From positions 2,294,001 through 2,358,000 of the forward strand of contig NZ_JALEBH010000001.1 in NCBI RefSeq assembly GCF_022758885.1: a DNA stretch of 64,000 nucleotides, read 5' to 3'. The position numbers were made by a program, and so were the translations under genes. Origin of the DNA: Sphingobium sp. BYY-5 (GTDB taxonomy: Bacteria > Pseudomonadota > Alphaproteobacteria > Sphingomonadales > Sphingomonadaceae). Positions 1-64,000 of this stretch are shown one piece after another. Every line of letters starts with the position of its first letter. Positions within the stretch are counted from its first letter, which is position 1. The notes under the pieces were generated by a model. It saw only the letters and a program-made list of their open reading frames with translations, was not told where the DNA came from and did not search any database.

Positions 1-92
1 CGGGTCGCCCGGCCGCGCGTCAGTGGCGCCATCAGCACGCGATTGGCCGCGGACACCGTGCCAAGCTGGATCGGATCGAACAAAGTCGTCAT
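1..92 (-). CDS. Old Yellow Enzyme family alkene reductase (N-terminal fragment)
   Basis: Only the first 30 codons are in the window; the gene runs off the left edge. The reading begins MTTLFDPIQLGTVSAANRV and continues into MAPLTR, the typical start of NADH:flavin oxidoreductase / Old Yellow Enzyme proteins (NemA or N-ethylmaleimide reductase type). These are FMN enzymes that reduce activated C=C bonds of electrophiles. A GGGAG ribosome-binding site sits just ahead of the ATG. The gene is divergent from the EamA exporter at 162, and a perfect palindrome lies between them. Family assignment rests on this short stretch only. Confidence 0.75.
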   Translation of the reverse strand, partial: MTTLFDPIQLGTVSAANRVLMAPLTRGRAT

Positions 93-111
93 TCAGAACT
101 CCCTCATCATA

Positions 112-126
112 GTTGCAAATTGCAAC
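112..126. promoter_or_regulatory. Perfect 15-bp palindrome in a divergent promoter region
   Basis: GTTGCAAATTGCAAC reads as 7-bp arms around a central A. It sits 20 bp upstream of the Old Yellow Enzyme start and 36 bp upstream of the EamA transporter start, where an operator for a dimeric repressor would be expected. Old Yellow Enzyme genes are often controlled by small HxlR, MarR or TetR regulators, but no regulator gene is visible here, so the binding protein is unknown. Confidence 0.5.
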
Positions 127-161
127 GGGACTTGATGCGCAAAGGCAGCTAGGGAGCCGCG

Positions 162-1043
162 ATGTCGACTTCAACCCCCACCGCGCAAATGGATGTGCCG
201 CGCCTCGCCTTTCCGGCGCTGGTCCTGGCGAACCTGATCCTGCCGCTGGGGCCGGTGTTGGTGCGCCTGTCCGATGTCGGCCCGGTGGCGGCGGCCTTCT
301 GGCGGCTGATCCTCGCCCTGCCCTTTCTGATCCTGCTGGCGTTGCCGGGCCTCCGCCGCACGCCCCCGACCGGGCGGGAATGGACCGCGCTGCTGCTGTC
401 GGGCGTGGTCTTCGCGCTGGACCTGGCCGCCTGGCATATCGGCATCCTCTATACCAAGGTCGCCAACGCCACGGTGTTCGGCAATATGAGCGGGCTGTTC
501 CTGCCGGCCTGGGCGCTGCTGGTGCTGCGCCAGCGGCCGACACGGATGCAGGCTGCCGCGCTGGCGCTGGCGAGCGCAGGCGCGCTGGTGATGATGGGCG
601 GCAGCTACGAACTGTCGGTCCGCAACCTGCACGGCGACCTGTTCTGCCTGCTCGCGGGCGTGCTCTACGCCGCCTATCTGCTGATCGTGCAGCGCGCGCG
701 GACGCGCCTGAACGCCTGGTCGGTATTGGCGGTGGCGAGCGTAGCAAGCACGCCGGTGCTGCTGCTGTGCGCGCTGGCGCTGGGCGAACAGGTGATGCCG
801 GGCAACTGGACGCCGCTGATCCTCCTCGCCTTGTCGAGCCAGTTGATCGGCCAGGGGCTGCTCACCTATGCCATCGGCTGGTTTTCCCCGCTGGTGCTGG
901 GGTTGAGCCTGCTGCTGCAACCCGCCGTGTCGGCTGTCTTCGGCTGGCTGCTGTTCGGCGACTGGCTGGGTCCGGCCGATATGCTGGGCACGGCGGCGGT
1001 GGCCGCGGCGCTGGTGCTTGTGCGACTGCCTTCGCGCGCCTAG
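162..1043 (+). CDS. EamA-family (drug/metabolite superfamily) transporter
   Basis: A 293-residue inner-membrane protein with about ten hydrophobic segments arranged as two EamA halves (roughly residues 15-145 and 160-290). It matches the length of DMT-superfamily exporters, which move small metabolites or amino acids out of the cell. The start follows an AGGGAG ribosome-binding site. The substrate cannot be read from sequence. The gene shares a palindrome-bearing divergent promoter region with an Old Yellow Enzyme gene, so co-regulation in a response to electrophiles is possible but inferred. The COQ9 gene follows after 10 bp. Confidence 0.9.
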   Translation: MSTSTPTAQMDVPRLAFPALVLANLILPLGPVLVRLSDVGPVAAAFWRLILALPFLILLALPGLRRTPPTGREWTALLLSGVVFALDLAAWHIGILYTKVANATVFGNMSGLFLPAWALLVLRQRPTRMQAAALALASAGALVMMGGSYELSVRNLHGDLFCLLAGVLYAAYLLIVQRARTRLNAWSVLAVASVASTPVLLLCALALGEQVMPGNWTPLILLALSSQLIGQGLLTYAIGWFSPLVLGLSLLLQPAVSAVFGWLLFGDWLGPADMLGTAAVAAALVLVRLPSRA

Positions 1044-1053
1044 ATTGCCCGCC

Positions 1054-1716
1054 ATGAGCGAGACCCAGGATCTGACCCTCGACGAAATCCGCGCCCTTCT
1101 GGCCCCCGTGCTGCCGCGCCATGCCGCCTTCGACGGCTGGCGACCGGAAGCGGTGGCGATGGCCGCGCGGGAAAAGGATATCGACGCCGACATCGCGCAG
1201 CTCGCCTTCGACGACGGCGCAATCGGCATGATCGACGCCTGGTTCGCCAGCATCGACGCCCGGATGCTTGAAGCCGTGCCGCCGGAACAGCTTGCGACCA
1301 TGTCGATCCGCAAAAAGATCACCGCGCTGATCGAAGCCCGGCTCACGCTGCTGGCGCCCGACCGGGAAGCTTTGCGCCGGGCGCTCGCCATCCTGGCGCT
1401 GCCGACCAATGCGGCGCGCGCGGCGAAACTGGGCTGGCGCGCGGCGGATGTCCTGTGGCGCGCCGCCGGTGACACCGCCACCGACTTCAACCATTATAGC
1501 AAGCGCACCACGCTGATCGCCGTCTACGCCTCCACCCTGCTGGTCTTCGTCGATGACGAGAGTGAGGGCCATGCCGACACCCGCGCCTTCCTCGCCCGCC
1601 GGATCGAAGGCGTGATGCAGTTCGAGAAGGTCAAGGCGAAGTTCAAGGGCGTGGGTGGCGGCGAACGGCTGAGCCTGTCGCGCTTCATCGGCCGGCTGCG
1701 CTATCCTGCAGTGTGA
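1054..1716 (+). CDS. COQ9-family ubiquinone biosynthesis protein
   Basis: A 220-residue protein resembling alphaproteobacterial COQ9. It has a predicted helical, TetR-like fold and a conserved AFDDGAIGMIDAWF-type stretch about residues 50-63. In mitochondria COQ9 binds lipid and helps COQ7 hydroxylate the quinone ring. I chose the ATG at 1054 because the family begins shortly before the DLTLDEIRALL stretch and an earlier in-frame start (1018) would overlap the EamA gene. Only 10 bp separate it from the EamA gene, so the two may be co-transcribed. The role as a lipid-binding accessory factor is inferred from the family. Confidence 0.82.
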   Translation: MSETQDLTLDEIRALLAPVLPRHAAFDGWRPEAVAMAAREKDIDADIAQLAFDDGAIGMIDAWFASIDARMLEAVPPEQLATMSIRKKITALIEARLTLLAPDREALRRALAILALPTNAARAAKLGWRAADVLWRAAGDTATDFNHYSKRTTLIAVYASTLLVFVDDESEGHADTRAFLARRIEGVMQFEKVKAKFKGVGGGERLSLSRFIGRLRYPAV

Positions 1717-1762
1717 TCTGCCGTGCGCCCGGGCGATTCGCGCTGGCCATTTGGTAAAGGTA

Positions 1763-1794
1763 TTGATAGTCACTCGCAGAAATAGCCTGCGAGT
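1763..1794. promoter_or_regulatory. Inverted repeat upstream of feoA, candidate Fur-type operator
   Basis: ACTCGCAG (1772-1779) and CTGCGAGT (1787-1794) are perfect 8-bp inverted arms 7 bp apart. The left arm is part of TTGATAGTCACTCGCAG, which in reverse complement resembles the TGCGA-plus-ATCA layout of Fur boxes at iron genes in this group. Position just ahead of feoA-feoB fits iron-responsive control. The right arm lies within 10 bp of the feoA start codon, so bound protein could block both promoter and ribosome access. Assignment to Fur is inference. Confidence 0.45.
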
Positions 1795-1803
1795 ATCCTC
1801 CCC

Positions 1804-2061
1804 TTGCGTCTCACCGACCTGCCGCTGCGGCACCCCGCTTATGTCGACCTCATCGATTGGTCCGCCCTTACACCCTCCGAAGGTCAGCGTTTGCGCGAAT
1901 TCGGTCTGTGCGAAGGGGCGAGCGTCGAGGCGCTGCACCATGGCGGGATTTTCGGCAAGGGACCGATCGCCTGCCGGATCGGCCGCATGACCATCGCCAT
2001 GCGCCGCAACCATGCCGCCGCCGTGACCGTGCGCACGGGACCGCAGGAGGGCGACGCATGA
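1804..2061 (+). CDS. feoA: Ferrous iron transport protein FeoA
   Basis: An 85-residue SH3-like FeoA protein. It carries the family signatures LREFGLCEGASVE and GPIACRIGRMTIAMRR and ends four bases into feoB. FeoA is a small cytosolic partner that supports FeoB in Fe(II) uptake. The start is a TTG: an in-frame TAG at 1783-1785 leaves no ATG or GTG upstream, and the next in-frame starts would remove the conserved N-terminus. No clear Shine-Dalgarno sequence precedes it, so the message may be leaderless or weakly translated. An inverted repeat lies directly upstream. Confidence 0.9.
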   Translation: MRLTDLPLRHPAYVDLIDWSALTPSEGQRLREFGLCEGASVEALHHGGIFGKGPIACRIGRMTIAMRRNHAAAVTVRTGPQEGDA

Positions 2062-3917
2062 GCGGCCTTCCCCTGATCGCGCTGGTGGGCAATCCCAATG
2101 CCGGCAAGAGCGCGCTGTTCAACGCGCTGACCGGTGCGCGGCAGAAGCTGGGCAATTATCCGGGCGTCACTGTGGAGCGCAAGACGGGGCGCCTGTCGCT
2201 GGCGGACGGACGGCCGGTCGAGCTGGTCGACCTGCCCGGCACCTACAGCCTGGAGCCGGGAAGCCCCGACGAACAGGTGACGCGCGATGTGGTGATGGGC
2301 AGGCAGGTCGGCGAAAAGCGGCCCGATGCGCTGGTCATCGTTGTCGACGCCGCCAATCTCGACAATCATCTCCGCTTCGCGCTGGAACTGATCGCGCTCG
2401 GCCTGCCGACCATCGTCGCGCTCAATATGGTCGACCTCGCCACCCGCGACGGGCTGGAGCTGGATGCCGATATCCTGGCGCGCGAACTGGGCGTGCCGGT
2501 GATATCGACCGTGGCGGTGCGCAAGCGCGGGCTGGATCATCTGCGCAGCGAGCTGGAAACCCTGCTGAATGGTGCCCCGCCCGCCTATCCCGTCGGCCTC
2601 GAACAGGATTTCGACGCGGTCCGCAAGGAAGCCCGCCGCATCGCCCGCGCCGCGATCGTGCGCGAAACGCCCTCGCGCCGCCTGACCGCAGCGGTCGACC
2701 GGGTGGCGCTGCACCCCGTCCTCGGCGTCTTCCTGCTGCTCGGCCTGCTCTTCATCATGTTCCAGTCGGTCTATGCCTGGTCCGAAGCGCCGGTCGCGAT
2801 GATCGAGGGTTTTGCCGAAGCGATCGCCAATGCCGTGCGCGCCGCCATGCCTGACGGCATAGTCCGCTCCTTCCTGGTCGATGGCGTCATCAAGGGCGTC
2901 GGATCGGTGGTGGTGTTCCTGCCGCTGATCCTGATCCTCTTCTTCTTCATCCTGATGCTGGAGGCGACCGGCTATATGGTCCGCGCCGCCTTCCTGATGG
3001 ACGGATTGATGGCGAAGGTCGGCCTGTCGGGCCGCGCCTTCATCCCGCTCCTCTCCTCCTTCGCCTGCGCCGTGCCGGGGATCATGGCGACGCGCACCAT
3101 CGCTGACCCGAAGGATCGCCTGACCACCATCCTGATCGCGCCGCTCATGACCTGTTCGGCGCGACTGCCGGTCTATGCCGTCATCATCGGCGCCTTCATC
3201 CCGGCGCGCGACATCGGTTGGGGCATCGGGTTGCAGGGCTTCGTGCTCTTCTGCCTCTATGTCTCGGGCATCATCGGCGCGATGCTGGTGGCGCTGGTGC
3301 TGCGCCTCACCGTCACCAAGGGCGCGAGCGGCGGCTTCCTGATGGAGATGCCCAAATATCAGTGGCCCCGGCCACGGGACATCATCCTCGGCCTGTGGCA
3401 GCGCGCGGTCATCTTCCTCAAGCGCGCGGGCACGATCATCTTCACCTCGACCGTGATCCTGTGGCTGCTGCTCAGCTTCCCGCGCGTGCCCGACGGCGAC
3501 CCGACCAGCCAGGTCGATCATTCGATCGCCGGCCGGATCGCCAACGGCCTTAACGTCGTGCTGGAACCGATCGGCTTCAACCGCGACATCTCGCTGGCGC
3601 TGATCCCCGCGATGGCCGCGCGCGAGGTGGCCGTGTCGGCGCTCGCCACCGTCTATTCGATCGATGCCGGTGATGATGAGGCAAAGCTGGAACGCAGCCT
3701 GGGCGACCGGCTGAAAAGCCAGTGGTCGCTGCCCACCGCCCTCGCCTTCCTCGCCTGGTTCATCTTCGCCCCCCAGTGCATTTCCACCATCGCGGTGACA
3801 CGGCGCGAAACCAATGGCTGGAAATGGCCAGCCTTCATGGTCGGCTATCTCTTCATACTCGCCTATGTGGCGGCGGGCGTCACCTACTGGACCGCGATGG
3901 CGCTGGGCTTGGCGTAG
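2058..3917 (+). CDS. feoB: Ferrous iron transporter FeoB (GTPase-permease)
   Basis: A 619-residue inner-membrane Fe(II) transporter. The N-terminal G domain shows G1 GNPNAGKS (11-18), the GNYPGVTVERK switch region, G3 DLPGTYSL and G4 NMVD. A helical regulatory part follows, then a permease half with two GATE-type repeats and about eight membrane segments, including CAVPGIMATR and CSARLPVY. The ATG overlaps the feoA stop (ATGA) and has a CAGGAGG ribosome-binding site, so translation is coupled. It is shorter than the Escherichia coli protein (773 residues), as is common in alphaproteobacteria; no FeoC follows. Confidence 0.95.
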   Translation: MSGLPLIALVGNPNAGKSALFNALTGARQKLGNYPGVTVERKTGRLSLADGRPVELVDLPGTYSLEPGSPDEQVTRDVVMGRQVGEKRPDALVIVVDAANLDNHLRFALELIALGLPTIVALNMVDLATRDGLELDADILARELGVPVISTVAVRKRGLDHLRSELETLLNGAPPAYPVGLEQDFDAVRKEARRIARAAIVRETPSRRLTAAVDRVALHPVLGVFLLLGLLFIMFQSVYAWSEAPVAMIEGFAEAIANAVRAAMPDGIVRSFLVDGVIKGVGSVVVFLPLILILFFFILMLEATGYMVRAAFLMDGLMAKVGLSGRAFIPLLSSFACAVPGIMATRTIADPKDRLTTILIAPLMTCSARLPVYAVIIGAFIPARDIGWGIGLQGFVLFCLYVSGIIGAMLVALVLRLTVTKGASGGFLMEMPKYQWPRPRDIILGLWQRAVIFLKRAGTIIFTSTVILWLLLSFPRVPDGDPTSQVDHSIAGRIANGLNVVLEPIGFNRDISLALIPAMAAREVAVSALATVYSIDAGDDEAKLERSLGDRLKSQWSLPTALAFLAWFIFAPQCISTIAVTRRETNGWKWPAFMVGYLFILAYVAAGVTYWTAMALGLA

Positions 3918-3992
3918 CGCGCGTTGGCGCTTTGTTCTTGAAGGGCAAGGCGGGCGCTCTATAACGGCCGCTTTAGTGCTTTCGGAGGAATC

Positions 3993-4595
3993 ATGGCAGG
4001 CTCGGTCAACAAGGTCATTCTGGTCGGCAATCTCGGCGCCGACCCGGAGGTCAAGAGCTTCCAGAATGGCGGCAAGGTGTGCAATCTGCGCATCGCCACG
4101 TCCGAAAACTGGAAGGACCGCATGACCGGGGAGCGCAAGGAGCGCACCGAATGGCACAGCGTCGCCATCTTTTCCGAAGGGCTGGTCGGCGTCGCCGAAC
4201 GCTTCCTGCGCAAGGGGTCGAAAGTCTATATCGAAGGCCAGTTGCGCACCCGCAAATGGCAGGACCAGTCGGGCAATGACCGCTACACGACCGAAGTCGT
4301 GCTGCAGGGCCTGGGTTCGGTGCTGACCATGCTGGACGGCGCACCGGGCGGCGGCGGTCAGGGCGGTAGCGGCGGCGGACGATCGCAGGGCGTGAGCGAC
4401 TGGAGTGGCGGGTCGAGCGGCTTTGGCGGCGGCGACTATGACGATTTCGGCGCCAGTTCGAGTGGGGGCCAGAGCAGCGGCGGACGATCGTCGGGCGGTG
4501 GCTTTGGCGGCGGCGGCGCTGGCGCCGGCAGCAGCCGTGGCGGCACCGGCGGCCCCAATTTCGACAATGATCTGGACGATGAAGTGCCGTTCTGA
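3993..4595 (+). CDS. ssb: Single-stranded DNA-binding protein
   Basis: A 200-residue SSB. An OB-fold domain covers residues 1-110 (start [15 protein letters not shown], then [11 protein letters not shown]). A long Gly/Ser-rich linker runs about 115-190, and the acidic tail DLDDEVPF is the docking site for replication and repair partners. It works as a tetramer coating ssDNA. A GGAGGA ribosome-binding site precedes the start. It stands alone, with feoB 75 bp upstream and a strong terminator directly after the stop. The glycine linker is low-complexity, so frame errors would be easy there, but the intact tail shows the frame is right. Confidence 0.96.
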
Positions 4596-4614
4596 CCCGC
4601 ACCCGCCAGGAATA

Positions 4615-4659
4615 TCAGAAAAAGGGCGGCTTCCTCCGGGAAAGCCGCCCTTTTTCTGA
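4615..4659 (+). terminator. Rho-independent terminator after ssb
   Basis: Arms of 18 bp (4615-4632 and 4642-4659) form a perfect GC-rich stem with AAAAAGGGCGGCTT pairing to AAGCCGCCCTTTTT around a 9-base loop. Because A- and T-runs flank the stem on both sides, it can end transcription on either strand. It follows the ssb stop by 19 bp. Confidence 0.9.
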
Positions 4660-4729
4660 TCGCTCCTTCCGCTCAGTCTGACCGGAAGGATGCGTGAGAC
4701 ATGACTGCCGCATCGCCTATGATGGGGGC

Positions 4730-4861
4730 ATGAGCAGAATCGAAAAAGCGATCGCCGTGCCGGTCCGGCAGATTGTCCACCCCACCGCATTGGCGATCGG
4801 CGGCGCCATCGCCCTGTCGGGCATGGCGCTGCTGATCGCCCGGCTGCTGGCTGCCTTCTAA
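4730..4861 (+). CDS. Predicted 43-residue single-span membrane peptide
   Basis: ATG to TAA gives 43 residues: a short basic and amphipathic head (MSRIEKAIAVPVRQIVHPT), then one hydrophobic stretch (about residues 20-41), ending in LLAAF. The head-plus-helix pattern is typical of small inner-membrane proteins. It sits between the ssb terminator and the convergent galU gene, with a GGGGG run just before the start. No family is recognised. It may be a real small protein or a chance open frame; codon use looks like the neighbours. Confidence 0.45.
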   Translation: MSRIEKAIAVPVRQIVHPTALAIGGAIALSGMALLIARLLAAF

Positions 4862-4879
4862 CGGGCAGCCTGTTCCACG

Positions 4880-5758
4880 TCAGCGCGCCAGTTCTTTCTG
4901 CGCGAAGGCGCGGATATGATCCTTGAGATCCTCGCGCTCCAGCGCCAGCGCCAGATTGGCCTCGATATAGCCGGCCTTGGACCCGCAATCGAAGCGACGA
5001 CCCTCGAAGGTCACGCCATGGAAAGGTTGCGCGCCGATTAGCGAGGCCATGGCGTCGGTGAGCTGGATTTCGCCGCCTGCGCCCTTTTCCTGGGTCTCCA
5101 ATATCTTCATCACCTGCGGCTGGAGGATATAGCGCCCCGGCACGATCAGGTTGGACGGGGCGGTGCCCAGCTTGGGCTTTTCGACCAGCCCCTTCACCTC
5201 CGTCAGCGCGCCATCGCGCGCGCCCGGATCGATGACGCCATAGCTGGGCGTGTCTTCGATCGGGATTTCAAGGGCGCAGACCAGGTTGCCGCCGACCTTG
5301 TCATAGGCGTCGACCATCTGCTTGAGGCAGCCATTGCCCCGCGCGCCCCGCATGAACTCGTCGGGCAGCAGGATGGCGAAGGGCTCGTCGCCCACAATGT
5401 CGCGCGCGCACCAGATGGCATGGCCCAGGCCCAGCGGCTCCTGCTGGCGGATGAAGACCGCGTTGCCGGGCAGCAGGCGGGTGCCGTCCAGCGCGCCCAG
5501 ATCCTTGCCCCGCTCGCGCTGGGTCGCCTCGGTTTCGAAGGCGATGTCGAAATAATCCTCGATCGCGCCCTTGCCACGGCCGGTGACGAAGATCATCTGC
5601 TCGATCCCCGCCTCCTTGGCCTCATCGACCGCATATTGGATCAGCGGCCGATCGACCACCGGCAGCAATTCCTTCGGCACCGCCTTGGTCGCCGGCAGGA
5701 AACGGGTGCCAAGACCGGCGACCGGGAAGATGGCTTTGCGAATAGGCTTGTGAGACAT
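4880..5758 (-). CDS. galU: UTP--glucose-1-phosphate uridylyltransferase
   Basis: A 292-residue GalU that makes UDP-glucose from UTP and glucose-1-phosphate for exopolysaccharide, sphingoglycolipid and other envelope glycans. The nucleotide-binding signature GLGTRFLPATKAVPKELLPV is close to the N-terminus, followed by PLIQYAVDEA and the family stretches EQPLGLGHA-like (QEPLGLGHAIWCA) and VEKP. I chose the ATG at 5758, which has GGAG ahead of it, rather than a TTG seven codons upstream. It is convergent with the 43-residue peptide gene and transcribed away from the gene at 5849. Confidence 0.95.
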   Translation of the reverse strand: MSHKPIRKAIFPVAGLGTRFLPATKAVPKELLPVVDRPLIQYAVDEAKEAGIEQMIFVTGRGKGAIEDYFDIAFETEATQRERGKDLGALDGTRLLPGNAVFIRQQEPLGLGHAIWCARDIVGDEPFAILLPDEFMRGARGNGCLKQMVDAYDKVGGNLVCALEIPIEDTPSYGVIDPGARDGALTEVKGLVEKPKLGTAPSNLIVPGRYILQPQVMKILETQEKGAGGEIQLTDAMASLIGAQPFHGVTFEGRRFDCGSKAGYIEANLALALEREDLKDHIRAFAQKELAR

Positions 5759-5848
5759 GCTGCTCCATTCTCGCTGCAACGCGGAAAGTTAGGGAAGGAA
5801 TCATGGTGGAAACGGCAAAGGTCAAGCGTTAGCGCACGCAACAACGCC

Positions 5849-6316
5849 TCAGACGGCAAGAAGCCTCTGCGCGATTGCTTCGAGCGCGGATATTTCCGCG
5901 TCAAGTTGTTCCAGGCTGACGTGGATCTGGTTGTTGCGCAGGTCGCGGCAGGCGAAACCGCCCGGCTGCGGCTGCTGGAAACCCTGGATGATAAGCGCGC
6001 GGAAGCGGTCGATCCGTTGCATGTCGCGCTCGATCGCGGATATTTCGGTCAGGGCGCTGGCATTGCGCCGGTCACGCATCGCCACCATGGTGCGCAATTC
6101 GGTCATCAGCTTGGACATGCTCGGCCGGGTGCGCGCGCCCACGGTGCGGACATCGCCCATCGCTTCGCGCAATATACCGATCTTCGCCTCCAGGCTCTGC
6201 TCCAGCATGGTCCAGGCGCAAACCAGCCGTCCCACGCCACATAACAGCGCGGCGTCCTCCGGTGCATAACTCGGCACCGGCTTTACATTCACGTCCGAAA
6301 CAAGCTGTACACCCAC
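5849..6316 (-). CDS. Hypothetical helical protein
   Basis: About 155 residues with no family I recognise. The middle and C-terminal parts are mostly charged and helical, with heptad-like leucines and isoleucines (roughly residues 45-150), suggesting a helical bundle or coiled coil. No signal peptide or membrane segment is visible. I chose the GTG at 6316 because AAGGAGT lies about 10 bases ahead; another GTG at 6352 would add 12 residues. It lies upstream of galU in the same direction, 90 bp apart, but nothing links their functions. Confidence 0.65.
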
Positions 6317-6461
6317 GCCCCGAAAACTCCTTCTATGCCTGGAGTCCTGCACAAAAGCGGACGGAAAAGGCCAGAGGGGGCGTCAAGTCTCCTCGCGACA
6401 GCGGCACGGGCCATCGGCAGACGTGCCAAATCGGCGGCGAACGGAGCCGGACGGGCAAGCA

Positions 6462-6635
6462 TCAGAAATCGATCGCGATTCCCTTGCGCTCCCAGTCGCC
6501 ATACCGCACCGGGCTGAGCGCCTCGTCATGGCGCGACGGGCGATCGAGCGGATCGGGCTGCGGCACCGGCGGGCTTTTGGAAAGATGCGCGGGCGGCTTC
6601 ACATGCGCCGGACGCTTGCCGTTGAAGGTTCCCAT
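6462..6635 (-). CDS. Succinate dehydrogenase assembly factor 4 family (DUF1674) protein
   Basis: A 57-residue protein ending [14 protein letters not shown], the diagnostic C-terminal motif of DUF1674 / SDHAF4. In mitochondria SDHAF4 binds the flavinylated SdhA subunit and protects it before complex II assembly; the bacterial members are assumed to do the same. The N-terminal half is proline-rich and probably disordered. The ATG at 6635 has AAAGG ahead of it. It is divergent from htpX. The motif makes the family call firm, while the role in this organism is inferred. Confidence 0.85.
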
Positions 6636-6722
6636 GATACGGCCTTTCGATTGCGGTTGGGGCCGATCCACCCCATATTCATGCTGCGTCCGCTATCTGG
6701 GCGGCAAAGGAGAGCATTGCAA

Positions 6723-7670
6723 GTGAATGGCATGAAGACGACCATGTTGCTGGCGGCGCTGACGGCGCTGTTCATGGCGCTGGGCTATACGCTGGGCGGC
6801 AGCGGCGGCGCGCTGATCGCGCTGCTGGCGGCGGCGGGCATGAACCTCTTCACCTTCTGGAACGCCGACAAGATCGTGCTGCGGATGCATGACGCGCGGG
6901 AGGTCGATGCACAGAGCGCCCCGGAATTTTACGGGCTGGTCAGGGAATTGGCGCAGCGCGCGGCGCTGCCGATGCCGCGCGTCTACATCATCGATCAGGA
7001 TGCACCCAACGCCTTCGCTACCGGGCGCAATCCGGACAATGCCGCCGTGGCCGCGACCACCGGCCTGCTGTCCATGCTGAGCCGTGAGGAAGTGGCGGGC
7101 GTGATGGCGCATGAACTGGGCCATGTGAAGAATCGCGACACCCTCATCATGACGATGGTGGCGACGATCGCGGGCGCCATATCGATGCTGGCCAATTTCG
7201 GCCTCTTCTTTCGCGGCGGCAATCAGGAAAACGGCCATGGCAATATCGTCGCCACCCTGTTGGCGGTGATCGTCGCCCCCTTCGCCGCGATGATCGTGCA
7301 GATGGCGATCAGCCGCACGCGCGAATATGGCGCCGACCGCGCCGGGGCGGAGATCAGCGGCAATCCCCATGCGCTCGCCTCCGCGCTGGCCAAGATTTCC
7401 GGCCGGGCGGAGATGATCCCCAACCCGGTGGCCGAGCGCAATCCGGCGGCGGCGCAGCTCTATATCGTGCCGACTCATGTCAGCGAACTTTTCTCCACCC
7501 ACCCCGCGACCGAAAAGCGCATCGCCGCGCTACAGGATATCGCGGCGGAAATGGGCACGCCCGCGATCGGCACCGCCCCCCGCGCGTCGGCGCTGTCGCC
7601 GATACCCACGCCGCCCAGGAGGACCATGCCACCCCGCCGCCGCAGCGCGCTCGATCCGCACGGGCGCTGA
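6723..7670 (+). CDS. htpX: Membrane zinc metalloprotease HtpX
   Basis: A 315-residue M48-family protease of the inner membrane that removes damaged membrane proteins. Two N-terminal hydrophobic segments come first, then the zinc motif HELGH (in [11 protein letters not shown]), two more membrane segments, and the third ligand region [12 protein letters not shown]. The C-terminus is proline/arginine-rich. I prefer the GTG at 6723 (MNGMKT...) because GGAGAG is 8 bases ahead and sphingomonad homologues begin MNG; an ATG at 6732 is the alternative. The next gene starts on the last base of its stop codon. Confidence 0.94.
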
Positions 7671-7987
7671 TGCCGGTAGACGAGATCGGGGAGGTTGTCG
7701 TCGATGTGGCGGGCGTGGTGCTGCGCCACGCCGGCGGACTGGTGGTCGACCTGACCGTCGAGCATATCTTCTCGCGCCACACCGCACGCTTCTTCCATGG
7801 CGTTGGCCGCCGCGTGATCGCGGTCGCGACGCTGGGCGCCAGGCGCATCCCCTCATCGCTCCGCACCGTGCCCAAGGGCGTTCATGCCAAACCGCGCCGG
7901 TCGGACTGGCTGGCGCTCTGGGTCGGCATCCTCTTCTGGATCGCCCTGTTCCTCACGCTCGGCTTTGGCGTCTCCCATTTTCTTTGA
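7670..7987 (+). CDS. Hypothetical protein with a C-terminal membrane segment
   Basis: 105 residues. The ATG shares one base with the htpX stop codon, so the two are almost surely translated together. The N-terminal 80 residues are soluble-looking and basic toward the middle. Residues about 82-103 form one hydrophobic helix, suggesting a tail-anchored or C-terminally anchored inner-membrane protein. No family recognised. Coupling to htpX suggests a membrane quality-control role, but that is inference. Confidence 0.7.
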   Translation: MPVDEIGEVVVDVAGVVLRHAGGLVVDLTVEHIFSRHTARFFHGVGRRVIAVATLGARRIPSSLRTVPKGVHAKPRRSDWLALWVGILFWIALFLTLGFGVSHFL

Positions 7988-8012
7988 AGGCGAAAGCGCG
8001 TAGGGGCCGCTG

Positions 8013-9329
8013 ATGCCCCGCCGCCCCGCTTCTCCCCGCCCCGATGATGTCCCCGGCTTTCCCGCGCGCCGCGCTGCCTTGCGCCTGCTCGACGCCGTGC
8101 TGCGCCGGGGCGATCCGCTGGAACTGGCGCTGCACGGCGCGGCACAGGGCCTTCCCTCGGCCGACCGGGCGCTGGTCCATGCGATCGTCGCCGAAGTGCT
8201 GCGCCACCTGCCCGATCTCGACGCGCTGATCGACGGCGCAACCAAGCAAGTCCTGCCCGACGACGCCAAGGCGCGGATGGTGTTGCGCATCGCGCTGGCC
8301 CAGACGCTGGCGCTTGGCACGCCCGCCCATGCCGCGATCGCCACGGCCCTGCCGTTGGTCGATGGCGGCCCGCGCAAGCTGGTCCATGGCGTATTCGGCA
8401 CGGTGACGCGCGGCGAACCCGTGCTGCCCGATCCGCCGACCCTGCCCGCCGACGTGATCGAACGCTGGGCCGGCCAATGGGGCGAAGCCATGCCGCAGGC
8501 GGCGGCGCGCGTCTATGCCGTCCGCCCGCCGGTCGACATCAGCCTGCGCGACGCCAGCGAGACAGCGATCTGGACAGATGCGCTGAACGGCACGTCCTTT
8601 GCGCCCGGCCATGTCCGCCTGCCCGAAACCGCGCACATCCCCGAACTTCCCGGCTTTGCCGAAGGCGCCTGGTGGGTGCAGGACATCGCCGCTTCCTGCG
8701 CCGCGCGGCTGCTGGGACCGGGCGAGGGGCGCAGCGTGCTGGACCTGTGCGCCGCGCCCGGCGGCAAGACGATGCAGCTTGCGGCAGCGGGATGGCGTGT
8801 GACTTCGATCGACCAGTCGAAGAAAAGGCTGGAGCGGCTGACCGAGAATCTGACCCGCACCGGCCTGTCCGCCGACATCCTGCCGGCCGACCTGCGCCAG
8901 TGGCAGCCCGACGCGCCGGTCGATGCGATCCTGCTCGACGCGCCCTGTTCAGCGACCGGTATCTATCGCCGCCATCCCGACGTGCTCCACCGCATCGGCC
9001 CGCGCCAGATCGCCGAACTGGCCGAGTTGCAGGGCGACCTCATCGCCCGCGTCGCCGGTTGGCTGAAGCCAGGCGGACAGATCATCTATGCGACCTGCTC
9101 GCTCGAACGGGCGGAGGGGGAAGAACAGGTCGAACGCTTCCTCGCCGCCCATCCCGATTTCGCGCTGCTCCCCGCGCAAACCGCCGAACTGCCGCAGGGG
9201 TTGGCCCCCACGCCGCAGGGCTGGCTGCGCACCCTTCCCGATACGCTGACCGACCAGGGCGGCGCCGACGGCTTCTTCATCGCGCGCCTTGCAAAAGCGT
9301 CAGACCAAGCCTTAACCATGAAAGCCTAG
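8013..9329 (+). CDS. rsmB: RsmB/NOP-family 16S rRNA m5C methyltransferase
   Basis: 438 residues. A NusB-like RNA-binding domain covers about 15-140 and a Rossmann methyltransferase domain about 230-430. The SAM motif is LDLCAAPGGKT, and both catalytic cysteines of the m5C family are present: DAPCSATG and YATCSLERAEGEEQV. The E. coli homologue methylates C967 of 16S rRNA. It begins 25 bp after the preceding gene in the same direction. The site specificity is taken from the family. Confidence 0.92.
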   Translation: MPRRPASPRPDDVPGFPARRAALRLLDAVLRRGDPLELALHGAAQGLPSADRALVHAIVAEVLRHLPDLDALIDGATKQVLPDDAKARMVLRIALAQTLALGTPAHAAIATALPLVDGGPRKLVHGVFGTVTRGEPVLPDPPTLPADVIERWAGQWGEAMPQAAARVYAVRPPVDISLRDASETAIWTDALNGTSFAPGHVRLPETAHIPELPGFAEGAWWVQDIAASCAARLLGPGEGRSVLDLCAAPGGKTMQLAAAGWRVTSIDQSKKRLERLTENLTRTGLSADILPADLRQWQPDAPVDAILLDAPCSATGIYRRHPDVLHRIGPRQIAELAELQGDLIARVAGWLKPGGQIIYATCSLERAEGEEQVERFLAAHPDFALLPAQTAELPQGLAPTPQGWLRTLPDTLTDQGGADGFFIARLAKASDQALTMKA

Positions 9330-9362
9330 AGGGGGCCGTCCGTCCCACAAGGTCCGCCGCCC

Positions 9363-9854
9363 ATGCGTCCAATCGAGCCTTTACCCCTGCATCATAGCTG
9401 GCCGCTCGCCGATCTGCGCGAACATCTTTCGCCGGTGCTGCTCGACCCGGCCATCGCCCGCAACGAAGCTGCGCTGGCCGAACGGGGCCTGGGTCTCTGG
9501 CATTGCGACCTGGCCGACAATCGCCTGAGATGGACGGCCGGCGTCTATGACCTGTTCGGGCTGGAGCGGGCCAGCATCGTCCCCCGCCCGCTCGCCGTGT
9601 CGCTCTATGCCCCGGATTCGCGCGATCCGATGGAACGGCTGCGCGCCTATGCCATCCGCCACAAGCGCGGCTTCACCCTGGATGTCGACATCCACCGGGC
9701 CGGCGGCGCGGGCCCGTGCGCGATGCGGCTGGTCGCGGCGCCGGTGCTGGACGGGCGCGGCCATGTGGTCGCGCTCCGTGGCGTCAAACAGTTGCTGCCG
9801 CAGGGCACACCACCCTCGCGCCGGCTGGAACCGACCATTTTCGTCACGCTTTGA
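9363..9854 (+). CDS. Single PAS-fold protein
   Basis: 163 residues with one PAS_3-type domain (about residues 38-145). Signs are the GLGLWHCDLADNRLRWTAGVYDLFGL opening, which is typical of PAS folds upstream of histidine kinases, and a closing GRGHVVALRGVKQ strand. No kinase, cyclase or DNA-binding output domain is present, so it may sense a small ligand and act through a partner, or be a remnant. It lies between rsmB (33 bp gap) and rpe (89 bp gap) on the same strand. Confidence 0.8.
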   Translation: MRPIEPLPLHHSWPLADLREHLSPVLLDPAIARNEAALAERGLGLWHCDLADNRLRWTAGVYDLFGLERASIVPRPLAVSLYAPDSRDPMERLRAYAIRHKRGFTLDVDIHRAGGAGPCAMRLVAAPVLDGRGHVVALRGVKQLLPQGTPPSRRLEPTIFVTL

Positions 9855-9943
9855 ACGCCTTGCGCAGGCGCTCCCGAACAATCACCCCGTTCCGCCAAAT
9901 CCCCGTTGCCCTTGGCTCCGGCGGCGACTAAGGCGAACGGTCA

Positions 9944-10606
9944 ATGACCCGTTCCATCCTCATCTCGCCCTCCATCCTCTCCGCCGACTTCGCCCGCCTG
10001 GGCGAGGAAGTCCGCGCCATCGACGAAGCCGGCTGCGACTGGGTGCATATCGACGTCATGGACGGCCATTTCGTGCCGAACATCACGATCGGCCCGGCGG
10101 TGGTGAAGGCGCTGCGCCCGCATACGAAGAAGATTTTCGACGTCCATCTGATGATCTCCCCGGTGGACCAGTATCTGGACGCCTTCGTCGCGGCCGGATC
10201 GGACATCATCACCGTCCATCCCGAAGCCGGACCGCATATCCACCGCACCGTGCAGCATATCAAATCGCTGGGGGTGAAGGCGGGCGTCGTGCTCAATCCC
10301 GGCACGCCTGCCAAGATGCTCGACTATCTGATCGATGACGTCGACCTGATCCTGGTGATGAGCGTCAACCCCGGTTTCGGCGGCCAGAGCTTCATCGAGA
10401 ATCAGCTCCGCAAGATCGAAGCCATCCGCAAGATGATCGACAAGTCGGGCCGCGACATCCATCTCCAGGTCGACGGCGGCATCGATTTCACCACCGCGCC
10501 CAAGGCGATCGACGCGGGCGCCGACGTGCTGGTCGCCGGCACCGCCACCTTCCGCGGCGGCCCGGTCGCCTATGCCGACAATATCCGGAAGCTGCGGGGC
10601 GGGTGA
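9944..10606 (+). CDS. rpe: Ribulose-phosphate 3-epimerase
   Basis: A 220-residue TIM-barrel enzyme that interconverts ribulose-5-phosphate and xylulose-5-phosphate in the pentose phosphate pathway. Visible signatures are [13 protein letters not shown], the metal/catalytic segment [17 protein letters not shown], the second catalytic aspartate in LQVDGGI, and the phosphate-binding VAGTATF near the end. Length matches the family. The downstream heparinase-like gene starts inside the stop codon (GTGA overlap). Confidence 0.96.
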
Positions 10607-12369
10607 TCGACAAACGGCGCATGTCGGCTCGCCAGGGCCAGGACGGTCCGCCCGACACGGGCGACGATGGCATCGAGCAGGGCAAGCGGCTCATCCGCGT
10701 CGCGGATGACAAGGGCCTGTCGCTGGCCCAGAAGATCGCCAACCGATTCTATCTGCTGAGCTGGAAGACGCCGATCCACGGCCGCAAGCTGCGCGGCAAA
10801 TATCCGCTCAAGCTGCTGGCCGTGCCCGACGACGAAGTGCCGGGCGACGGCCGCGCCGGAGCGGCGATCCGCGCCGGCTATTTCCTGTTTCGCGGGCAGA
10901 AGCAGCCGATCGCCACGCTCGATTTCGCCAAACTGTCCGTCAGCCCGGCCTTTGCCGACTATCTGCACAGCTTCCGCTGGCTGCGCGATCTGGCCAGCAG
11001 CGCAACCCGTGAACAGGGCGCGGCGATCGCCGAGACGGTGATGCGCAAATGGCTGGAGGCTCATGCCGAGACGCCGAGCGAGCCGGCCTGGCGCGCCGAC
11101 AATGCCGGCTGGCGGCTGCTCTTCTGGACCGCCCATGCGCCGTTGATCCTGTCCTCCAGCGACCTGGTCTATCGGTCGCTGGTGCTGAACTGTATCGCGC
11201 GGACCGCCCGCCATCTCGACCGCAGCGCCGACAAGGCGCCGATGGGCCTGTCGCGCCTCACCGCCTGGAGCGCGATCCTGGCCGCCGCGCTGCTGATCCC
11301 CGGTGGAGAAGCGCGCCGCCTGTTCGGCGAAGCGGGCCTCAAGCGCGCGATCGACGGCGGCTTCCATCCCGATGGCGGCATCGTGTCGCGCTCGCCGCTT
11401 GCGCAACTGGAGGCGGTGATGCTGCTGTCTATGCTGCGCTCGGTCTACGACGTGCGGCGCGAACCACCGCCCGCCTGCCTGGCCGACGCCCTCGCCCGCG
11501 CGGTGCCCGCGCTGCTGGGCCTTACCCATGGCGATGGCGGGCTGGGCAACTGGCAGGGCGCGGGCGCGATCGACCCGCAGACGGTCGAAGCCGTGGTCGC
11601 CGCCAGCCGGGTCCGCACCCGGCCGCTGCGCCAGGCGCGCGACTGGGGCTATCAGCGCATCGCCGCCGGCAGCACCGTGGTGCAGATCGATGCCGCGCCG
11701 CCGCCGATCGCGCGGCTGGCGGAGGCGGGCTGCGCCTCCACCGGCGCGATCGAGATCAGCGACGGGCCGTTGCGGCTGATCATCAATTGCGGCGGCGCGG
11801 GTCTGGAGGGCGCGTGGATTCCCCGCGACCTGGCGCAAGGGCTGCGCACCACCGCCGCGCACAGCACCCTGGTCCTCAACGACAGCAACTCGACCGCCCT
11901 GCTGCCCGACGGCACGCTGGGCAAGGGCGTGACCGAGGTGGAGCTGAACCGGCAGGAACTGGATAATGGCAGCCGGCTGGACCTTTCCCATGACGGCTAT
12001 GTCCGGCGGCTGGGCTATGTCCACCGCCGCCTGCTGCTGGTCAGCGGCGACGGCAAGGAAATCCGCGGCGAAGACATGCTGACCCCGGCCGAACGCCGCA
12101 AGCGCCCCGCAAAGCAGCCGGTGCAGCTGCGCTTCCACCTCGCCCCCGGCGTCGAGCCGACCCTGACCGCCGACAGCCAGGGCGCCGTGCTGCGCATCGA
12201 CCTGGGCGGCCTATGGCAATTCCGCACCGGCGCGGGCGTGCTGAGCGTCGAGGACAGCCTGTGGACCGACGGCGACGGCCGCCCCCACCCCACCCGCCAA
12301 CTGGTGGTGACAGGCGAAGCGCTGCCGGGTGGATCGAGCATCGGCTGGCTGTTCAAGCGGGTCGGGTGA
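10603..12369 (+). CDS. Heparinase II/III family protein
   Basis: 588 residues. An N-terminal alpha/alpha-toroid-like region (about 60-330) precedes a beta-sheet C-terminal half with the heparinase II/III signature [19 protein letters not shown]. Such proteins are polysaccharide lyases or related glycan-acting enzymes. No signal peptide is seen, unlike secreted lyases, so a cytosolic or unusually exported location is possible. The GTG start overlaps the rpe stop, and an ATG six codons later is an alternative. The glycan substrate is unknown. It is convergent with queG. Confidence 0.88.
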
Positions 12370-12401
12370 AGGCACGGCCAGCCGTTTCCCATCCGTCTCG
12401 C

Positions 12402-13448
12402 CTAAGCCGAGAGTTTCCCGATCGCCCATTTGGCGGCTTCCGCCACCACCAGATCATCATCCCCGATCAGCGCTTCCAGCCGTCCCATCAGCCGCGCGTC
12501 GCCGCTATTCCCTGCCGCGATTGCAGCGTTGCGGACCATGCGGTTGCGGCCGATGCGCTTGATCGGGGAGCCGGAGAAAATCTCGCGGAAAGTCGCGTCG
12601 TCCAGGGCGAGCAGGTCGCCGATCGCCGGCGCCGCCAGTTCCGCCCGGCCGACGAACGCCCGGTTCGCCGCCGCCGCATCGGCGAACTTGTTCCAGGGGC
12701 AGACAGCCAGGCAGTCGTCGCAGCCATAGACCCGGTTGCCGATCCCTTCGCGCAGCTCCTCCGGGATCGGCCCCTTATGTTCGATGGTGAGGTAGGAAAT
12801 GCACCGCCGCGCATCGACCATATAGGGCGCGGGGAAGGCGTCGGTCGGGCAGGCGTGGAGACAGGCGGCGCAACTGCCGCAATGGTCGCGTTCCGGCCCG
12901 TCGGCTTCCAGCATTATCTCGGTATAGATCGCCCCCAGGAACAGCCAGCTGCCATGGTCCCGGCTGACCAGGTTGCTGTGCTTGCCCTGCCAGCCCAGCC
13001 CCGCGCCCTGCGCCAGCGGCTTTTCCATCACCGGCGCGGTGTCCACGAAGACCTTGAGCGCGCCGGGCTGCTGCTCGACCAGCCAGCGGGCCAGCGCCTT
13101 CAGCGCCTTCTTGACGACGTCATGATAATCCTTGCCCTGGGCATAGACCGAAAAGCGCGCCCGATCCGGCACGTCGGCCAGCGCCAGCGGGTCGCGCCCC
13201 GGCGCATAGCTCATCCCCAGCATGATGACGCTGCGTACGTCCGGCCACAGCCCCCTGGGCGATCCGCGCTGTTCGGCCCGCTCCTCCATCCACAGCATGT
13301 CGCCATGATGGCCCGCGTCCAGCCAGTCCCGCAGCCGTTGACCCGCCTTGGGCGCGGCGTCGGCCGGGGCGATGCGGCAGGCGGCAAAGCCCAGTCGCAA
13401 GGCTTCCGCCTTCAGGCGCTGTTCCAAGGTTTCGGTTTCCACGGGCAC
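12402..13448 (-). CDS. queG: Epoxyqueuosine reductase
   Basis: A 348-residue cobalamin-dependent enzyme that reduces epoxyqueuosine to queuosine in tRNA. Two [4Fe-4S] motifs are clear ([12 protein letters not shown] and [11 protein letters not shown], with CxxxC partners), together with the family stretch [17 protein letters not shown]-like tail follows (about residues 285-345). The start is a GTG. It diverges from an ABC transporter gene with only 22 bp between starts, so the promoters must lie inside coding sequence or overlap. Confidence 0.95.
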
Positions 13449-13470
13449 GGGTCCAGACTATCAGGGCGGG

Positions 13471-14436
13471 ATGATTGGCGACACACCGGCCCCTGGTTTC
13501 CCCTATGCCGTCGAAGGCCATGGGCTTGTCAAGATATTCGGCAACTTCCGCGCGGTCGACGGGGTCGATATCGCCGTGCCCGCCGGGACGATCTACGGCA
13601 TTCTCGGCCCCAATGGCGCGGGCAAGACGACCTTGCTGCGCACGCTGCTGGGCATTGTCGATCCGGACGAGGGGCATCGCCTGCTGCTGGGCGCGGACCA
13701 GCCGCTGCGCATGGCGCGCGAAGTCGGCTATCTGCCGGAGGAACGGGGCCTCTATCCGTCGATGAAGGCCTATGAGGCGATCGCCTTCATGGGCGCGCTG
13801 CGCGGCCTGCCGCTGAAGACCGGACGCGAACGGGCGAAGGCGATGCTCGACGGCCATGGCATGGGCGCATCGATCGACAAGCCGATCCGCCAGCTTTCCA
13901 AGGGCATGGCCCAGACGGTCCAGCTTTTCGGCACCATTGTCCATGAACCGCGCCTGATCGTGCTGGACGAGCCTTTCTCCGGCCTCGACGCCATCAACCA
14001 GGAGAAACTGGAGGCGCTGATCCGGGATCAGGCGCACAAGGGCGTCACCATCGTCTTTTCCACCCATGTCATCGCCCACGCCGAACGATTGTGCGAGCGC
14101 ATCGCCATTGTCGCGGGCGGCCGCATCCGCTTCGAAGGCACGGTCAGCGACGCGCGCGATCGGCTGCGCCCACAGGTGCGCCTGCGCACCCGGACGGGCG
14201 ATGGCGCCTGGCGCAGCGCGCTGCCCGCCGACACCGTGGCGGAGGAGGGCGTTTGGCATTTCGCCCTGCCTGAGGAAGGGATCGAGCCGCTGCTGCGGGC
14301 GCTGATCGACGGGCGGGCGGGGATTGAAAGCCTGTCGATCGAGCGGCCGGGCCTGCACGATGCCTTCGTCGCCATCGCCGGAGCCGCCGCCGCCAGGCAG
14401 ATGCAGGATGGTGAAGGCCGGGAGGACGAGGCATGA
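13471..14436 (+). CDS. ABC transporter ATP-binding protein (NatA-like)
   Basis: 321 residues. Walker A GPNGAGKTT, a Q-loop near YLPEERGLY, signature LSKGMAQ (a variant of LSGGQ), Walker B LIVLDEPFSGLD and H-loop STHV are all present, followed by a C-terminal extension of about 90 residues. This matches ATPases of ABC-2 type exporters of the sodium/drug efflux group (NatA). The GGCGGG-preceded ATG at 13471 keeps the gene clear of queG. It overlaps the permease gene by four bases. Substrate unknown. Confidence 0.9.
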   Translation: MIGDTPAPGFPYAVEGHGLVKIFGNFRAVDGVDIAVPAGTIYGILGPNGAGKTTLLRTLLGIVDPDEGHRLLLGADQPLRMAREVGYLPEERGLYPSMKAYEAIAFMGALRGLPLKTGRERAKAMLDGHGMGASIDKPIRQLSKGMAQTVQLFGTIVHEPRLIVLDEPFSGLDAINQEKLEALIRDQAHKGVTIVFSTHVIAHAERLCERIAIVAGGRIRFEGTVSDARDRLRPQVRLRTRTGDGAWRSALPADTVAEEGVWHFALPEEGIEPLLRALIDGRAGIESLSIERPGLHDAFVAIAGAAAARQMQDGEGREDEA

Positions 14437-15623
14437 AGCAATTATGGCGTGCCGCTTTCGTCATCGCGCGACGTGACTTCACCGCCGTTGTGCTTTCCCG
14501 CACCTTCATTCTCTTCCTGCTGGGGCCGTTGCTGCCGATCCTGATCGGCTTCGCCTTCGGGGGGCTGGGCGAGAAAATCTCCAGCACCGACCTGCGCCCG
14601 GTGGTGGGCATCGCCATGTCGGCGCAGGATAAGGCTGCATTGGAACGCGCTCATGACCGGCTGACCGAACGCATGGGCGACCAGGCGCTGCCGCGTTTGC
14701 GACAGGTGCCCTCTGCCCCCAGCCCGCGCGTCCAGCTCGCCCGCCCGGATTCGGAGGTGGTAGCGATCCTGTCGGGCACGCTCGCGCATCCGCTCCTGAC
14801 CGGCAAGCGGCAGGATCTCGACAAGTTGCAGGGCGACATCAGTCTGCTCTCCACCGCCGCGCTGGCGGAACGGACGCTGCAATTCGTCCGGGTGGAGCGG
14901 CAGGAAGTCACCACCAGCCTGGGGGCGCAGGCGCAGGTGCGGCTCATCATCGGCCGGATCGCGCAGGTGGTGATGTTCTTCCTCACCATTCTGCTCGCCG
15001 GCATGATCCTGTCCAATCTGGTCGAGGAAAAGACCAACAAGATCATCGAAATCCTCGCCGCCGCCGTGCCGATCGACGCCATTTTCCTGGGCAAGCTGAT
15101 GGCGATGCTGGCGATGAGCTTTGTGGGCATCGCCTTCTGGGGCGGCACCGCCTTCGCCATCTTCCTGGCGCTGGGCGGCAGCGCCACCGGCCTGCCCGCG
15201 CCGGCGGTGGGATGGCCGCTCTTCCTGATGCTGGCGGTGTTCTATTTCGCCATGGCCTATACGCTGCTCGGCTCGCTCTTCCTGGGCATCGGCGCGCAGG
15301 CGGCGACGGTGCGGGAGGTGCAGACGCTCAACATGCCGATCACCATGGGACAGATGCTGATCTTCTTCTTCGCCAGCTATGCGGTCGACCATATGGGATC
15401 GCCGGCGGAGGTGGCGGCCTGCATCTTCCCCTTCAGCTCGCCCTTCGCGATGATCGCCCGCGCCGCGCAGGACACCGCCATCTGGCCGCATCTGCTCGCG
15501 CTGGTCTGGCAGGCGGCGTTCGTGGCGCTCATCATCCGCATCGGCGTGCTGCTTTTCCGCCGCCATGTCATGCAATCGGGCGGACGCTGGTGGAAGGCGC
15601 TGTTCAGCCCGGCGATCGGCTGA
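14433..15623 (+). CDS. ABC-2 type permease (NatB-like)
   Basis: A 396-residue membrane subunit for the ATPase at 13471, coupled by an ATGA overlap. One N-terminal segment (about 20-45) is followed by a large extracytoplasmic region (about 50-175) and five or six more helices. The stretch SNLVEEKTNKIIEILAAAVP is typical of NatB / DUF-type ABC-2 permeases. Together the pair probably extrudes a small molecule, lipid or cation. The 3' end overlaps the convergent glycosyltransferase-like gene by 20 bp. Confidence 0.9.
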   Translation: MKQLWRAAFVIARRDFTAVVLSRTFILFLLGPLLPILIGFAFGGLGEKISSTDLRPVVGIAMSAQDKAALERAHDRLTERMGDQALPRLRQVPSAPSPRVQLARPDSEVVAILSGTLAHPLLTGKRQDLDKLQGDISLLSTAALAERTLQFVRVERQEVTTSLGAQAQVRLIIGRIAQVVMFFLTILLAGMILSNLVEEKTNKIIEILAAAVPIDAIFLGKLMAMLAMSFVGIAFWGGTAFAIFLALGGSATGLPAPAVGWPLFLMLAVFYFAMAYTLLGSLFLGIGAQAATVREVQTLNMPITMGQMLIFFFASYAVDHMGSPAEVAACIFPFSSPFAMIARAAQDTAIWPHLLALVWQAAFVALIIRIGVLLFRRHVMQSGGRWWKALFSPAIG

Positions 15624-17379
15624 TGCGGTAGATGTGCAGCGGCCCCTTGCCGGGCAGCGGCTCCAGCCAGGGCGGCGTCTGGTTTCGCGGCAGCATCGCC
15701 GCCAGCCCGCTGGGGTTCGCCTTGCCATAGAGGCGCAGTTCGTTGAGGCCGTCGCAGGTGACGAGATAGGCGGCGCGGGTGCGGCCGATCGCCGCCTGAG
15801 CCGCGGCGGGCGCATCGACATAGACGCTGATGACGGCGGAAATGCCGATGGCGTTGCGATGATGGGCGGTACCGATGACGCTGTGCCGGGTCTGCGCCAG
15901 AATGTCGGGGCCAAGGTCGATCGGCGCGAGCAGCGTCGTGGGCGGCAGCGTCTTGAGCAGCGCCAGCACCGCAGCCGAACGGCAGTCGGCGCCGGTCTTC
16001 GTCGCCGATTCGGGCTGGGCGGCGATCCCGACCCAGGCGGCGCACAGGCCAACCGGGGTCGGCAGCACCAGCGCGACAGATCCGGTCACGCGCAGCAGCG
16101 CCCGGCGCGACGCCTGTATCCGGCCGAACAGTCGGAGCAGCAGCCAGGCAGTGCCGGGAAGCGCGAAGAGATGGGCCACCGACAGCGCGCGCATCACCAG
16201 TATCGACACGGCGATTGCGCCGCACAGCAGCAGGGCCAGCGCCAGCCAGTGCATCCGTGCATCCCCCCTGGCCGTTCGCGCCGCGTACAGGGTTGCGCCA
16301 AGGCCGAACAGCGGGGGTAACAGGATCACGCCCTGCATCGACAGGCCCTGTTCCCAGAGCGGCCGTCCTTCCATCACCTGGAGATACCAGAGCCGATAGG
16401 CGAGCGGGCCAAGCGCCGCGAAGGGGTCGCCCGACAGGCAGGGGCCGCCCGTCGCCAGAAAAGTCGCCAGCGCCGCGCTACTGCCGATGGCCGCCGCGGC
16501 GAGGCGCCGCCCCGCCGATCGCGTGCCGATCATCCGGGTGGCTAGGCTGGTTATGATGGCCAGCATCGTCAGCGGCCAGATATAGGCGGCGGACAGGGCG
16601 TCGCACTGGATGGCGACCAGCGCCTGGGGGCCTTTGAGCAGTGCCAGCAGGACCGGAGCGGCGCTGCCCAGCGTCAGGATGAAGGCGATGAAACGCGGTG
16701 TCTGCGCCCGGTCGATCCAGTGCCGCAAGGCGAAGGTGCCGGCGAACAGGGCGGCATAGGGCAGTCCTTCGCTGGAAATCTGCAGCCACAGCGCCAATGC
16801 AAGACCGGCGATCACCCCGCCGCGCGCCGCGCGCCCGTCCATCGCGCCGGCAAGAGCGATGGCGGCCAGCATGATCTGCCAGCCATGATGGTCGATCCGC
16901 AGCGGCGTGAACTGCACCAATATGCTGGGCGCGGTCAGCAACAAGGCGACAGCGAGCAGGGCGATTTCGCGGCCCGCAATCCGCCGCGCGGCGATGAACA
17001 GGGCGGCGGTCAGCCCGCCGAGCAGCAGCAGCGGCACGGCCGCGCAGGCGATCAGTTCGGCCATCGCCGTCCCCGATATCGGGCGCAGCAGCAGGATGAG
17101 GCCCGCGATCGGCATGTCCACGATCCGTGACCAGTGCATCGGCCCGCCCAGCGGCGGGTTCACCCGATGCTGGCTGACATCGTGGAAGGCCTGTCCGCCG
17201 ATCCAGTCGCGCACCTGCACCAGCCGCATCGCATCGTCGGGATCGCGAAAGGCGAGGGTGGCGAAGCCGCCATGGAACAGCCACAGCAGCACGGCGCTGC
17301 ACAGCAGCCAACCCAGCAATGCCCAGAATGCGGCATTACGCAGCTTGGGGCGGGGTTCAGGCGCGGGCGAAGACGCCAT
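15604..17379 (-). CDS. GT-C fold membrane protein, STT3/AglB-like
   Basis: About 591 residues with a dozen or more hydrophobic segments and a soluble tail (about the last 120 residues). The first loop reads FRDPDDAMRLVQVRDW, like the DD motif of GT-C enzymes. A later LRIDHHGWQ recalls the DHH motif of archaeal AglB/STT3 oligosaccharyltransferases. The WWDYG motif of true STT3 is not seen. It likely transfers a sugar from a polyprenyl carrier in the periplasm. Start taken at 17379 (MASSPAP...); an ATG at 17394 is possible. It overlaps gtrA and is last in a three-gene operon. Confidence 0.75.
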   Translation of the reverse strand: MASSPAPEPRPKLRNAAFWALLGWLLCSAVLLWLFHGGFATLAFRDPDDAMRLVQVRDWIGGQAFHDVSQHRVNPPLGGPMHWSRIVDMPIAGLILLLRPISGTAMAELIACAAVPLLLLGGLTAALFIAARRIAGREIALLAVALLLTAPSILVQFTPLRIDHHGWQIMLAAIALAGAMDGRAARGGVIAGLALALWLQISSEGLPYAALFAGTFALRHWIDRAQTPRFIAFILTLGSAAPVLLALLKGPQALVAIQCDALSAAYIWPLTMLAIITSLATRMIGTRSAGRRLAAAAIGSSAALATFLATGGPCLSGDPFAALGPLAYRLWYLQVMEGRPLWEQGLSMQGVILLPPLFGLGATLYAARTARGDARMHWLALALLLCGAIAVSILVMRALSVAHLFALPGTAWLLLRLFGRIQASRRALLRVTGSVALVLPTPVGLCAAWVGIAAQPESATKTGADCRSAAVLALLKTLPPTTLLAPIDLGPDILAQTRHSVIGTAHHRNAIGISAVISVYVDAPAAAQAAIGRTRAAYLVTCDGLNELRLYGKANPSGLAAMLPRNQTPPWLEPLPGKGPLHIYRISRSPG

Positions 17380-17764
17380 ATTTTCGGATCGCATAGACGG
17401 TGAGGAAGCTGGCGGGCACCGACAGCAGCTTGGCAAGCGCCGGCGCGACGCCGATCAGGCTGAGGCCGCCGACCATCGCCATGGTCATGCCCATGCCGAG
17501 CAGCGCGCTGGCGACGAAAGCCAGGCGCTGGCCATGAGTGGGGCCGGGGGCGGTGTCGAAAACGAAGCGGACGCTGATGACCCAGTGGATCAGCAGGCCC
17601 AGCGCATAGCCGCCACAGGCGGCGGCGACCGGCGGCACGCCCACCCGGTCCAGCATCAGGAAGAGGAGGAAGTCGCCCGACAGCGCGCAGATGCTGGCCA
17701 GCAGATAGCGGGCGAACATCAGGCGCGAGATCGGCACGGCCAGTGTTCGCAGCCAATCGGCCAT
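17357..17764 (-). CDS. GtrA family membrane protein
   Basis: 135 residues with four membrane helices, the GtrA / DPMS-TM pattern (RYLLASICALSGDFLLF start, basic tail VYAIRKYGVFARA). GtrA proteins are thought to flip or hand over polyprenyl-phosphate-linked sugars. The gene starts 5 bp after the oxidoreductase stop and overlaps the GT-C gene by about 23 bases, so all three form an operon for a membrane-linked sugar pathway. The lipid-linked substrate is unknown. Confidence 0.88.
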   Translation of the reverse strand: MADWLRTLAVPISRLMFARYLLASICALSGDFLLFLMLDRVGVPPVAAACGGYALGLLIHWVISVRFVFDTAPGPTHGQRLAFVASALLGMGMTMAMVGGLSLIGVAPALAKLLSVPASFLTVYAIRKYGVFARA

Positions 17765-17769
17765 GGCGG

Positions 17770-19305
17770 TCAGGCCGCCTTCAGCCGCGAGGGTATGGCG
17801 CGGACGCTGGCGAGCGCGGCCTGCGCATCGGCATCGGCCCCGTCCATCTGGCCCTCATCGCCTGCCTCATGATATTCGGCGTCCTCATTGACCTGCCACA
17901 CGTCATGGACGCGCGCGCCCGCGACGATGTTGCGGACGGTCAGCATCGCCGTCATCATCGCATGGTCCTGGTTGTTGTAGCGGTGCATCCCGTTGCGGCC
18001 GACCATGTGGAGCGTGGGATAGCGCGCTTCCAGCTCGGTGCGCATCGCCAGCACATTGGCGGCATAGGCGTCGTCATAGACCGGATAGGCCTTTTCCTGC
18101 CGCACCACCGCGCCGCCGACCACATCCTTGGGGTCGCACAGGCCCAGCGCCGCCATTTCCCTGGTCGCCAGCGCGATCAGATCGGCGTCGGCGGAGGCCC
18201 AGAGGCCGTCGCCCTCGAAGCAGAAATATTCCAGGCCGACGCAGGCGAGCGACGGGTCCGGCACCATTTCGGGCGACCAACTCCGGAAATTCTGGATGCG
18301 GCCGACCTGCACCCTGGGATCATGGATATAGATCCAGTTGTCGGGGAAGATATCATCCCCCTTCACCATCAGCGCCACGGTCAGGAAATCGCGATATTTC
18401 AGGTCCATCGCCTGCGGTAAAGTCGTCGGCAGCGGATGGATGCGCCCGGCCAGTTCGCGCATCGGCGCAGAGCTGATGACATGGGTCGCGGTGATGGCGA
18501 CGTCGCCTTCCGGTCCCTCCGTGATCAGGCGCCACGCGCCGTTCGCCTGATCTTCCTCCAGCCGCTTGAAGCTGTGCGCCATCAGCACCGGATTGCCGCC
18601 CTCGACCACACGGTCGCGCGCGGCTTCCCACATCATGCCGGGGCCAAGACGGGGATAGCGGAAGCTTTCCAGCAGCGTCTTGGTTTCCATGCCGTCATTG
18701 GGCTTCCTGTTGAGGCCCAGGCTGCGCTTCAGCCCATCCTTGACCGCGCCCCAGAGCGACAGGCCCTTGATCCGCTGCGCCGCCCAGTCGGCCGACATTT
18801 CGTCGCACGGCATCCCCCAGACCTTTTCGGTATAGGTCTTGAAGAAGATGGAGAAGAGCTTGTGGCCGAAGGCGTTGACCGTCCAGTCCTGGAAGGATTT
18901 GACGTCGCGGTTGGGGAAGAGCCGCGCCTTGGCGAAGCTCGCCATGCAGAGCGTGGAGCGCCAGATGCCCAGATTCCACAGTGCCTCGAACGCGCGCAGC
19001 GGATAGCTGTAATATTTGCCTTCATAATAGATGCGGCTCATCCGCGGGCGCTGGATGAAGTCGTTGGGCAATATCTCGTTCCACAGGTCGACCACCTGTT
19101 GCGACTTGGAAAAGAAGCGATGCCCGCCAATGTCGAATCGGAAGCCGTTCAGTTCCACCGTGCGGCTGATACCGCCGACATAGACCGGATCCTTCTCGAT
19201 CACGGTCACGCTAAACCCCTGTTTGGTCAGAAGATAAGCGGCGGTCAGGCCAGCGGGGCCGGCCCCGATGATGGCGACGTCCACGGGTCGATCGGTACGC
19301 GGCAT
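17770..19305 (-). CDS. FAD-dependent oxidoreductase, UDP-galactopyranose mutase-like
   Basis: 511 residues. The dinucleotide-binding motif is at the N-terminus (VAIIGAGPAGLTAAYLL), followed by GGISRTVELNGFRFDIGGHRFFSKS, a pattern seen in amine-oxidase-like FAD proteins related to UDP-galactopyranose mutase and protoporphyrinogen oxidase. A C-terminal FAD-contact region reads GRNGMHRYNNQDHAMMTAM. With GtrA and the GT-C protein downstream, action on a nucleotide sugar or lipid-linked sugar is likely. The last 30 residues are acidic and variable. First gene of the operon, with a GGGGGAA run before the ATG. Confidence 0.85.
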   Translation of the reverse strand: MPRTDRPVDVAIIGAGPAGLTAAYLLTKQGFSVTVIEKDPVYVGGISRTVELNGFRFDIGGHRFFSKSQQVVDLWNEILPNDFIQRPRMSRIYYEGKYYSYPLRAFEALWNLGIWRSTLCMASFAKARLFPNRDVKSFQDWTVNAFGHKLFSIFFKTYTEKVWGMPCDEMSADWAAQRIKGLSLWGAVKDGLKRSLGLNRKPNDGMETKTLLESFRYPRLGPGMMWEAARDRVVEGGNPVLMAHSFKRLEEDQANGAWRLITEGPEGDVAITATHVISSAPMRELAGRIHPLPTTLPQAMDLKYRDFLTVALMVKGDDIFPDNWIYIHDPRVQVGRIQNFRSWSPEMVPDPSLACVGLEYFCFEGDGLWASADADLIALATREMAALGLCDPKDVVGGAVVRQEKAYPVYDDAYAANVLAMRTELEARYPTLHMVGRNGMHRYNNQDHAMMTAMLTVRNIVAGARVHDVWQVNEDAEYHEAGDEGQMDGADADAQAALASVRAIPSRLKAA

Positions 19306-19566
19306 GGCAAGCTGTTCCCCCGGTTGATCCTTCGTGACCTCCGGAGTGAAGGGAATCCTCTAAGGACTGGTTAACCACGGCCAAGAGTTTGTCTTGCAAT
19401 GCGCCTTCGGCGCATCCGTACCGGCCTTCCGAAATGCGCCCTTTCGCGCATTTCGAGACAGGCTCTAAGGATAATCGCCCGGCATGACAAAGGGCCGCCC
19501 CGCTGGCGCGGAACGGCCCTCTGCAGTCCCCTTCGTGCGGGGAAGGCTTGCGCGATGATGCGCGGG
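19306..19566. other. Gap with three hairpins between urcA and the glycan operon
   Basis: No gene seen. Two small hairpins near 19398-19460 (ATGCGCCTTCGGCGCAT, and GAAATGCGC pairing with GCGCATTTC) lie between the urcA terminator and the FAD-oxidoreductase gene. The operon promoter should be here, but I cannot point to a convincing -35/-10 pair. Confidence 0.4.
19492..19519 (-). terminator. Probable terminator after urcA
   Basis: On the minus strand GGGCCG and CGGCCC arms enclose a GC-rich loop and are followed by CTTTGT. The hairpin lies about 47 bp downstream of the urcA stop. The T-run is short, so it may be weak. Confidence 0.5.
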
Positions 19567-19899
19567 TCAGCTCTGGCGTTGGGCGAGTATGTTCAGGTCG
19601 CTGCGCGCACCGTCCAGCGCGGAGCCGTAGCAGGTGCGATAATCCTCGGTGATCGGCAGGACCGATCCGTTGACATAGCCGCATACCTGCTTGGACGCGC
19701 GGATCAGCCGGGAGTCGGCGCGACGCATCCCGTTGTTGCTGGTAAGGTTCAGGTCGGCCACGGACACGGCGATCGAGCGGGTTTGTGCACCGGTATTGCC
19801 GTCGACGATCACATCCATATCATTGCTGCCGGCGCTTGCCATGGTGGGCAGAGCAAGGGCGATTGTGGCGGCCAGCGCCACCAGCGTCTTGTTGGTCAT
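19567..19899 (-). CDS. UrcA family secreted protein
   Basis: 110 residues: a Sec signal peptide (about 1-23, ending TMASA), then the UrcA pattern of a RSIAVSVADLNLTS strand, a RLIRASKQVCGYV segment with one cysteine and a second cysteine in YRTCYGSALDGARSD. UrcA proteins are small exported proteins common in sphingomonads and relatives; their function is unknown. The two cysteines could form a disulfide in the periplasm. An AGGAGAA-like site precedes the ATG. It stands alone between purH and the glycan operon. Confidence 0.85.
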   Translation of the reverse strand: MTNKTLVALAATIALALPTMASAGSNDMDVIVDGNTGAQTRSIAVSVADLNLTSNNGMRRADSRLIRASKQVCGYVNGSVLPITEDYRTCYGSALDGARSDLNILAQRQS

Positions 19900-20071
19900 C
19901 CTGTTCTCCTGTCGAACATTAGGGTGTTCGCCCCACGTCTGCCGTGGATGTAGGGTCCCGCTCTAAATAAGCGCACAGGGCGTTGTTGAAAAGAGGCCAC
20001 TTGACAAAAAGTGGCGGATTTCTGGGATTTTGCGGGTGCGAAGATGTTCCGTTCGCACCCGCATCATGCCC

Positions 20072-21661
20072 TTAATGCCGGAAGTGGCGCATCCCGGTGA
20101 AGACCATCGCCAGCCCGGCTTCGTCGGCCGCCGCGATCACATCTTCGTCGCGGATCGATCCTCCTGGCTGGATTACCGCCGTCGCCCCGGCTTCCACCGC
20201 CGCCAGCAGGCCGTCGGCGAAGGGGAAGAAGGCGTCGGAGGCGACGGCGGACCCCAGGGTGCGCGGCTCGCTCCAGCCCGCTTTCTCGGCGGCGTCCTTC
20301 GCCTTCCACGCGGCGATGCGCGCGGATTCGAGGCGGTTCATCTGGCCCGCGCCGACGCCCGCGGTGCTGCCGTCCCTGGCATAGACGATGGCGTTGGACT
20401 TCACATGCTTGGCGACGGTCCAGGCGAACAGGCAGTCCTTCAACTCCTGATCGGTCGGCGCGCGCTTGGTCACGACTTTGAGTGCGTCGCGATCCACCTT
20501 GCCATTATCGCGGCTCTGCACCAGCAGGCCGCCTGCTATGCTCTTGATTTGCAAGCCGGGGCGTGCCGGATCGGGCAGGTCGCCGGTCAGCAGCAGGCGG
20601 AGATTCTTCTTCTTCGCGAAGATCGCCTTGGCCGCGTCATCGGCATCGGGCGCGGCGACGACTTCGGTGAAGATGCCACTGATCGCCTCGGCGGTCGGGC
20701 CGTCGAGCGGGCGGTTGACGGCGATGATGCCGCCAAAGGCCGACACGCTGTCGCAGGCGAGCGCCGCCTCATAGGCTTCGATCAGCGTTCCGCCGGTGGC
20801 GACGCCGCAGGGATTGGCGTGCTTGACGATGACGACGGTCGGCGGGCCGTCGCGAAACTCGCTGACCAGCTCCAGCGCGGCGTCGGCGTCGTTATAATTA
20901 TTGTAGCTGAGTTCCTTGCCCTGGATCTGCTTCGCCTGCGCGATGCCGTTCGCCGTGGGACCGACGGGCAGGTAGAGCGCGGCGGACTGATGCGGGTTTT
21001 CGCCGTAGCGCAGCGTGGAACCGAGCTTGCTCGATACCGACAGGCTTTCGGGGAACAGCACGCCCTGGTCGGCGAAGGCGAACCAGCTTGCGATCATCGA
21101 ATCATAGGCGGCGGTGGCAGCGTACGCTTTCGCGGCCAGCATGCGGCGGAAGTCGTAGCTGGTCGCGCCGGCTTTCTCCGCCATCTCGGCGATCAGGCGG
21201 GCATAGTCGGCTGGGTCGGTGACAATGGCGACGCTTTCATGATTTTTCGCCGCCGACCGGACCATCGACGGGCCGCCGATATCGATATTCTCGATGATCT
21301 CCTCGCGCTCCGCACCCTTGGCGACGGTCGCGGCGAAGGGATAGAGGTTGACCACCACCAGATCGATCGCGCCGATTTCGTGCTCCTGCATCGAGGCGAC
21401 ATGGTCCGGATTGTCGCGCACGGCGAGCAGGCCGCCATGGACCTTGGGGTGCAGCGTCTTGACGCGGCCGTCCATCATTTCGGGGAAGCCGGTGAGGTCG
21501 GAAATATCCTTCACCGCCAGCCCCGCCTCGCGCAGTGCCTTGGCGGTGCCGCCGGTCGACACCAGTTCCACTCCATGCTGGCCCAGCGCCGTGCCCAGTT
21601 CGATGAGGCCGGTCTTGTCGGACACGGACAGAAGGGCGCGTTTGATGGGGACGTCAGTCAT
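20072..21661 (-). CDS. purH: Bifunctional AICAR transformylase / IMP cyclohydrolase
   Basis: A 529-residue enzyme for the last two steps of IMP synthesis. The N-terminal MGS-like cyclohydrolase domain ([29 protein letters not shown]) spans about 1-200. The transformylase domain contains LRYGENPHQ, the catalytic [16 protein letters not shown] and the C-terminal MRHFRH. Start at 21661 ([12 protein letters not shown]) matches the family; a start eight codons upstream is less likely. Upstream lies a long repeat-rich gap. Confidence 0.97.
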
Positions 21662-21840
21662 GAGGCAGTGGCTTTCTACAGGCAAAAGGCAGGATGGCTT
21701 TGCGCCGGTCCCTTAGTCCTGGACGGCAAAAAAATACAGCCCCGGACGCGACAGGAGGGCGACAGGGCGAAGTTCACAATGTCGTCGGGCGTTTTCTGGC
21801 GGATTCGTGGAAATTGTCAGGGCACCCACGAAGTGGTGGT

Positions 21841-21916
21841 GGAGTGTCTTGCTATCGATAGGGTGACACCCCTCCGTCATGCGCTTCGCGTGCGACACCT
21901 CCCCTACAAAGGGAGG
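21841..21916. repeat. Modular palindromic repeat (CTATCGATAG type), copy 1
   Basis: A core reading GCTATCGATAGGGTGACACC (21851-21870) sits in a larger inverted repeat with GAGTGTC on its left. A CCTCCC...GGGAGG hairpin follows at 21898-21916. The same core and hairpin modules recur at 49123-49231. The repeat lies between purH and the 493-bp inverted repeat. Confidence 0.7.
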
Positions 21917-22076
21917 ATGATGGTAAGTGACCATGAGCAGACGTTGTTCCCCCGCCCCTCTCCGTCGTTCCCGCGCAGGCGGGAACCCATCTCCCGCCAT
22001 TGCCCTAGGCACAAGGCCGGGAAGACATCGAAGACAGGCCGCAGTCGCCCTTCCTCCGCCTTCCCCAATCCTATTC

Positions 22077-22345
22077 CCTTCCAATGTAGGATTTCTTCTG
22101 ATCTATCCTTGTCGATGGACCAGCACGCCCTCCGCACCCGCCCTCCCCTGCCGATCACCGCCGCACCGGCGCGCAACTGTGACCCGCCTGTCGCGTCCCT
22201 GTCGCGCGGGCGGCGCGTCGGTGTGACCCTACAGGCGCGCCAATGGCGCGTCGGCGACGCATCGGCGGCGCATTCCTGTCGCGAATCCCCCGGAAATGCC
22301 CGGAAAACCGATGCCTGCAACGGTGTGAACTTTGGACCTGTGACC
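22077..22345 (+). repeat. 11-bp-periodic dispersed element, copy 1
   Basis: The left block CCTTCCAATGTAGGATTTC (22077-22095) and about 30 further bases match the copy at 58.35 kb. Eleven consecutive units of exactly 11 bp fill 22167-22287, for example TGTCGCGTCCC, TGTCGCGCGGG, CGGCGCGTCGG, TGGCGCGTCGG and CGGCGCATTCC (consensus TGKCGCGYNNN). The right block CGGTGTGAACTTTGG...CTGTGACC ends it (22321-22345). 11 bp is not a multiple of three, so no protein repeat is encoded. The gap from purH to the hydrolase (about 780 bp) holds no gene other than a duplicated gene tail. Confidence 0.8.
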
Positions 22346-22357
22346 CTGTTGGTCGGC

Positions 22358-22447
22358 TTATTTCGCTTGCAGCGCCGTCACGCACGCCGCCGGATCGACA
22401 TCCGTCCCCGTCGACGATCGCGCGTCGACATGGGTCACGACCGGCTC
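22358..22447 (-). pseudogene. Duplicated 3' fragment of the lipoprotein gene
   Basis: 90 bp identical to the last 29 codons plus stop of the lipoprotein gene at 31238 (reading EPVVTHVDARSS...ALQAK). No start codon or upstream part is present here, so it is not expressed as a gene. It was carried along by the inverted duplication and shows that the copy at 31.5 kb is the source. Confidence 0.9.
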
Positions 22448-23195
22448 AGGCGCGCATCGCCTCCAGCGCCTTGCCCACGGCCGCAATGCCTTCCGGCGAA
22501 GCGGCAAAGCCCATATGGGTGCAATCGACCTCGATCGCCTTGTCGCGCTCGCTGGAGCGGCCCCTGGCGCATTCGGGCAGGATCACGCCGTCACGTTTCG
22601 ACCAGAGCGCCACGGTCGGCACCGGCGGCTTTTCCTCGCGGGTGCAGGGAAAGGGCGGCCGGTCGACCGGGAAGCCCGACACGAGCTGATAGAGCCGCCA
22701 GGCATGGTTGGCGCGCGGGTCGCCGGAAAAGGGCGTGCCCATCGTCACCACGCCGCCGACCTTATGGGTGGCGAATTTCGCATATTCGCGTGCATAAAGG
22801 CCGCCCAGGCTCCAGCCCACCAGCGTCACCGGGCCGCTGCCTTGCCGCCGGATCGCATCGACCCGCCGGTCGATCTTTTCCAGGCTGTCGGGACGCGGCC
22901 CGAAATTGCGGCCCATGCCCCAGTCATGCGCGTCATAGCCCGCTTCGGTCAGGATGCGACGCAGCCAGTTCATACGCTGTTCCGACGCCATCAGGCCGGG
23001 GATCAACAGGACGCTGCGTCCGTCGCCGCGAATCTGGCCGGCCAGATTCGCGGCCTGCGCCTTTGTCCGCGCCAGATCGAAGGGCACCGACAAATTGCCC
23101 AATAGCTGTTGCAGCGGCGGAAGCACGGGCGCGCGCGGTCCCGGCGCGAGGCGATCCTTCCAGAATGTGCTGACGGCTTGAGCATAAGGTGGCAC
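22446..23195 (-). CDS. Alpha/beta hydrolase (esterase/lipase-like)
   Basis: About 249 residues. The fold is shown by LLIPGLMASEQRMNWLR near the N-terminus, the nucleophile elbow GWSLGGLYAREYA and a late histidine in VDCTHMGFAASPEG. Such enzymes hydrolyse esters; the substrate is unknown. No signal peptide. I chose the GTG at 23195, which has AGGA about 10 bases ahead; a TTG at 23249 would add 18 poorly conserved residues. The stop codon shares two bases with the end of the 493-bp repeat, so the repeat inserted exactly at the 3' end, possibly replacing the original tail. Confidence 0.8.
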   Translation of the reverse strand: MPPYAQAVSTFWKDRLAPGPRAPVLPPLQQLLGNLSVPFDLARTKAQAANLAGQIRGDGRSVLLIPGLMASEQRMNWLRRILTEAGYDAHDWGMGRNFGPRPDSLEKIDRRVDAIRRQGSGPVTLVGWSLGGLYAREYAKFATHKVGGVVTMGTPFSGDPRANHAWRLYQLVSGFPVDRPPFPCTREEKPPVPTVALWSKRDGVILPECARGRSSERDKAIEVDCTHMGFAASPEGIAAVGKALEAMRA

Positions 23196-23312
23196 GACGA
23201 TGAAAATCCTTGAACCCCCAGCGGGGAAAAGATGACATTGTCGTGACAAATGCCGTGGACGTCCATCGGTTTCGGCTCATGCGACCAACGGCTCGTCGTT
23301 TGTGACAGGCCT

Positions 23313-24197
23313 TCAGGGAGCGAGAGGAGAGGTTTGAGCGACCGGTTCGCCCTCGGTGGTGCGCAGGGTGCGCGGCTCCAGGATCGCCGCCGTCTCTATG
23401 AGGTCGAGCGCGCGACGCGCCTCCATATAGCGGCGGGCCATCTGGACCCACCGTTCGGCAACGGTCCGGCCCGGCATATGTTCCACTTCCGCCAGCGCGG
23501 CACTCACCCGGCCGCCGTCCAGATAGCGGAGCGCCCGGTCATAGGCCGCCTGTGGCCGGGGGGAAGGGGTCGATGCGTCGTGGATGGTGATCAACTCGTG
23601 CGCCTCATGCCGCAGCGCGTCCCACCAGCTCGCATCGGCGGGTGGGGTCGTCACCTGGTTGCCGATGTCGGACAGGCCGGCGCGCAGATCGGTCAGCGTC
23701 ACCGGCTCGCGCGCGGCGTTGATGATGGTGGCTACGGCGCGGGGCTGGGCCTGGCCGAAGCGGAGCCGCAACTGCCCCTCGATATAGCCCAGCGGCGCGC
23801 CATTATCGAGCGCGCGCCGCGCGGCGAAGGCGACCAGCAGCCCTTCGGCGCGCGCTGCATTGGCGGAGGCGGCCTGCGCCTCAACGGTGATGCGGGTCAG
23901 CCGCTCCTCCAGTTGCACGACGCGGCTGTCCAGCATCTGCGCGGCATCGGCGGTCAGCGGGCGGGTGGCGACGCCGGGCAGGACGCCAGCGGGCAGGGCT
24001 GCGGACGGTCGTTGCGGATCGCCCCAGCGCCGCTGGATCTGCGGCCAGGCCCAGGCGGTCAGCGCCACCCCCAGGGCAAAGGCGAGCAGCGTCAGGATCA
24101 ACAGCGGCAGGATATTGCGCCGGCGCGCAGGCGGCGGCGTCACGGGGGCGCTGGCCACCCCGTCTCCGTCATTCATGCTGACCCTATCGTCTATCAT
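23313..24197 (-). CDS. COG4223-type membrane protein (HemX/mitofilin-like)
   Basis: 294 residues: a proline-rich cytosolic head, one membrane helix (about residues 28-52), then a periplasmic helical region with a coiled-coil part (about 85-125). Proteins of this kind follow hemC-hemD in many alphaproteobacteria and share distant similarity with mitofilin; the role is unclear. The ATG overlaps the hemD stop by four bases with GAAGGA ahead, so the three genes are co-translated. MNDGD at 24176 is a second possible start. Confidence 0.78.
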   Translation of the reverse strand: MIDDRVSMNDGDGVASAPVTPPPARRRNILPLLILTLLAFALGVALTAWAWPQIQRRWGDPQRPSAALPAGVLPGVATRPLTADAAQMLDSRVVQLEERLTRITVEAQAASANAARAEGLLVAFAARRALDNGAPLGYIEGQLRLRFGQAQPRAVATIINAAREPVTLTDLRAGLSDIGNQVTTPPADASWWDALRHEAHELITIHDASTPSPRPQAAYDRALRYLDGGRVSAALAEVEHMPGRTVAERWVQMARRYMEARRALDLIETAAILEPRTLRTTEGEPVAQTSPLAP

Positions 24198-24877
24198 TGC
24201 GCATGTCCTTCGCACAAAGACAAGGCGAGGGCCAGCATCTCGTCATCTTGCGGAAGGGCGGGGGCCTGCGCGCTGGCCCAGCCCGCACCGCAGGCCGTCT
24301 GCGCCGCCGGGCTGATGGCGATCAGGTGGAGGTCTGACCGCCGATTTTCGGGTATTTGCGCCGCCAGACGCTCGCCTGCGCGGGGTGAATGGACCAGCAG
24401 GATGGACCCCGGCGTCGCATCGGCGAGAAGGGCGGGATCGGCAGGCAGGCCGGTCATGCGGTACACCGCGACCCGCATCATATCGAGCGCGCCCGCCTCC
24501 ATCGGCGCAACCGTCGTGCCTGCCAGATGCAGCACATGCCGATGCCCGTCCCGTGCGATGCGTGCGGCGATGGCGCTGCCGTCGCCCTTTCCCGTCACGA
24601 CATCGACAAAGCCGGCATCTGCCAGTGCCCGCGCGGTCGCTCCCCCCACCGCATAAGCGGGCAGGCCGCGATACTGGTGCAGGGCCGGTCCTGCGAGCCG
24701 CACGCCATTGGCGCTGGTCAGCAGCAGCGCGTCGAAATCCTTCGTCGGGGGGGGCGTCCAGTCGATCGCTTGCGGCGCGAACAGTGGATGCAGCCGGACC
24801 TCCATCCCCAGCGCCGCCGCCTTGGCCGCGGTCCTGCCCGCCGCCGGTTCCGGGCGCAGGATGAGGATGCGCCTCAC
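24194..24877 (-). CDS. hemD: Uroporphyrinogen-III synthase
   Basis: 227 residues, the usual length. HemD closes hydroxymethylbilane into uroporphyrinogen III, ring D inverted, in heme and cobalamin synthesis. The family has weak sequence identity; visible hallmarks are ILILRPEPAAGRTAA at the start, LLLTSANGVR, YAVGGATARAL and the late ISPAAQTAC. The GTG start overlaps the hemC stop by four bases. Position between hemC and the COG4223 gene strongly supports the call. Confidence 0.9.
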   Translation of the reverse strand: MRRILILRPEPAAGRTAAKAAALGMEVRLHPLFAPQAIDWTPPPTKDFDALLLTSANGVRLAGPALHQYRGLPAYAVGGATARALADAGFVDVVTGKGDGSAIAARIARDGHRHVLHLAGTTVAPMEAGALDMMRVAVYRMTGLPADPALLADATPGSILLVHSPRAGERLAAQIPENRRSDLHLIAISPAAQTACGAGWASAQAPALPQDDEMLALALSLCEGHAQ

Positions 24878-25800
24878 CCTTCGAACAGCGCCCGCAACGC
24901 CGGGCTGGCCCGGTCGAGCAGCGCCCGGCCGATGGCTTGGGCTGTCGCTGCGTCACTGCGCGCCAGTCTTGCCTCCTCGCGCACCGTCTCCACCCCGTCG
25001 GGACTGATGATCTCGGCACGCAGGACGATCTGCTCCCCTTCGATCACCGCCAGCGCCGCGATCGGCGAATGGCAGGTGCCGCCCAGGCCGCGCAGCACCG
25101 CGCGTTCGGCCATCACGGCGTCATAAGTGTCCGGATCGTTGATGGCCGCCAGCGCCTCCAGCACCGGAGCATTGTCCGCCAGCGCCTCGATCCCCACCGC
25201 GCCCTGCGACGGGGCGGGCAGCATCGTGTCGATCGGGATCAATGTTCCGACATCGCGCTGGTCCAGTCGATCGAGACCCGCCGCCGCCAGCAGGGTGGCA
25301 TGGACTTCTCCCGCCGCCAGCTTGGCAAGCCGCGTCGCGACATTGCCCCGGAACAGGGTGATGGTCGCATCGGGCCGCAGCCTCTTCACCTGGGCGGCCC
25401 GGCGCGGCGAACTGGTGCCGACCAGCGGACTGGCGGGCAGCGCCTCGAAACTTGCCGCCCCGACCAGCTTGTCGCGCACGTCGGCGCGCGGCAGCATGGC
25501 GGCGATGCGGAAGGCGGCGGGGCGCAGCGTCTCCACATCCTTCATACTATGGACCGCAAAGTCGATCTCGCCCGCCACCAGCGCCCGGTCCAGCTCCTTG
25601 GTCCACAGCGCCTTGCCGCCGATATCGGCCAGCGCCCGGTCCTGGATGCGGTCGCCGCTGGTCTGCACGGCGACGATCTCGATCGCGTCTTCGGCCCAGC
25701 CATGAATGGCCATCAGCGCCCTTGCGGTCATGCGTGCCTGAGCCAGCGCCAGCGGCGATCCCCTGGTGCCCAGGCGCAACGGTCGGTCGGTGAAAAGCAT
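24874..25800 (-). CDS. hemC: Hydroxymethylbilane synthase (porphobilinogen deaminase)
   Basis: A 308-residue enzyme joining four porphobilinogens. Signatures are LRLGTRGSPLALAQ at the N-terminus, VHSMKD, GTSSPRRAAQ, and the cysteine that carries the dipyrromethane cofactor in GGTCHSPIAA. First gene of hemC-hemD-COG4223, diverging from tsaD across about 40 bp that must hold both promoters. Confidence 0.97.
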   Translation of the reverse strand: MLFTDRPLRLGTRGSPLALAQARMTARALMAIHGWAEDAIEIVAVQTSGDRIQDRALADIGGKALWTKELDRALVAGEIDFAVHSMKDVETLRPAAFRIAAMLPRADVRDKLVGAASFEALPASPLVGTSSPRRAAQVKRLRPDATITLFRGNVATRLAKLAAGEVHATLLAAAGLDRLDQRDVGTLIPIDTMLPAPSQGAVGIEALADNAPVLEALAAINDPDTYDAVMAERAVLRGLGGTCHSPIAALAVIEGEQIVLRAEIISPDGVETVREEARLARSDAATAQAIGRALLDRASPALRALFEG

Positions 25801-25844
25801 ATCCGGCTTGCTCTAATGACCACGGGCATTAGATGGAAGCGACA

Positions 25845-26879
25845 ATGACGATCATTCTCGGCCTGGAATCGAGCTGCGACGAAACCGCGGCGGCGCTGGT
25901 GACGGCCGACGGTCGCATCCTGGCGCATCGGCTGGCGACGCAGGAAGAGGCGCATCGTCCCTATGGCGGCGTTGTTCCCGAAATCGCCGCCCGCGCTCAT
26001 GTCGAGGCGCTTGCTCCCCTGATCGAAGCCGCCCTCGCCGACGCTGAAATGACGCTTGCCGATGTCGATGTCATTGCGGCGACCGCCGGACCGGGGCTGA
26101 TCGGCGGCGTCATGGTCGGCCTCGTCACCGGCAAGGCGCTCGCCCATGCGGTGGGCAAGCCGCTGGTGGCGGTCAATCATCTGGAGGGCCACGCCCTTTC
26201 GCCGCGCCTGGCCGACCGCACGCTCGAATTTCCGTACATGCTGCTGCTGGTGTCGGGCGGCCATTGCCAGCTTCTCCATGTCCGGGGACCAGGCGACTAT
26301 GCCCGCCTCGCCACCACGATCGACGATGCGGCGGGCGAAGCCTTCGACAAGACGGCCAAGCTGTTGGGCCTGGGCTATCCCGGCGGCCCGCTGGTGGAAA
26401 AGGCGGCGGCGCAGGGCAATCCCAGGGCAGTTCCGCTGCCGCGCCCGCTGGTCGGCACGGCGGAACCGCATTTCTCCTTCGCCGGGCTGAAGAGCGCGGT
26501 GATGCGCGCCGTCCAGTCCGGCCAATATTCCACGGAAGACATTGCGGCCTCCTTCCAGCAGGCGGTGATCGACTGTCTGGTGGATCGCACGCGCCGCGCG
26601 CTGGGACAGGGCGAGGGCGTCACCGCCCTGGTCGTCGCAGGCGGTGTGGCGGCCAACCAGCCGATCCGTGCGGCGCTGGAAAAGCTAGCTGCCGACCATG
26701 AGCTGCCTTTCGTCGCGCCGCCGCTCTGGCTCTGCACCGACAATGCGGCGATGATCGCCTGGGCGGGTGCGGAGCGCTATGCGGTGGGGCTGGTCGACGA
26801 TCTCACCGTACCCGCCCGGCCGCGCTGGCCGCTCGACCCGGCGGCCGAAAAGGCGCGCGGCGCCGGAATTAAAGCATGA
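25845..26879 (+). CDS. tsaD: tRNA N6-threonylcarbamoyladenosine synthase subunit TsaD
   Basis: 344 residues of the Kae1/Qri7 family. TsaD transfers threonylcarbamoyl to A37 of ANN-decoding tRNAs with TsaB and TsaE. Signatures are [16 protein letters not shown], the metal motif [17 protein letters not shown] and the nucleotide-binding VAGGVAAN. I took the ATG at 25845 because homologues begin MTIILG and GGAAG is 8 bases ahead; an ATG at 25833 would add four residues. gpsA follows after 13 bp. Confidence 0.96.
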
Positions 26880-26892
26880 AGGGTGGGAAGGC

Positions 26893-27864
26893 ATGAAGGC
26901 GGGAGTCATCGGCGCGGGCGCATGGGGCACGGCGTTGGCGCAGTTGTTGGCCAGCGACGGCCAGCCGGTCGCCCTCTGGGCGCTGGAGCCGGACGTGGTC
27001 GACGCGATCAACAGGCGTCATGAAAACCCGCTCTACCTCGCCAATATCCCCCTTTCCTCCTCGATTGAGGCGACCGGCGCCATGGCCGACCTGGCCGCCT
27101 GCGACCTGTTGCTGGTGGTCAGCCCCGCCCAGCATCTGCGCAGCGTGGTGCGCCAAGCGCCCGCCGGTGTGCCGCTGGTCCTCTGCTCCAAGGGCATTGA
27201 GGCGGGCACCAGCCTGCTCATGTCGGAGGTTGCCGCGCAGGCGCAGCCCGCTTCCCCCATCGCCATCCTTTCTGGCCCCACCTTCGCGCATGAAGTGGCG
27301 AAGGGGCTACCGACCGCCATTACCCTGGCCTGCGAAGATCCGGTGTTGGGCGAACGGCTCGCCAGCCGCATCGCCCGGTCGACCTTCCGCCCCTATCTGT
27401 CCGACGACGTCATAGGCGCGGAGATTGGCGGCGCGGTCAAGAATGTGCTCGCCATCGCCTGCGGCGTGGCCGAAGGGGCAGGCTTGGGCCTCAACGCCCG
27501 CGCCGCGCTCATCAGCCGGGGTTTCGCCGAAATGACCCGTTTCGGCCTGGCGCGCGGCGCGCGGGCGGAAACGCTGGGTGGTCTGTCGGGCCTCGGTGAC
27601 CTCGTCCTGACCTGCTCGTCCACCAATTCGCGCAACTTCTCGCTCGGCAAGGGGTTGGGCGAGGGGCAGAGCGCCGCCGCGCTGCTTTCCAACCGCCGTA
27701 CCGTGGCCGAAGGCGCGCATACCGCGCCGGTGCTGCGTGACGCGGCGCGTGCGGCGGGCGTGGAAATGCCGGTGGTCGAGGCAGTATGCGCACTGTTGGC
27801 CGACGCCGCGCCGCTTGCCGCCGTTATCGACGCGCTGCTCGCGCGTCCGTTGCGTCCTGAATAA
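26893..27864 (+). CDS. gpsA: NAD(P)-dependent glycerol-3-phosphate dehydrogenase
   Basis: A 323-residue enzyme making sn-glycerol-3-phosphate for phospholipids from dihydroxyacetone phosphate. Rossmann motif VIGAGAWGTALA at the start; then ILSGPTFAHEVA, the catalytic lysine in GGAVKNVLAIACG, and GLSGLGDLVLTC. Start at 26893 has GGGAAGG ahead. Same direction as tsaD, 13 bp apart. Confidence 0.96.
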   Translation: MKAGVIGAGAWGTALAQLLASDGQPVALWALEPDVVDAINRRHENPLYLANIPLSSSIEATGAMADLAACDLLLVVSPAQHLRSVVRQAPAGVPLVLCSKGIEAGTSLLMSEVAAQAQPASPIAILSGPTFAHEVAKGLPTAITLACEDPVLGERLASRIARSTFRPYLSDDVIGAEIGGAVKNVLAIACGVAEGAGLGLNARAALISRGFAEMTRFGLARGARAETLGGLSGLGDLVLTCSSTNSRNFSLGKGLGEGQSAAALLSNRRTVAEGAHTAPVLRDAARAAGVEMPVVEAVCALLADAAPLAAVIDALLARPLRPE

Positions 27865-27909
27865 GCCGTCGCGTTGCGACCATATAAGAATTAGAATCGA
27901 TACAAACAA

Positions 27910-29430
27910 ATGACGCAGGGAGAACAGGCTATTTTGGCGACGGAGGCAATCCCTCCCCAGGACCGTGATGATATCGCTGCCCTGGCAAAGGGCGGGCGGA
28001 CCAATGTCTTCGGCTTCCTGCTGCGCCTTGCCGCGCGTTTGCCCTTCCTGTTCATCGCGGGTCGCTGGTATGGCGCCGATGCGCTGGGCCGCTTCGCCTA
28101 TGCCGTGCTGGTGGTGGAGTTTGTCGCCCAGATCGCGACCCTGGGCCTCAAGCGCGGCCTGGCGGGCGCGCTGGCCCAGACCGAGCGGCCGCATAATCAT
28201 GTCGTGACCGACGCGATGGCCGTGACCCTCATCGCGTCGCTGGCCGGTTCTCTCCTCCTTATCATTGTTCCCCAGGCGATGTTTCCCAACAGCGGCATCA
28301 ACGGGTTGGACCGGTTGCTGGCGCTGGTGGTGATCGCGGTCGCGGGATCGGACGTGGCGCTGGCCGCCTGTGCCTACCGTTTCGATGTCGGCGCGACCGT
28401 GCGCGCCCGTTCGATCATCGAACCCTGGACGATCAGCATCGGCGCTTTCGTATTCGCCTTCTATTCGACCCGCGACGGCCTCATTCTCTCCTATGCCACG
28501 TCGATGATCGCCGCGCTGGTCGCCTCGATCATTCCGATGGCCCGGCATTATGGCCTGCCGCGCGGCTGGAAGCCTGATGCCGGGCGGCTCTGGCGTCTGG
28601 CGCGGCGCAACCTGCCGCTCGCCGCCGCCGACGGCGTGGAATGGGGTTCGCGCCGGCTCGACATGGCGATCCTTGGCCTGTTCGTCAGTCCGGCGGTGAT
28701 CGGCGTCTATTATGTCGCGCAGCAGGTCGCCTCGCTGCCGCAAAAGCTCAAGACCAGCTTCGACCCGATCCTGGGGCCGGTCATCACCCGCAACCTTGCC
28801 GAAAATAACCTTGCCGCCATCGCCCGGCAGGTCAGCCAGGTCGGCTTCTGGATCATCGCGGCGCAGGCAGGCATCGCGCTTGCCCTGGGTATCCCCGGCG
28901 AAGCGGTGATGGGTCTGGTCGGTCCGCATTTCGTCGGCGGAACGGGCGCGCTCGCCTTCCTGCTGCTGGCCGAAGTCGTTGCCGCCACCGCCGTGGTCAG
29001 CGAATCGGCGCTGGTCTATATCGCCCGGCACCGGAACCTGATGATCTCGCTCGTCATGATCGGGCTGCAAGCGGCCTTCAGCTTCGCCCTGATTTTCGCG
29101 GCGCGCGGTATGGAACTGCCGGTCATGTGGATCGCCGCCGCGCCCGCGCTGGCGCTCTGCCTGGCGCTGGGGGTCGGCGCCCTGGTCAAGGCGCGGCTGC
29201 TTTCGCGTCTGCTCGACGCGCCGATCAATGCCTGGCGCTGGCCGCTTTTGAGCGCGGCGGGCGTCGCTTGCATCGTCGGCGCCGCCTTCGTCGCCCTGCC
29301 GCCACGTTTCGAATGGGTCGAACTGGTGGTCGGCATATGGGCGATCCTGGGCGTCTATGGCGTGGTCATCTGGCGCTGGGGCTTCGGCCCGGAAGATCGC
29401 GCGCTTTTCCGCAAGCAGAAGGCGAGCTGA
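27910..29430 (+). CDS. Polysaccharide/lipopolysaccharide flippase (MOP superfamily)
   Basis: 506 residues with about twelve to fourteen membrane helices, the layout of Wzx/PST-type lipid-linked oligosaccharide flippases. The start of the barrel, GRTNVFGFLLRLAARLPFLFIAGRWYGADALGRFAYA, is typical. It lies alone after gpsA, away from the glycan operon at 15.6-19.3 kb, though both could serve the same envelope polysaccharide. The exact substrate is unknown. The start is preceded by AT-rich sequence, with an in-frame ATG at 27910. Confidence 0.85.
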   Translation: MTQGEQAILATEAIPPQDRDDIAALAKGGRTNVFGFLLRLAARLPFLFIAGRWYGADALGRFAYAVLVVEFVAQIATLGLKRGLAGALAQTERPHNHVVTDAMAVTLIASLAGSLLLIIVPQAMFPNSGINGLDRLLALVVIAVAGSDVALAACAYRFDVGATVRARSIIEPWTISIGAFVFAFYSTRDGLILSYATSMIAALVASIIPMARHYGLPRGWKPDAGRLWRLARRNLPLAAADGVEWGSRRLDMAILGLFVSPAVIGVYYVAQQVASLPQKLKTSFDPILGPVITRNLAENNLAAIARQVSQVGFWIIAAQAGIALALGIPGEAVMGLVGPHFVGGTGALAFLLLAEVVAATAVVSESALVYIARHRNLMISLVMIGLQAAFSFALIFAARGMELPVMWIAAAPALALCLALGVGALVKARLLSRLLDAPINAWRWPLLSAAGVACIVGAAFVALPPRFEWVELVVGIWAILGVYGVVIWRWGFGPEDRALFRKQKAS

Positions 29431-29439
29431 GGGACGGGA

Positions 29440-30453
29440 TCAGGCGAACAGCGCGTCGCGGATCACGCCCAGATCCTGCTCCGGCCGCGCCCCCCAGTGC
29501 GAGATCACCTCAGCCGCCGCCGCCGCGCCCAGCGCCAGCGCGTCTTCGACGCTGCGGCCCTCGATATGCGCGGCCAGGAAGCCGGATGCGAACAGGTCGC
29601 CCGCGCCCGTCGTGTCGACGATCTGCGTGACCGGGGCGGCTGGCGCTTCATGGCGCACGCCATCAACGATCGCCACCGCACCCTTTTCGCTGCGGGTCGA
29701 CACCAGCACCGGCACCTTGTCGGCAAAGCGGGCCAGCGCCGTGTCGAAATCGTCAACCTGCGCCAGCGATTGAATCTCACCCTCGTTGGAAAAGAGAATG
29801 TCGATCTGCCCCTGGTCGATCAGGTCCAGAAAGTCGGCGCGATGCCGGTCGATCACGAAATTGTCGGACAGGGTGAAGGCCACCTTGCGGCCCGCGCCGC
29901 GCGCCGCGTCGATCGCCGCCCGCATCGCCGCGCGCGGCTGCTCTGGGTCCCACAGATAACCTTCGAGATAGAGGACGCCTGCCGAACGGATCATGTCCAG
30001 GTCCAGCGCCGCTTCCGGCAGGAACTGCGATGCGCCCAGGAAAGTGTTCATCGTCCGCTGCGCGTCGGGCGTCACCAGGATCAGGCAGCGTGCGGTCGGC
30101 ACTTCGCCATGCATGACCGGCGTGTCGTACCGGATGCCCAGCGCCCGCACGTCATGCGTGAACACCGCGCCCAACTGATCCTCATTGACCTGGCCGATGA
30201 AGCCGCACTTCTTGCCCAGCGCGGCCAGGCCCGCCAGCGTATTTGCGGCCGATCCGCCGCTGATTTCCTTTGCCTGAGGCATGTCGGCATAAAGCGTTTC
30301 GGCCATTTCGGCGTCGATGAGCTGCATCCCGCCCTTGGTCAGCGCATGTTCGGCCAGAAAGGCGTCATCGCTGCGGGCGAGAACATCGACGATGGCGTTG
30401 CCGATCGCGACGACGTCCAGTGTAGTGGGCAGCGTAGGGGCGGATGCGGTCAC
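29440..30453 (-). CDS. Adenosine kinase (PfkB family)
   Basis: 337 residues. PfkB signatures: GGSAANTLAGLAALG near residue 70 and the anion-hole / catalytic motif DTTGAGDLFASGFLAA. The N-terminal IGNAIVDVLA and the adenosine-kinase-like spacing favour adenosine over sugar as substrate. It would recycle adenosine to AMP. The start is a GTG with AAGGATATTGC ahead. It is convergent with the flippase gene and divergent from the EI24 gene. Confidence 0.88.
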   Translation of the reverse strand: MTASAPTLPTTLDVVAIGNAIVDVLARSDDAFLAEHALTKGGMQLIDAEMAETLYADMPQAKEISGGSAANTLAGLAALGKKCGFIGQVNEDQLGAVFTHDVRALGIRYDTPVMHGEVPTARCLILVTPDAQRTMNTFLGASQFLPEAALDLDMIRSAGVLYLEGYLWDPEQPRAAMRAAIDAARGAGRKVAFTLSDNFVIDRHRADFLDLIDQGQIDILFSNEGEIQSLAQVDDFDTALARFADKVPVLVSTRSEKGAVAIVDGVRHEAPAAPVTQIVDTTGAGDLFASGFLAAHIEGRSVEDALALGAAAAAEVISHWGARPEQDLGVIRDALFA

Positions 30454-30581
30454 GCAATATCCTTAGTCTTGTGGTGGGAATAAAATTTTGCCGTCTCTAT
30501 CGGGCTGGCTCGCGCCATGCAACCTTGGCCCCTATAACCTCGCCGATTGACCTTGCCGCCGGGCGGTAGGATAGCAGGGCC

Positions 30582-31241
30582 ATGGTTCTGACCGCGGTCC
30601 TGCGTGCCTTTCCCTCCATTTTCCACGGCGCGGCCCTGCGCCTGATGGGCAAGACGCTGGTTCTGACCCTTTTGCTGTTCGCGCTGCTGGCCGCTGCTCT
30701 TTGGGCCGGATTTCATGGCGTCAGGCTGCATTTCGGCTGGGGCGGCGGCATGTATGCCGAAGCGACAGCGACCGTGCTGATCGTGATCGCGGCGGGCTGG
30801 CTGCTGTTCCGCGCCATGGCAATGGCGGTGATGGGCCTCTTCGCCGACGACATTGTCGAAGCGGTCGAGCGCAATGACTATCCCCACGCCGCCGCCCGGC
30901 CGGTGGGCTGGGCGCGCAGCCTGCGCTTTGCGCTCGCCTCGCTGGGACGGACGATCGGCTGGAACCTCATCGCATTGCCCGCCTATGTGCTGCTGCTGGT
31001 GACGGGGGTTGGGACGATCGGCCTGTTCCTTGCGATCAATGCCTATCTGCTTGGCCGCGACATGGCGGACATGGTGGAGCCGCGCCATCCCGCGCTGCCG
31101 CCCTTGTCGCGTGGCGGCCGGTGGCTCATGGGCCTCGTTTCGGCGCTTCTCTTCCTGGTTCCGCTGGTCAACCTGCTTGCGCCGATCTTCAGCGCGGCTA
31201 TGGCGGTTCACATGCTGCTCGGACGAAAGAAGACCATATGA
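30582..31241 (+). CDS. EI24-domain (CysZ-like) membrane protein
   Basis: 219 residues with four to five membrane helices and the EI24 / DUF540 layout: an amphipathic start AVLRAFPSIF, a DDIVEAVERNDYP cytosolic loop and the INAYLLGRDMAD stretch that is strongly conserved in the family. Some members (CysZ) import sulfate; most are uncharacterised. It overlaps the lipoprotein gene by four bases (ATGA). Confidence 0.87.
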   Translation: MVLTAVLRAFPSIFHGAALRLMGKTLVLTLLLFALLAAALWAGFHGVRLHFGWGGGMYAEATATVLIVIAAGWLLFRAMAMAVMGLFADDIVEAVERNDYPHAAARPVGWARSLRFALASLGRTIGWNLIALPAYVLLLVTGVGTIGLFLAINAYLLGRDMADMVEPRHPALPPLSRGGRWLMGLVSALLFLVPLVNLLAPIFSAAMAVHMLLGRKKTI

Positions 31242-31615
31242 AAATCCTCCGTTCGGGCCTGACCTTCCTCCTCGCCCTGCCGCTCGCCGCCTGCGGCGCG
31301 GGGGCCATCGTGCCGCCCCCCACGGCGGAGATATTGCCGCCGCCCGGTCCTCCGGCCAGCGCTTTCACGAAACAGGGGCCGCTGCTGGGATCTGACGCGA
31401 AGCATCTGACGCAGATGTTCGGCCAGCCCCGGCTCGACATTCGGGAAACCACGGTGCGCAAGCTGCAATTCGCCAATGGCCGCTGCGTGCTCGACGCCTA
31501 TCTCTACGCCCCCGCGCGCGGCAGGGAGCCGGTCGTGACCCATGTCGACGCGCGATCGTCGACGGGGACGGATGTCGATCCGGCGGCGTGCGTGACGGCG
31601 CTGCAAGCGAAATAA
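31238..31615 (+). CDS. Small lipoprotein, SmpA-like layout
   Basis: 125 residues. A signal peptide ends in the lipobox L-A-A-C with the lipidated cysteine at residue 19, followed by a proline-rich linker. A compact C-terminal domain (about 50-125) has LLGSDAKHLTQMFGQPRLDIRE, reminiscent of SmpA/BamE-type domains (a small domain read together with LGQP-like turns). The role is unknown. It is coupled to the EI24 gene. The last 29 codons and all downstream sequence to 32018 are duplicated in inverted orientation at 21955-22447. Confidence 0.85.
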   Translation: MKILRSGLTFLLALPLAACGAGAIVPPPTAEILPPPGPPASAFTKQGPLLGSDAKHLTQMFGQPRLDIRETTVRKLQFANGRCVLDAYLYAPARGREPVVTHVDARSSTGTDVDPAACVTALQAK

Positions 31616-32018
31616 GCCGACCAACAGGGTCACAGGTCCAAAGTTCACACCGTTGCAGGCATCGGTTTTCCGGGCATTTCCGGGGGATTCGCGACAGGAA
31701 TGCGCCGCCGATGCGTCGCCGACGCGCCATTGGCGCGCCTGTAGGGTCACACCGACGCGCCGCCCGCGCGACAGGGACGCGACAGGCGGGTCACAGTTGC
31801 GCGCCGGTGCGGCGGTGATCGGCAGGGGAGGGCGGGTGCGGAGGGCGTGCTGGTCCATCGACAAGGATAGATCAGAAGAAATCCTACATTGGAAGGGAAT
31901 AGGATTGGGGAAGGCGGAGGAAGGGCGACTGCGGCCTGTCTTCGATGTCTTCCCGGCCTTGTGCCTAGGGCAATGGCGGGAGATGGGTTCCCGCCTGCGC
32001 GGGAACGACGGAGAGGGG
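31526..32018 (-). repeat. 493-bp inverted repeat, copy B (source copy)
   Basis: Reverse complement of 21955-22447. It begins inside codon 97 of the lipoprotein gene and ends after a REP palindrome (about 31983-32010). Because the full gene is here, this is probably the original and the other the duplicate. The segment between the copies (22448-31525) could be flipped by homologous recombination without breaking any gene, since the lipoprotein tail exists in both copies. Confidence 0.9.
31628..31896 (-). repeat. 11-bp-periodic dispersed element, copy 2
   Basis: Inverted twin of copy 1. The eleven 11-bp units occupy 31686-31806 on the minus strand. It lies 12 bp after the lipoprotein stop. The stretch 31616-32190 contains only repeats and no gene that I can support. 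Confidence 0.8.
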
Positions 32019-32040
32019 TGGTTTCCTGCCATTTCCCATT

Positions 32041-32152
32041 CGTCATGCCGAACTTGTTTAGCTGCGCTGGCCTTACGGCTCAGCATCCATCAGGTCCAAC
32101 AAACCTTCGCTCAATCCGGCGAAATGGACCCTGAAACAAGTTCAGGGTGACG
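32041..32152. repeat. REP-type inverted repeat pair
   Basis: CGTCATGCCGAACTTGTTT (32041-32059) and its near-reverse complement AAACAAGTTCAGGGTGACG (32134-32152) face each other about 75 bp apart. The right arm read on the minus strand is a CGTCACCCTGAACTTGTTT-type palindrome. No gene lies between them. Confidence 0.65.
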
Positions 32153-32190
32153 ATGAAGGTTAGGTCCGCCTTTGGTCGTTCGTTGACCAA

Positions 32191-32469
32191 TTAACTGCTT
32201 GCTTCAATGCGCTTCCGATAAAGAGCGTCCGGCCCTTTTGCGGCCTCCAGCCTAATGCGGCGATGAAGCACGCCCCCAACGAGCGGAAGGCCAACCAATA
32301 CGGTGCCTACGATAGCTTCTACGATGCCCGGCTTCCAACCAGCCAACAAGGCACACCCATACACCAGCGCAAAGAAGGTAAACCATGTGAAGGCAGCTAT
32401 GTCAGTGAGAAGCGTAGGCTTGCGCCCTTGGTAACGCATGTGTGCGAAACGCCAGAATGCTGCTTTCAT
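32191..32469 (-). CDS. Hypothetical small membrane protein
   Basis: 92 residues with two hydrophobic helices (about 21-43 and 48-68) and basic ends. A GAGGAAAG ribosome-binding site sits just before the ATG, supporting it as real. No family recognised. Base composition is lower in G+C than the housekeeping genes, and codon use includes more A/T third positions, suggesting recent arrival together with the neighbouring patch. Confidence 0.6.
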   Translation of the reverse strand: MKAAFWRFAHMRYQGRKPTLLTDIAAFTWFTFFALVYGCALLAGWKPGIVEAIVGTVLVGLPLVGGVLHRRIRLEAAKGPDALYRKRIEASS

Positions 32470-32798
32470 CTTTCCTCACGCTGATTAGCGACGGTATATG
32501 TGTCTGCTTCTGGGGGGCTGCAAGCCGTATAAGCGGCAACAACTGGTCGCCTGCCGCTGGGCGGCTTTCCAAGCCTGAACCGGACCCTGGGTCCGGTGCA
32601 AGCCCCATCAGGGCGACCAAAACTAAGGGATCAGAGATTCCAGATAACCTGCGGTAAAAACGGTTTTCGAGAATATTGCCATCTTCTCTCTTCTCGATCT
32701 CTTTCGGAACGTAGCGGAGATAACGATAAACAGGCCATAACCGTCGCCCGACGCGTGCTACGGATGGATGGCCATCCTTCACGGTCGGCATGTGCGCC
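32470..32798. other. AT-richer gap with one doubtful frame
   Basis: About 330 bp. A minus-strand frame (32402-32791, starting MPTVKDGHPSVARVG) is open, but it overlaps the small membrane protein by 68 bp and its C-terminal half reads through a short palindrome (ACCGGACCCTGGGTCCGGT, 32580-32598), so I do not call it. Nothing else seen. Confidence 0.4.
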
Positions 32799-33158
32799 CT
32801 ATCGGGCTATCTTCTTGGATTGCCTACCGCAGGCAATTTTCAACATCACCGCGCTGTCGTTGTCGCCCCGCGCAGGGACCCAATCTTGGCCAGAAGGAAC
32901 AAGGCGGGGCTGATGCACGTCCGCAATGGTGAAGGTATCAACGAGCATAAGGCGCTTCCTGCAATCGAAATGTTCACGCCGCTTAATCACAGGCTTCATG
33001 CGCAGTTCTGTATCAACGGTAGCACGATGGCCATTCCGTAATACGGAGCGAAGATCGACGAAACGCGGACCTTGGTCGGTTTCCGACAGCCGAACCCACT
33101 CGTGCGCGTAAGCTGGTGTTGTGATGGCAAAAAACAGAAGCAGCAGGATTTGGCGCAT
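32799..33158 (-). CDS. Exported protein with surface-adhesin-E-like domain
   Basis: 119 residues: signal peptide (1-18, ending PAYA), then a short beta domain with EWVRLSETDQGPRFVDLRSVLRNGHRATV. This is the layout of the surface-adhesin protein E-like family, small periplasmic or envelope proteins of unclear function. Two cysteines (in HFDCRKR and KIACGRQ) could pair. I chose the ATG at 33158, where the signal peptide starts; an upstream start would add 13 residues before it. The gene is in the same AT-richer patch as the previous one. Confidence 0.65.
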   Translation of the reverse strand: MRQILLLLFFAITTPAYAHEWVRLSETDQGPRFVDLRSVLRNGHRATVDTELRMKPVIKRREHFDCRKRLMLVDTFTIADVHQPRLVPSGQDWVPARGDNDSAVMLKIACGRQSKKIAR

Positions 33159-33305
33159 TGCCAATCTTAGCAAGTAGCCAGTCCGCGATCCAGCCATCCT
33201 GCCACTTCCAACTTGATGAGCGACAATCAGGCGTTTTGCGTCAACGTCCGCTTAGAGGGACGATGCGAAGCCATTCAAATGACCAACATTGGTCGTTCCC
33301 AGTTC

Positions 33306-34634
33306 CTAGGACTGGAGGCGGGCCAGGGCCTGTTCCTGCCCGATCAGCGGCAGCAACTGCCCCATGTCCGGGCCGTGATCCAGCCCTGTCAGCGCCCGGC
33401 GCAGCGGCAGGAACAGCGTCTTGCCCTTGCGGCCCGTCTCATCCTTCAATGCGCCGGTCAGCGTGCGCCAGATGTCGGCGTCGAACGGGGCGGCGGTCAG
33501 GATGCGATGGGCGGCGGTCAGGAAATCCCGGTCTTCATCGGCCACGGCCGGCACGTCGATCGGGCCGGTGACGATGCGCCACCAGTCGGCCGCGCCCGCC
33601 ACCGTCTCCAGATTGGGGCGGATCGCATCCCAGGCGGCTTCGTCCATGCCGTCGGGCAGGCGGTCAGCCACATCCGCATAGGGCAGCATATGCACGATCT
33701 TCTGGTTGAGGGTCGCCAATTCCCCTTCATCGAAGCGCGCGGGCGCGCGGCCGAAATGGGCGAAGTCGAAACTGTCGATCAGCGGGGTCATGTCCGCAAA
33801 GGGTTCGACCGGCTGCGAACTGCCGAGACGCGCCATCAGCGAAGCAATGGCCATGGGTTCCAGGCCGATCTCGCGAAAATGGGCGACGCCCAGCGAACCC
33901 AGGCGCTTCGACAGCTTGCCTTCGCTGCCGGTCAGCAGCGCTTCATGGGCGAATTGCGGCAGCGAAGCGCCCAGCGCGGCGAACATCTGGATCTGCGTAG
34001 CGGTGTTGGACACATGATCCTCCCCGCGCAGGACATGGGTGACGCCCATGTCCACATCGTCGATCACCGACGGGAGCATGTAGAGCCAGGAGCCGTCAGC
34101 GCGGCGGATCACCGGGTCGGACAGCAGCCTGGGATCGAAACGCTGGTCGCCACGGATAAGGTCGGTCCAGACGATGGGCTGGTCGTGATCCAGCTTGAAG
34201 CGCCAATGGGGCTTGCGCCCTTCGGCTTCATGAGCTGCCACCTGCTCCGGGGTTAGGGACAGGGCAGCGCGATCATAGACCGGCGGCAGGCCGCGCCCCA
34301 ACAGCACCTTGCGGCGCAAGTCCAGTTCCTGGCTCGTTTCATAGGCCGGGTAAACATGGCCCGACGCCTTGAGCGCCGCGAACTGCGCCTCATAGAGGGC
34401 GAAGCGGTTGGACTGCTTCTCCTCCCCGTCCCAATGAAGGCCGAGCCAGGCCAGGTCCGCCCTGATCGAATCCGCATATTCCGGGCGCGAACGTTCCAGG
34501 TCGGTGTCGTCGAGGCGCAGCAGGAACTGGCCGCCCGACTTGCGCGCCCACAGCCAATTATGGAGCGCGGCACGGATATTGCCGACATGGAGATTGCCGG
34601 TCGGCGACGGGGCGAAGCGGGTGATGACGGTCAT
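33306..34634 (-). CDS. gltX: Glutamate--tRNA ligase
   Basis: A 442-residue class I synthetase charging tRNA-Glu. The HIGH-like motif is PSPTGNLHVGN at the N-terminus and the KMSKS-like motif is KLSKRLGSLGV. The family stretch LLRLDDTDLERS is also clear. Slightly short for bacterial GluRS, and no zinc-binding cysteine cluster is visible. Many alphaproteobacteria carry two gltX copies with different tRNA preferences (tRNA-Glu versus tRNA-Gln); which one this is cannot be told here. Confidence 0.93.
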   Translation of the reverse strand: MTVITRFAPSPTGNLHVGNIRAALHNWLWARKSGGQFLLRLDDTDLERSRPEYADSIRADLAWLGLHWDGEEKQSNRFALYEAQFAALKASGHVYPAYETSQELDLRRKVLLGRGLPPVYDRAALSLTPEQVAAHEAEGRKPHWRFKLDHDQPIVWTDLIRGDQRFDPRLLSDPVIRRADGSWLYMLPSVIDDVDMGVTHVLRGEDHVSNTATQIQMFAALGASLPQFAHEALLTGSEGKLSKRLGSLGVAHFREIGLEPMAIASLMARLGSSQPVEPFADMTPLIDSFDFAHFGRAPARFDEGELATLNQKIVHMLPYADVADRLPDGMDEAAWDAIRPNLETVAGAADWWRIVTGPIDVPAVADEDRDFLTAAHRILTAAPFDADIWRTLTGALKDETGRKGKTLFLPLRRALTGLDHGPDMGQLLPLIGQEQALARLQS

Positions 34635-34651
34635 GCGTCCGGTCCTAAACC

Positions 34652-34730
34652 CGTTCGGTTCGAGCTTGTCGAGAACTGTTCTCGACGGACGTGTCTCAAC
34701 AAGCTCGACACTGCTCGAACCGAACGGCTT
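34652..34730. repeat. REP-type inverted repeat pair
   Basis: CCGTTCGGTTCGAGCTTGTC and the opposite CAAGCTCGACACTGCTCGAA-CCGAACGG frame an inner stem TCGAGAACTGTTCTCGA. It fills most of the gap between gltX and nadE. The inner stem could stall transcription coming from nadE, whose stop is at 34739. Confidence 0.7.
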
Positions 34731-34738
34731 GGGGTTGG

Positions 34739-36400
34739 TTATATCGTCCGAAATGCGTTGGTGATCGGATAGCGGCGGTCGCGCCCGAAATTGCGGGTGC
34801 CCAGTTTCACGCCCGGCGGCGATTGACGGCGCTTATATTCAGCGATGTAGAGCAGCCGCTCGATGCGGGCCACGGTGTCGCGGTCGAAACCGCGCGCGAC
34901 CAGTTGCTCGACCGACAATTCCTCCTCGACCAGGCCATAGAGGATCGGGTCCAGCACCTCATAGGGCGGCAGGCTGTCTTCATCCTTCTGATTGTCGCGC
35001 AGTTCGGCGCTGGGCGGCTTGGTGATAACGCGCTCAGGCATCACGGGGCCGCTAGGCCCCAACCCTTCGCCCAGCGAAGGGACATTCTCGTTGCGCCAGC
35101 GGCAGAGGTCGAACACCGTGGTCTTGTAGGCGTCCTTCAGCACCGAATATCCGCCCGCCATGTCGCCATAAATGGTGGCGTAGCCGACCGACATCTCGCT
35201 CTTGTTGCCGGTGGTGAGCAGCATGTGGCCGAACTTGTTGGACAGCGCCATCAGCGTCACGCCCCGGATGCGGGACTGGATATTCTCCTCGGCCAGGTCG
35301 CGCTGGCGCCCCGCGAAGGCCGGGGCAAGCATCGCGTCGAAGGCGCCGACCGCCGGCTCGATCGGGATGGTGTCGTAGCGGACACCCAGCAGGCGCGCAC
35401 ATTCCACCGCATCGTCCAGGCTGTCCTGGCTGGTGAAGCGCGACGGCATCATCACGCACCAGACCCGGTCGGCGCCAAGCGCATCGACGGCGACGGCGGC
35501 GGACAGCGCCGAATCGATACCGCCCGACAGGCCCAGCACCACGCCGGGGAAGCGATTCCTGTTCACATAGTCGCGCAGGCCCAGCACCATGGCATTGTAG
35601 ATGTCCGCCGGGCGCGGATCGAGATCATGCGCCTCTCCGGGCAGGCAGACCCATTGGCCGTCCCATTTCTCCCAGGTCGTCAGCGTCAGCGATTCTTCCC
35701 AGTCGGGCATCTGATGCGCCAGGCCGAGGTCGCCGTTCATCACGAAGGACGCACCGTCGAACACCAGCTCGTCCTGCCCGCCGACGCGGTTCAGATAGAC
35801 GAGCGGCAGGCCGGTTTCGCGCACGCGGGTGCCCCCGACGGCGTTCAGGCGGCGGTCGTCCTTGTCGATCTCATAGGGACTGCAATTCGGGCTGATGAGG
35901 ATTTCCGCACCTTCGGCCTTCAGATGCGCGGTGACGAAGGGGAACCAGATATCCTCGCAGATCGGCACGCCGATCTTCACGCCCTTGAAATCGATCGGCG
36001 CGGGGAGCGGGCCGGGCGCGAACAGGCGTTTTTCGTCGAACGTGCCGTAATTGGGCAGTTCGCGCTTCTGCCGGATCGCGGTGACCGCGCCATCTTCCAG
36101 CAGGGCGACCACGTTGAAGAGCACGCCCTGCGAGGCGACGACGGTGCCGACCAGCATCGCCGGGCCGCCGTCCGCGGTCGCCTGCGCCATGCGGTCCAGT
36201 TCATGATTGGCGCGATCGACCAGAGCGGGCTTCAGCACCAGATCCTCAGGCGGATAGCCGATGAGTTGGAGTTCGGGATAGACGATGAGGTCCGCGCCCT
36301 TCGCCCGGTCGCGCCAGGCGAGCATGGCGTCGGCATTGGCCTGAAGGTCGCCCACCGACTGAGTCATCTGGGCCAGGGCGATCACGAGTTTGTCGGTCAT
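34739..36400 (-). CDS. nadE: NAD+ synthase, glutamine-hydrolysing
   Basis: 553 residues with two domains. The N-terminal nitrilase-type glutaminase (about 1-255) has its catalytic Glu in YPELQLIGYPPEDL, Lys in KRELPNYGTFDEKR and Cys in PICEDIWFP. The C-terminal synthetase (about 275-553) has the P-loop GLSGGIDSALSA and the conserved LLTTGNKSEMSVGY. It converts deamido-NAD to NAD using ammonia channelled from glutamine. Length matches other two-domain NadE of this clade. Confidence 0.95.
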   Translation of the reverse strand: MTDKLVIALAQMTQSVGDLQANADAMLAWRDRAKGADLIVYPELQLIGYPPEDLVLKPALVDRANHELDRMAQATADGGPAMLVGTVVASQGVLFNVVALLEDGAVTAIRQKRELPNYGTFDEKRLFAPGPLPAPIDFKGVKIGVPICEDIWFPFVTAHLKAEGAEILISPNCSPYEIDKDDRRLNAVGGTRVRETGLPLVYLNRVGGQDELVFDGASFVMNGDLGLAHQMPDWEESLTLTTWEKWDGQWVCLPGEAHDLDPRPADIYNAMVLGLRDYVNRNRFPGVVLGLSGGIDSALSAAVAVDALGADRVWCVMMPSRFTSQDSLDDAVECARLLGVRYDTIPIEPAVGAFDAMLAPAFAGRQRDLAEENIQSRIRGVTLMALSNKFGHMLLTTGNKSEMSVGYATIYGDMAGGYSVLKDAYKTTVFDLCRWRNENVPSLGEGLGPSGPVMPERVITKPPSAELRDNQKDEDSLPPYEVLDPILYGLVEEELSVEQLVARGFDRDTVARIERLLYIAEYKRRQSPPGVKLGTRNFGRDRRYPITNAFRTI

Positions 36401-36531
36401 GGCCGCGCCCTAATGCATTTTGATGGCGGGCGCAAAAGCGCCTTTCCACATGGGGCAGGCCCCGCTAAAGGGGCCGCGTCTCGCGCATCGTCATCAATTC
36501 GTCACGCCATCTAGTTCTGGGGGTTTTGGCC

Positions 36532-37467
36532 ATGAAGCTCATGACCGGCAATTCCAACAAGCCGCTCGCGGCCGCTATCGCCGACTATATCGAAATCCCC
36601 CTGACCGACGTCAGCGTCCGCCGCTTCGCCGACGAAGAGGTTTTCGTGGAAATTCATGAGAATGTCCGCGGCGAAGACGTGTTCGTGATCCAGCCCACGG
36701 CTTATCCGACCAACGACAATCTGATGGAATTGCTCATCATGATCGATGCGCTGAAACGCGCGTCGGCCAAACGAATCACCGCCGTCATCCCCTATTTCGG
36801 CTATGCCCGGCAGGACCGGAAGCCCGGTCCCCGCACGCCCATCAGCGCGAAACTGGTCGCCAATCTCATCACCACCGCCGGCGCCGACCGCGTCCTGTCG
36901 GTCGACCTGCACGCAGGGCAGATCCAGGGCTTCTTCGACATCCCGACCGACAATCTGTTCGGTGCGCCGGTGATGTCGGCCGATATCCAGGCGCGCTTCG
37001 GCGACAAGAATATCATGGTCGTGTCGCCCGACGTGGGCGGCGTGGTGCGCGCCCGCGCACTCGCCAAGCGCCTCGACAACGCCCCGCTCGCCATCGTCGA
37101 CAAGCGCCGCGAGCGCGCGGGCGAATCGGAAGTGATGAACATCATCGGCGACGTGAAGGGCCGCTTCTGCATCCTGATCGACGATATCGTCGATTCGGCC
37201 GGAACCCTGTGCAACGCCGCCGCCGCCCTCAAGGCCGCGGGCGCCGAGGATGTGATCGCCTATGTCAGCCACGGCGTGCTGTCGGGCGGCGCGGTCGCGC
37301 GGGTCGAGGCGTCGGACCTGCTGGAACTGGTCATCACCGACTCGATCCAGGGCACCGACGCGGTCAACGCCGCCAGGCATATCCGCCACCTGCCCATCGC
37401 CCCGCTGCTGGGCGAAGCAATCAAGCGCATCGCTGACGAGAGTTCGGTTTCCAGCCTGTTCGACTGA
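36532..37467 (+). CDS. prs: Ribose-phosphate diphosphokinase
   Basis: A 311-residue enzyme making PRPP for purine, pyrimidine, His, Trp and NAD synthesis. Signatures are TGNSNKPLA, the ATP-binding [26 protein letters not shown], the metal-binding [11 protein letters not shown] and the PRPP loop [14 protein letters not shown]. The ATG at 36532 is preceded by a GGGGG run. It is divergent from nadE across about 130 bp. Confidence 0.97.
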
Positions 37468-37473
37468 GGCGGA

Positions 37474-37710
37474 TCATGCCGCCGGGAGCAGGACCAGCGG
37501 CACCGCGCAGATCAGGATGAGCGCGGCGACGATGCGTTGCCCGCGCGAGATGCCGAACGGCTTGCCCCGCCAGACCATCGGGCAGGCCAGGATGGCGAAG
37601 CCGATCAGCAGGATCGACAAGCTGGCCGACCCGCCGGTCGGCATATCCTGCCGCAGGGCAAGACCCGCGAACAGGCCGACGAAACTCAGAAACCAGCCGA
37701 TCAGCGCCAT
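37474..37710 (-). CDS. Hypothetical small membrane protein
   Basis: About 78 residues with two to three hydrophobic segments and no family I recognise. The ATG at 37710 has AAAAGGGG at a good distance; an upstream ATG at 37752 would add 14 mostly charged residues but has no ribosome-binding site. The 3' end is 6 bp from the convergent prs stop. Confidence 0.6.
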   Translation of the reverse strand: MALIGWFLSFVGLFAGLALRQDMPTGGSASLSILLIGFAILACPMVWRGKPFGISRGQRIVAALILICAVPLVLLPAA

Positions 37711-37775
37711 GCGCATCCCCTTTTCTGCCACAGCATAGGCCCGCCGCAGCATAAGAGGGCGGGGTTGCCGAAGGC

Positions 37776-38204
37776 TTAAGCCGGCCCTGCCCAGGGATCG
37801 TAGCTGCCGAAACTCCAGACATTGCCCTCCGGATCGAGCGCGGTGTAGCCGCGGCCGGGATAGCCGTCATTGTCCTTCGGCTCCTGCACCACCACCGCGC
37901 CTTCGTTGCGGGCGTGGAGGCAATGGGCGTCGGGATCGGGCACCACGATATAGAGGCAGCCGGTGACGCCGCCCAGGTCGCGCGCGGTGGACCAGGTGTA
38001 GAGCGATTCGCCCTCCACATCCTTGACGCTGCCCAGCATCACCATGCCATTTCCCAGCACCAGTTGGGCATGATGGATGATGGTCGGGTCCTGATCGTCC
38101 GGATAGACGGCGTGCCGGTCAAAACCGAAGGCGTCGCACAGGAAGGTGATGGCAGCGGGCGCGTTGGCGTAGCGCAGGCATGGAATGACAGGCGAACCGG
38201 ACAT
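37776..38204 (-). CDS. VOC (glyoxalase/bleomycin resistance) family protein
   Basis: 142 residues with the betaalphabetabetabeta VOC module: IPCLRYANAPAAITFLCDAFGF at the start and YTALDPEGNVWSFGSYDP at the end, where the metal-binding Glu is expected. Such proteins may be dioxygenases, isomerases or binding proteins; function unknown. The GAGAGGAAC site precedes the ATG at 38204. It resembles the second VOC gene at 39680 in layout. Confidence 0.85.
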   Translation of the reverse strand: MSGSPVIPCLRYANAPAAITFLCDAFGFDRHAVYPDDQDPTIIHHAQLVLGNGMVMLGSVKDVEGESLYTWSTARDLGGVTGCLYIVVPDPDAHCLHARNEGAVVVQEPKDNDGYPGRGYTALDPEGNVWSFGSYDPWAGPA

Positions 38205-38273
38205 AGTTCCTCTCCTTCTCACATCTGCCGTTCAGTCTAGCGCAGCGGCGCCCTAACCGCTAGGCGAAGGGAC

Positions 38274-39092
38274 ATGACCACCCGCGACGACCTGACCCTT
38301 GCCAACCGCCTTGCCGACGCCGCCGGCGCGGCCATCCGTCCCTTTTTCCGCGCTCGTTACGATCTGGAGATCAAGGCGGATAAGTCCCCCGTAACGGAGG
38401 CCGACCGCGCCGCCGAAGCCGCGATCCGCGCGATCCTGGAGAAGGAGCGTCCTGGCGACGGCATCATCGGCGAGGAATATGGGTCAGTGCGGGAGGATGC
38501 GGAGCGGGTGTGGATTCTCGATCCGATCGACGGGACGCGCAGCTTCATCGCGGGGCGGCCGATCTTCGGCACGCTGATCGCGCTGACGCAAGGCGGCTGG
38601 CCGACCATCGGCATCATCGACCAGCCGATCGCGCAGGAACGCTGGGCGGGCATGGCCGGGCAGCCGACGACCTTCAACGGCCAGCCGGTCCGCACCCGCG
38701 CGTGCAAGGCGCTGGAAGGCGCAGGCATCGCCACGACCAGCCCGCACCTCTTCGACGATGGTGACGTGCCCCATTATATGGCGCTGGTTGCCGCCGTCTC
38801 CGGCGGGGCGCCGCGCCAGGGGCCGGTCTATGGCGGGGACTGTTATAATTACGGACTGCTGGCGTCCGGCTTCCTCGACATCGTCGTCGAATCGGGCCTG
38901 AAAAGCTATGACTTCGCCGCGCTGGTGCCGGTGGTAGAGGGCGCGGGCGGCCTGATGTGCGACTGGAATGGCGAACCGTTGACGGCGGAGAGCGAAGGCC
39001 ATGTGCTGGCGCTGGGCGATCCGGCGCGGCTGGAGGATGTGCTGGAGGCGCTGCACGACGCCGGGCATGACCACGACCACAGTCATCATTGA
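38274..39092 (+). CDS. hisN: Histidinol-phosphatase, inositol monophosphatase family
   Basis: 272 residues. The metal-binding motifs are complete: GEEYG, DPIDGTRSFI and the late SYDFAALVPVVEGAGG. This subgroup is the usual histidinol-phosphatase of alphaproteobacteria, whose step lies beside that of hisC in the pathway; broader inositol-phosphatase activity cannot be ruled out. A histidine-rich tail (HDAGHDHDHSHH) is unusual and may bind metal or be neutral. RBS GAAGG precedes the start. Confidence 0.88.
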   Translation: MTTRDDLTLANRLADAAGAAIRPFFRARYDLEIKADKSPVTEADRAAEAAIRAILEKERPGDGIIGEEYGSVREDAERVWILDPIDGTRSFIAGRPIFGTLIALTQGGWPTIGIIDQPIAQERWAGMAGQPTTFNGQPVRTRACKALEGAGIATTSPHLFDDGDVPHYMALVAAVSGGAPRQGPVYGGDCYNYGLLASGFLDIVVESGLKSYDFAALVPVVEGAGGLMCDWNGEPLTAESEGHVLALGDPARLEDVLEALHDAGHDHDHSHH

Positions 39093-39100
39093 TTCATTCT

Positions 39101-39130
39101 GACGTCATCCCCGCGGAAGCGGGAATGACG
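39101..39130. repeat. REP palindrome (CGTCATCCCCGCG type)
   Basis: GACGTCATCCCCGCGGAAGC and GGGAATGACG form a near-perfect hairpin between the convergent hisN and macrodomain genes. It belongs to the same family as the palindromes around the GIY-YIG gene and inside the 493-bp repeat. Confidence 0.75.
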
Positions 39131-39138
39131 AGACTATT

Positions 39139-39675
39139 TTATGAGTCTGAAGTTTCATCCCTGACGGCGGCGTCGAACAGCGCGGTGGTTGCTTCGTCGA
39201 AACAGACGAAGCGGATCTGGTCGAAGGCTTCGGGATCGCGGCGCAGCGCGGACGCCACGGCGGCGGCGGCGATGCGCGCCGCCTGATCCTTCGGGAAACC
39301 ATAGACGCCGGTCGAGATCGCCGGGAAAGCGATGCTGCGCAGCCCATGATGCCGCGCCAGGGCCAACGAATGGGCATAGCAGCTTGCCAGCAGGTCGCGC
39401 TCGCCCCGGCTGCCGCCGCTCCAGACCGGCCCGACCGTGTGGATGACATAGCGGGCGGGCAGGCCATAGCCGCGCGTGATCCGCGCCTCGCCCGTCGGGC
39501 ATCCGCCGATGGCGCGACATTCGGCCAGCAGTTCAGGCCCGGCGACGCGATGGATCGCCCCATCGACGCCGCCCCCGCCGAGCAGGCTGTTGTTGGCGGC
39601 ATTGACGATGGCGTCGGTGGCGCAGCGAGTGATGTCGCCAGTCACGACATCCCATCGGGTCGCGCCGACGATCAT
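39139..39675 (-). CDS. Macrodomain O-acetyl-ADP-ribose deacetylase
   Basis: 178 residues, a single macrodomain. Motifs [30 protein letters not shown] and GVYGFPKD match the MacroD-type (YmdB-like) proteins that bind ADP-ribose and hydrolyse O-acetyl-ADP-ribose or remove ADP-ribose from proteins. No extra domains. It lies between hisN (convergent) and a VOC gene whose stop is 4 bp upstream of the macrodomain start. Confidence 0.93.
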
Positions 39676-39679
39676 CCGC

Positions 39680-40093
39680 TTACGCCTTTACCGGGCCACC
39701 GATCGACCAGACATGGCCGAACGGATCGATCAACTGGCCGTAGCGCGCGCCCCAGAACTGGTTGTCGATCGGGAAACGGACGCTGGCGCCGGCTTCCAGG
39801 GCGCGGTTCCACCAGCGATCGGCGTCGTCCACTTCCAGATGGAGCGTGACGCTGGCCGGCGGCGGCGCGGGATTGCCGTCGGCCATCTCATGGAAATGGT
39901 CGTTCAGCATCAGCGGGCCGTCATTGACGATGAGGTGCGCGTGCATGATGCGGGCGCCGTCATCGGCCAGATGGCGCGTCTGCTCGGTCGCGCCGAAGGC
40001 CGCCTTGTAGAAGCCGATCGCATCGGCCGCCTTGCCGTCGGCGATAGTCAAATGCGCGGTGACGCCCGGCATGACGAAGGGTGTCTCGCTCAT
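39680..40093 (-). CDS. VOC family protein, PhnB-like
   Basis: 137 residues. PhnB / 3-demethylubiquinone-9 3-methyltransferase-like VOC fold with [26 protein letters not shown] at the start and [16 protein letters not shown] at the end. Function unknown. GAGAGGATC precedes the ATG. Transcribed together with the macrodomain gene (4-bp gap). Confidence 0.88.
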
Positions 40094-40149
40094 GATCCTC
40101 TCCTTCTCGAGTCGTTGATGGCCAAAGATAGACCCTGCCCGTGACGATC

Positions 40150-40207
40150 AGAAGAGACTGGCAGAAGAGACTGGCAGAAGAGACTGGCAGAAGAGACTGG
40201 CAGAAGG
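40150..40207. repeat. 13-bp tandem repeat, four copies
   Basis: AGAAGAGACTGGC occurs four times head to tail at 40150-40201 with no mismatch, and a partial fifth unit follows. It lies in the gap between the VOC gene and rpmI (269 bp). Perfect short tandem repeats like this often vary in number between strains by slipped pairing. Confidence 0.95.
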
Positions 40208-40245
40208 GGCCGGACGCGCCGCACCGGGATTTCCGCTCCGAATCG

Positions 40246-40274
40246 CTTGCTTTTGCGAGCGCGCCCGACTATGC
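40246..40274 (+). promoter_or_regulatory. Candidate promoter for rpmI-rplT
   Basis: CTTGCT and CTATGC are separated by 17 bp and lie about 90 bp upstream of the rpmI start. They resemble the alphaproteobacterial -35 CTTGAC and -10 CTATAT boxes. The remaining leader (about 85 bases) could carry ribosomal-protein autoregulation, but no conserved structure was recognised. Confidence 0.4.
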
Positions 40275-40362
40275 GCGCCCTTCGCGATATTCGGAAGAAC
40301 CGCCCGGCTAACTAGGGCTGCCGTGGCCGTTCGTAATCGTCGCGCTCAAAAAGGAGACGAAA

Positions 40363-40566
40363 ATGCCCAAGATGAAGACCAAGAGCGGTGTGAAGAAGCG
40401 CTTCAAGTTCACCGCCACCGGCAAGGTCAAGCACGGCGTCGCTGGCAAGCGTCACCGCCTGATCTCGCATAACGCCAAATATATTCGCCAGAACCGCGGC
40501 ACGTCCGTCCTGTCGGATTCGGATGTTGCCCATGTGCGCCTCTGGGCGCCCTACGGCCTGAAGTAA
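40363..40566 (+). CDS. rpmI: 50S ribosomal protein L35
   Basis: A 67-residue basic protein with the family start [15 protein letters not shown] and core [13 protein letters not shown] strong AAAAAGGAGA ribosome-binding site precedes it. rplT follows after 13 bp. infC is not adjacent, as is common in this group. Confidence 0.97.
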
Positions 40567-40579
40567 GGAGTAGAGGCAC

Positions 40580-40942
40580 ATGGCACGCGTCAAACGGGGT
40601 GTAACCACCCGCGCCAAGCATAAGCGGATTCTGGATCAGGCGAAGGGCTATTATGGCCGTCGCAAGAATACGATCCGTATCGCCCGCCAGGCCGTCGAAA
40701 AGGCCGGCCAGTACGCTTACCGCGACCGTAAGGTCAAGAAGCGCACTTTCCGTGGCCTGTGGATCCAGCGCATCAACGCCGGCGTCCGCGCCGAAGGCCT
40801 GACCTATTCGCAGTTCATGCACGGCCTGAAGCTGGCCGGCGTGGAGCTGGACCGCAAGGTTCTGGCCGACATCGCGATGCACGAAGGCGAGGCGTTTAGC
40901 GCCATCATCGCCCAGGCGAAGGCTGCGCTGCCCGCAGCCTGA
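40580..40942 (+). CDS. rplT: 50S ribosomal protein L20
   Basis: A 120-residue basic RNA-binding protein of the large subunit that in many bacteria also represses its own operon. Signatures are [33 protein letters not shown] and the ending [11 protein letters not shown]. It follows rpmI in the same operon and is ended by a strong hairpin. In many bacteria pheST is close by; here a RhtB gene and a GIY-YIG gene sit in between. Confidence 0.97.
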
Positions 40943-40968
40943 ACCAGTCGATCGCAAGATCGTCAAAG

Positions 40969-41006
40969 GGGCGCCGGGGCAGATGCTTCCGGCGCCCTTT
41001 TTGTTT
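40969..41006 (+). terminator. Rho-independent terminator after rplT
   Basis: GGGCGCCGG (40969-40977) pairs with CCGGCGCCC (40989-40997) across an 11-base loop and is followed by TTTTTGTTTT. A textbook intrinsic terminator 26 bp after the rplT stop. Confidence 0.92.
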
Positions 41007-41023
41007 TCCGACTACCCCAATCC

Positions 41024-41100
41024 CCGTTCGGGCTGAGCTTGTCGAAGCCCTGCACTTTCTTGAAGAGAGGAGCGGCCCTTCGACAGGCTCAGGGCGAACG
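41024..41100. repeat. REP-type inverted repeat pair (AGCTTGTCGAAG variant)
   Basis: CCGTTCGGGCTGAGCTTGTC at one end faces GACAGGCTCAGGGCGAACGG at the other, about 35 bp apart. It lies between the rplT terminator and the exporter gene. A variant with AGCGAAGTCGAAG recurs at 47407-47505. Confidence 0.8.
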
Positions 41101-41140
41101 GATTTCATAATGAGCCTGCGGCCTTGAGGAGACCAATCCC

Positions 41141-41758
41141 ATGTCGCTGCATCTCTGGTGGTTGTACGTTACGGCGGTTTTCCTGATCTCGGCCACGCCG
41201 GGTCCGAACATGCTGCATGTGATGACGCAGAGCATCGCCCATGGCCCGCGCAAGGCGCTGGCCACGATGGCGGGCTTGATGAGCGCGGTGCTGCTGTGCC
41301 TGATAGCGTCGGCGCTGGGCCTTGGCGCGCTGCTGAAGGCGTCGCCGGGGCTGTTCGACATATTGCGCTATGCCGGCGTCGTCTATCTGGTCTGGCTGGG
41401 CGTCAAGGCGTGGCGCGCGCCGGTCGGCGGCAGCGCGAACAGCGCCACCAACGCCCGCTCGCCCCGCGTGCTTTATGGGACCGGCCTGCTGACCGGCCTC
41501 GCCAATCCCAAGCTCATCATCTTCGCGGCGGCGCTCTTCCCCCAGTTCATCGACCTCAATCGCCCCTTCTGGCTGCAACTGGGCATCCTGATCGTCAGCT
41601 TCGTGGCGATCGAGAGCTTCTGGTATTCGGTCTATGCGCTGGGCGGCCTGCGCCTCGCCCGCTGGCTGGAACCGATCAACCGGCAGAAGCTGTTCAATCG
41701 CGGCACCGGGCTGCTGTTCATCGGCTTTGGCGGGGCGCTGCTGGGAGCACGGGCGTAA
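41141..41758 (+). CDS. LysE/RhtB-family amino-acid exporter
   Basis: 205 residues with six hydrophobic helices and the RhtB signatures SATPGPNMLHVMTQS and GLANPKLIIFAAALFPQF. Family members export homoserine, threonine, lysine or related compounds. Substrate not readable. GAGGAG precedes the ATG. It interrupts the common rplT-pheS neighbourhood. Confidence 0.9.
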   Translation: MSLHLWWLYVTAVFLISATPGPNMLHVMTQSIAHGPRKALATMAGLMSAVLLCLIASALGLGALLKASPGLFDILRYAGVVYLVWLGVKAWRAPVGGSANSATNARSPRVLYGTGLLTGLANPKLIIFAAALFPQFIDLNRPFWLQLGILIVSFVAIESFWYSVYALGGLRLARWLEPINRQKLFNRGTGLLFIGFGGALLGARA

Positions 41759-41767
41759 CCCCAAGTC

Positions 41768-41799
41768 CGTCATCCCCGCGAAAGCGGGGACCCATCTCC
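41768..41799 (+). repeat. REP palindrome, left flank of the GIY-YIG gene
   Basis: CGTCATCCCCGCGAAAGCGG then GGACCCATCTCC. The hairpin CCCCGCGAAAGCGGGG is perfect with a GAAA tetraloop-like centre, and the CCCATCT tail marks its direction. The GIY-YIG start codon is 10 bp to the right. Confidence 0.9.
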
Positions 41800-41809
41800 G
41801 GGGATGTGA

Positions 41810-42136
41810 ATGAAGCGCGAGATCAGCCCAACCGTCTATATCCTTGCCAGCCGACGCAACGGCACGCTCTACACTGGCGTCACGGCTGACCTGATAAAGC
41901 GGCTATACGAGCACCGAAACGGCTTGATCGAAGGCTTCACCAAAGACTACGGCGTCAGGCGCCTGGTCTGGTTCGAACCGCATGACAGCATGGACAGCGC
42001 CATCCTGCGAGAGAAACGGATCAAGGAATGGAACAGGCAGTGGAAGATTGAGCTGATCGAAGCCGGCAATCCCGATTGGGACGATCTGGCACTAGGCTTT
42101 GGCTTTGAGCCTTTGTCCTCTTTACGTGGCGATTGA
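41810..42136 (+). CDS. GIY-YIG nuclease domain protein (COG2827 type)
   Basis: A 108-residue single-domain GIY-YIG protein: VYILASRRNGTLYTGVT (the degenerate GIY...YIG strand pair), arginine in LIKRLYEHRNG, and EKRIKEWNRQWKIELIEAGNP, the catalytic-Glu helix of the UPF0213/COG2827 group. This group has no known physiological role, though structure-specific DNA cleavage is likely. The gene exactly fills the space between two REP palindromes facing each other, which is why I suspect a link with repeat spread. Confidence 0.92.
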   Translation: MKREISPTVYILASRRNGTLYTGVTADLIKRLYEHRNGLIEGFTKDYGVRRLVWFEPHDSMDSAILREKRIKEWNRQWKIELIEAGNPDWDDLALGFGFEPLSSLRGD

Positions 42137-42149
42137 CCGACAGGTCGGA

Positions 42150-42179
42150 AGATGGGTTCCCGCTTTCGCGGGAATGACG
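42150..42179 (-). repeat. REP palindrome, right flank of the GIY-YIG gene
   Basis: On the minus strand it reads CGTCATTCCCGCGAAAGCGG then GAACCCATCT, the same family and tail as the left flank but in the opposite direction. It starts 13 bp after the nuclease stop codon and ends 13 bp before pheS. Confidence 0.9.
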
Positions 42180-42192
42180 AAGGTTTGAAAAG

Positions 42193-43284
42193 ATGACTGA
42201 GATTGCCAATCTGAAAGCCGGCCTGATCGCCGACATCGCCGCCGCCGGCACGCTCGACGCGCTGGAAGGCCTGCGCGTGGGCGCCTTGGGGAAGAGCGGC
42301 GTCGTGACCGGCCTGCTCAAGACGCTGGGCGCGATGTCGCCTGAAGAGCGGCTGGCGAAAGGCCCGCCGATCCAGGATTTGCGCGAAGCCGTCACCGCCG
42401 CGATCGCGGACAGGAAGGCCGCACTGGAGCAGGCCGCGCTCGACGCCCGCCTCGCGTCGGAAAAGATCGACATGACCCTGCCCGCCGATCTCGGTGCGCA
42501 AGGGTCCGTCCATGCCGTCAGCCAGGTGATGGACGAGCTGGCGGAAATCTTCGCGGACCTGGGCTTCTCGGTCGCCACCGGTCCGGAGATCGAGGACGAC
42601 TGGCATAATTTCACCGCGCTCAACATCCCCGAAACGCACCCGGCGCGCGCCATGCACGACACCTTCTACTTCCCGGACGAGGACGGGCAAAAGAAGATGC
42701 TGCTGCGCACCCATACCTCACCGGTGCAGATCCGCACGATGATGACGACGCCCCCGCCGATCCGCATCATCGCGCCCGGCCGCGTCTATCGCAGCGACAG
42801 CGACGCGACGCACACGCCGATGTTCCATCAGATCGAGGGGCTGGTGATCGACAAGGGGATCACGCTCGGCCACCTCAAATGGACGCTGGAAACCTTCCTC
42901 AAGGCCTTTTTCGAGCGCGAGGATATCGTCCTGCGCCTGCGCCCCAGTTACTTCCCCTTCACCGAACCCTCAGTCGAGGTCGATGTCGGCTATACCCTGA
43001 CCAATGGCCAGCGCGTGATCGGCGGCGACGGCGATGCGCCCGACGGCGGCTGGCTGGAAGTGCTGGGCAGCGGCATGGTCAACAGGCGGGTGATCGAGGC
43101 GTGCGGCCTGGACCCCGACGAGTGGCAGGGCTTCGCCTTCGGCACCGGGGTCGATCGCCTCGCCATGCTCAAATATGGAATGAACGACTTGCGCGCTTTC
43201 TTCGACGGCGACCTGCGCTGGCTCAAACACTATGGCTTCTCAGGCCTCGACGTCCCCACGCTGAGCGGAGGAGTGGGCGCATGA
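42193..43284 (+). CDS. pheS: Phenylalanine--tRNA ligase alpha subunit
   Basis: A 363-residue class II synthetase subunit. Coiled-coil N-terminus (about 1-100), then the catalytic core with [43 protein letters not shown] and the motif 3 region [14 protein letters not shown]. It works as a heterotetramer with PheT. The stop overlaps the pheT start (ATGA). Confidence 0.97.
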
Positions 43285-45698
43285 AGTTCACCCTCTCCTG
43301 GCTCAAGACGCATCTCAACACCGATGCTGACCTTGCGACGATCCTCAAGACGCTGAACGCCATCGGGCTGGAGGTCGAGGGTGTCGAGAATCCGGCGGAG
43401 AAGCTGGGCGCGTTCAAGATCGCGAAGGTGCTGACCGCCGAGCGTCATCCGCAGGCCGACAAGTTGCAGGTGCTGACCGTCGATCATGGCGACGGTACGC
43501 CTCTTCAGGTCGTCTGCGGCGCGCCCAATGCACGTGCCGGGCTGATCGGCGTGTTCGGGGTCGAGGGCGCGGTGGTGCCGGTCAATGGCATGGTCCTGAA
43601 GAAGACCGCGATCCGTGGCGTCGAATCCAACGGCATGATGTGCTCCACGCGCGAGCTGGAACTGGGCGAGGATCATGACGGCATCATCGAGCTTCCCGCC
43701 GACGCGCCGGTGGGACAGGTCTATGCGCAATGGGCGGGTCTCGACGATCCGGTCATCGACGTGTCGATCACCCCCAACCGTCAGGATTGCATGGGCGTGC
43801 GCGGCATCGCCCGCGATCTGGCGGCGGCGGGCCTGGGCACACTCAACGCCATCATCGTGCCGACCATCGAAGGCGCGGGTCCGGGACCAGACGTGCGTAC
43901 GGACGACACGGACGGCTGCCCCGCCTTCTTCGCGCGCACCGTGCGCGGCGTCACCAATGGCGCGTCGCCCGAATGGATGAGCAAGCGCCTGAAGGCGATC
44001 GGGCAGAAGCCGATCAGCACCCTGGTCGACATCACCAACTATATCATGATCGACCTCGGCCGCCCGCTCCACGTCTATGACATGGCGCCCCTCAAAGGGG
44101 GTCTCGTCGCGCGCAAAGGCAAGCCGGGCGAAGAGGTGCTGGCGCTCAACGGCAAGAGCTACACCGTCGACGAGACGATGACCGTCATCGCCGATGATGA
44201 GGCTGTGCATGATATCGGCGGCATCATGGGCGGCGAACATTCGGGCGCGCAGGACGGCACGACCGACGTGCTGATCGAATGCGCCTATTTCACGCCGGAG
44301 CGGATCGCCGTGACCGGACAGAAACTCGCCCTCACCAGCGACGCGCGCGGCCGGTTCGAGCGCGGAGTCGATCCCGCTTTCCTGGATGACGGCCTGTCGA
44401 TCGCGACCAGCCTGGTCGTCAGCCTGTGCGGCGGCACGCCCAGCGAAGCGACCCGCGCCGGCACCCCGCCCGCGACACAGAAGACCGTCCTCTATACGCC
44501 CGACCAGTGCCTGGCGCTGGCCGGGGTGGACGTGCCCGCCGACGAACAGAAAAGCATCCTGCAAAGCCTGGGCTTCGGGGTCGAGGGCGACGCATCCTAT
44601 GTCGACTATCAGGACGGCGTGCCCGTCACCATGCCCGAACGCTGGACGATCAGTGTCCCGACCTGGCGCCGCGACGTCGATAGCTGGCCCGATATCGTCG
44701 AGGAAGTGGTGCGCATCGTCGGCCTCGACCAGGTGCCTTCCACCCCGTTGCCGCGCGTGCCGGGCGTCGCCCGCCCGACCGCCACGCCGGAACAACTGGT
44801 GGAACGCCGCGTGCGCCGCACCGCCGCCGCGCGGGGCCTGGCGGAAGCGATCAACTGGTCCTTCATCTCGGACAAGGAAGCCGCCGCCGTGGGCGGGGGC
44901 GACTGGACGCTGGCCAATCCGATTTCCGAAGACCTCAAGGTCATGCGGCCCTCGCTGCTGCCCGGCCTGCTGTCGGCGACCAAGCGCAATATCGATCGCA
45001 GCGCCACGAGCGTCCGCCTGTTCGAACTGGGCCGCCGCTATTTCAAACAGGGCGAGCGCGCGACCGTCGGCTTCGTGCTGGCGGGCGAAAAGACCGCGCG
45101 CGGCTGGCAGTCGGGCAAGGCACAGTCGTTCGAGGCCTTTGACGCCAAGGCGGAAGTGATCGCCCTGCTCGCCGCCGCCGGTGCGCCGGTCGGCAATCTC
45201 CAGAGCTTCGGCGAAGCTTCGGCCGCCTATCATCCCGGCCAGTCGGGCACGCTGCGCCTCGGCCCCAAGGTGGCGCTCGCCGAATATGGCGTGCTGCACC
45301 CCAGCCTCGCCAAGCAGTTCGGCCTGACCGGCACCGTCGTCGCGGGCGAGATTTTCCTCGACGTCATCCCGGCCAAGCGCAAGTCGGGCTTCATGCGCGC
45401 GCCCTATGCGCCGCCCGCCTTGCAGGCGGTGAAGCGCGACTTCGCCTTCCTGGTGCCGAAGGCTGTCGAGGCCGATGCGCTCGTGCGCGCGGTCAGGGGC
45501 GCGGACAAGAAGAGCATCGTCGACGCCCGCTTGTTCGACGTCTTCGTCGGACCGGGCGTGGACGACGGCAGCAAGTCGCTCGCCATCGAGGTCACGCTCC
45601 AGCCGGGCGAGAAGAGCTTTTCCCAGGAAGAGCTGGAAGCGATCAGCGCCGCCGTGGTCAAGGCCGCGCAGAAGCTGGGCGGTTCCTTGCGGGGATAA
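43281..45698 (+). CDS. pheT: Phenylalanine--tRNA ligase beta subunit
   Basis: 805 residues. An N-terminal OB-fold tRNA-binding domain (about 40-150) reads [25 protein letters not shown], followed by the B3/B4 editing domain, B5 domain, a pseudo-catalytic core and a C-terminal FDX-ACB anticodon domain (last 95 residues, starting [20 protein letters not shown]). It edits Tyr-tRNA-Phe and binds tRNA for PheS. Coupled to pheS by a 4-base overlap. Confidence 0.97.
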
Positions 45699-45708
45699 TC
45701 CACATCGG

Positions 45709-45812
45709 GACTGGACCCCGGCCTGCGCCGGGGAACAAGGCGTCATGGTATAACCCCCTTCGTTTCGAGCGAAGTCGAGAAACGCATCTCGACACGTGCG
45801 AAGCGAACGGAC
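45709..45812. repeat. Two REP-type palindromes after pheT
   Basis: TGGACCCCGGCCTGCGCCGG plus GGAAC (about 45712-45735) is the same module as at 50528 and 57316. Next to it CCTTCGTTTCGAGCGAAGTC faces GTGCGAAGCGAACGG (45757-45812) with an inner TCGAGAAACGCATCTCGA stem. They separate the convergent pheT and secreted-protein genes. Confidence 0.75.
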
Positions 45813-45817
45813 GATAG

Positions 45818-46366
45818 TTACTTCTTCTCGCCTTCTTGCTTCTCCGCCGCCACCGGCCTGGGCGGCGCGATCGGCGCGATCTTGCAGCCTTTGGCGCTCG
45901 CCAGCCCGCGCAGATAGCCGCGCCGCGCGATGCCGGCCGTCACCGCCGCCTGCAACCGGCGCTCGGCCGGCGCCGCGCCGCTGATCTCACGCACCAGGCC
46001 GCGGAAGGGGATCACCGAATTGACGATGGTCTTGCCCACCGCCTCGGCGATCTTGCCGGTGCGATTCTCATTGGCTTCCTTGCCGACGGTGAAATCCTCG
46101 CCCAGCACGGCGTTCAGTTCGCCCAGCCCGGCATTCAGCCCCTTGCAGGTCCGGCTGGCGGGCGCGGCATAGGGATTTTCCACGGCCTTTAGCAGCACCG
46201 GCGGAATCTGGTCCTTGTCGATGCCCACGTCGCGCGCAGGCTGGGTCGCGATCTTGCCGGCCTTGTCCAGCGTCTGGTCCCTGGGCCTGTCCTGCTCCTG
46301 TGCCAGCGCCATGGCAGGCAGCAGCAGCGACAGGGTGATGGCGGTCATGATCCGTTGCATTTGCAT
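45818..46366 (-). CDS. Secreted hypothetical protein
   Basis: 182 residues: signal peptide (about 1-22, ending AMALA), then a helical, charged domain. A conserved-looking stretch ASRTCKGLNAGLGELNAVLGEDFTVG carries one cysteine, and a second lies in SAKGCKIAPI near the C-terminus. The tail is proline/lysine-rich. No family recognised; likely periplasmic. I chose the ATG at 46366 because AGGAGG is 6-7 bases ahead. Divergent from the epimerase gene. Confidence 0.75.
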   Translation of the reverse strand: MQMQRIMTAITLSLLLPAMALAQEQDRPRDQTLDKAGKIATQPARDVGIDKDQIPPVLLKAVENPYAAPASRTCKGLNAGLGELNAVLGEDFTVGKEANENRTGKIAEAVGKTIVNSVIPFRGLVREISGAAPAERRLQAAVTAGIARRGYLRGLASAKGCKIAPIAPPRPVAAEKQEGEKK

Positions 46367-46505
46367 TCTGATCCTCCTGTCCCCCCAACCTGTGGCGGCA
46401 TCGATCGGTTCCCCTGCCGAAACGATCACGCTCCTGAAACGATTCCAGGACAAGACTCTTGTCCGACGCAACGCTATGCGAAACCGCACCCCGCAGGAGG
46501 CCCCA

Positions 46506-47390
46506 TTGTCCGACACCCGCATCGCCATCGCTTCATCCGCCCTGTCCGCGCAGATCGACCCGCTGGGCGCGGAACTCTGGTCGTTGAAGGACGCGCAGGG
46601 GCGCGACCTGATGACCGATGCCGATCCGCGCTGGTGGACCGGCCATGCGCCCCTGCTCTTCCCCTTCGTCGGCCGGTCGCGCGGCGATATCTATCGCTTC
46701 GACGGACGCGACTATCCGATGCCGCAGCATGGCTTCGCCCGCCACCATGCATTCGCGCTGGTCGAACGCAGCGACGACAGGGTGCTGTTCCGGCTGGACG
46801 CGGATGGCGAGACCCGCGCCGCCTATCCCTTCGACTTCCGGCTCGACATGGGCTTTGCGCTGGAGGAAGCGACGCTGCGGATGACCGCCACCGTGACCAA
46901 CCGGGGTGAGGCGGACATGCCCTTCTCCTTCGGCTATCATCCCGCCTTCGCCTGGCCCCTACCCTATGGCGGCGCGGCGGAGGCGCATCGCATCGTCTTC
47001 GAACAGCCCGAACCCGCCCCGATCCGCAAGGTCGGCAGCGAACCCGGCCTGATCGCGCGCGAGTCCGTTCCCTCCCTGGTCGAGGGCGCTACGCTCGCGC
47101 CGACCCATGCCATGTTCGAAGGCGACGCGCTGATCTGGGACGATCTCGCCAGCCGGTCGCTGACCTGGGGCGTACCGGGCAGGCCGCATCTCAAGATCGA
47201 TTTCCCCGACACGCCCTGGCTCGGCCTGTGGCAGAAGCCGGGCGCCCATTATCTGTGCGTCGAACCCTGGGCCGGCATGGCCGATCCGGTCGGGTTCGAG
47301 GGCGATGTCTGGGACAAGCCGGGCATCATGCGGCTGGAACCTGGCGATTCACGATCCTTCCGCATGGACGTGAGCCTCGTGGACGTGTAA
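46506..47390 (+). CDS. Aldose 1-epimerase family protein
   Basis: 294 residues of the galactose-mutarotase / LacX-like fold: LSAQIDPLGAELWSLKDAQGRDLMTD, GHAPLLFPFVGRSRGD, the catalytic-His region PMPQHGFARHHAF and late CVEPWAGMADPVGFEG. It would interconvert sugar anomers or bind sugar phosphates. The start is a TTG at 46506 with a perfect AGGAGG 5 bases ahead; no better in-frame start exists close by. Confidence 0.88.
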   Translation: MSDTRIAIASSALSAQIDPLGAELWSLKDAQGRDLMTDADPRWWTGHAPLLFPFVGRSRGDIYRFDGRDYPMPQHGFARHHAFALVERSDDRVLFRLDADGETRAAYPFDFRLDMGFALEEATLRMTATVTNRGEADMPFSFGYHPAFAWPLPYGGAAEAHRIVFEQPEPAPIRKVGSEPGLIARESVPSLVEGATLAPTHAMFEGDALIWDDLASRSLTWGVPGRPHLKIDFPDTPWLGLWQKPGAHYLCVEPWAGMADPVGFEGDVWDKPGIMRLEPGDSRSFRMDVSLVDV

Positions 47391-47406
47391 CGGGCGCACC
47401 CAAGGT

Positions 47407-47505
47407 TCCGTTCGGGCTGAGCGAAGTCGAAGCCCCCCACTGAGCGCAGCGAAGTGCCTCGCCTCCGCTCGGCATGGCCCTTCGACTTCGCTCAGGGCGA
47501 ACGGG
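47407..47505. repeat. REP-type inverted repeat pair (AGCGAAGTCGAAG variant)
   Basis: TCCGTTCGGGCTGAGCGAAG at the left faces CTTCGCTCAGGGCGAACGGG at the right, with an inner GAGCGCAGCGAAGTGCCTCG region. Same architecture as 41024-41100 but with a different centre, so two variants of one family occur in the window. Confidence 0.8.
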
Positions 47506-47534
47506 TTTTGTTACTCGCGACCCAGAAAATCATC

Positions 47535-49112
47535 ATGACCATCCCATCCCGCCGCACCTTCGCGATCATTTCCCACCCGGATGCGGGCAAGACCACGCTC
47601 ACCGAAAAGCTGCTGCTGGAAGGCGGCGCGATCCATCTGGCAGGGGAAGTCAAGGCGCGCGGGCAGAACCGCCGCGCCCGGTCGGACTGGATGAAGATCG
47701 AGCAGCAGCGCGGCATTTCCGTCACCTCCTCCGTCATGACGTTCGAACGGACGCGCGATGGGGAGACAATCACCTTCAACCTGCTCGACACGCCGGGGCA
47801 TGAGGATTTCAGCGAGGATACCTATCGCACCCTGACCGCCGTCGACAGCGCCGTCATGGTGATCGACGCCGCCAAGGGCATCGAGCCGCAGACGCGCAAA
47901 TTGTTCGAGGTCTGCCGCCTGCGCAACGTCCCCATCATCACCTTCGTCAACAAGGTGGACCGAGAGGGCCGCGAAACCTTCGGCCTGCTGGACGAGGTGG
48001 CGGACCAGCTCCAGCTCGACGTCTGTCCGATGAGCTGGCCGGTCGGCATGGGCGGCGAGTTCGAGGGGATTTACGACTTCGCGACCAACCGGCTGATGCA
48101 GCCCACGGGGCCATCCAAGGAGTTTGACGGCACCCGCCACCAGTTCACCGGCCTCGATGATCCGAAGCTGGCCGATTTTCTTTCGCCGCAAGGGCTGGCG
48201 AAGCTGCGCGAGGAAGCGGAACTTTCCCAGGGCGGCTATGCCCATTTCGACCTCGCCCGCTATCGTCATGGCGACCTGACGCCGGTCTATTTCGGCTCAG
48301 CCTTGAAGCTGTTCGGCGTCACCGAACTGATCGACGCGCTCTCCGCCCACGCCCCGCCGCCGCGCGCCCAGCCCGCCGAACCTGCGGCCGTGGAGCCGGA
48401 GCAGAGCGAAGTCACTGGCTTCATCTTCAAGGTGCAGGCCAATATGGACCCGATGCACCGCGACCGCATCGCCTTCATGCGGCTGGTGTCGGGCAAGTTC
48501 AAACGCGGCATGAAGCTGACGCCGAGCGGATCGGGCAAGCCGCTCGCCGTCCATTCGCCCATCCTTTTCTTCGCGCAGGATCGCGAACTGGCGGACGAGG
48601 CCTTCCCCGGCGACATCATCGGCATCCCCAACCATGGCGCGCTGCGCGTGGGCGACACGCTGAGCGAAAAGCCGGGCCTGCGCTTCACCGGCCTGCCCAA
48701 TTTCGCGCCCGAAATATTGCGCCGCGTGGCGCTGAAAGACCCGACCAAGACCAAGCAGTTGCGCAAGGCGCTGGACGACCTCAGCGAAGAGGGTGTGATC
48801 CAGGTCTTCTACCCCGAAATCGGCAGCAACTGGATCGTCGGCGTGGTCGGCCAGCTCCAGCTCGAAGTGCTGATCTCGCGCCTTGAGGCGGAATATAAGG
48901 TCGCGGCGGGGCTGGAACAGTCGCCCTTCGACACCGCCCGCTGGATCAGCGGCGACGATGCGGCGGTCAAGGATCTCGTCTCCTATAACGGCGCCAACAT
49001 GGCCAAGGACCGCGACGGCAACCTCGTCTTCATGGCCAAGAGCACCTGGGACATCGGCTACCAGCAGGAACGCCACCCCAAGGTGAAGTTCAGCGCGACG
49101 AAAGAGCGCTAG
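47535..49112 (+). CDS. prfC: Peptide chain release factor 3
   Basis: A 525-residue GTPase that recycles RF1/RF2 from the ribosome. G1 SHPDAGKTT, the RF3 stretch ARSDWMKIEQQRGISVTSSV, G3 DTPGHEDFSEDT and G4 NKVDRE are present, followed by domains II and III. The ATG at 47535 has only a weak ribosome-binding site, and the preceding REP pair lies 30 bp away. Confidence 0.96.
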   Translation: MTIPSRRTFAIISHPDAGKTTLTEKLLLEGGAIHLAGEVKARGQNRRARSDWMKIEQQRGISVTSSVMTFERTRDGETITFNLLDTPGHEDFSEDTYRTLTAVDSAVMVIDAAKGIEPQTRKLFEVCRLRNVPIITFVNKVDREGRETFGLLDEVADQLQLDVCPMSWPVGMGGEFEGIYDFATNRLMQPTGPSKEFDGTRHQFTGLDDPKLADFLSPQGLAKLREEAELSQGGYAHFDLARYRHGDLTPVYFGSALKLFGVTELIDALSAHAPPPRAQPAEPAAVEPEQSEVTGFIFKVQANMDPMHRDRIAFMRLVSGKFKRGMKLTPSGSGKPLAVHSPILFFAQDRELADEAFPGDIIGIPNHGALRVGDTLSEKPGLRFTGLPNFAPEILRRVALKDPTKTKQLRKALDDLSEEGVIQVFYPEIGSNWIVGVVGQLQLEVLISRLEAEYKVAAGLEQSPFDTARWISGDDAAVKDLVSYNGANMAKDRDGNLVFMAKSTWDIGYQQERHPKVKFSATKER

Positions 49113-49122
49113 GACCAGTCAT

Positions 49123-49231
49123 CCTCCCCTGGCAGGGGAGGTGGCTGGCCGCAGGCCAGACGGAGGGGTGTCCCGCTATCGATAGGGTGACACCCCACCA
49201 CTTCGTGGTCCCCCTCCCCTTACAGGGGAGG
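49123..49231. repeat. Modular palindromic repeat (CTATCGATAG type), copy 2
   Basis: Hairpins CCTCCCCTGGCAGGGGAGG (49123-49141) and CTCCCCTTACAGGGGAG (49214-49230) flank a core with GTGTCCCGCTATCGATAGGG and TGACACC, an imperfect inverted repeat. The core matches 21850-21870 base for base over about 19 bp. A CCACTTCGTGG hairpin sits between. It fills the gap between convergent prfC and the MFS gene. Confidence 0.8.
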
Positions 49232-49235
49232 ATTT

Positions 49236-50486
49236 TCAGGCCGCCACCCAATCCTTGCGCAACGCCCTGCCCGCCAGCGCCATGAACAGCCCCGCGAGCA
49301 GATAGAAGCCAAGCGCCGCAACAATGGCGTAGCGCAGCGCCTCCACCCCATAGGCCGGCGTCAATGCATCGGACAGCGCGCCCACGCTCCACGAGCCAAG
49401 CCCCAGCCCGACCAGATTGTTGATGAGCAGGAAGCTCGCCGCCGCGCTCGCGCGCATATGGGCGGGGACGAGATGCTGCACGGCGGTCAGCACCGGGCCG
49501 AGCCAGACATAGACCAAAGCCTGCGGGATCAGGAACAGAGCGAAGGCCAGGCCCACGCTGTTCGACAGCACGCCGACCACGAACAGCGGCATCCCCACCA
49601 CATAGCTGACCGCCGGCACCCAGGCGTAGAAGGCCTTGTCCCGGCCGCCCATCGCATCGCCCAGCCAGCCGCCCAGCAGCACGCCCGCCACCCCGCCGAT
49701 CAGCAGCAGCGCGCCCAGAAACTGCCCTGCCCCAAGGATGTCGAGGCCGAAGCTGCGCATCAGCAGGCTGGGCAGCCAGAAGGCGACGCCATAGCCGCAC
49801 ATCGAACTGCATGCCGCACCCAGCGCCAGGAACCAGAAACTGCGCTTGGCCGCGAGGATGCCGAACACCGCCGATACCGGCACCGCATCCGCCGCCTGCA
49901 TCGGCCGCGCAGGCTCCCGCACCACCAGGCGGAAGACGGGGGCGATCAGCAGCCCCATGACGCCAACCGCGATGAAGGCGGTGCGCCACTCGACGGTCTG
50001 CGCGATATAGCCGCCCAGCAGCACGCCCCCCGCCGATCCCAAAGGGATGCCGAGCGAATAGATGGACAGCGCCCGCGCCCGCTGATGCGCCGGGAAATAG
50101 TCGGAGATCACCGCATAGGAGGGGGCGACGCCGCCCGCCTCCCCCACGCCCACGCCGATGCGGAACAGGAACATCTGCGCGAAACTGCCCGCCATGCCGC
50201 AAAGCGCGGTAAAGCCGCTCCAGACGGCGAGGCTGACGGTGATGACCCAGGTCCGGCTGGTCCGGTCGGCCAGCAGCGCCAGCGGGATCGCCAGCGTCGA
50301 ATAGAGAAGCGCGAAGGCTATGCCGCCCAGTGCGCCAAGCTGCGTATCGGTCAGATGCAACTCCGCCTTGATCGGCCCGGCCAGGATGCCGAGGATCTGC
50401 CGGTCGAGGAAATTGAACGTATAGACCAGCAACAGCATCGCCAGCACGACGCCACGATAGGCGGGGGAAGAGGTTCGGTCGGTCAT
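49236..50486 (-). CDS. MFS transporter (spinster-like)
   Basis: 416 residues with twelve membrane helices. The first helix ends FNFLDRQILGILAGPIK, a signature of the spinster/ACS-like MFS group often found beside TonB receptors in sphingomonads; RIGVGVGEAGGVAPSYAVISDYFP follows in helix 4. Substrate unknown, probably an organic acid, lipid or aromatic. It lies downstream of the TonB receptor gene in the same direction, 97 bp apart, so the two may act in one uptake pathway. I took the ATG at 50486; a GTG one codon earlier is possible. Confidence 0.9.
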   Translation of the reverse strand: MTDRTSSPAYRGVVLAMLLLVYTFNFLDRQILGILAGPIKAELHLTDTQLGALGGIAFALLYSTLAIPLALLADRTSRTWVITVSLAVWSGFTALCGMAGSFAQMFLFRIGVGVGEAGGVAPSYAVISDYFPAHQRARALSIYSLGIPLGSAGGVLLGGYIAQTVEWRTAFIAVGVMGLLIAPVFRLVVREPARPMQAADAVPVSAVFGILAAKRSFWFLALGAACSSMCGYGVAFWLPSLLMRSFGLDILGAGQFLGALLLIGGVAGVLLGGWLGDAMGGRDKAFYAWVPAVSYVVGMPLFVVGVLSNSVGLAFALFLIPQALVYVWLGPVLTAVQHLVPAHMRASAAASFLLINNLVGLGLGSWSVGALSDALTPAYGVEALRYAIVAALGFYLLAGLFMALAGRALRKDWVAA

Positions 50487-50527
50487 CACGCCTGCTTTAT
50501 TCCTTGATAGCCGATCATGCCACCCGG

Positions 50528-50554
50528 CCGTTCCCCGGCGAAGGCCGGGGAACG
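50528..50554. repeat. REP palindrome between receptor and MFS genes
   Basis: CGTTCCCCGGC and GCCGGGGAACG form a perfect stem with a short AAG-type centre. It may also act as an attenuator between the receptor and the transporter. Confidence 0.8.
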
Positions 50555-50583
50555 ATCCCTGTCATCGGGCACCGTGAACCGCC

Positions 50584-52941
50584 CTAAAACTTCACCGTCC
50601 CGGTCACGAACACCTGCCGGGGATTGCCGTAAAAGGCAGTCAGCGTGCCTTCGCGGCCCAGCGAGGGGGTCGGGAAACCGGCAGCATTGTTGATGATCGC
50701 CCCCGTCACCGGATTGGCCGCGACGAAGGTGTAGCCCGACGTCTTATATTCCTTGTCCAGGATATTCTTGCCATGGACGCCCAGCGTCCAGCGGTCATTG
50801 GGCGCGGTATAGACGATGCTCGCGTCCCACAGCGCGTAGCCCTTCTGATCGATATAGGGGTTGGGAATCTCGAACTGATAGGTCTTGGACCGCCAGGACA
50901 GGGTGCTGCCGAGATAGACGCTGCCGTCGCCCACCGGCGCGGTGTAGCTCAGCGTCCCGCTGGCGGTCCATTTGGGCGTGTTCTGCACGCGCCGATATTG
51001 CGCCACGTCGGTCGGCACGCTGGCGATATTGGCGATATATTCGCGATATTCCGCATCGATATAACCGATCGCGGTCGACAGGTTCAGCCGGTCGCCGCTG
51101 GACAGGATATCCCGGCCCAAACGCGCATTGCTTTCAAACTCCAGCCCCTTGAAGCGCGCCTTGCCGGCATTGGACACGATGCCGCAGAAGGAAGGCGTCG
51201 CCACGCCGCCGACATTGACGGAGCAGGCGACGGACCCCGGAATCTGCACATCCTTGTAATCGGCATAGAAGCCGGCGACTGCCACAAAGAGCGCGCCGTC
51301 CATGAAATTGCCCTTGTAGCCGACCTCATAGCTGTCCACCTGTTCCGGGCGGAAGCTGAGGAAGGACGCGATCTCGCTCTCCTGCCTTATGCCGTCGCCA
51401 TTCAGGTCCGGCGCGTTGGTGCCCACCCCGCGCGGGTCGAAGCCCCCGCCCTTGAAGCCCTTGGAATAGCTGGCGTAGAGATTATGATCCGGGGTCGGCT
51501 TGTAGCTGACCGAGAAGCGCGGCGTGAATTTCTTATATTTGGCCGATCCGCGGAAGTCGGTGCTGGGCGCGCCGAAGGGCAGGCCAGCCCCGCCGAAGAT
51601 AGGCGATCCGCCACCGACATAGCTTTGCCGCAAAATGTCCGCCCGCCGCTCGTCCCACGTATAGCGGCCGCCCGCCGACACGCTGAACCGGTCGCTGAAA
51701 TCATAGGTGAAGTCGCCGAAGACCGCATAGGTTTCAGTGTCGACATTGGCCTGGGTGAAGGCGGTCAATCCCGCTACGGTCGTGAAGATGCGCGTATCGA
51801 ACGAGGTGTCGGCGCTGGCGTCCAGATAATAGAAGCCGACCATGCCCTTGAGCGGTCCGGCGTCGAGCAATAGCTGGAATTCCTGGCTGAGCTGTTCGTT
51901 GAAATAATAGGCCGGCACATCGACATCGACGGCAGGCAAGGCATCGAAGTCGATCGGCGACGCGCTGTCATCCTTGCGCCAGGCGCTGATCGACCGCAGC
52001 GTCACCGCGTCGCTCAATTCCGCCGTGACGTTCATCGAAAGCCCGTAGGATTTCACATATTGCTTCGGGTCGATAAGACCGCCGCGCGTGTCGAACACAT
52101 TGTCCAGCACCGGCGCGCCCGACAATTGGCCGGGGATCAGGCGATGGCCGCCGCGCGGATTGCTGTTGTCCTTGGTATAGTCGCCGGTGATGCGCATCAA
52201 CACCGGCTGGCCATAGCCGCCCATTTCGAACGTGGCGCGCCCGGCCCAGATATCCTTGTTGTAATTCTCCTCCCCGGTGGTGAGGTTCTTGCCGAAGCCG
52301 CCGCGCGACAGGCGAGCGAAGGCGCCACCGACGCGGATCAGGTCGCCGATCGGGGCCGAAGCCGTGATGATGCCGTCAGCCTGGTCATAGGTGCCATAGG
52401 TGCCCTTGATCTTCAGCGAGAAGTCCTGCGGCAGCATCCTGGTCACATATTTGACCGCGCCGCCGATGGTGTTGCGGCCATAGAGCGTCCCCTGCGGCCC
52501 GCGCAAAATCTCGATCCGCTCGACATCGTAAATGTCCAGGATCGCGCCCTGCGGCCGGTTCAGATAGACATCGTCCAGATAGATGCCGACGCCCTGTTCG
52601 AAACCCGACACCGGGTCCTGCTGGCCGACGCCGCGGATGAAAGCGGTCAGCGTCGAATTGGTGCCGCGCGACGCCTCCAGCGTGGTGTTGGGGGTTACAT
52701 TGGCCAGATCGGTGATGTCGATCGCGCCGCCCCGCTCCAGCGCTTCGCCGGAAAAGGCGCTGACCGCGATCGGCACGCTGACCAGTGTCTCCTCGCGCCG
52801 GCGGGCGGTGACGACGATCGCGGCCTCGTCGTCCGACGCGGCCTGCGGCGCGCCTTGCTGCGCCAGCGCGGGAAGGACGGTCGCCCCGCCCCAGGCGGCG
52901 GAGGCAAGGGCAAGAGCGCGAATGGTCTGATGAGCCTTCAT
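50584..52941 (-). CDS. TonB-dependent receptor
   Basis: A 785-residue outer-membrane receptor: signal peptide (about 1-28, ending PALAQ), plug domain with the TonB-box-like EAAIVVTARRREETLVSVPI and RNTIGGAVKYVTR, then a 22-strand barrel ending in the required terminal phenylalanine (VTGTVKF). It imports a scarce nutrient using TonB energy. Upstream is a perfect 8-6-8 palindrome and a divergent TetR gene, so it is probably a repressor-controlled receptor for a specific compound rather than an iron receptor. Start at 52941 begins the signal peptide. Confidence 0.94.
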   Translation of the reverse strand: MKAHQTIRALALASAAWGGATVLPALAQQGAPQAASDDEAAIVVTARRREETLVSVPIAVSAFSGEALERGGAIDITDLANVTPNTTLEASRGTNSTLTAFIRGVGQQDPVSGFEQGVGIYLDDVYLNRPQGAILDIYDVERIEILRGPQGTLYGRNTIGGAVKYVTRMLPQDFSLKIKGTYGTYDQADGIITASAPIGDLIRVGGAFARLSRGGFGKNLTTGEENYNKDIWAGRATFEMGGYGQPVLMRITGDYTKDNSNPRGGHRLIPGQLSGAPVLDNVFDTRGGLIDPKQYVKSYGLSMNVTAELSDAVTLRSISAWRKDDSASPIDFDALPAVDVDVPAYYFNEQLSQEFQLLLDAGPLKGMVGFYYLDASADTSFDTRIFTTVAGLTAFTQANVDTETYAVFGDFTYDFSDRFSVSAGGRYTWDERRADILRQSYVGGGSPIFGGAGLPFGAPSTDFRGSAKYKKFTPRFSVSYKPTPDHNLYASYSKGFKGGGFDPRGVGTNAPDLNGDGIRQESEIASFLSFRPEQVDSYEVGYKGNFMDGALFVAVAGFYADYKDVQIPGSVACSVNVGGVATPSFCGIVSNAGKARFKGLEFESNARLGRDILSSGDRLNLSTAIGYIDAEYREYIANIASVPTDVAQYRRVQNTPKWTASGTLSYTAPVGDGSVYLGSTLSWRSKTYQFEIPNPYIDQKGYALWDASIVYTAPNDRWTLGVHGKNILDKEYKTSGYTFVAANPVTGAIINNAAGFPTPSLGREGTLTAFYGNPRQVFVTGTVKF

Positions 52942-53010
52942 CGGGTCGATCCTCTCCTGAAAACGGCGCCCGGTCTGCCGGATCGCTTGCGTTGCCTGAT
53001 TCGATAATGA

Positions 53011-53032
53011 AAGTTGAACCATCTTTCAACTT
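53011..53032. promoter_or_regulatory. TetR-type operator palindrome
   Basis: AAGTTGAA (53011-53018) and TTCAACTT (53025-53032) are perfect inverted arms 6 bp apart, between the divergent receptor and TetR genes. Position and symmetry fit the binding site of the adjacent TetR protein and control of both genes. Confidence 0.75.
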
Positions 53033-53099
53033 GAAATAAGAGGCAGGTGACGGAACCCTATCGTTGCGGCAAAAACAACACAGGATGGCAGGAGTAGAG

Positions 53100-53726
53100 A
53101 TGACCGACGAAGGCAAGGCGTTGGAGGGCGCGAAGGACGACAAGACCCCGCGCACCCCCAGGGGCGAACGCACCCGCCGCGCATTGCTGTCGGCGGCGGC
53201 GGCGGAGTTTGGCGAGAAGGGATTCCACGACGGGTCGATCAGCGGCATTACCCGCCGCGCCGGCTGCGCGCTGGGCAGTTTCTACACCTATTTCGATACC
53301 AAGGACGACATCTTCCGCGCGCTCGTCGCCGACATGTCGGGCCAGGTGCGCGACTATGTGGGACCGCGCATCGCGCAGGCGCGCGACGGCATCGACGCCG
53401 AACGCATCGGCCTGCTCAGCTTCCTGGAGTTCGCCCGCACGCACAAGGAAATCTACCGCATCATCGACGAAGCCGAGTTCGTCGATCAGGCCGCCTACCG
53501 CGCCCATTATGAAAATACGGCGACCCGCATGGCCGCGCGCCTGGCGAAGGCGGCGGAGCATGGCGACATGCGCGCGGACGTGGAGGAAGTCCATGCCTGG
53601 GCGATCATGGGCATGAACGTCTTCCTGGGCCTGCGCTACGGCGTCTGGGACGACAGCCGCCCGGCCGAGGAGATAGCGGCGATCGCCAACGCGCTGATCG
53701 AACGGGGGATCGGGAAGCGGGGATAG
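53100..53726 (+). CDS. TetR/AcrR family transcriptional regulator
   Basis: 208 residues. The N-terminal helix-turn-helix (about 30-75) reads ALLSAAAAEFGEKGFHDGSISGITRRAGCALGSFYTYFDTKDDIF, a classic TetR DNA-binding region. The C-terminal ligand domain is larger and variable. It most likely represses the divergent TonB receptor and itself. I chose the ATG at 53100, which has GGAG just ahead; ATG at 53085 is an alternative. Ligand unknown. Confidence 0.93.
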   Translation: MTDEGKALEGAKDDKTPRTPRGERTRRALLSAAAAEFGEKGFHDGSISGITRRAGCALGSFYTYFDTKDDIFRALVADMSGQVRDYVGPRIAQARDGIDAERIGLLSFLEFARTHKEIYRIIDEAEFVDQAAYRAHYENTATRMAARLAKAAEHGDMRADVEEVHAWAIMGMNVFLGLRYGVWDDSRPAEEIAAIANALIERGIGKRG

Positions 53727-53737
53727 GGTCCGCCCCC

Positions 53738-54424
53738 TTATCGGACGTTCAGGCCCAGCTCGCCAAGCAATTGTCCGGCCTGATTGCGCGAAATGGTCGC
53801 GCCCCTGAACAGCCCCGCATCGACCAGTCGCAGGCCGCCCAGATCCGCATTGCGCAAATCCGCGCCCTCGAACCGCGATCCGGCCACATTGGCATCACGC
53901 AGGCTGCAATCATCCAGGATCGTGTGCCGGAAATCGCATTTGCGCAGATCGGCCTGCGAGAAATCGACCTTGCTCACCGCCTGTTTGAGGAAGGAAAAGC
54001 CGACAAGTTTGGCGTTGATAAGCAGGCTCTCCTCGAACCGCAGGTCCAGCGCCCTGGCGTCGGTGAAATCGGCGCCCGTCAATTTCGATCCCGCAAATGC
54101 GGCGGAGGTCAGGACCGTCCGGCGAAAGCTGGCATTGTTGAAATCGCTGCTCACGAATCGCGCTTCGCTCGCGTCGGCCCCGGTGAAATTCGCAAAGGCG
54201 CCCCGGCAGGACTTCCAGACGCTTTCCGAAAGCCTTGCCCCGCTCAGGTCGCTCTTGCGAAGATTGCACCGTTCAAAGACCCATCCCGTCAGGTCCAGGC
54301 CGGACAAATCCGCTTCCTCAAAATCGCAGTCGACCAGCCGGTGCGAGGCGCCGGACAGCCCTTCAACATCGGCACGCGACAGCGTTTTGCCTTCGACCGC
54401 ACGTTCGGAAAACAGATCGTCCAT
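53738..54424 (-). CDS. Pentapeptide-repeat protein
   Basis: About 228 residues built from A(D/N)LXX-type pentapeptides, for example CDFEEADLSGLDL, SDLSGARLSES, ADLRKCDFRHT and ADLRNADLGGLRL, which form a right-handed quadrilateral helix. Qnr, McbG and similar proteins of this kind protect DNA gyrase from quinolones or toxins, but many others have unknown roles. Start at 54424 (MDDLFSERAVEG) is by family likeness; an ATG at 54442 would add six residues. Same strand as metX-metW. Confidence 0.82.
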   Translation of the reverse strand: MDDLFSERAVEGKTLSRADVEGLSGASHRLVDCDFEEADLSGLDLTGWVFERCNLRKSDLSGARLSESVWKSCRGAFANFTGADASEARFVSSDFNNASFRRTVLTSAAFAGSKLTGADFTDARALDLRFEESLLINAKLVGFSFLKQAVSKVDFSQADLRKCDFRHTILDDCSLRDANVAGSRFEGADLRNADLGGLRLVDAGLFRGATISRNQAGQLLGELGLNVR

Positions 54425-54488
54425 TCCCGGCTGGTAGCGCATGTTCGGGGACCGGGCCAGCGCCGCCGATCGGGAAGGGAAGCCGGCT

Positions 54489-55082
54489 CTATTTCCGCAG
54501 CAGGAACACCGCATGTTCGGCGAACAGGTTCGCGTTGGCGTGGGTGGTTTCCCGGTCGCCCTTCAGGAACCATTGGCCCTCGATATGCCAGCCGCGTTCC
54601 TTCACCAGCGCGCGGAAATCGTCGACCGTGACATGGTGGATGTTGAGCGTGTCGTACCAGGTGTCGGGCAACAGCCGCGTCACCGGCATCCGCCCGCCCA
54701 GCATCAGGGACAACCGCCCGCGCCAATGCGCGAAATTGGGGAAGGAGACGAAGGCCTGCCGCCCGATGCGCAGCAATTCCTCCATCACCTGGTCGGGCCG
54801 GCGCGTGGTCTGCAGCGTCTGGCTGAGGATCGCATAGTCGAAGCTGGCGTCGGGATAATAGCTGAGGTCGGTGTCGGCATCACCCTGCACGATGGACAGG
54901 CCGCGCCCGACGGCGGCGGCCACGTTGGACCCGTCAATCTCCAGCCCGCGCGCATCGACCTGCTTGGCGTCGCGCAATGCCGCCATCAGCGCGCCGTCGC
55001 CGCAACCCACGTCCAGCACGCGCGCGCCCTGCCGCACCGTGCGTGCGATCAGGGCCAGGTCCGGCCGCAACGCCTCTCTCAT
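54489..55082 (-). CDS. metW: Methionine biosynthesis protein MetW
   Basis: A 197-residue SAM-methyltransferase-fold protein: [15 protein letters not shown], then GLEIDGSNV and [23 protein letters not shown], the typical MetW run. It partners MetX in homoserine acylation in proteobacteria; its catalytic role is not settled. ATG overlaps the metX stop by four bases. Confidence 0.92.
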
Positions 55083-56215
55083 GCCCGGCCGCCCCGCAGG
55101 AAGCCGTCCACCACCCGGTTGAGTTCGGGGCATTCGAGCAGGAAGGCGTCATGGCCGAAGGGGCTGGACAATTCGACGAAGCTCGCCTGCGCGCCGCTGG
55201 CGTTCAGCGCATGGACGATCACCCGCGATTCCGCCGTGGGATAGAGCCAGTCCGTATCGAAGCTCACCAGGCAGAAGCGCGCGCTGGTCGGGGCGAAGGC
55301 CTTGGCCAGCAATCCGCCATGATCCTCGGCAATGTCGTAATAGTCCATGGCGCGGGTGATATAGAGATAGGAGTTGGCGTCGAACCGCTCGACAAAGCTC
55401 AACCCCTGGTGGCGCAGATAGCTCTCCACCTGGAAATCAGCGTCGAAGCCGAAGGTCTTGGCGTCACGCCCCTGCAACCGCCGCCCGAATTTCTCGGTCA
55501 GCCCCGCTTCGGACAGATAGGTGATGTGCGCCGCCATGCGCGCCACCGCCAGCCCCGCGCTCGGCACCTGCCCATCGGCATAATAATCGCCGCCGCGCCA
55601 GTTGGGATCGGCCATGATCGCCTGCCGCCCGACCTCGTGGAAGGCGATATTCTGCGCGCTGTGCCGCGCCGTAGAAGCGATGACGATGCAGCTTTCGACC
55701 CGATCGGGGAACAGCGTCGGCCAGGTCAGCGCCTGCATCCCGCCCATCGACCCGCCGATGACGGCGCTCAACCGGTCCACGCCCAGATGGTCGAGCAACA
55801 GCGCCTGCGCCCGCACCATGTCGGCGATGGTGAGGACCGGGAAGCGCATGGCGTGCGGCTCTCCGGTGGCGGGATCGATGCTCGCCGGGCCGGAAGAGCC
55901 CATGCAGCTCCCGATGACATTGGAGCAGATGATGAAATGCCGCGCCGGATCGACCGGCTTGCCCTCGCCCACCAGCCGCCACCACCAGCCGGGCTTGCCG
56001 GTGACGGGATGGTCCGACGCGACATATTGGTCGCCGGTCAGCGCATGGCAGATCAGGATGACATTGGATTTGTCCGCATTCATCGCGCCATAGGTTTCAT
56101 AGGCGATGTCGACCGACGCCAGGCTGGCGCCGCTGGACAGGCGCAGCGGGCTGGCGAGGCGGGCCTGACGGCGCAGGCCGAAACGGCTGTCTTCGCTGAT
56201 GGGGACGCTGGCCAT
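55079..56215 (-). CDS. metX: Homoserine O-acetyltransferase
   Basis: 378 residues, alpha/beta-hydrolase fold. The nucleophile elbow is GGSMGGMQ, with partners in DTDWLYP and [20 protein letters not shown] is a family hallmark. It acylates homoserine in methionine synthesis. No SAM riboswitch was recognised upstream. Divergent from the hydroxyacid dehydrogenase gene across about 100 bp containing a short tandem repeat. Confidence 0.95.
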
Positions 56216-56250
56216 GATCGAGTGGGGCTAGGACCATGGCCCCTCCCTGT

Positions 56251-56290
56251 CAATCTGGCCCCGGCAATCTGGCCCCTTCAATCTGGCACA
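56251..56290. repeat. 14-bp tandem repeat, three units
   Basis: CAATCTGGCCCCGG, CAATCTGGCCCCTT and CAATCTGGCACA follow each other at 56251-56290 in the divergent promoter region of metX and the dehydrogenase. Could be repeated protein-binding sites or simple duplication. Confidence 0.75.
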
Positions 56291-56318
56291 GTGGCGACAA
56301 AGCCCCTAGAGGAACCGC

Positions 56319-57269
56319 ATGACCGATGCCCAACGCCCCCCGATCGTCGCCTATGGCCCGCTCTACCCCTATCTGACGCAACAACTGGAGCGGCGTTTCA
56401 CCGTCCATGCCGTGGCGGCCGACGCCGACCTGGCCGCCCTGCCGCCGCCGGTGCGGGAAGCACGGGCGTTGGTGAGCTTCGGATCGGTGGGCGCATCGGC
56501 GGCGGCCATGGACGCGCTGCCCAGGCTGGAGATGATCGGGCTGTTCTCGGTCGGCTATGACAAGGTCGATGTCGACCATGCCCGCGCGAACGGCATTCGC
56601 GTCACCAACACGCCCGACGTACTGACCGACGATGTCGCCGACCTCGCCGTCGGCCTGCTCTACGCCACGATACGCAACATCGCCGCCAACGACCGGATGG
56701 TGCGATCGGGCGCCTGGGCGCGGGGCGGGAAGCCACCCCTGTCCGGCCGGGTCACGGGATCGCGCATCGGCATATTGGGGCTGGGCCGTATCGGCCGGGC
56801 GATCGCGAAGCGGCTGGAGCCGGTGGCGGGCGAAATCCTCTACCACAACCGGCGGGAGGCGGTGGACACGCCCTATCGCTATGTCGCCGACCCGATCGAC
56901 TTCGCGCGGGCCAGCGACGTCCTGATCGTCGCCACATCGGGCGGGCCGGAAGCCGCAAAGCTGGTCGATACGGCGATGCTCGACGCGCTGGGGCCGGAGG
57001 GGGTGATCGTCAACATCAGCCGGGGCGGCGTGATCGACGAAGAGGCGATGGTGGCGGCGCTGGCGGACAAGCGCATCGCCGGCGCGGGGCTGGACGTATT
57101 CGCCCACGAACCGCATGTGCCGGAAGCGCTGCTCACCATGGACCATGTCGTGCTGCAACCCCATCAGGGCAGCGCCACGGTCCACACCCGCAAGGCCATG
57201 GCCGACCTGGTCCTCGCCAATCTGGACGCATGGTTTGCGGGCGAGAAGCTGCTGACGCCGGTGGTGTAG
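56319..57269 (+). CDS. D-isomer specific 2-hydroxyacid dehydrogenase
   Basis: 316 residues. The NAD-binding motif is GILGLGRIGRAIAKRL. The catalytic triad is in place: Arg in NISRGG, Glu in DVFAHEPHVP and His in QPHQGS. It acts on glyoxylate, hydroxypyruvate or related acids; subgroup not decided. Divergent from metX. Confidence 0.93.
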   Translation: MTDAQRPPIVAYGPLYPYLTQQLERRFTVHAVAADADLAALPPPVREARALVSFGSVGASAAAMDALPRLEMIGLFSVGYDKVDVDHARANGIRVTNTPDVLTDDVADLAVGLLYATIRNIAANDRMVRSGAWARGGKPPLSGRVTGSRIGILGLGRIGRAIAKRLEPVAGEILYHNRREAVDTPYRYVADPIDFARASDVLIVATSGGPEAAKLVDTAMLDALGPEGVIVNISRGGVIDEEAMVAALADKRIAGAGLDVFAHEPHVPEALLTMDHVVLQPHQGSATVHTRKAMADLVLANLDAWFAGEKLLTPVV

Positions 57270-57639
57270 GGCGTGGGCAGGTAAATACCGGGTTGTATTG
57301 ATTGGAACCATGCCGATCCGTTCCCCGACGCAGGCCGGGGTCCAGCTCCAGCGTCAGAACTGGACCCCGGCCTGCGCCGGGGAACAAGCAACCGAAGTTG
57401 ATGAGTCATTCTCTACGCAGCTCGGTATAAGTCGCATCACAGAAGAGGGGGGCGGCAGGCCTGCGAGAGCATAAGCTAAACGGCTGTGACTGACCGATTG
57501 TTGCCATTTTTCCCACGTCATGCCGAGTTTAACCCGGCATCCCACTTCTTTCTCAAGCAAAAGCGGGACCCCGGATCAAGCCTGTCCTGAGCCTGTCGAA
57601 GGGTCCGGGGTGACGGTCGTATAAATGGCTGAAGTGTCG
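57270..57639. repeat. REP-rich gap
   Basis: 370 bp without a gene. 57316-57385 holds a TTCCCCGACGCAGGCCGGGG hairpin facing CCCCGGCCTGCGCCGGGGAA. 57516-57617 holds CGTCATGCCGAG... facing ...TCCGGGGTGACG, with a CTGTCCTGAGCCTGTCGAAG centre. At least two families of REP sequence are mixed here. Confidence 0.75.
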
Positions 57640-58119
57640 TTATCGAAACCGTAATTGCTTCAAATGATCTAACGTCCAGCCGTTCAATTCCATCATTCCT
57701 TCAAGGTAACTGGCGAACTGTTCAACGTCGGTGAAAAATTGCGACTCCCGTATCCGTGGCGAACTGGATCCACGTTTGAAAGCGGCGTCGCTCCAATTGG
57801 TCACGAACGCAACTGCGTGAGCATCGGATAACAGGAACGCTGCCAACGCCCGCGCCATGATGTGTTGCACAGCGGGCGGGTATCGCTTGAAGATTGCTTC
57901 AGAGCACAGCCGGGCATATTCACGGCATGACAGGAGTGCGTGGGCTTGGCTGTGACGCAACTCTCCGAAGTCAGTTTGGTAAAACAGTTTCACGGATTCG
58001 GCTTGGCGTTCGGTCGCTGGCATTTCACATGTTGCGTCGGGCAGTGTGAAATTTAGGTGCATACCGAAGTCGTGGCGTTCTGGACTGCCCACGGGCAGGG
58101 CGATTTCGCTCCAATCCAT
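57640..58119 (-). CDS. Hypothetical protein
   Basis: About 159 residues, soluble, no recognised family. Several aromatic and charged stretches (YARLCSEAIFKRYP, FVTNWSDAAFKRG) and no signal peptide. Start at 58119 (MDWSEIALPVG) is the nearest ATG; no clear ribosome-binding site. The G+C content is lower than neighbours and the gene is flanked by REP sequence on one side and the 11-bp element on the other, so it may be an arrival. Its 5' side (58120-58350) has nothing else that I can support. Confidence 0.55.
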   Translation of the reverse strand: MDWSEIALPVGSPERHDFGMHLNFTLPDATCEMPATERQAESVKLFYQTDFGELRHSQAHALLSCREYARLCSEAIFKRYPPAVQHIMARALAAFLLSDAHAVAFVTNWSDAAFKRGSSSPRIRESQFFTDVEQFASYLEGMMELNGWTLDHLKQLRFR

Positions 58120-58353
58120 TATTGCAACTTTCGTCGTTGGAGGGCCGCAGCGTCCGTCGCTGACGGCTTGAACCATTCGCCGTTAGTGCGCCGGTTATCG
58201 TTCCATGCGGCCGAACCCGCCGATATGAACAAATTATACATGCATCCTTGCTCCCATTTTCATGGCCTAACCTACGTGAACAAGGGCAGCAACCGTGCTG
58301 TATGCCTATAACCTACCCGCGCCTGCCACCCTTAGCTATCCATCCGCACATCC

Positions 58354-58628
58354 CCCTTCCAATGTAGGATTTCCTCTGGTTTATCCTGTCGGATGGAACA
58401 GCCTTCTCCCGCTCCCGCCATCCCCCTCTCCCCCAGCCGCGCGTCCGCCCAACTGTCGCGCAGGTGGCGCGTGCGTGGCGCGCTACTGGCGCGTCGGTGT
58501 CGCCCATTCGTCGCGCTGCTGGCGCGTCGCGGTAGCGTTCCTGGCGCGTCCCCGGCGCATTCCTGTCCCGATTTCCGCGAATCGCGCCAAAAAATTTCCC
58601 GGAACGGTGTGAACTTCTGGCTGTGACC
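58354..58628 (+). repeat. 11-bp-periodic dispersed element, copy 3
   Basis: The left block CCTTCCAATGTAGGATTTC starts at 58354 and matches copies 1 and 2. Twelve 11-bp units fill 58443-58574, for example TGTCGCGCAGG, TGGCGCGTGCG, TGGCGCGCTAC, TGGCGCGTCGG, TGGCGCGTCGC and TGGCGCGTCCC. The right block CGGTGTGAACTTCTGG plus CTGTGACC ends at 58628. Unit by unit it aligns with copy 1 but has one extra unit and diverged bases, so it is an old, independent copy. It ends 63 bp before hisC. Confidence 0.85.
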
Positions 58629-58691
58629 TTCGCGAAACCCGGTCGGTCTGGTGCTTTGCCTTTGGCGCGGAAGCCGCTAAAGCCCGCGTCC

Positions 58692-59789
58692 ATGACAAAA
58701 CCTGCTCCCAAGGACTGGATCCTCGGCATTTCGCCTTATGTGCCGGGCAAGTCGGCGGCCGACGATGGCCGTCCTCTCATCAAGCTCAGCGCCAACGAAA
58801 ATCCGCTCGGCACCGGCGCAGCCGCCCGCGCGGCGCTAGTCGCGGCCACCGCCGACCTCGCCACCTATCCCGATCCGGGCGCGGCGAAGCTGCGCGAAGC
58901 GATCGGCGCGGCGCACGGGCTGGACCCGGCGCGGATCATCTACGGCACCGGGTCGGACGAACTGCTGCACATCGCCGCCAGCGCCTATGCCGGGCCGGGC
59001 GATGAGGTGCTCTTCGTCCGCTACGGCTTTTCGGTCTACGACATCGCCGCGCGGCGCGTGGGCGCAACGCCGGTGGAAGCACCGGACAAGGATTATGCGA
59101 CCGATGTGGACGCGCTGCTGGCGGCGGTGACGGAGCGGACCAAGGTCGTTTTCCTCGCCAACCCCAACAACCCGACCGGCACCATGACCAGCCGTGAAGA
59201 GATTGCCCGGCTCCACGCGGGGCTGCGCCCCGACATATTGTTCGTGCTGGATCAGGCCTATGCCGAATATCTAGATGCAGACGAGGATGATGGTGGGCTG
59301 GAACTGGCGAAGACCGCCGCCAACATCTTCGTCACGCGCACCTTCTCGAAAATCTACGGGCTGGCCGCCGAACGGATCGGCTGGGGCTATGCCTGTCAGG
59401 ATGTGATCGACATCCTGCACCGCATCCGCGCGCCGTTCAATGTGACGACGGCGGGCCAGGCGGCGGCGATAGCGGCGATCGGCGACACCGCCTGGGTCGA
59501 ACAGAGCCGGACGCACAATGCCCGCTGGCGCGAATGGCTGGCGGGGGAGATCGCCTCGCTCTCCAATTACGGCCTGCGCGTGGTGCCCAGCAAGACCAAC
59601 TTCCTGCTGATCCTGTTCGACGGCAAGCTGACTGCGGAGGCCGCGATGAAAGGGCTGTGGGACGAAGGCTATGCCACGCGCTGGCTGCCGGGGCAGGGCC
59701 TGCCCAACGGCCTGCGCATCACCATCGGCACCAAGGCGCAGACCCGCGCGGTCGCGAACAAGCTGCGCGCCATGGCGGAGGCGGCCTGA
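58692..59789 (+). CDS. hisC: Histidinol-phosphate aminotransferase
   Basis: A 365-residue PLP enzyme (fold type I). Motifs: [32 protein letters not shown] and the PLP lysine in [17 protein letters not shown]. It makes histidinol phosphate and in some bacteria also aromatic amino acids, which fits its place beside tyrC. ATG at 58692 follows the family; no strong ribosome-binding site is seen. tyrC follows after 4 bp. Confidence 0.94.
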
Positions 59790-59793
59790 ACCG

Positions 59794-60699
59794 ATGCTGC
59801 CTTTCGCCCGCATCACCATCATCGGCCTGGGGCTGATCGGTTCCTCGCTCGCCCGCGCGATCCGGGCGGAGATGCCGACCGTGCGCGTGACCGGCCATGA
59901 TGCCGATCCGGCGGTGCGGGACATCGCCCGGCGCATCGACCTGTGCGACGATGTGACCGACACGGCGGGCACATCCGTCACGGACGCCGATCTGGTGATA
60001 TTGTGCGTGCCCGTGCGCGCCATGGGCGCGGCGGCAGCGGAGATTGCCGACGACCTGCCGGCCGACGCCATCGTCAGCGATGTCGGATCGTGCAAGGTGG
60101 ATGTGCTGGCGCAGCTCAACGCCGCCCTGCCGGGGCGGACGATCATCCCGGCCCATCCGGTGGCGGGGACGGAGAATAGCGGGCCGGAAGCAGGCTTTGC
60201 CACCCTGTTCAAGGGCCGCTGGTCGATCGTCACCCCGCCCGCCGACGCCGATCCGGTCGCCGTCGAGCGGGTCGCCGAACTGTGGCGGCGCGTGGGCGCC
60301 AATGTCGAGATGATGGACCCGGCGCATCACGACCTGGTGCTGGCGGTGACGAGCCATCTGCCGCACCTCATCGCCTACACCATCGTCGGCACGGCCAGCG
60401 ATCTGGAGAATGTGACCCAGTCCGAAGTCATCAAATATTCGGCGGGCGGCTTTCGCGACTTTACCCGCATCGCCGCGTCGGACCCGACCATGTGGCGCGA
60501 TGTGTTCCTGGCGAACAAGGATGCGGTGCTGGAAATGCTCCAGCGCTTTTCGGAAGATCTGTCCGCGCTCCAGCGGGCGATCCGCTGGAATGACGGCGAC
60601 GCTTTGTTCAACCTCTTCACCCGCACCCGCGCGATCCGCCGGTCGATCATCGAACAGGGGCAGGACGACGCCAAGCCGGACTTCGGCCGGTCGCACTGA
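59794..60699 (+). CDS. tyrC: Prephenate/arogenate dehydrogenase
   Basis: 301 residues. NAD(P)-binding IIGLGLIGSSLARAI at the start, then SDVGSCK and HPVAGTENSGPEAGF, the family active-site region, and HDLVLAVTSHLPHL. It performs the oxidative decarboxylation step to tyrosine; preference for prephenate or arogenate cannot be told. Directly after hisC, and convergent with plsC (3-bp gap). Confidence 0.92.
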   Translation: MLPFARITIIGLGLIGSSLARAIRAEMPTVRVTGHDADPAVRDIARRIDLCDDVTDTAGTSVTDADLVILCVPVRAMGAAAAEIADDLPADAIVSDVGSCKVDVLAQLNAALPGRTIIPAHPVAGTENSGPEAGFATLFKGRWSIVTPPADADPVAVERVAELWRRVGANVEMMDPAHHDLVLAVTSHLPHLIAYTIVGTASDLENVTQSEVIKYSAGGFRDFTRIAASDPTMWRDVFLANKDAVLEMLQRFSEDLSALQRAIRWNDGDALFNLFTRTRAIRRSIIEQGQDDAKPDFGRSH

Positions 60700-60702
60700 G
60701 CG

Positions 60703-61389
60703 TCAGTTCAGGGCGTTGATCGCGGCATGAACCCGCGCCTCGGCATCCTTGCGGTCGAGGCCGACGGGGACGATCTCCCCCACCTTGTAGGTGATGACGC
60801 CGGCGTGCTTCAGGAACTTGCCGCGCGGCGAGACACGGCCGCTGTCCACCGCGATCGGCACCACCGGCAGGCCCAGCAAGCTGTAAAGTCCGGCGAACCC
60901 GGCCTTGAGCGGCGGTGCCTCACCATGCGGCACGCGGGTGCCTTCGGGGAAAAGGCAGACGGCGCGTCCCTGCGCGGACGCCGCCTTGGCCGACACACGC
61001 AGCGCCCGCAATGCGCTGGCCCCTGCGGTGCGCTCGATCGGGATCAGGCCGTAGCGCCGGGCGATCTCCCCCCAGAGCGGAATATCGAGCAATTCGCGCT
61101 TAGCACCGATCGCCGGTCGATCGAACAGGCAAAGCAGATCGATCGTCTCGAACATCGATTCATGTTTGAGGATGTAGAGATATGGTCCCTGCGGCAGGTC
61201 GCCTTCCACCACCACCTTCTGCCCCAGCAGCCAGCGCGCGCTGGCGCGATGGAAGCGGCTCCAGCCGGTGGCGATCCGTTGCACCGACGTGGGCGCGATC
61301 CAGGCGAACAGCAGCGCCGACAGGACGAAGAGCAGGCTGCCGCTGTAGAAGACCAGCATGAACAGAAGGGAGCGGATGGCGGTAATCAT
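60703..61389 (-). CDS. plsC: 1-acyl-sn-glycerol-3-phosphate acyltransferase
   Basis: 228 residues with an N-terminal membrane segment (about 8-30). The acyltransferase motif is KHESMFE, an HX4E variant of the usual HX4D and one that many alphaproteobacterial homologues share; motif III FPEGTR is normal. It forms phosphatidate from lysophosphatidate. 12 bp downstream of the YdcF-like gene on the same strand. Confidence 0.9.
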   Translation of the reverse strand: MITAIRSLLFMLVFYSGSLLFVLSALLFAWIAPTSVQRIATGWSRFHRASARWLLGQKVVVEGDLPQGPYLYILKHESMFETIDLLCLFDRPAIGAKRELLDIPLWGEIARRYGLIPIERTAGASALRALRVSAKAASAQGRAVCLFPEGTRVPHGEAPPLKAGFAGLYSLLGLPVVPIAVDSGRVSPRGKFLKHAGVITYKVGEIVPVGLDRKDAEARVHAAINALN

Positions 61390-61401
61390 AAGAAAAAGCC
61401 G

Positions 61402-61932
61402 TCAGATGCCGATCAGCGCCGCGCCGCGCCGCAGCAGATATTTATTATATTCGCGCAGCAGCATGGTCAGGCTTGGGCGGCTGGGAACGGCGTCATAAAC
61501 CAGCGTGACACGGCCGGGAAGCGCCTGCCGCAGTTCCAGCGCGGAACGGCGCATATGCCAGTCGGTAGTGATGAGCCGCACGGTCTTATAATCGCGCCGC
61601 TCCAGCCAGCGCGCCGTCTCGATCGCATTGGAACGGGTGTCGATCGCCTCGCGGCCCAGCGTGATGCAGCAGGTGAAGAGCTGCTCCGGCGCCTTATATT
61701 GCGCCGCCAGCTCGACCGGACGAACCGCGCGGTCGACGCCCGATATCAGCATCCGCTTGGCCGCGCCGTCCCGCAACAGGGCAATACCGCGGTCGATCCG
61801 CCCCGCCCCGCCGGTCAGCACGACGATGGCGTCGGTCCGGCGACCGTCGAGCGGCTGGGGCAGGAAAATGGCGAACCAGGCAAAACCCAGCATCCAGGCC
61901 AGCAAAGTGACGGCGGCAAAACGGACGATCAT
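61402..61932 (-). CDS. YdcF-like (DUF218) membrane protein
   Basis: 176 residues with one N-terminal membrane helix (about 3-22) and a DUF218 domain: DAIVVLTGGAGRIDRGIALL, KRMLISG, and TTDWHMRRSALELR. DUF218 proteins (YdcF, SanA, ElyC) relate to cell-wall or envelope metabolism; the exact reaction is unknown. Start at 61932 overlaps the ftsX stop by four bases, so it is translated with the division genes. Confidence 0.88.
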   Translation of the reverse strand: MIVRFAAVTLLAWMLGFAWFAIFLPQPLDGRRTDAIVVLTGGAGRIDRGIALLRDGAAKRMLISGVDRAVRPVELAAQYKAPEQLFTCCITLGREAIDTRSNAIETARWLERRDYKTVRLITTDWHMRRSALELRQALPGRVTLVYDAVPSRPSLTMLLREYNKYLLRRGAALIGI

Positions 61933-62834
61933 AGCGATCGTCCCAGCGCACGCAGCACCGTCCAACGTGCGGTGAGCATGGCAAGAACCACCCCCAACAC
62001 CGGCAGCAACGCCAGCAACACCCAGCTCAGCATGTCGAGCGTGACGGCGCCCAGCAGGTCCGATCCCATCGCCGACAGGCGCAGGCCGATCACCATGATG
62101 ACCAGAATGGCGAAGGCGAAGCCCAGCGCGCTGCCCAGAAAGGCGTCGAGGCCGATGCGCCGCTGGAACAGGCGGGCGATCTGCACATCGGTCGATCCCA
62201 TCAGGTGCAATACGTCGATCGTCCCGCGATGGCTGTCATGCGCGCCGCGCGCCGCCAGCACCGTCACCGCACCGGTGGCGAGGATCATCAGCGCAACCAC
62301 TCCCGCGGCCAGCCAGCCCAACGCGCTGAGCAGGCCAGCGAGCGGCTGCAAGAAGGTGGCGTGCGGCTCGATCCGCAGCTTGGGCGACAGGCCGACCAGC
62401 AGGCGGCGCACGCGATCGACCTTCGCATCCGCCTCACCCGGCGTCAGCGTCACGTCGATCAGCGCCGGCACGGGCAGATCACCACTGGTCGCCGCATCGC
62501 CCAGCCAGGGACGAAGCTGGTCGGCCAGTAATGCCGGATCAACCGGATCGGCAGACCGCACGCCCTGCGCCCCGCGCAACAATTGCAGTGTGCGGGCCGC
62601 CAGCCCGTCGCGCGCTTCCGCATTGGCCTCCACCACCTGCACGCTGGCGCGCCCGGCCAGGTCGGCGCTCATCGACCGAACCGCCGCGCCCAGGCCCAGG
62701 CCAGCGGCAGCGGACAATATCGTCAGGAACATCATGATTGCGATGATCCAGGGCATCGGTCCCGCCACCCGGCCCGCAGGCAGCAGGCGATGACGCGCGG
62801 CGGCGGCAGCCCTGCGGTTGGCGCCGCTTGCCAT
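61929..62834 (-). CDS. ftsX: Cell division protein FtsX
   Basis: 301 residues, four membrane helices (one near the N-terminus about 29-50, three near the C-terminus) with a large periplasmic loop between, as in FtsX. It links FtsE ATPase activity to septal peptidoglycan hydrolases. The ATG overlaps the ftsE stop by four bases. The extracytoplasmic loop carries no catalytic motif, as expected. Confidence 0.87.
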   Translation of the reverse strand: MASGANRRAAAAARHRLLPAGRVAGPMPWIIAIMMFLTILSAAAGLGLGAAVRSMSADLAGRASVQVVEANAEARDGLAARTLQLLRGAQGVRSADPVDPALLADQLRPWLGDAATSGDLPVPALIDVTLTPGEADAKVDRVRRLLVGLSPKLRIEPHATFLQPLAGLLSALGWLAAGVVALMILATGAVTVLAARGAHDSHRGTIDVLHLMGSTDVQIARLFQRRIGLDAFLGSALGFAFAILVIMVIGLRLSAMGSDLLGAVTLDMLSWVLLALLPVLGVVLAMLTARWTVLRALGRSL

Positions 62835-63544
62835 CAGGTCCGCTCCTGCGGACGCGGCGGATAGCGCAACATGCCGGTGGGATCGGCCAGCCTGCCCCTG
62901 TCCAGCTTCATCATCTGCGCGCCCTTGACCTGTGCGATCAATGGCAGGTCGTGGGTGGCGACCACGATGGTCGTCCCCAGGCGATTGAGCGCTTCGAACA
63001 GGCTCATGAGGCGGCGGGCCATGTCGGCGTCGACATTGCCGGTCGGTTCGTCCGCGACCAATATTTCCGGACGGCCGATCACCGCGCGAGCGATGGCGAC
63101 GCGCTGCTGTTCCCCGCCCGACAGGGTGGCGGGCCGCGCTTGCCCGCGATCGCCCAGCCCTACCCAATTCAGCATTTCGACGACCGGTGCGTCGATCGCG
63201 CTTTCCTCCATCCCCGCGACGCGGAGCGGCAGGGCGATATTATCATAGGCCGACAAATGCGGGACCAGCCGAAAATCCTGGAAGACGACACCAATGCGAC
63301 GGCGGAAGCCGGGCAGGCGCTTGCGGGGCAGCGTCACCACATCTTCTCCGAACAGCCGGATGACGCCGCGACTGGGGCGCTGGGCGAGATAGAGGAGCTT
63401 GAACAGCGAGGTCTTGCCCGCGCCCGAAGCACCGGTCAGGAAGTAAAAGCCGCCACTGGCGAGGGTGAAGCTGACGTCGGATAGCGTCTCGCTGTCCAGA
63501 CCATAGCGCAGACCGACATTTTCGAACTGGACGATGGCCGACAT
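62834..63544 (-). CDS. ftsE: Cell division ATP-binding protein FtsE
   Basis: 236 residues. Walker A GASGAGKTSLF, Q-loop VFQDFRLVPHL (the FtsE form), signature LSGGEQQRVAIARA and Walker B ILVADEPTGNVD are clear. It forms the FtsEX complex at the septum. Start at 63544 (MSAIVQFENVGLRY) matches family; the upstream 17 codons are open but unlikely. Divergent from the zinc-ribbon gene. Confidence 0.95.
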   Translation of the reverse strand: MSAIVQFENVGLRYGLDSETLSDVSFTLASGGFYFLTGASGAGKTSLFKLLYLAQRPSRGVIRLFGEDVVTLPRKRLPGFRRRIGVVFQDFRLVPHLSAYDNIALPLRVAGMEESAIDAPVVEMLNWVGLGDRGQARPATLSGGEQQRVAIARAVIGRPEILVADEPTGNVDADMARRLMSLFEALNRLGTTIVVATHDLPLIAQVKGAQMMKLDRGRLADPTGMLRYPPRPQERT

Positions 63545-63700
63545 ATGCTGCGATGTGGCGCTGGTGCGCTCCCTGCTTCCCGAAGGTGCAGCCATGGCAC
63601 AGGCAACGGGCTGCCGTAAAGCCCGCGCCGCGCGATCTCGCGAGTCGCGCCTATGTTGTTGGCGCTTGCGCGCGAGTCCCTGCCATGCCTATGAAGCGAC

Positions 63701-64000
63701 ATGATCCTGGTGTGTCCCAATTGCGCGACGCGATATGTCGTGCCCGATAGCGCCGTAGGCCCCAATGGTCGCCAGGTCCGCTGCGCGGCGTGCAAGCATA
63801 GCTGGTTCCAGGAGCCGGTTGCCCTGCCGGTGCGCGAGGAAGCGCCTGTCGCGCCGTTGCCCGTGCCTGCTCCGGTCGAAACAGTTGCCCCTCCGCCGCC
63901 ACCTCCTGCCGCGCCGGAAACGCCCGTGGCCGAGCGGGAGCCGGAAGTCCCGGCCGTCACCGAACCTGTCGCGCCTGAACCGACGTCACCGGAAGAGGTC
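63701..64000 (+). CDS. MJ0042-type zinc-ribbon protein (N-terminal part)
   Basis: 100 codons; the gene continues past the window. The N-terminus [16 protein letters not shown] and the matching CAACKHSW give the CxxC...CxxC MJ0042 finger, followed by a proline/alanine/glutamate-rich linker. Homologues in this order usually have a membrane segment and a DUF3426-like domain after the linker. Function unknown, often next to ftsEX. Confidence 0.88.

What the first reader, a model, noticed from the sequence alone, without database searches (positions are those of the whole stretch)
58354..58628. Dispersed non-coding element built from exact 11-bp units
A conserved left block (about 45 bp), an array of 12 units of exactly 11 bp, and a conserved right block (about 24 bp) recur at 22077-22345 and, inverted, at 31628-31896. 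The units keep an 8-bp core (TGKCGCGY) with three variable bases, and the array has 11 units in one lineage and 12 in the other. One unit is about one helical turn, so the cores would lie on one DNA face, as for a row of protein-binding sites; a structured RNA is the other option. The period is not a multiple of three, so it does not encode a repeat protein. I know no named element that matches.
Basis: partly seen in the sequence, partly recalled or inferred. Interest (0 to 1): 0.72.

Follow-up and report, generated by a model that had tools for sequence, protein, structure and literature searches.

The report
HTH gene family with 11-bp arrays
The odd 11-base repeats belong to a scattered family of small bacterial genes whose complete members make a tiny DNA-binding protein, and the copies seen here are members that have no coding region for that protein but keep the promoter-like start, the start codon and the repeats.

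Summary
The left block is a conserved 36-bp promoter-like sequence followed by a start codon (TATCCT-N5-ATG, leaderless-like). In the same genome and in related sphingomonads the same left block precedes a gene for a roughly 90-110 aa Myb/homeodomain-like HTH protein, and the 11-bp array follows that gene. The window copies are HTH-less members: left block, start codon, array, right block. At one locus the window's genome has an HTH-less copy where Sphingobium ummariense has a full one. 532 of 666 core pairs lie at multiples of 11 bp (shuffles: 0.7). In HTH-less copies the ATG frame is kept free of stops through the array, while the peptide is not conserved: at cluster level 5 in-frame stops against 24 and 27 in the other frames, and 9 against 23 and 22 in a second, array-selected set. 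No RNA structure, no Rfam match. Best model: a single-domain HTH protein, related to phage small-terminase DNA-binding domains, binds the units head to tail, one per helical turn, at its own gene and at the dispersed HTH-less copies. Binding is inferred, not shown; the physiological role is unknown.

The parts
58357..58392 (+). left block of copy 1 (promoter-like; TATCCT hexamer at 58382-58387, then 5 bases to the start codon)
   Evidence: model R1 hit 58354-58402, 62.4 bits; conserved in 81 distinct elements
58393..58626 (+). ATG-started open frame of copy 1, 77 codons plus TGA, running through the array and the right block
   Evidence: element L001/L047; ATG position conserved in the family
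58453..58573 (+). 11-bp array of copy 1, 11 units in one phase
58599..58617 (+). right block of copy 1 (family consensus CCnACnACGGTGTGAACTTCG; octamer GTGAACTT at 58609-58616)
   Evidence: 66 right blocks compared
22079..22114 (+). left block of copy 2
   Evidence: model R1 hit 22076-22124, 58.0 bits
22115..22117 (+). start codon of copy 2; its frame stays open past the right block
   Evidence: L003
22166..22286 (+). 11-bp array of copy 2, 11 units in phase
22316..22335 (+). right block of copy 2 (GTGAACTT at 22325-22332)
31859..31894 (-). left block of copy 3
   Evidence: model R1 hit 31849-31897 minus, 58.0 bits
31687..31807 (-). 11-bp array of copy 3
   Evidence: near-identical to copy 2
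31638..31657 (-). right block of copy 3

Best explanation
The element is a member of a sphingomonad family of very small, probably leaderless genes built as: promoter-like left block, start codon, [HTH coding region behind a proline-rich N-terminus], array of 11-bp units, right block. Complete members make a single-domain Myb/homeodomain-like HTH protein related to the DNA-binding domains of phage small terminases. The three window copies have no HTH coding region. Inferred mechanism: HTH monomers bind the 7-bp cores (TGKCGCG with a 4-bp spacer, one helical turn) head to tail and form a short nucleoprotein filament on the array, on the gene's own array and, in trans, on the dispersed HTH-less copies. 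These copies would act as regulatory or titrating sites inside a transcribed unit, and translation through the array is kept free of stops. Shown by sequence: the anatomy, the period, the family, the HTH+/HTH-less swap at one locus, the conserved start codon, and the avoidance of in-frame stops. Inferred: promoter activity, leaderless translation, binding of the array by the HTH protein, and any effect on neighbouring genes.
For: Same left block and ATG precede HTH genes, and array plus (in Sphingobium) right block follow them. Of 36 short HTH genes scored with sequence downstream, 31 have three or more core pairs at multiples of 11 bp in the next 260 bp (26 of 30 with a recognised left block; 5 of 6 without one); of 8 longer or more distant HTH genes none does (L121, L122, L124-L127; L035, L036). 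Same locus, two states: HTH-less in the window's genome (L006), HTH+ in S. ummariense (L095) and G231 (L137). ATG at the fixed place in 81 of 81 elements and in 80 of 80 left blocks found without scoring the ATG columns. Of 80 loci fetched by array alone, 54 have a left-block score above 12: 45 have ATG at the fixed place, 1 GTG there, 6 a start codon one base earlier (4 ATG, 2 GTG), 2 ATG one base later. In-frame stops are avoided: set 1, 24 clusters, 5 against 24 and 27; set 2, 20 clusters, 9 against 23 and 22. TGTGAC units in the phase that puts TGA in frame: 1 of 24 and 1 of 20. No such avoidance downstream of the HTH stop (22/19/12). Predicted three-helix Myb/SANT-like fold; PHROG terminase small subunit match in 45 of 45 members, best E 6e-9. 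Of 27 genus genomes with arrays 24 carry the short HTH gene (39 of 94 have it). The unit letter K differs between genomes; in G200 the paralog with SSANRL has units T1:G8 (counted on L098, which carries the same protein) and the paralog with an SAHRL helix T5:G2.
Against: No binding, transcript or protein data. After tree correction the HTH/array co-occurrence is not significant (about 2.1 pairs for, 1.0 against). K-letter variation is mostly one genome (p 5e-5 with G200, 0.04 without; 78 loci of 11 genomes, a part of the list), and G036 with SSAHRL also leans to G (T2:G5 in one element). In the window's own genome the stop avoidance is weak (7 in frame against 13 and 15, 15 elements). Sets 1 and 2 are not wholly independent: 24 and 20 clusters become 33 when pooled. 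Five of 36 short HTH genes have no or a poorly phased array (L019, L107, L110, L142, L118). The -35 part of the left block does not resemble TTGACA. In HTH+ members the array is not translated, so the reason for the open frame in HTH-less members is not explained by the binding model alone. G002, G009 and G029 have elements but no short HTH gene at E 1e-16.
Confidence: 0.6

Rival explanations
1. Non-autonomous mobile element: HTH-less copies spread like MITEs, mobilised by the HTH protein or by an unlinked enzyme.
For: About 20 left-block copies in one genome, deletion-like HTH-less forms, patchy presence (39 of 94 genomes with the HTH gene), sister genomes that differ at hisC (G203 has it, G025 does not).
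Against: The HTH protein has no recognised catalytic domain. Left and right blocks are not inverted repeats of each other (consensus). Copies keep orthologous places: upstream of hisC in 19 of 70 genomes examined. The one recent duplication seen is a 504-bp segment that includes flanking sequence. No match to the HTH protein in the phage or plasmid records.
Confidence: 0.15
2. A gene for an arginine- and proline-rich disordered peptide encoded by the array itself; only composition and length matter.
For: Open ATG frame through the array; peptides with 15.7% Arg, 12.8% Ala and 11.4% Pro.
Against: Substitutions are spread over all three codon positions in close pairs. The right block falls in all three phases (21/14/6 and 27/20/12). 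The other frames have nearly the same composition. In HTH+ members the same array lies behind the stop codon.
Confidence: 0.12
3. Structured or repeat-bearing regulatory RNA (sRNA or 5' leader) bound by an RNA-binding protein.
For: Promoter-like left block; the arrays are presumably transcribed.
Against: No Rfam match at gathering scores in the window. Folding hardly better than shuffles: mean z -0.47 and -0.32 on the two strands, and -0.33 and -0.39 against shuffles that keep the 11-bp columns; 4 to 7 of 41 below -2. The exact 11-bp phase has no evident meaning for single-stranded RNA.
Confidence: 0.08
4. Chromosome-organising sites (like parS, NBS or SBS arrays, recalled) read by the HTH protein, with the promoter only a relic of the gene.
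For: Dispersed on both contigs of the genome; long arrays suited to filament formation.
Against: The left block and start codon are strongly conserved in HTH-less copies, which a mere relic would not be; bias in position along the replicons was not tested.
Confidence: 0.08

Closest known systems
Phage terminase small subunit DNA-binding domains (PHROG 4044; SF6 G1P, PaP3, NV1) and their pac/cos repeats
   Different: Only about 90 aa; below the Pfam Terminase_2 cut-off in the members scanned; no hit in 50,697 phage records; chromosomal and dispersed. That small terminases act as oligomers on pac repeats is recalled.
BldC of Streptomyces (PMC5859096, start of abstract and passages)
   Same: Single-domain regulator (68 residues) that binds direct repeats head to tail as cooperative multimers and tolerates variable repeat number.
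   Different: BldC is MerR-like with an AT-rich repeat; no MerR family appears in the Pfam scan of the 45 members; the passages seen describe no array-bearing gene copies.
SARP activators such as AfsR (PMC10936776, two passages read)
   Same: Direct repeats with 11-bp spacing, that is, one helical turn.
   Different: SARP boxes are part of the promoter and AfsR's has two repeats; here the array lies downstream of the promoter-like block, with up to 12 units.
TAACTGA direct repeats of Beggiatoaceae (PMC4679880, abstract and outline read)
   Same: Dispersed heptamer direct-repeat sets in a bacterial genome with no known binder.
   Different: Different heptamer, mostly just upstream of start codons of many genes; no linked HTH gene mentioned in the abstract.
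'LysR family transcriptional regulator' (name given by sources to the HTH protein)
   Same: Weak similarity of the HTH part to HTH_1 (E 0.0031).
   Different: Below the Pfam cut-off, and too short for a LysR effector domain; the name is misleading.

Membership tests
Terminase small subunit | HTH DNA-binding domain of the small-terminase type | tested here: met
   phrog_4044 matches 45 of 45 members of A2, best E 6e-9; against it, Pfam Terminase_2 matches only 3 of 45 at E 0.01 and is below its curated cut-off
Terminase small subunit | oligomerisation core and a neighbouring large-terminase gene | not tested
   the protein has 91 residues; neighbours were not annotated systematically
BldC family | MerR-like winged HTH | tested here: not met
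   no MerR family among Pfam matches of the 45 members at E 0.01
BldC-like mode of action | head-to-tail cooperative binding to direct repeats | not testable with these tools
   needs footprinting or a complex structure
SARP | OmpR-type winged helix plus bacterial transcriptional activation domain | tested here: not met
   neither appears in the Pfam scan; the protein has one HTH domain
Rfam RNA families | match at the family's gathering score | tested here: not met
   0 matches in the window; other loci were not scanned
MITE / non-autonomous transposon | terminal inverted repeats | tested here: not met
   left and right consensus, compared by eye, are not inverted repeats of each other
MITE / non-autonomous transposon | target-site duplication and clean empty sites | tested here: inconclusive
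   hisC region compared in 70 genomes; flanks too diverged to fix borders
LysR-type regulator | HTH plus effector-binding domain | tested here: not met
   91-aa protein, HTH_1 below cut-off, no effector domain listed

The most novel reading that the evidence does not exclude
A chromosomal network of operator arrays that sit inside translated genes: a small-terminase-like HTH protein forms filaments on 11-bp arrays at its own gene and at dispersed HTH-less copies. Each copy keeps a leaderless promoter, a start codon and a stop-free but otherwise meaningless reading frame, so that ribosome-coupled transcription runs through the array and clears or gates the filament. The genome would thus hold 'read-through' control arrays in which translation matters but the peptide does not.
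Probability: 0.15. Interest if true: 0.82.

Novelty: new variant of a known kind. Interest (0 to 1): 0.62.

Why it matters
It links a DNA-binding protein family (named 'LysR family' by annotation sources, no Pfam match above cut-off) to a candidate target array, in a genus known for pollutant degradation (recalled). The array units, the conserved start codon and the stop-free but unconserved frame give directly testable predictions. A kept-open frame without a conserved peptide would be an unusual kind of constraint. For annotation, it shows that the HTH-less copies are gene-derived units, not plain intergenic repeats.

Tried and rejected
Structured RNA: folding of 41 arrays, both strands, against two kinds of shuffle, no clear signal; Rfam at gathering scores, none in the window. 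Repeat protein under normal coding selection: not supported, as substitutions are spread over all codon positions.

Openness beyond the right block and fusion with hisC: in set 1 the ATG frame looked open also after the right block (13 in-frame stops against 33 and 37 in 22 ungrouped loci). At hisC it is in frame with the hisC start in 12 of 17 genomes; it is open to hisC in 11 of 17, and both open and in frame in 9. In set 2 the openness beyond the right block did not clearly replicate (12-100 bases after: 18/26/46; 100-250 after: 52/35/54), and related genomes inflate the hisC count. I do not claim it.

Rows dropped or flawed: 7 of 48 HTH-less elements of set 1 without a right block within 330 bases; 16 of 80 loci of set 2 (2 duplicates, 14 without a recognisable start); for set-2 loci with a low left-block score the start was found with a rule that requires ATG, so their start codons are no evidence. 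In one search three control loci on the minus strand (L128-L130) were read on the wrong strand; one search did not find their HTH frame, so I left them out of the control (8 scored, not 11). Minus-strand loci were also misread and turned round. 23 of 93 genomes with a hisC match were not examined at that site (the less similar ones). One search lists 120 of 414 homologs; 45 were aligned. One search prints only a part of its matches.

Literature: searches listed no paper that, by title or abstract start, describes this element; most subscription journals are not in that library.

Full report
Observation. The three copies are present with the stated anatomy. The 11-bp phase is exact: 532 of 666 core pairs within 70 bp lie at multiples of 11 in 41 HTH-less elements, against a mean of 0.7 in 200 base shuffles; the opposite strand shows 2 of 28. 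In the whole genome the three-core pattern gives 80 hits against 9 for the reversed control. A left-block model, built from 20 copies of which 6 are this genome's, finds 20 places in the genome at E 0.1. Copies 2 and 3 belong to one 504-bp inverted duplicate.

What it belongs to. Printing the flanks of the hits showed that some left blocks run straight into a reading frame for a small HTH protein. In those elements the order is left block, ATG, HTH gene of mostly 87-114 codons, 11-bp array beginning at or near the stop codon, right block. The same holds in named Sphingobium records; in several Sphingomonas and Hephaestia records left block, HTH gene and array are present but the octamer GTGAACTT is not found within 400 bases (15 of 29 named loci have it). 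The protein has 414 homologs at E 0.001, 120 listed; the named ones are nearly all from sphingomonads and mostly called 'LysR family transcriptional regulator'. Of 36 short HTH genes scored, 31 carry a phased array; of 8 longer or more distant HTH genes none does. The window copies lack the HTH part. One locus shows both states: HTH-less in the window's genome, HTH+ in S. ummariense and in G231, with matching flanks (both sides in S. ummariense, right side in G231; G231 and S. ummariense may be one species, so this counts once).

Distribution. In 94 genomes of the genus, 39 have the short HTH gene at E 1e-16 and 27 have arrays by a strict pattern; 24 of the 27 are among the 39. On a hisC tree the association rests on too few independent changes to be significant, and G002, G009 and G029 have elements without a detected short HTH gene. 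In a sample of 119 genomes of the family, 117 of them from other genera, the array pattern is at control level outside the window's genome (5 genomes with one hit, 3 with one control hit). At hisC the element was found in 19 of 70 genomes examined: 17 with a left block (two of them weak, G001 and G029) and 2 with the right half only; in several others a dehydrogenase gene stands directly next to hisC. So the copies are old and stay in place, with losses or gains.

Start codon. The left block ends in TATCCT, five variable bases and ATG. The ATG is present in 81 of 81 elements and in 80 of 80 left blocks found without scoring those columns. Of 80 loci picked by array alone, 54 score above 12 for the left block; each of the 54 has a start codon at that place or one base from it: 51 ATG, 3 GTG. 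TATCCT-N5-ATG is the layout of a leaderless transcript. In Zymomonas (same order, recalled) 119 of 2,675 TSS-gene pairs are leaderless, the -10 consensus is TANNNN and the usual discriminator is 6 bp (PMC7566282, passages read).

Open frame. In 41 HTH-less elements the ATG frame is open to the right block in 37, the other two frames in 12 and 10. The +1 frame is penalised by ATGA at the start, so the first six bases were then left out: stops 8 against 41 and 42. Units of type TGTGAC avoid the phase with TGA in frame (11, 1, 12) while ordinary cores fill all phases alike (64, 73, 62). One representative per cluster: 5 against 24 and 27. As the idea came from this set, I fetched 80 further loci chosen by array alone: 61 HTH-less elements, stops 24 against 64 and 58, open in 46 against 20 and 27, TGTGAC 7, 1, 12. 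At cluster level they give 9 against 23 and 22, one-sided p 0.005; both sets together 13 against 37 and 35, p 1.5e-4, 33 clusters, so the sets share some related copies. Downstream of the HTH stop there is no such avoidance (22/19/12). In the window's own genome the effect is weak (7, 13, 15). Substitutions in close pairs are spread over all codon positions. The frame is therefore kept open, but the peptide is free.

Mechanism. A single HTH domain, a 7-bp core and a 4-bp spacer fit one monomer per helical turn, head to tail. BldC shows that a 68-residue protein can do this on direct repeats (PMC5859096), and SARPs use 11-bp spacing (PMC10936776). I therefore take the array as the HTH protein's binding array, autoregulatory at its own gene and acting in trans at HTH-less copies. 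Why the frame must stay open is not settled: coupling of translation and transcription through the array is my favoured guess, an array-coded basic peptide the main rival.

Novelty. The parts resemble known kinds (direct-repeat binders, terminase-type HTH), but the combination (leaderless-like gene, 3' iteron-like array, dispersed HTH-less copies with open frames) was not found in the literature searched.

Noticed in passing
21952-22455 and 31518-32021: Inverted duplicate of 504 bp, 498 bases identical, that contains copies 2 and 3 with flanking sequence.
   Followed up: partly
40149-40206: Perfect tandem repeat of CAGAAGAGACTGG, 4.5 copies; the stretch 40130-40230 has a single match in this genome.
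   Followed up: partly
21968-21985, 31988-32005, 39108-39125, 42157-42174: Palindrome-like TTCCCGCGnAGGCGGGAA, 4 matches with up to 2 mismatches against 0.08 expected; perhaps a REP-type repeat. Two of the four lie in the inverted duplicate.
   Followed up: no
58654-58683: Box CTTTGCCTTTGGCGCGGAAGCCGCTAAAGC just upstream of hisC, recognisable in many genomes of the genus; looks like the hisC promoter or leader.
   Followed up: no
L256 (G185) 3249-3367; L253 (G025), reverse complement, around 4669: Rearrangement breakpoints fall at or inside elements next to hisC: in G185 a reversed right-block-like sequence is joined to the second half of the array; in G025 homology with G203 starts just after the right block.
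   Followed up: partly
L026 (G029) 1497-1532: Left block plus ATG with no array, upstream of a gene whose start resembles ftsK by eye.
   Followed up: no
L138, L098, L339: HTH recognition helix SSANRL in one G200 paralog, with a G-type array, against an SAHRL helix with a T-type array in the other.
   Followed up: partly
L035, L036: Longer HTH proteins (297 and 135 aa) with the same left block but without a phased array.
   Followed up: partly
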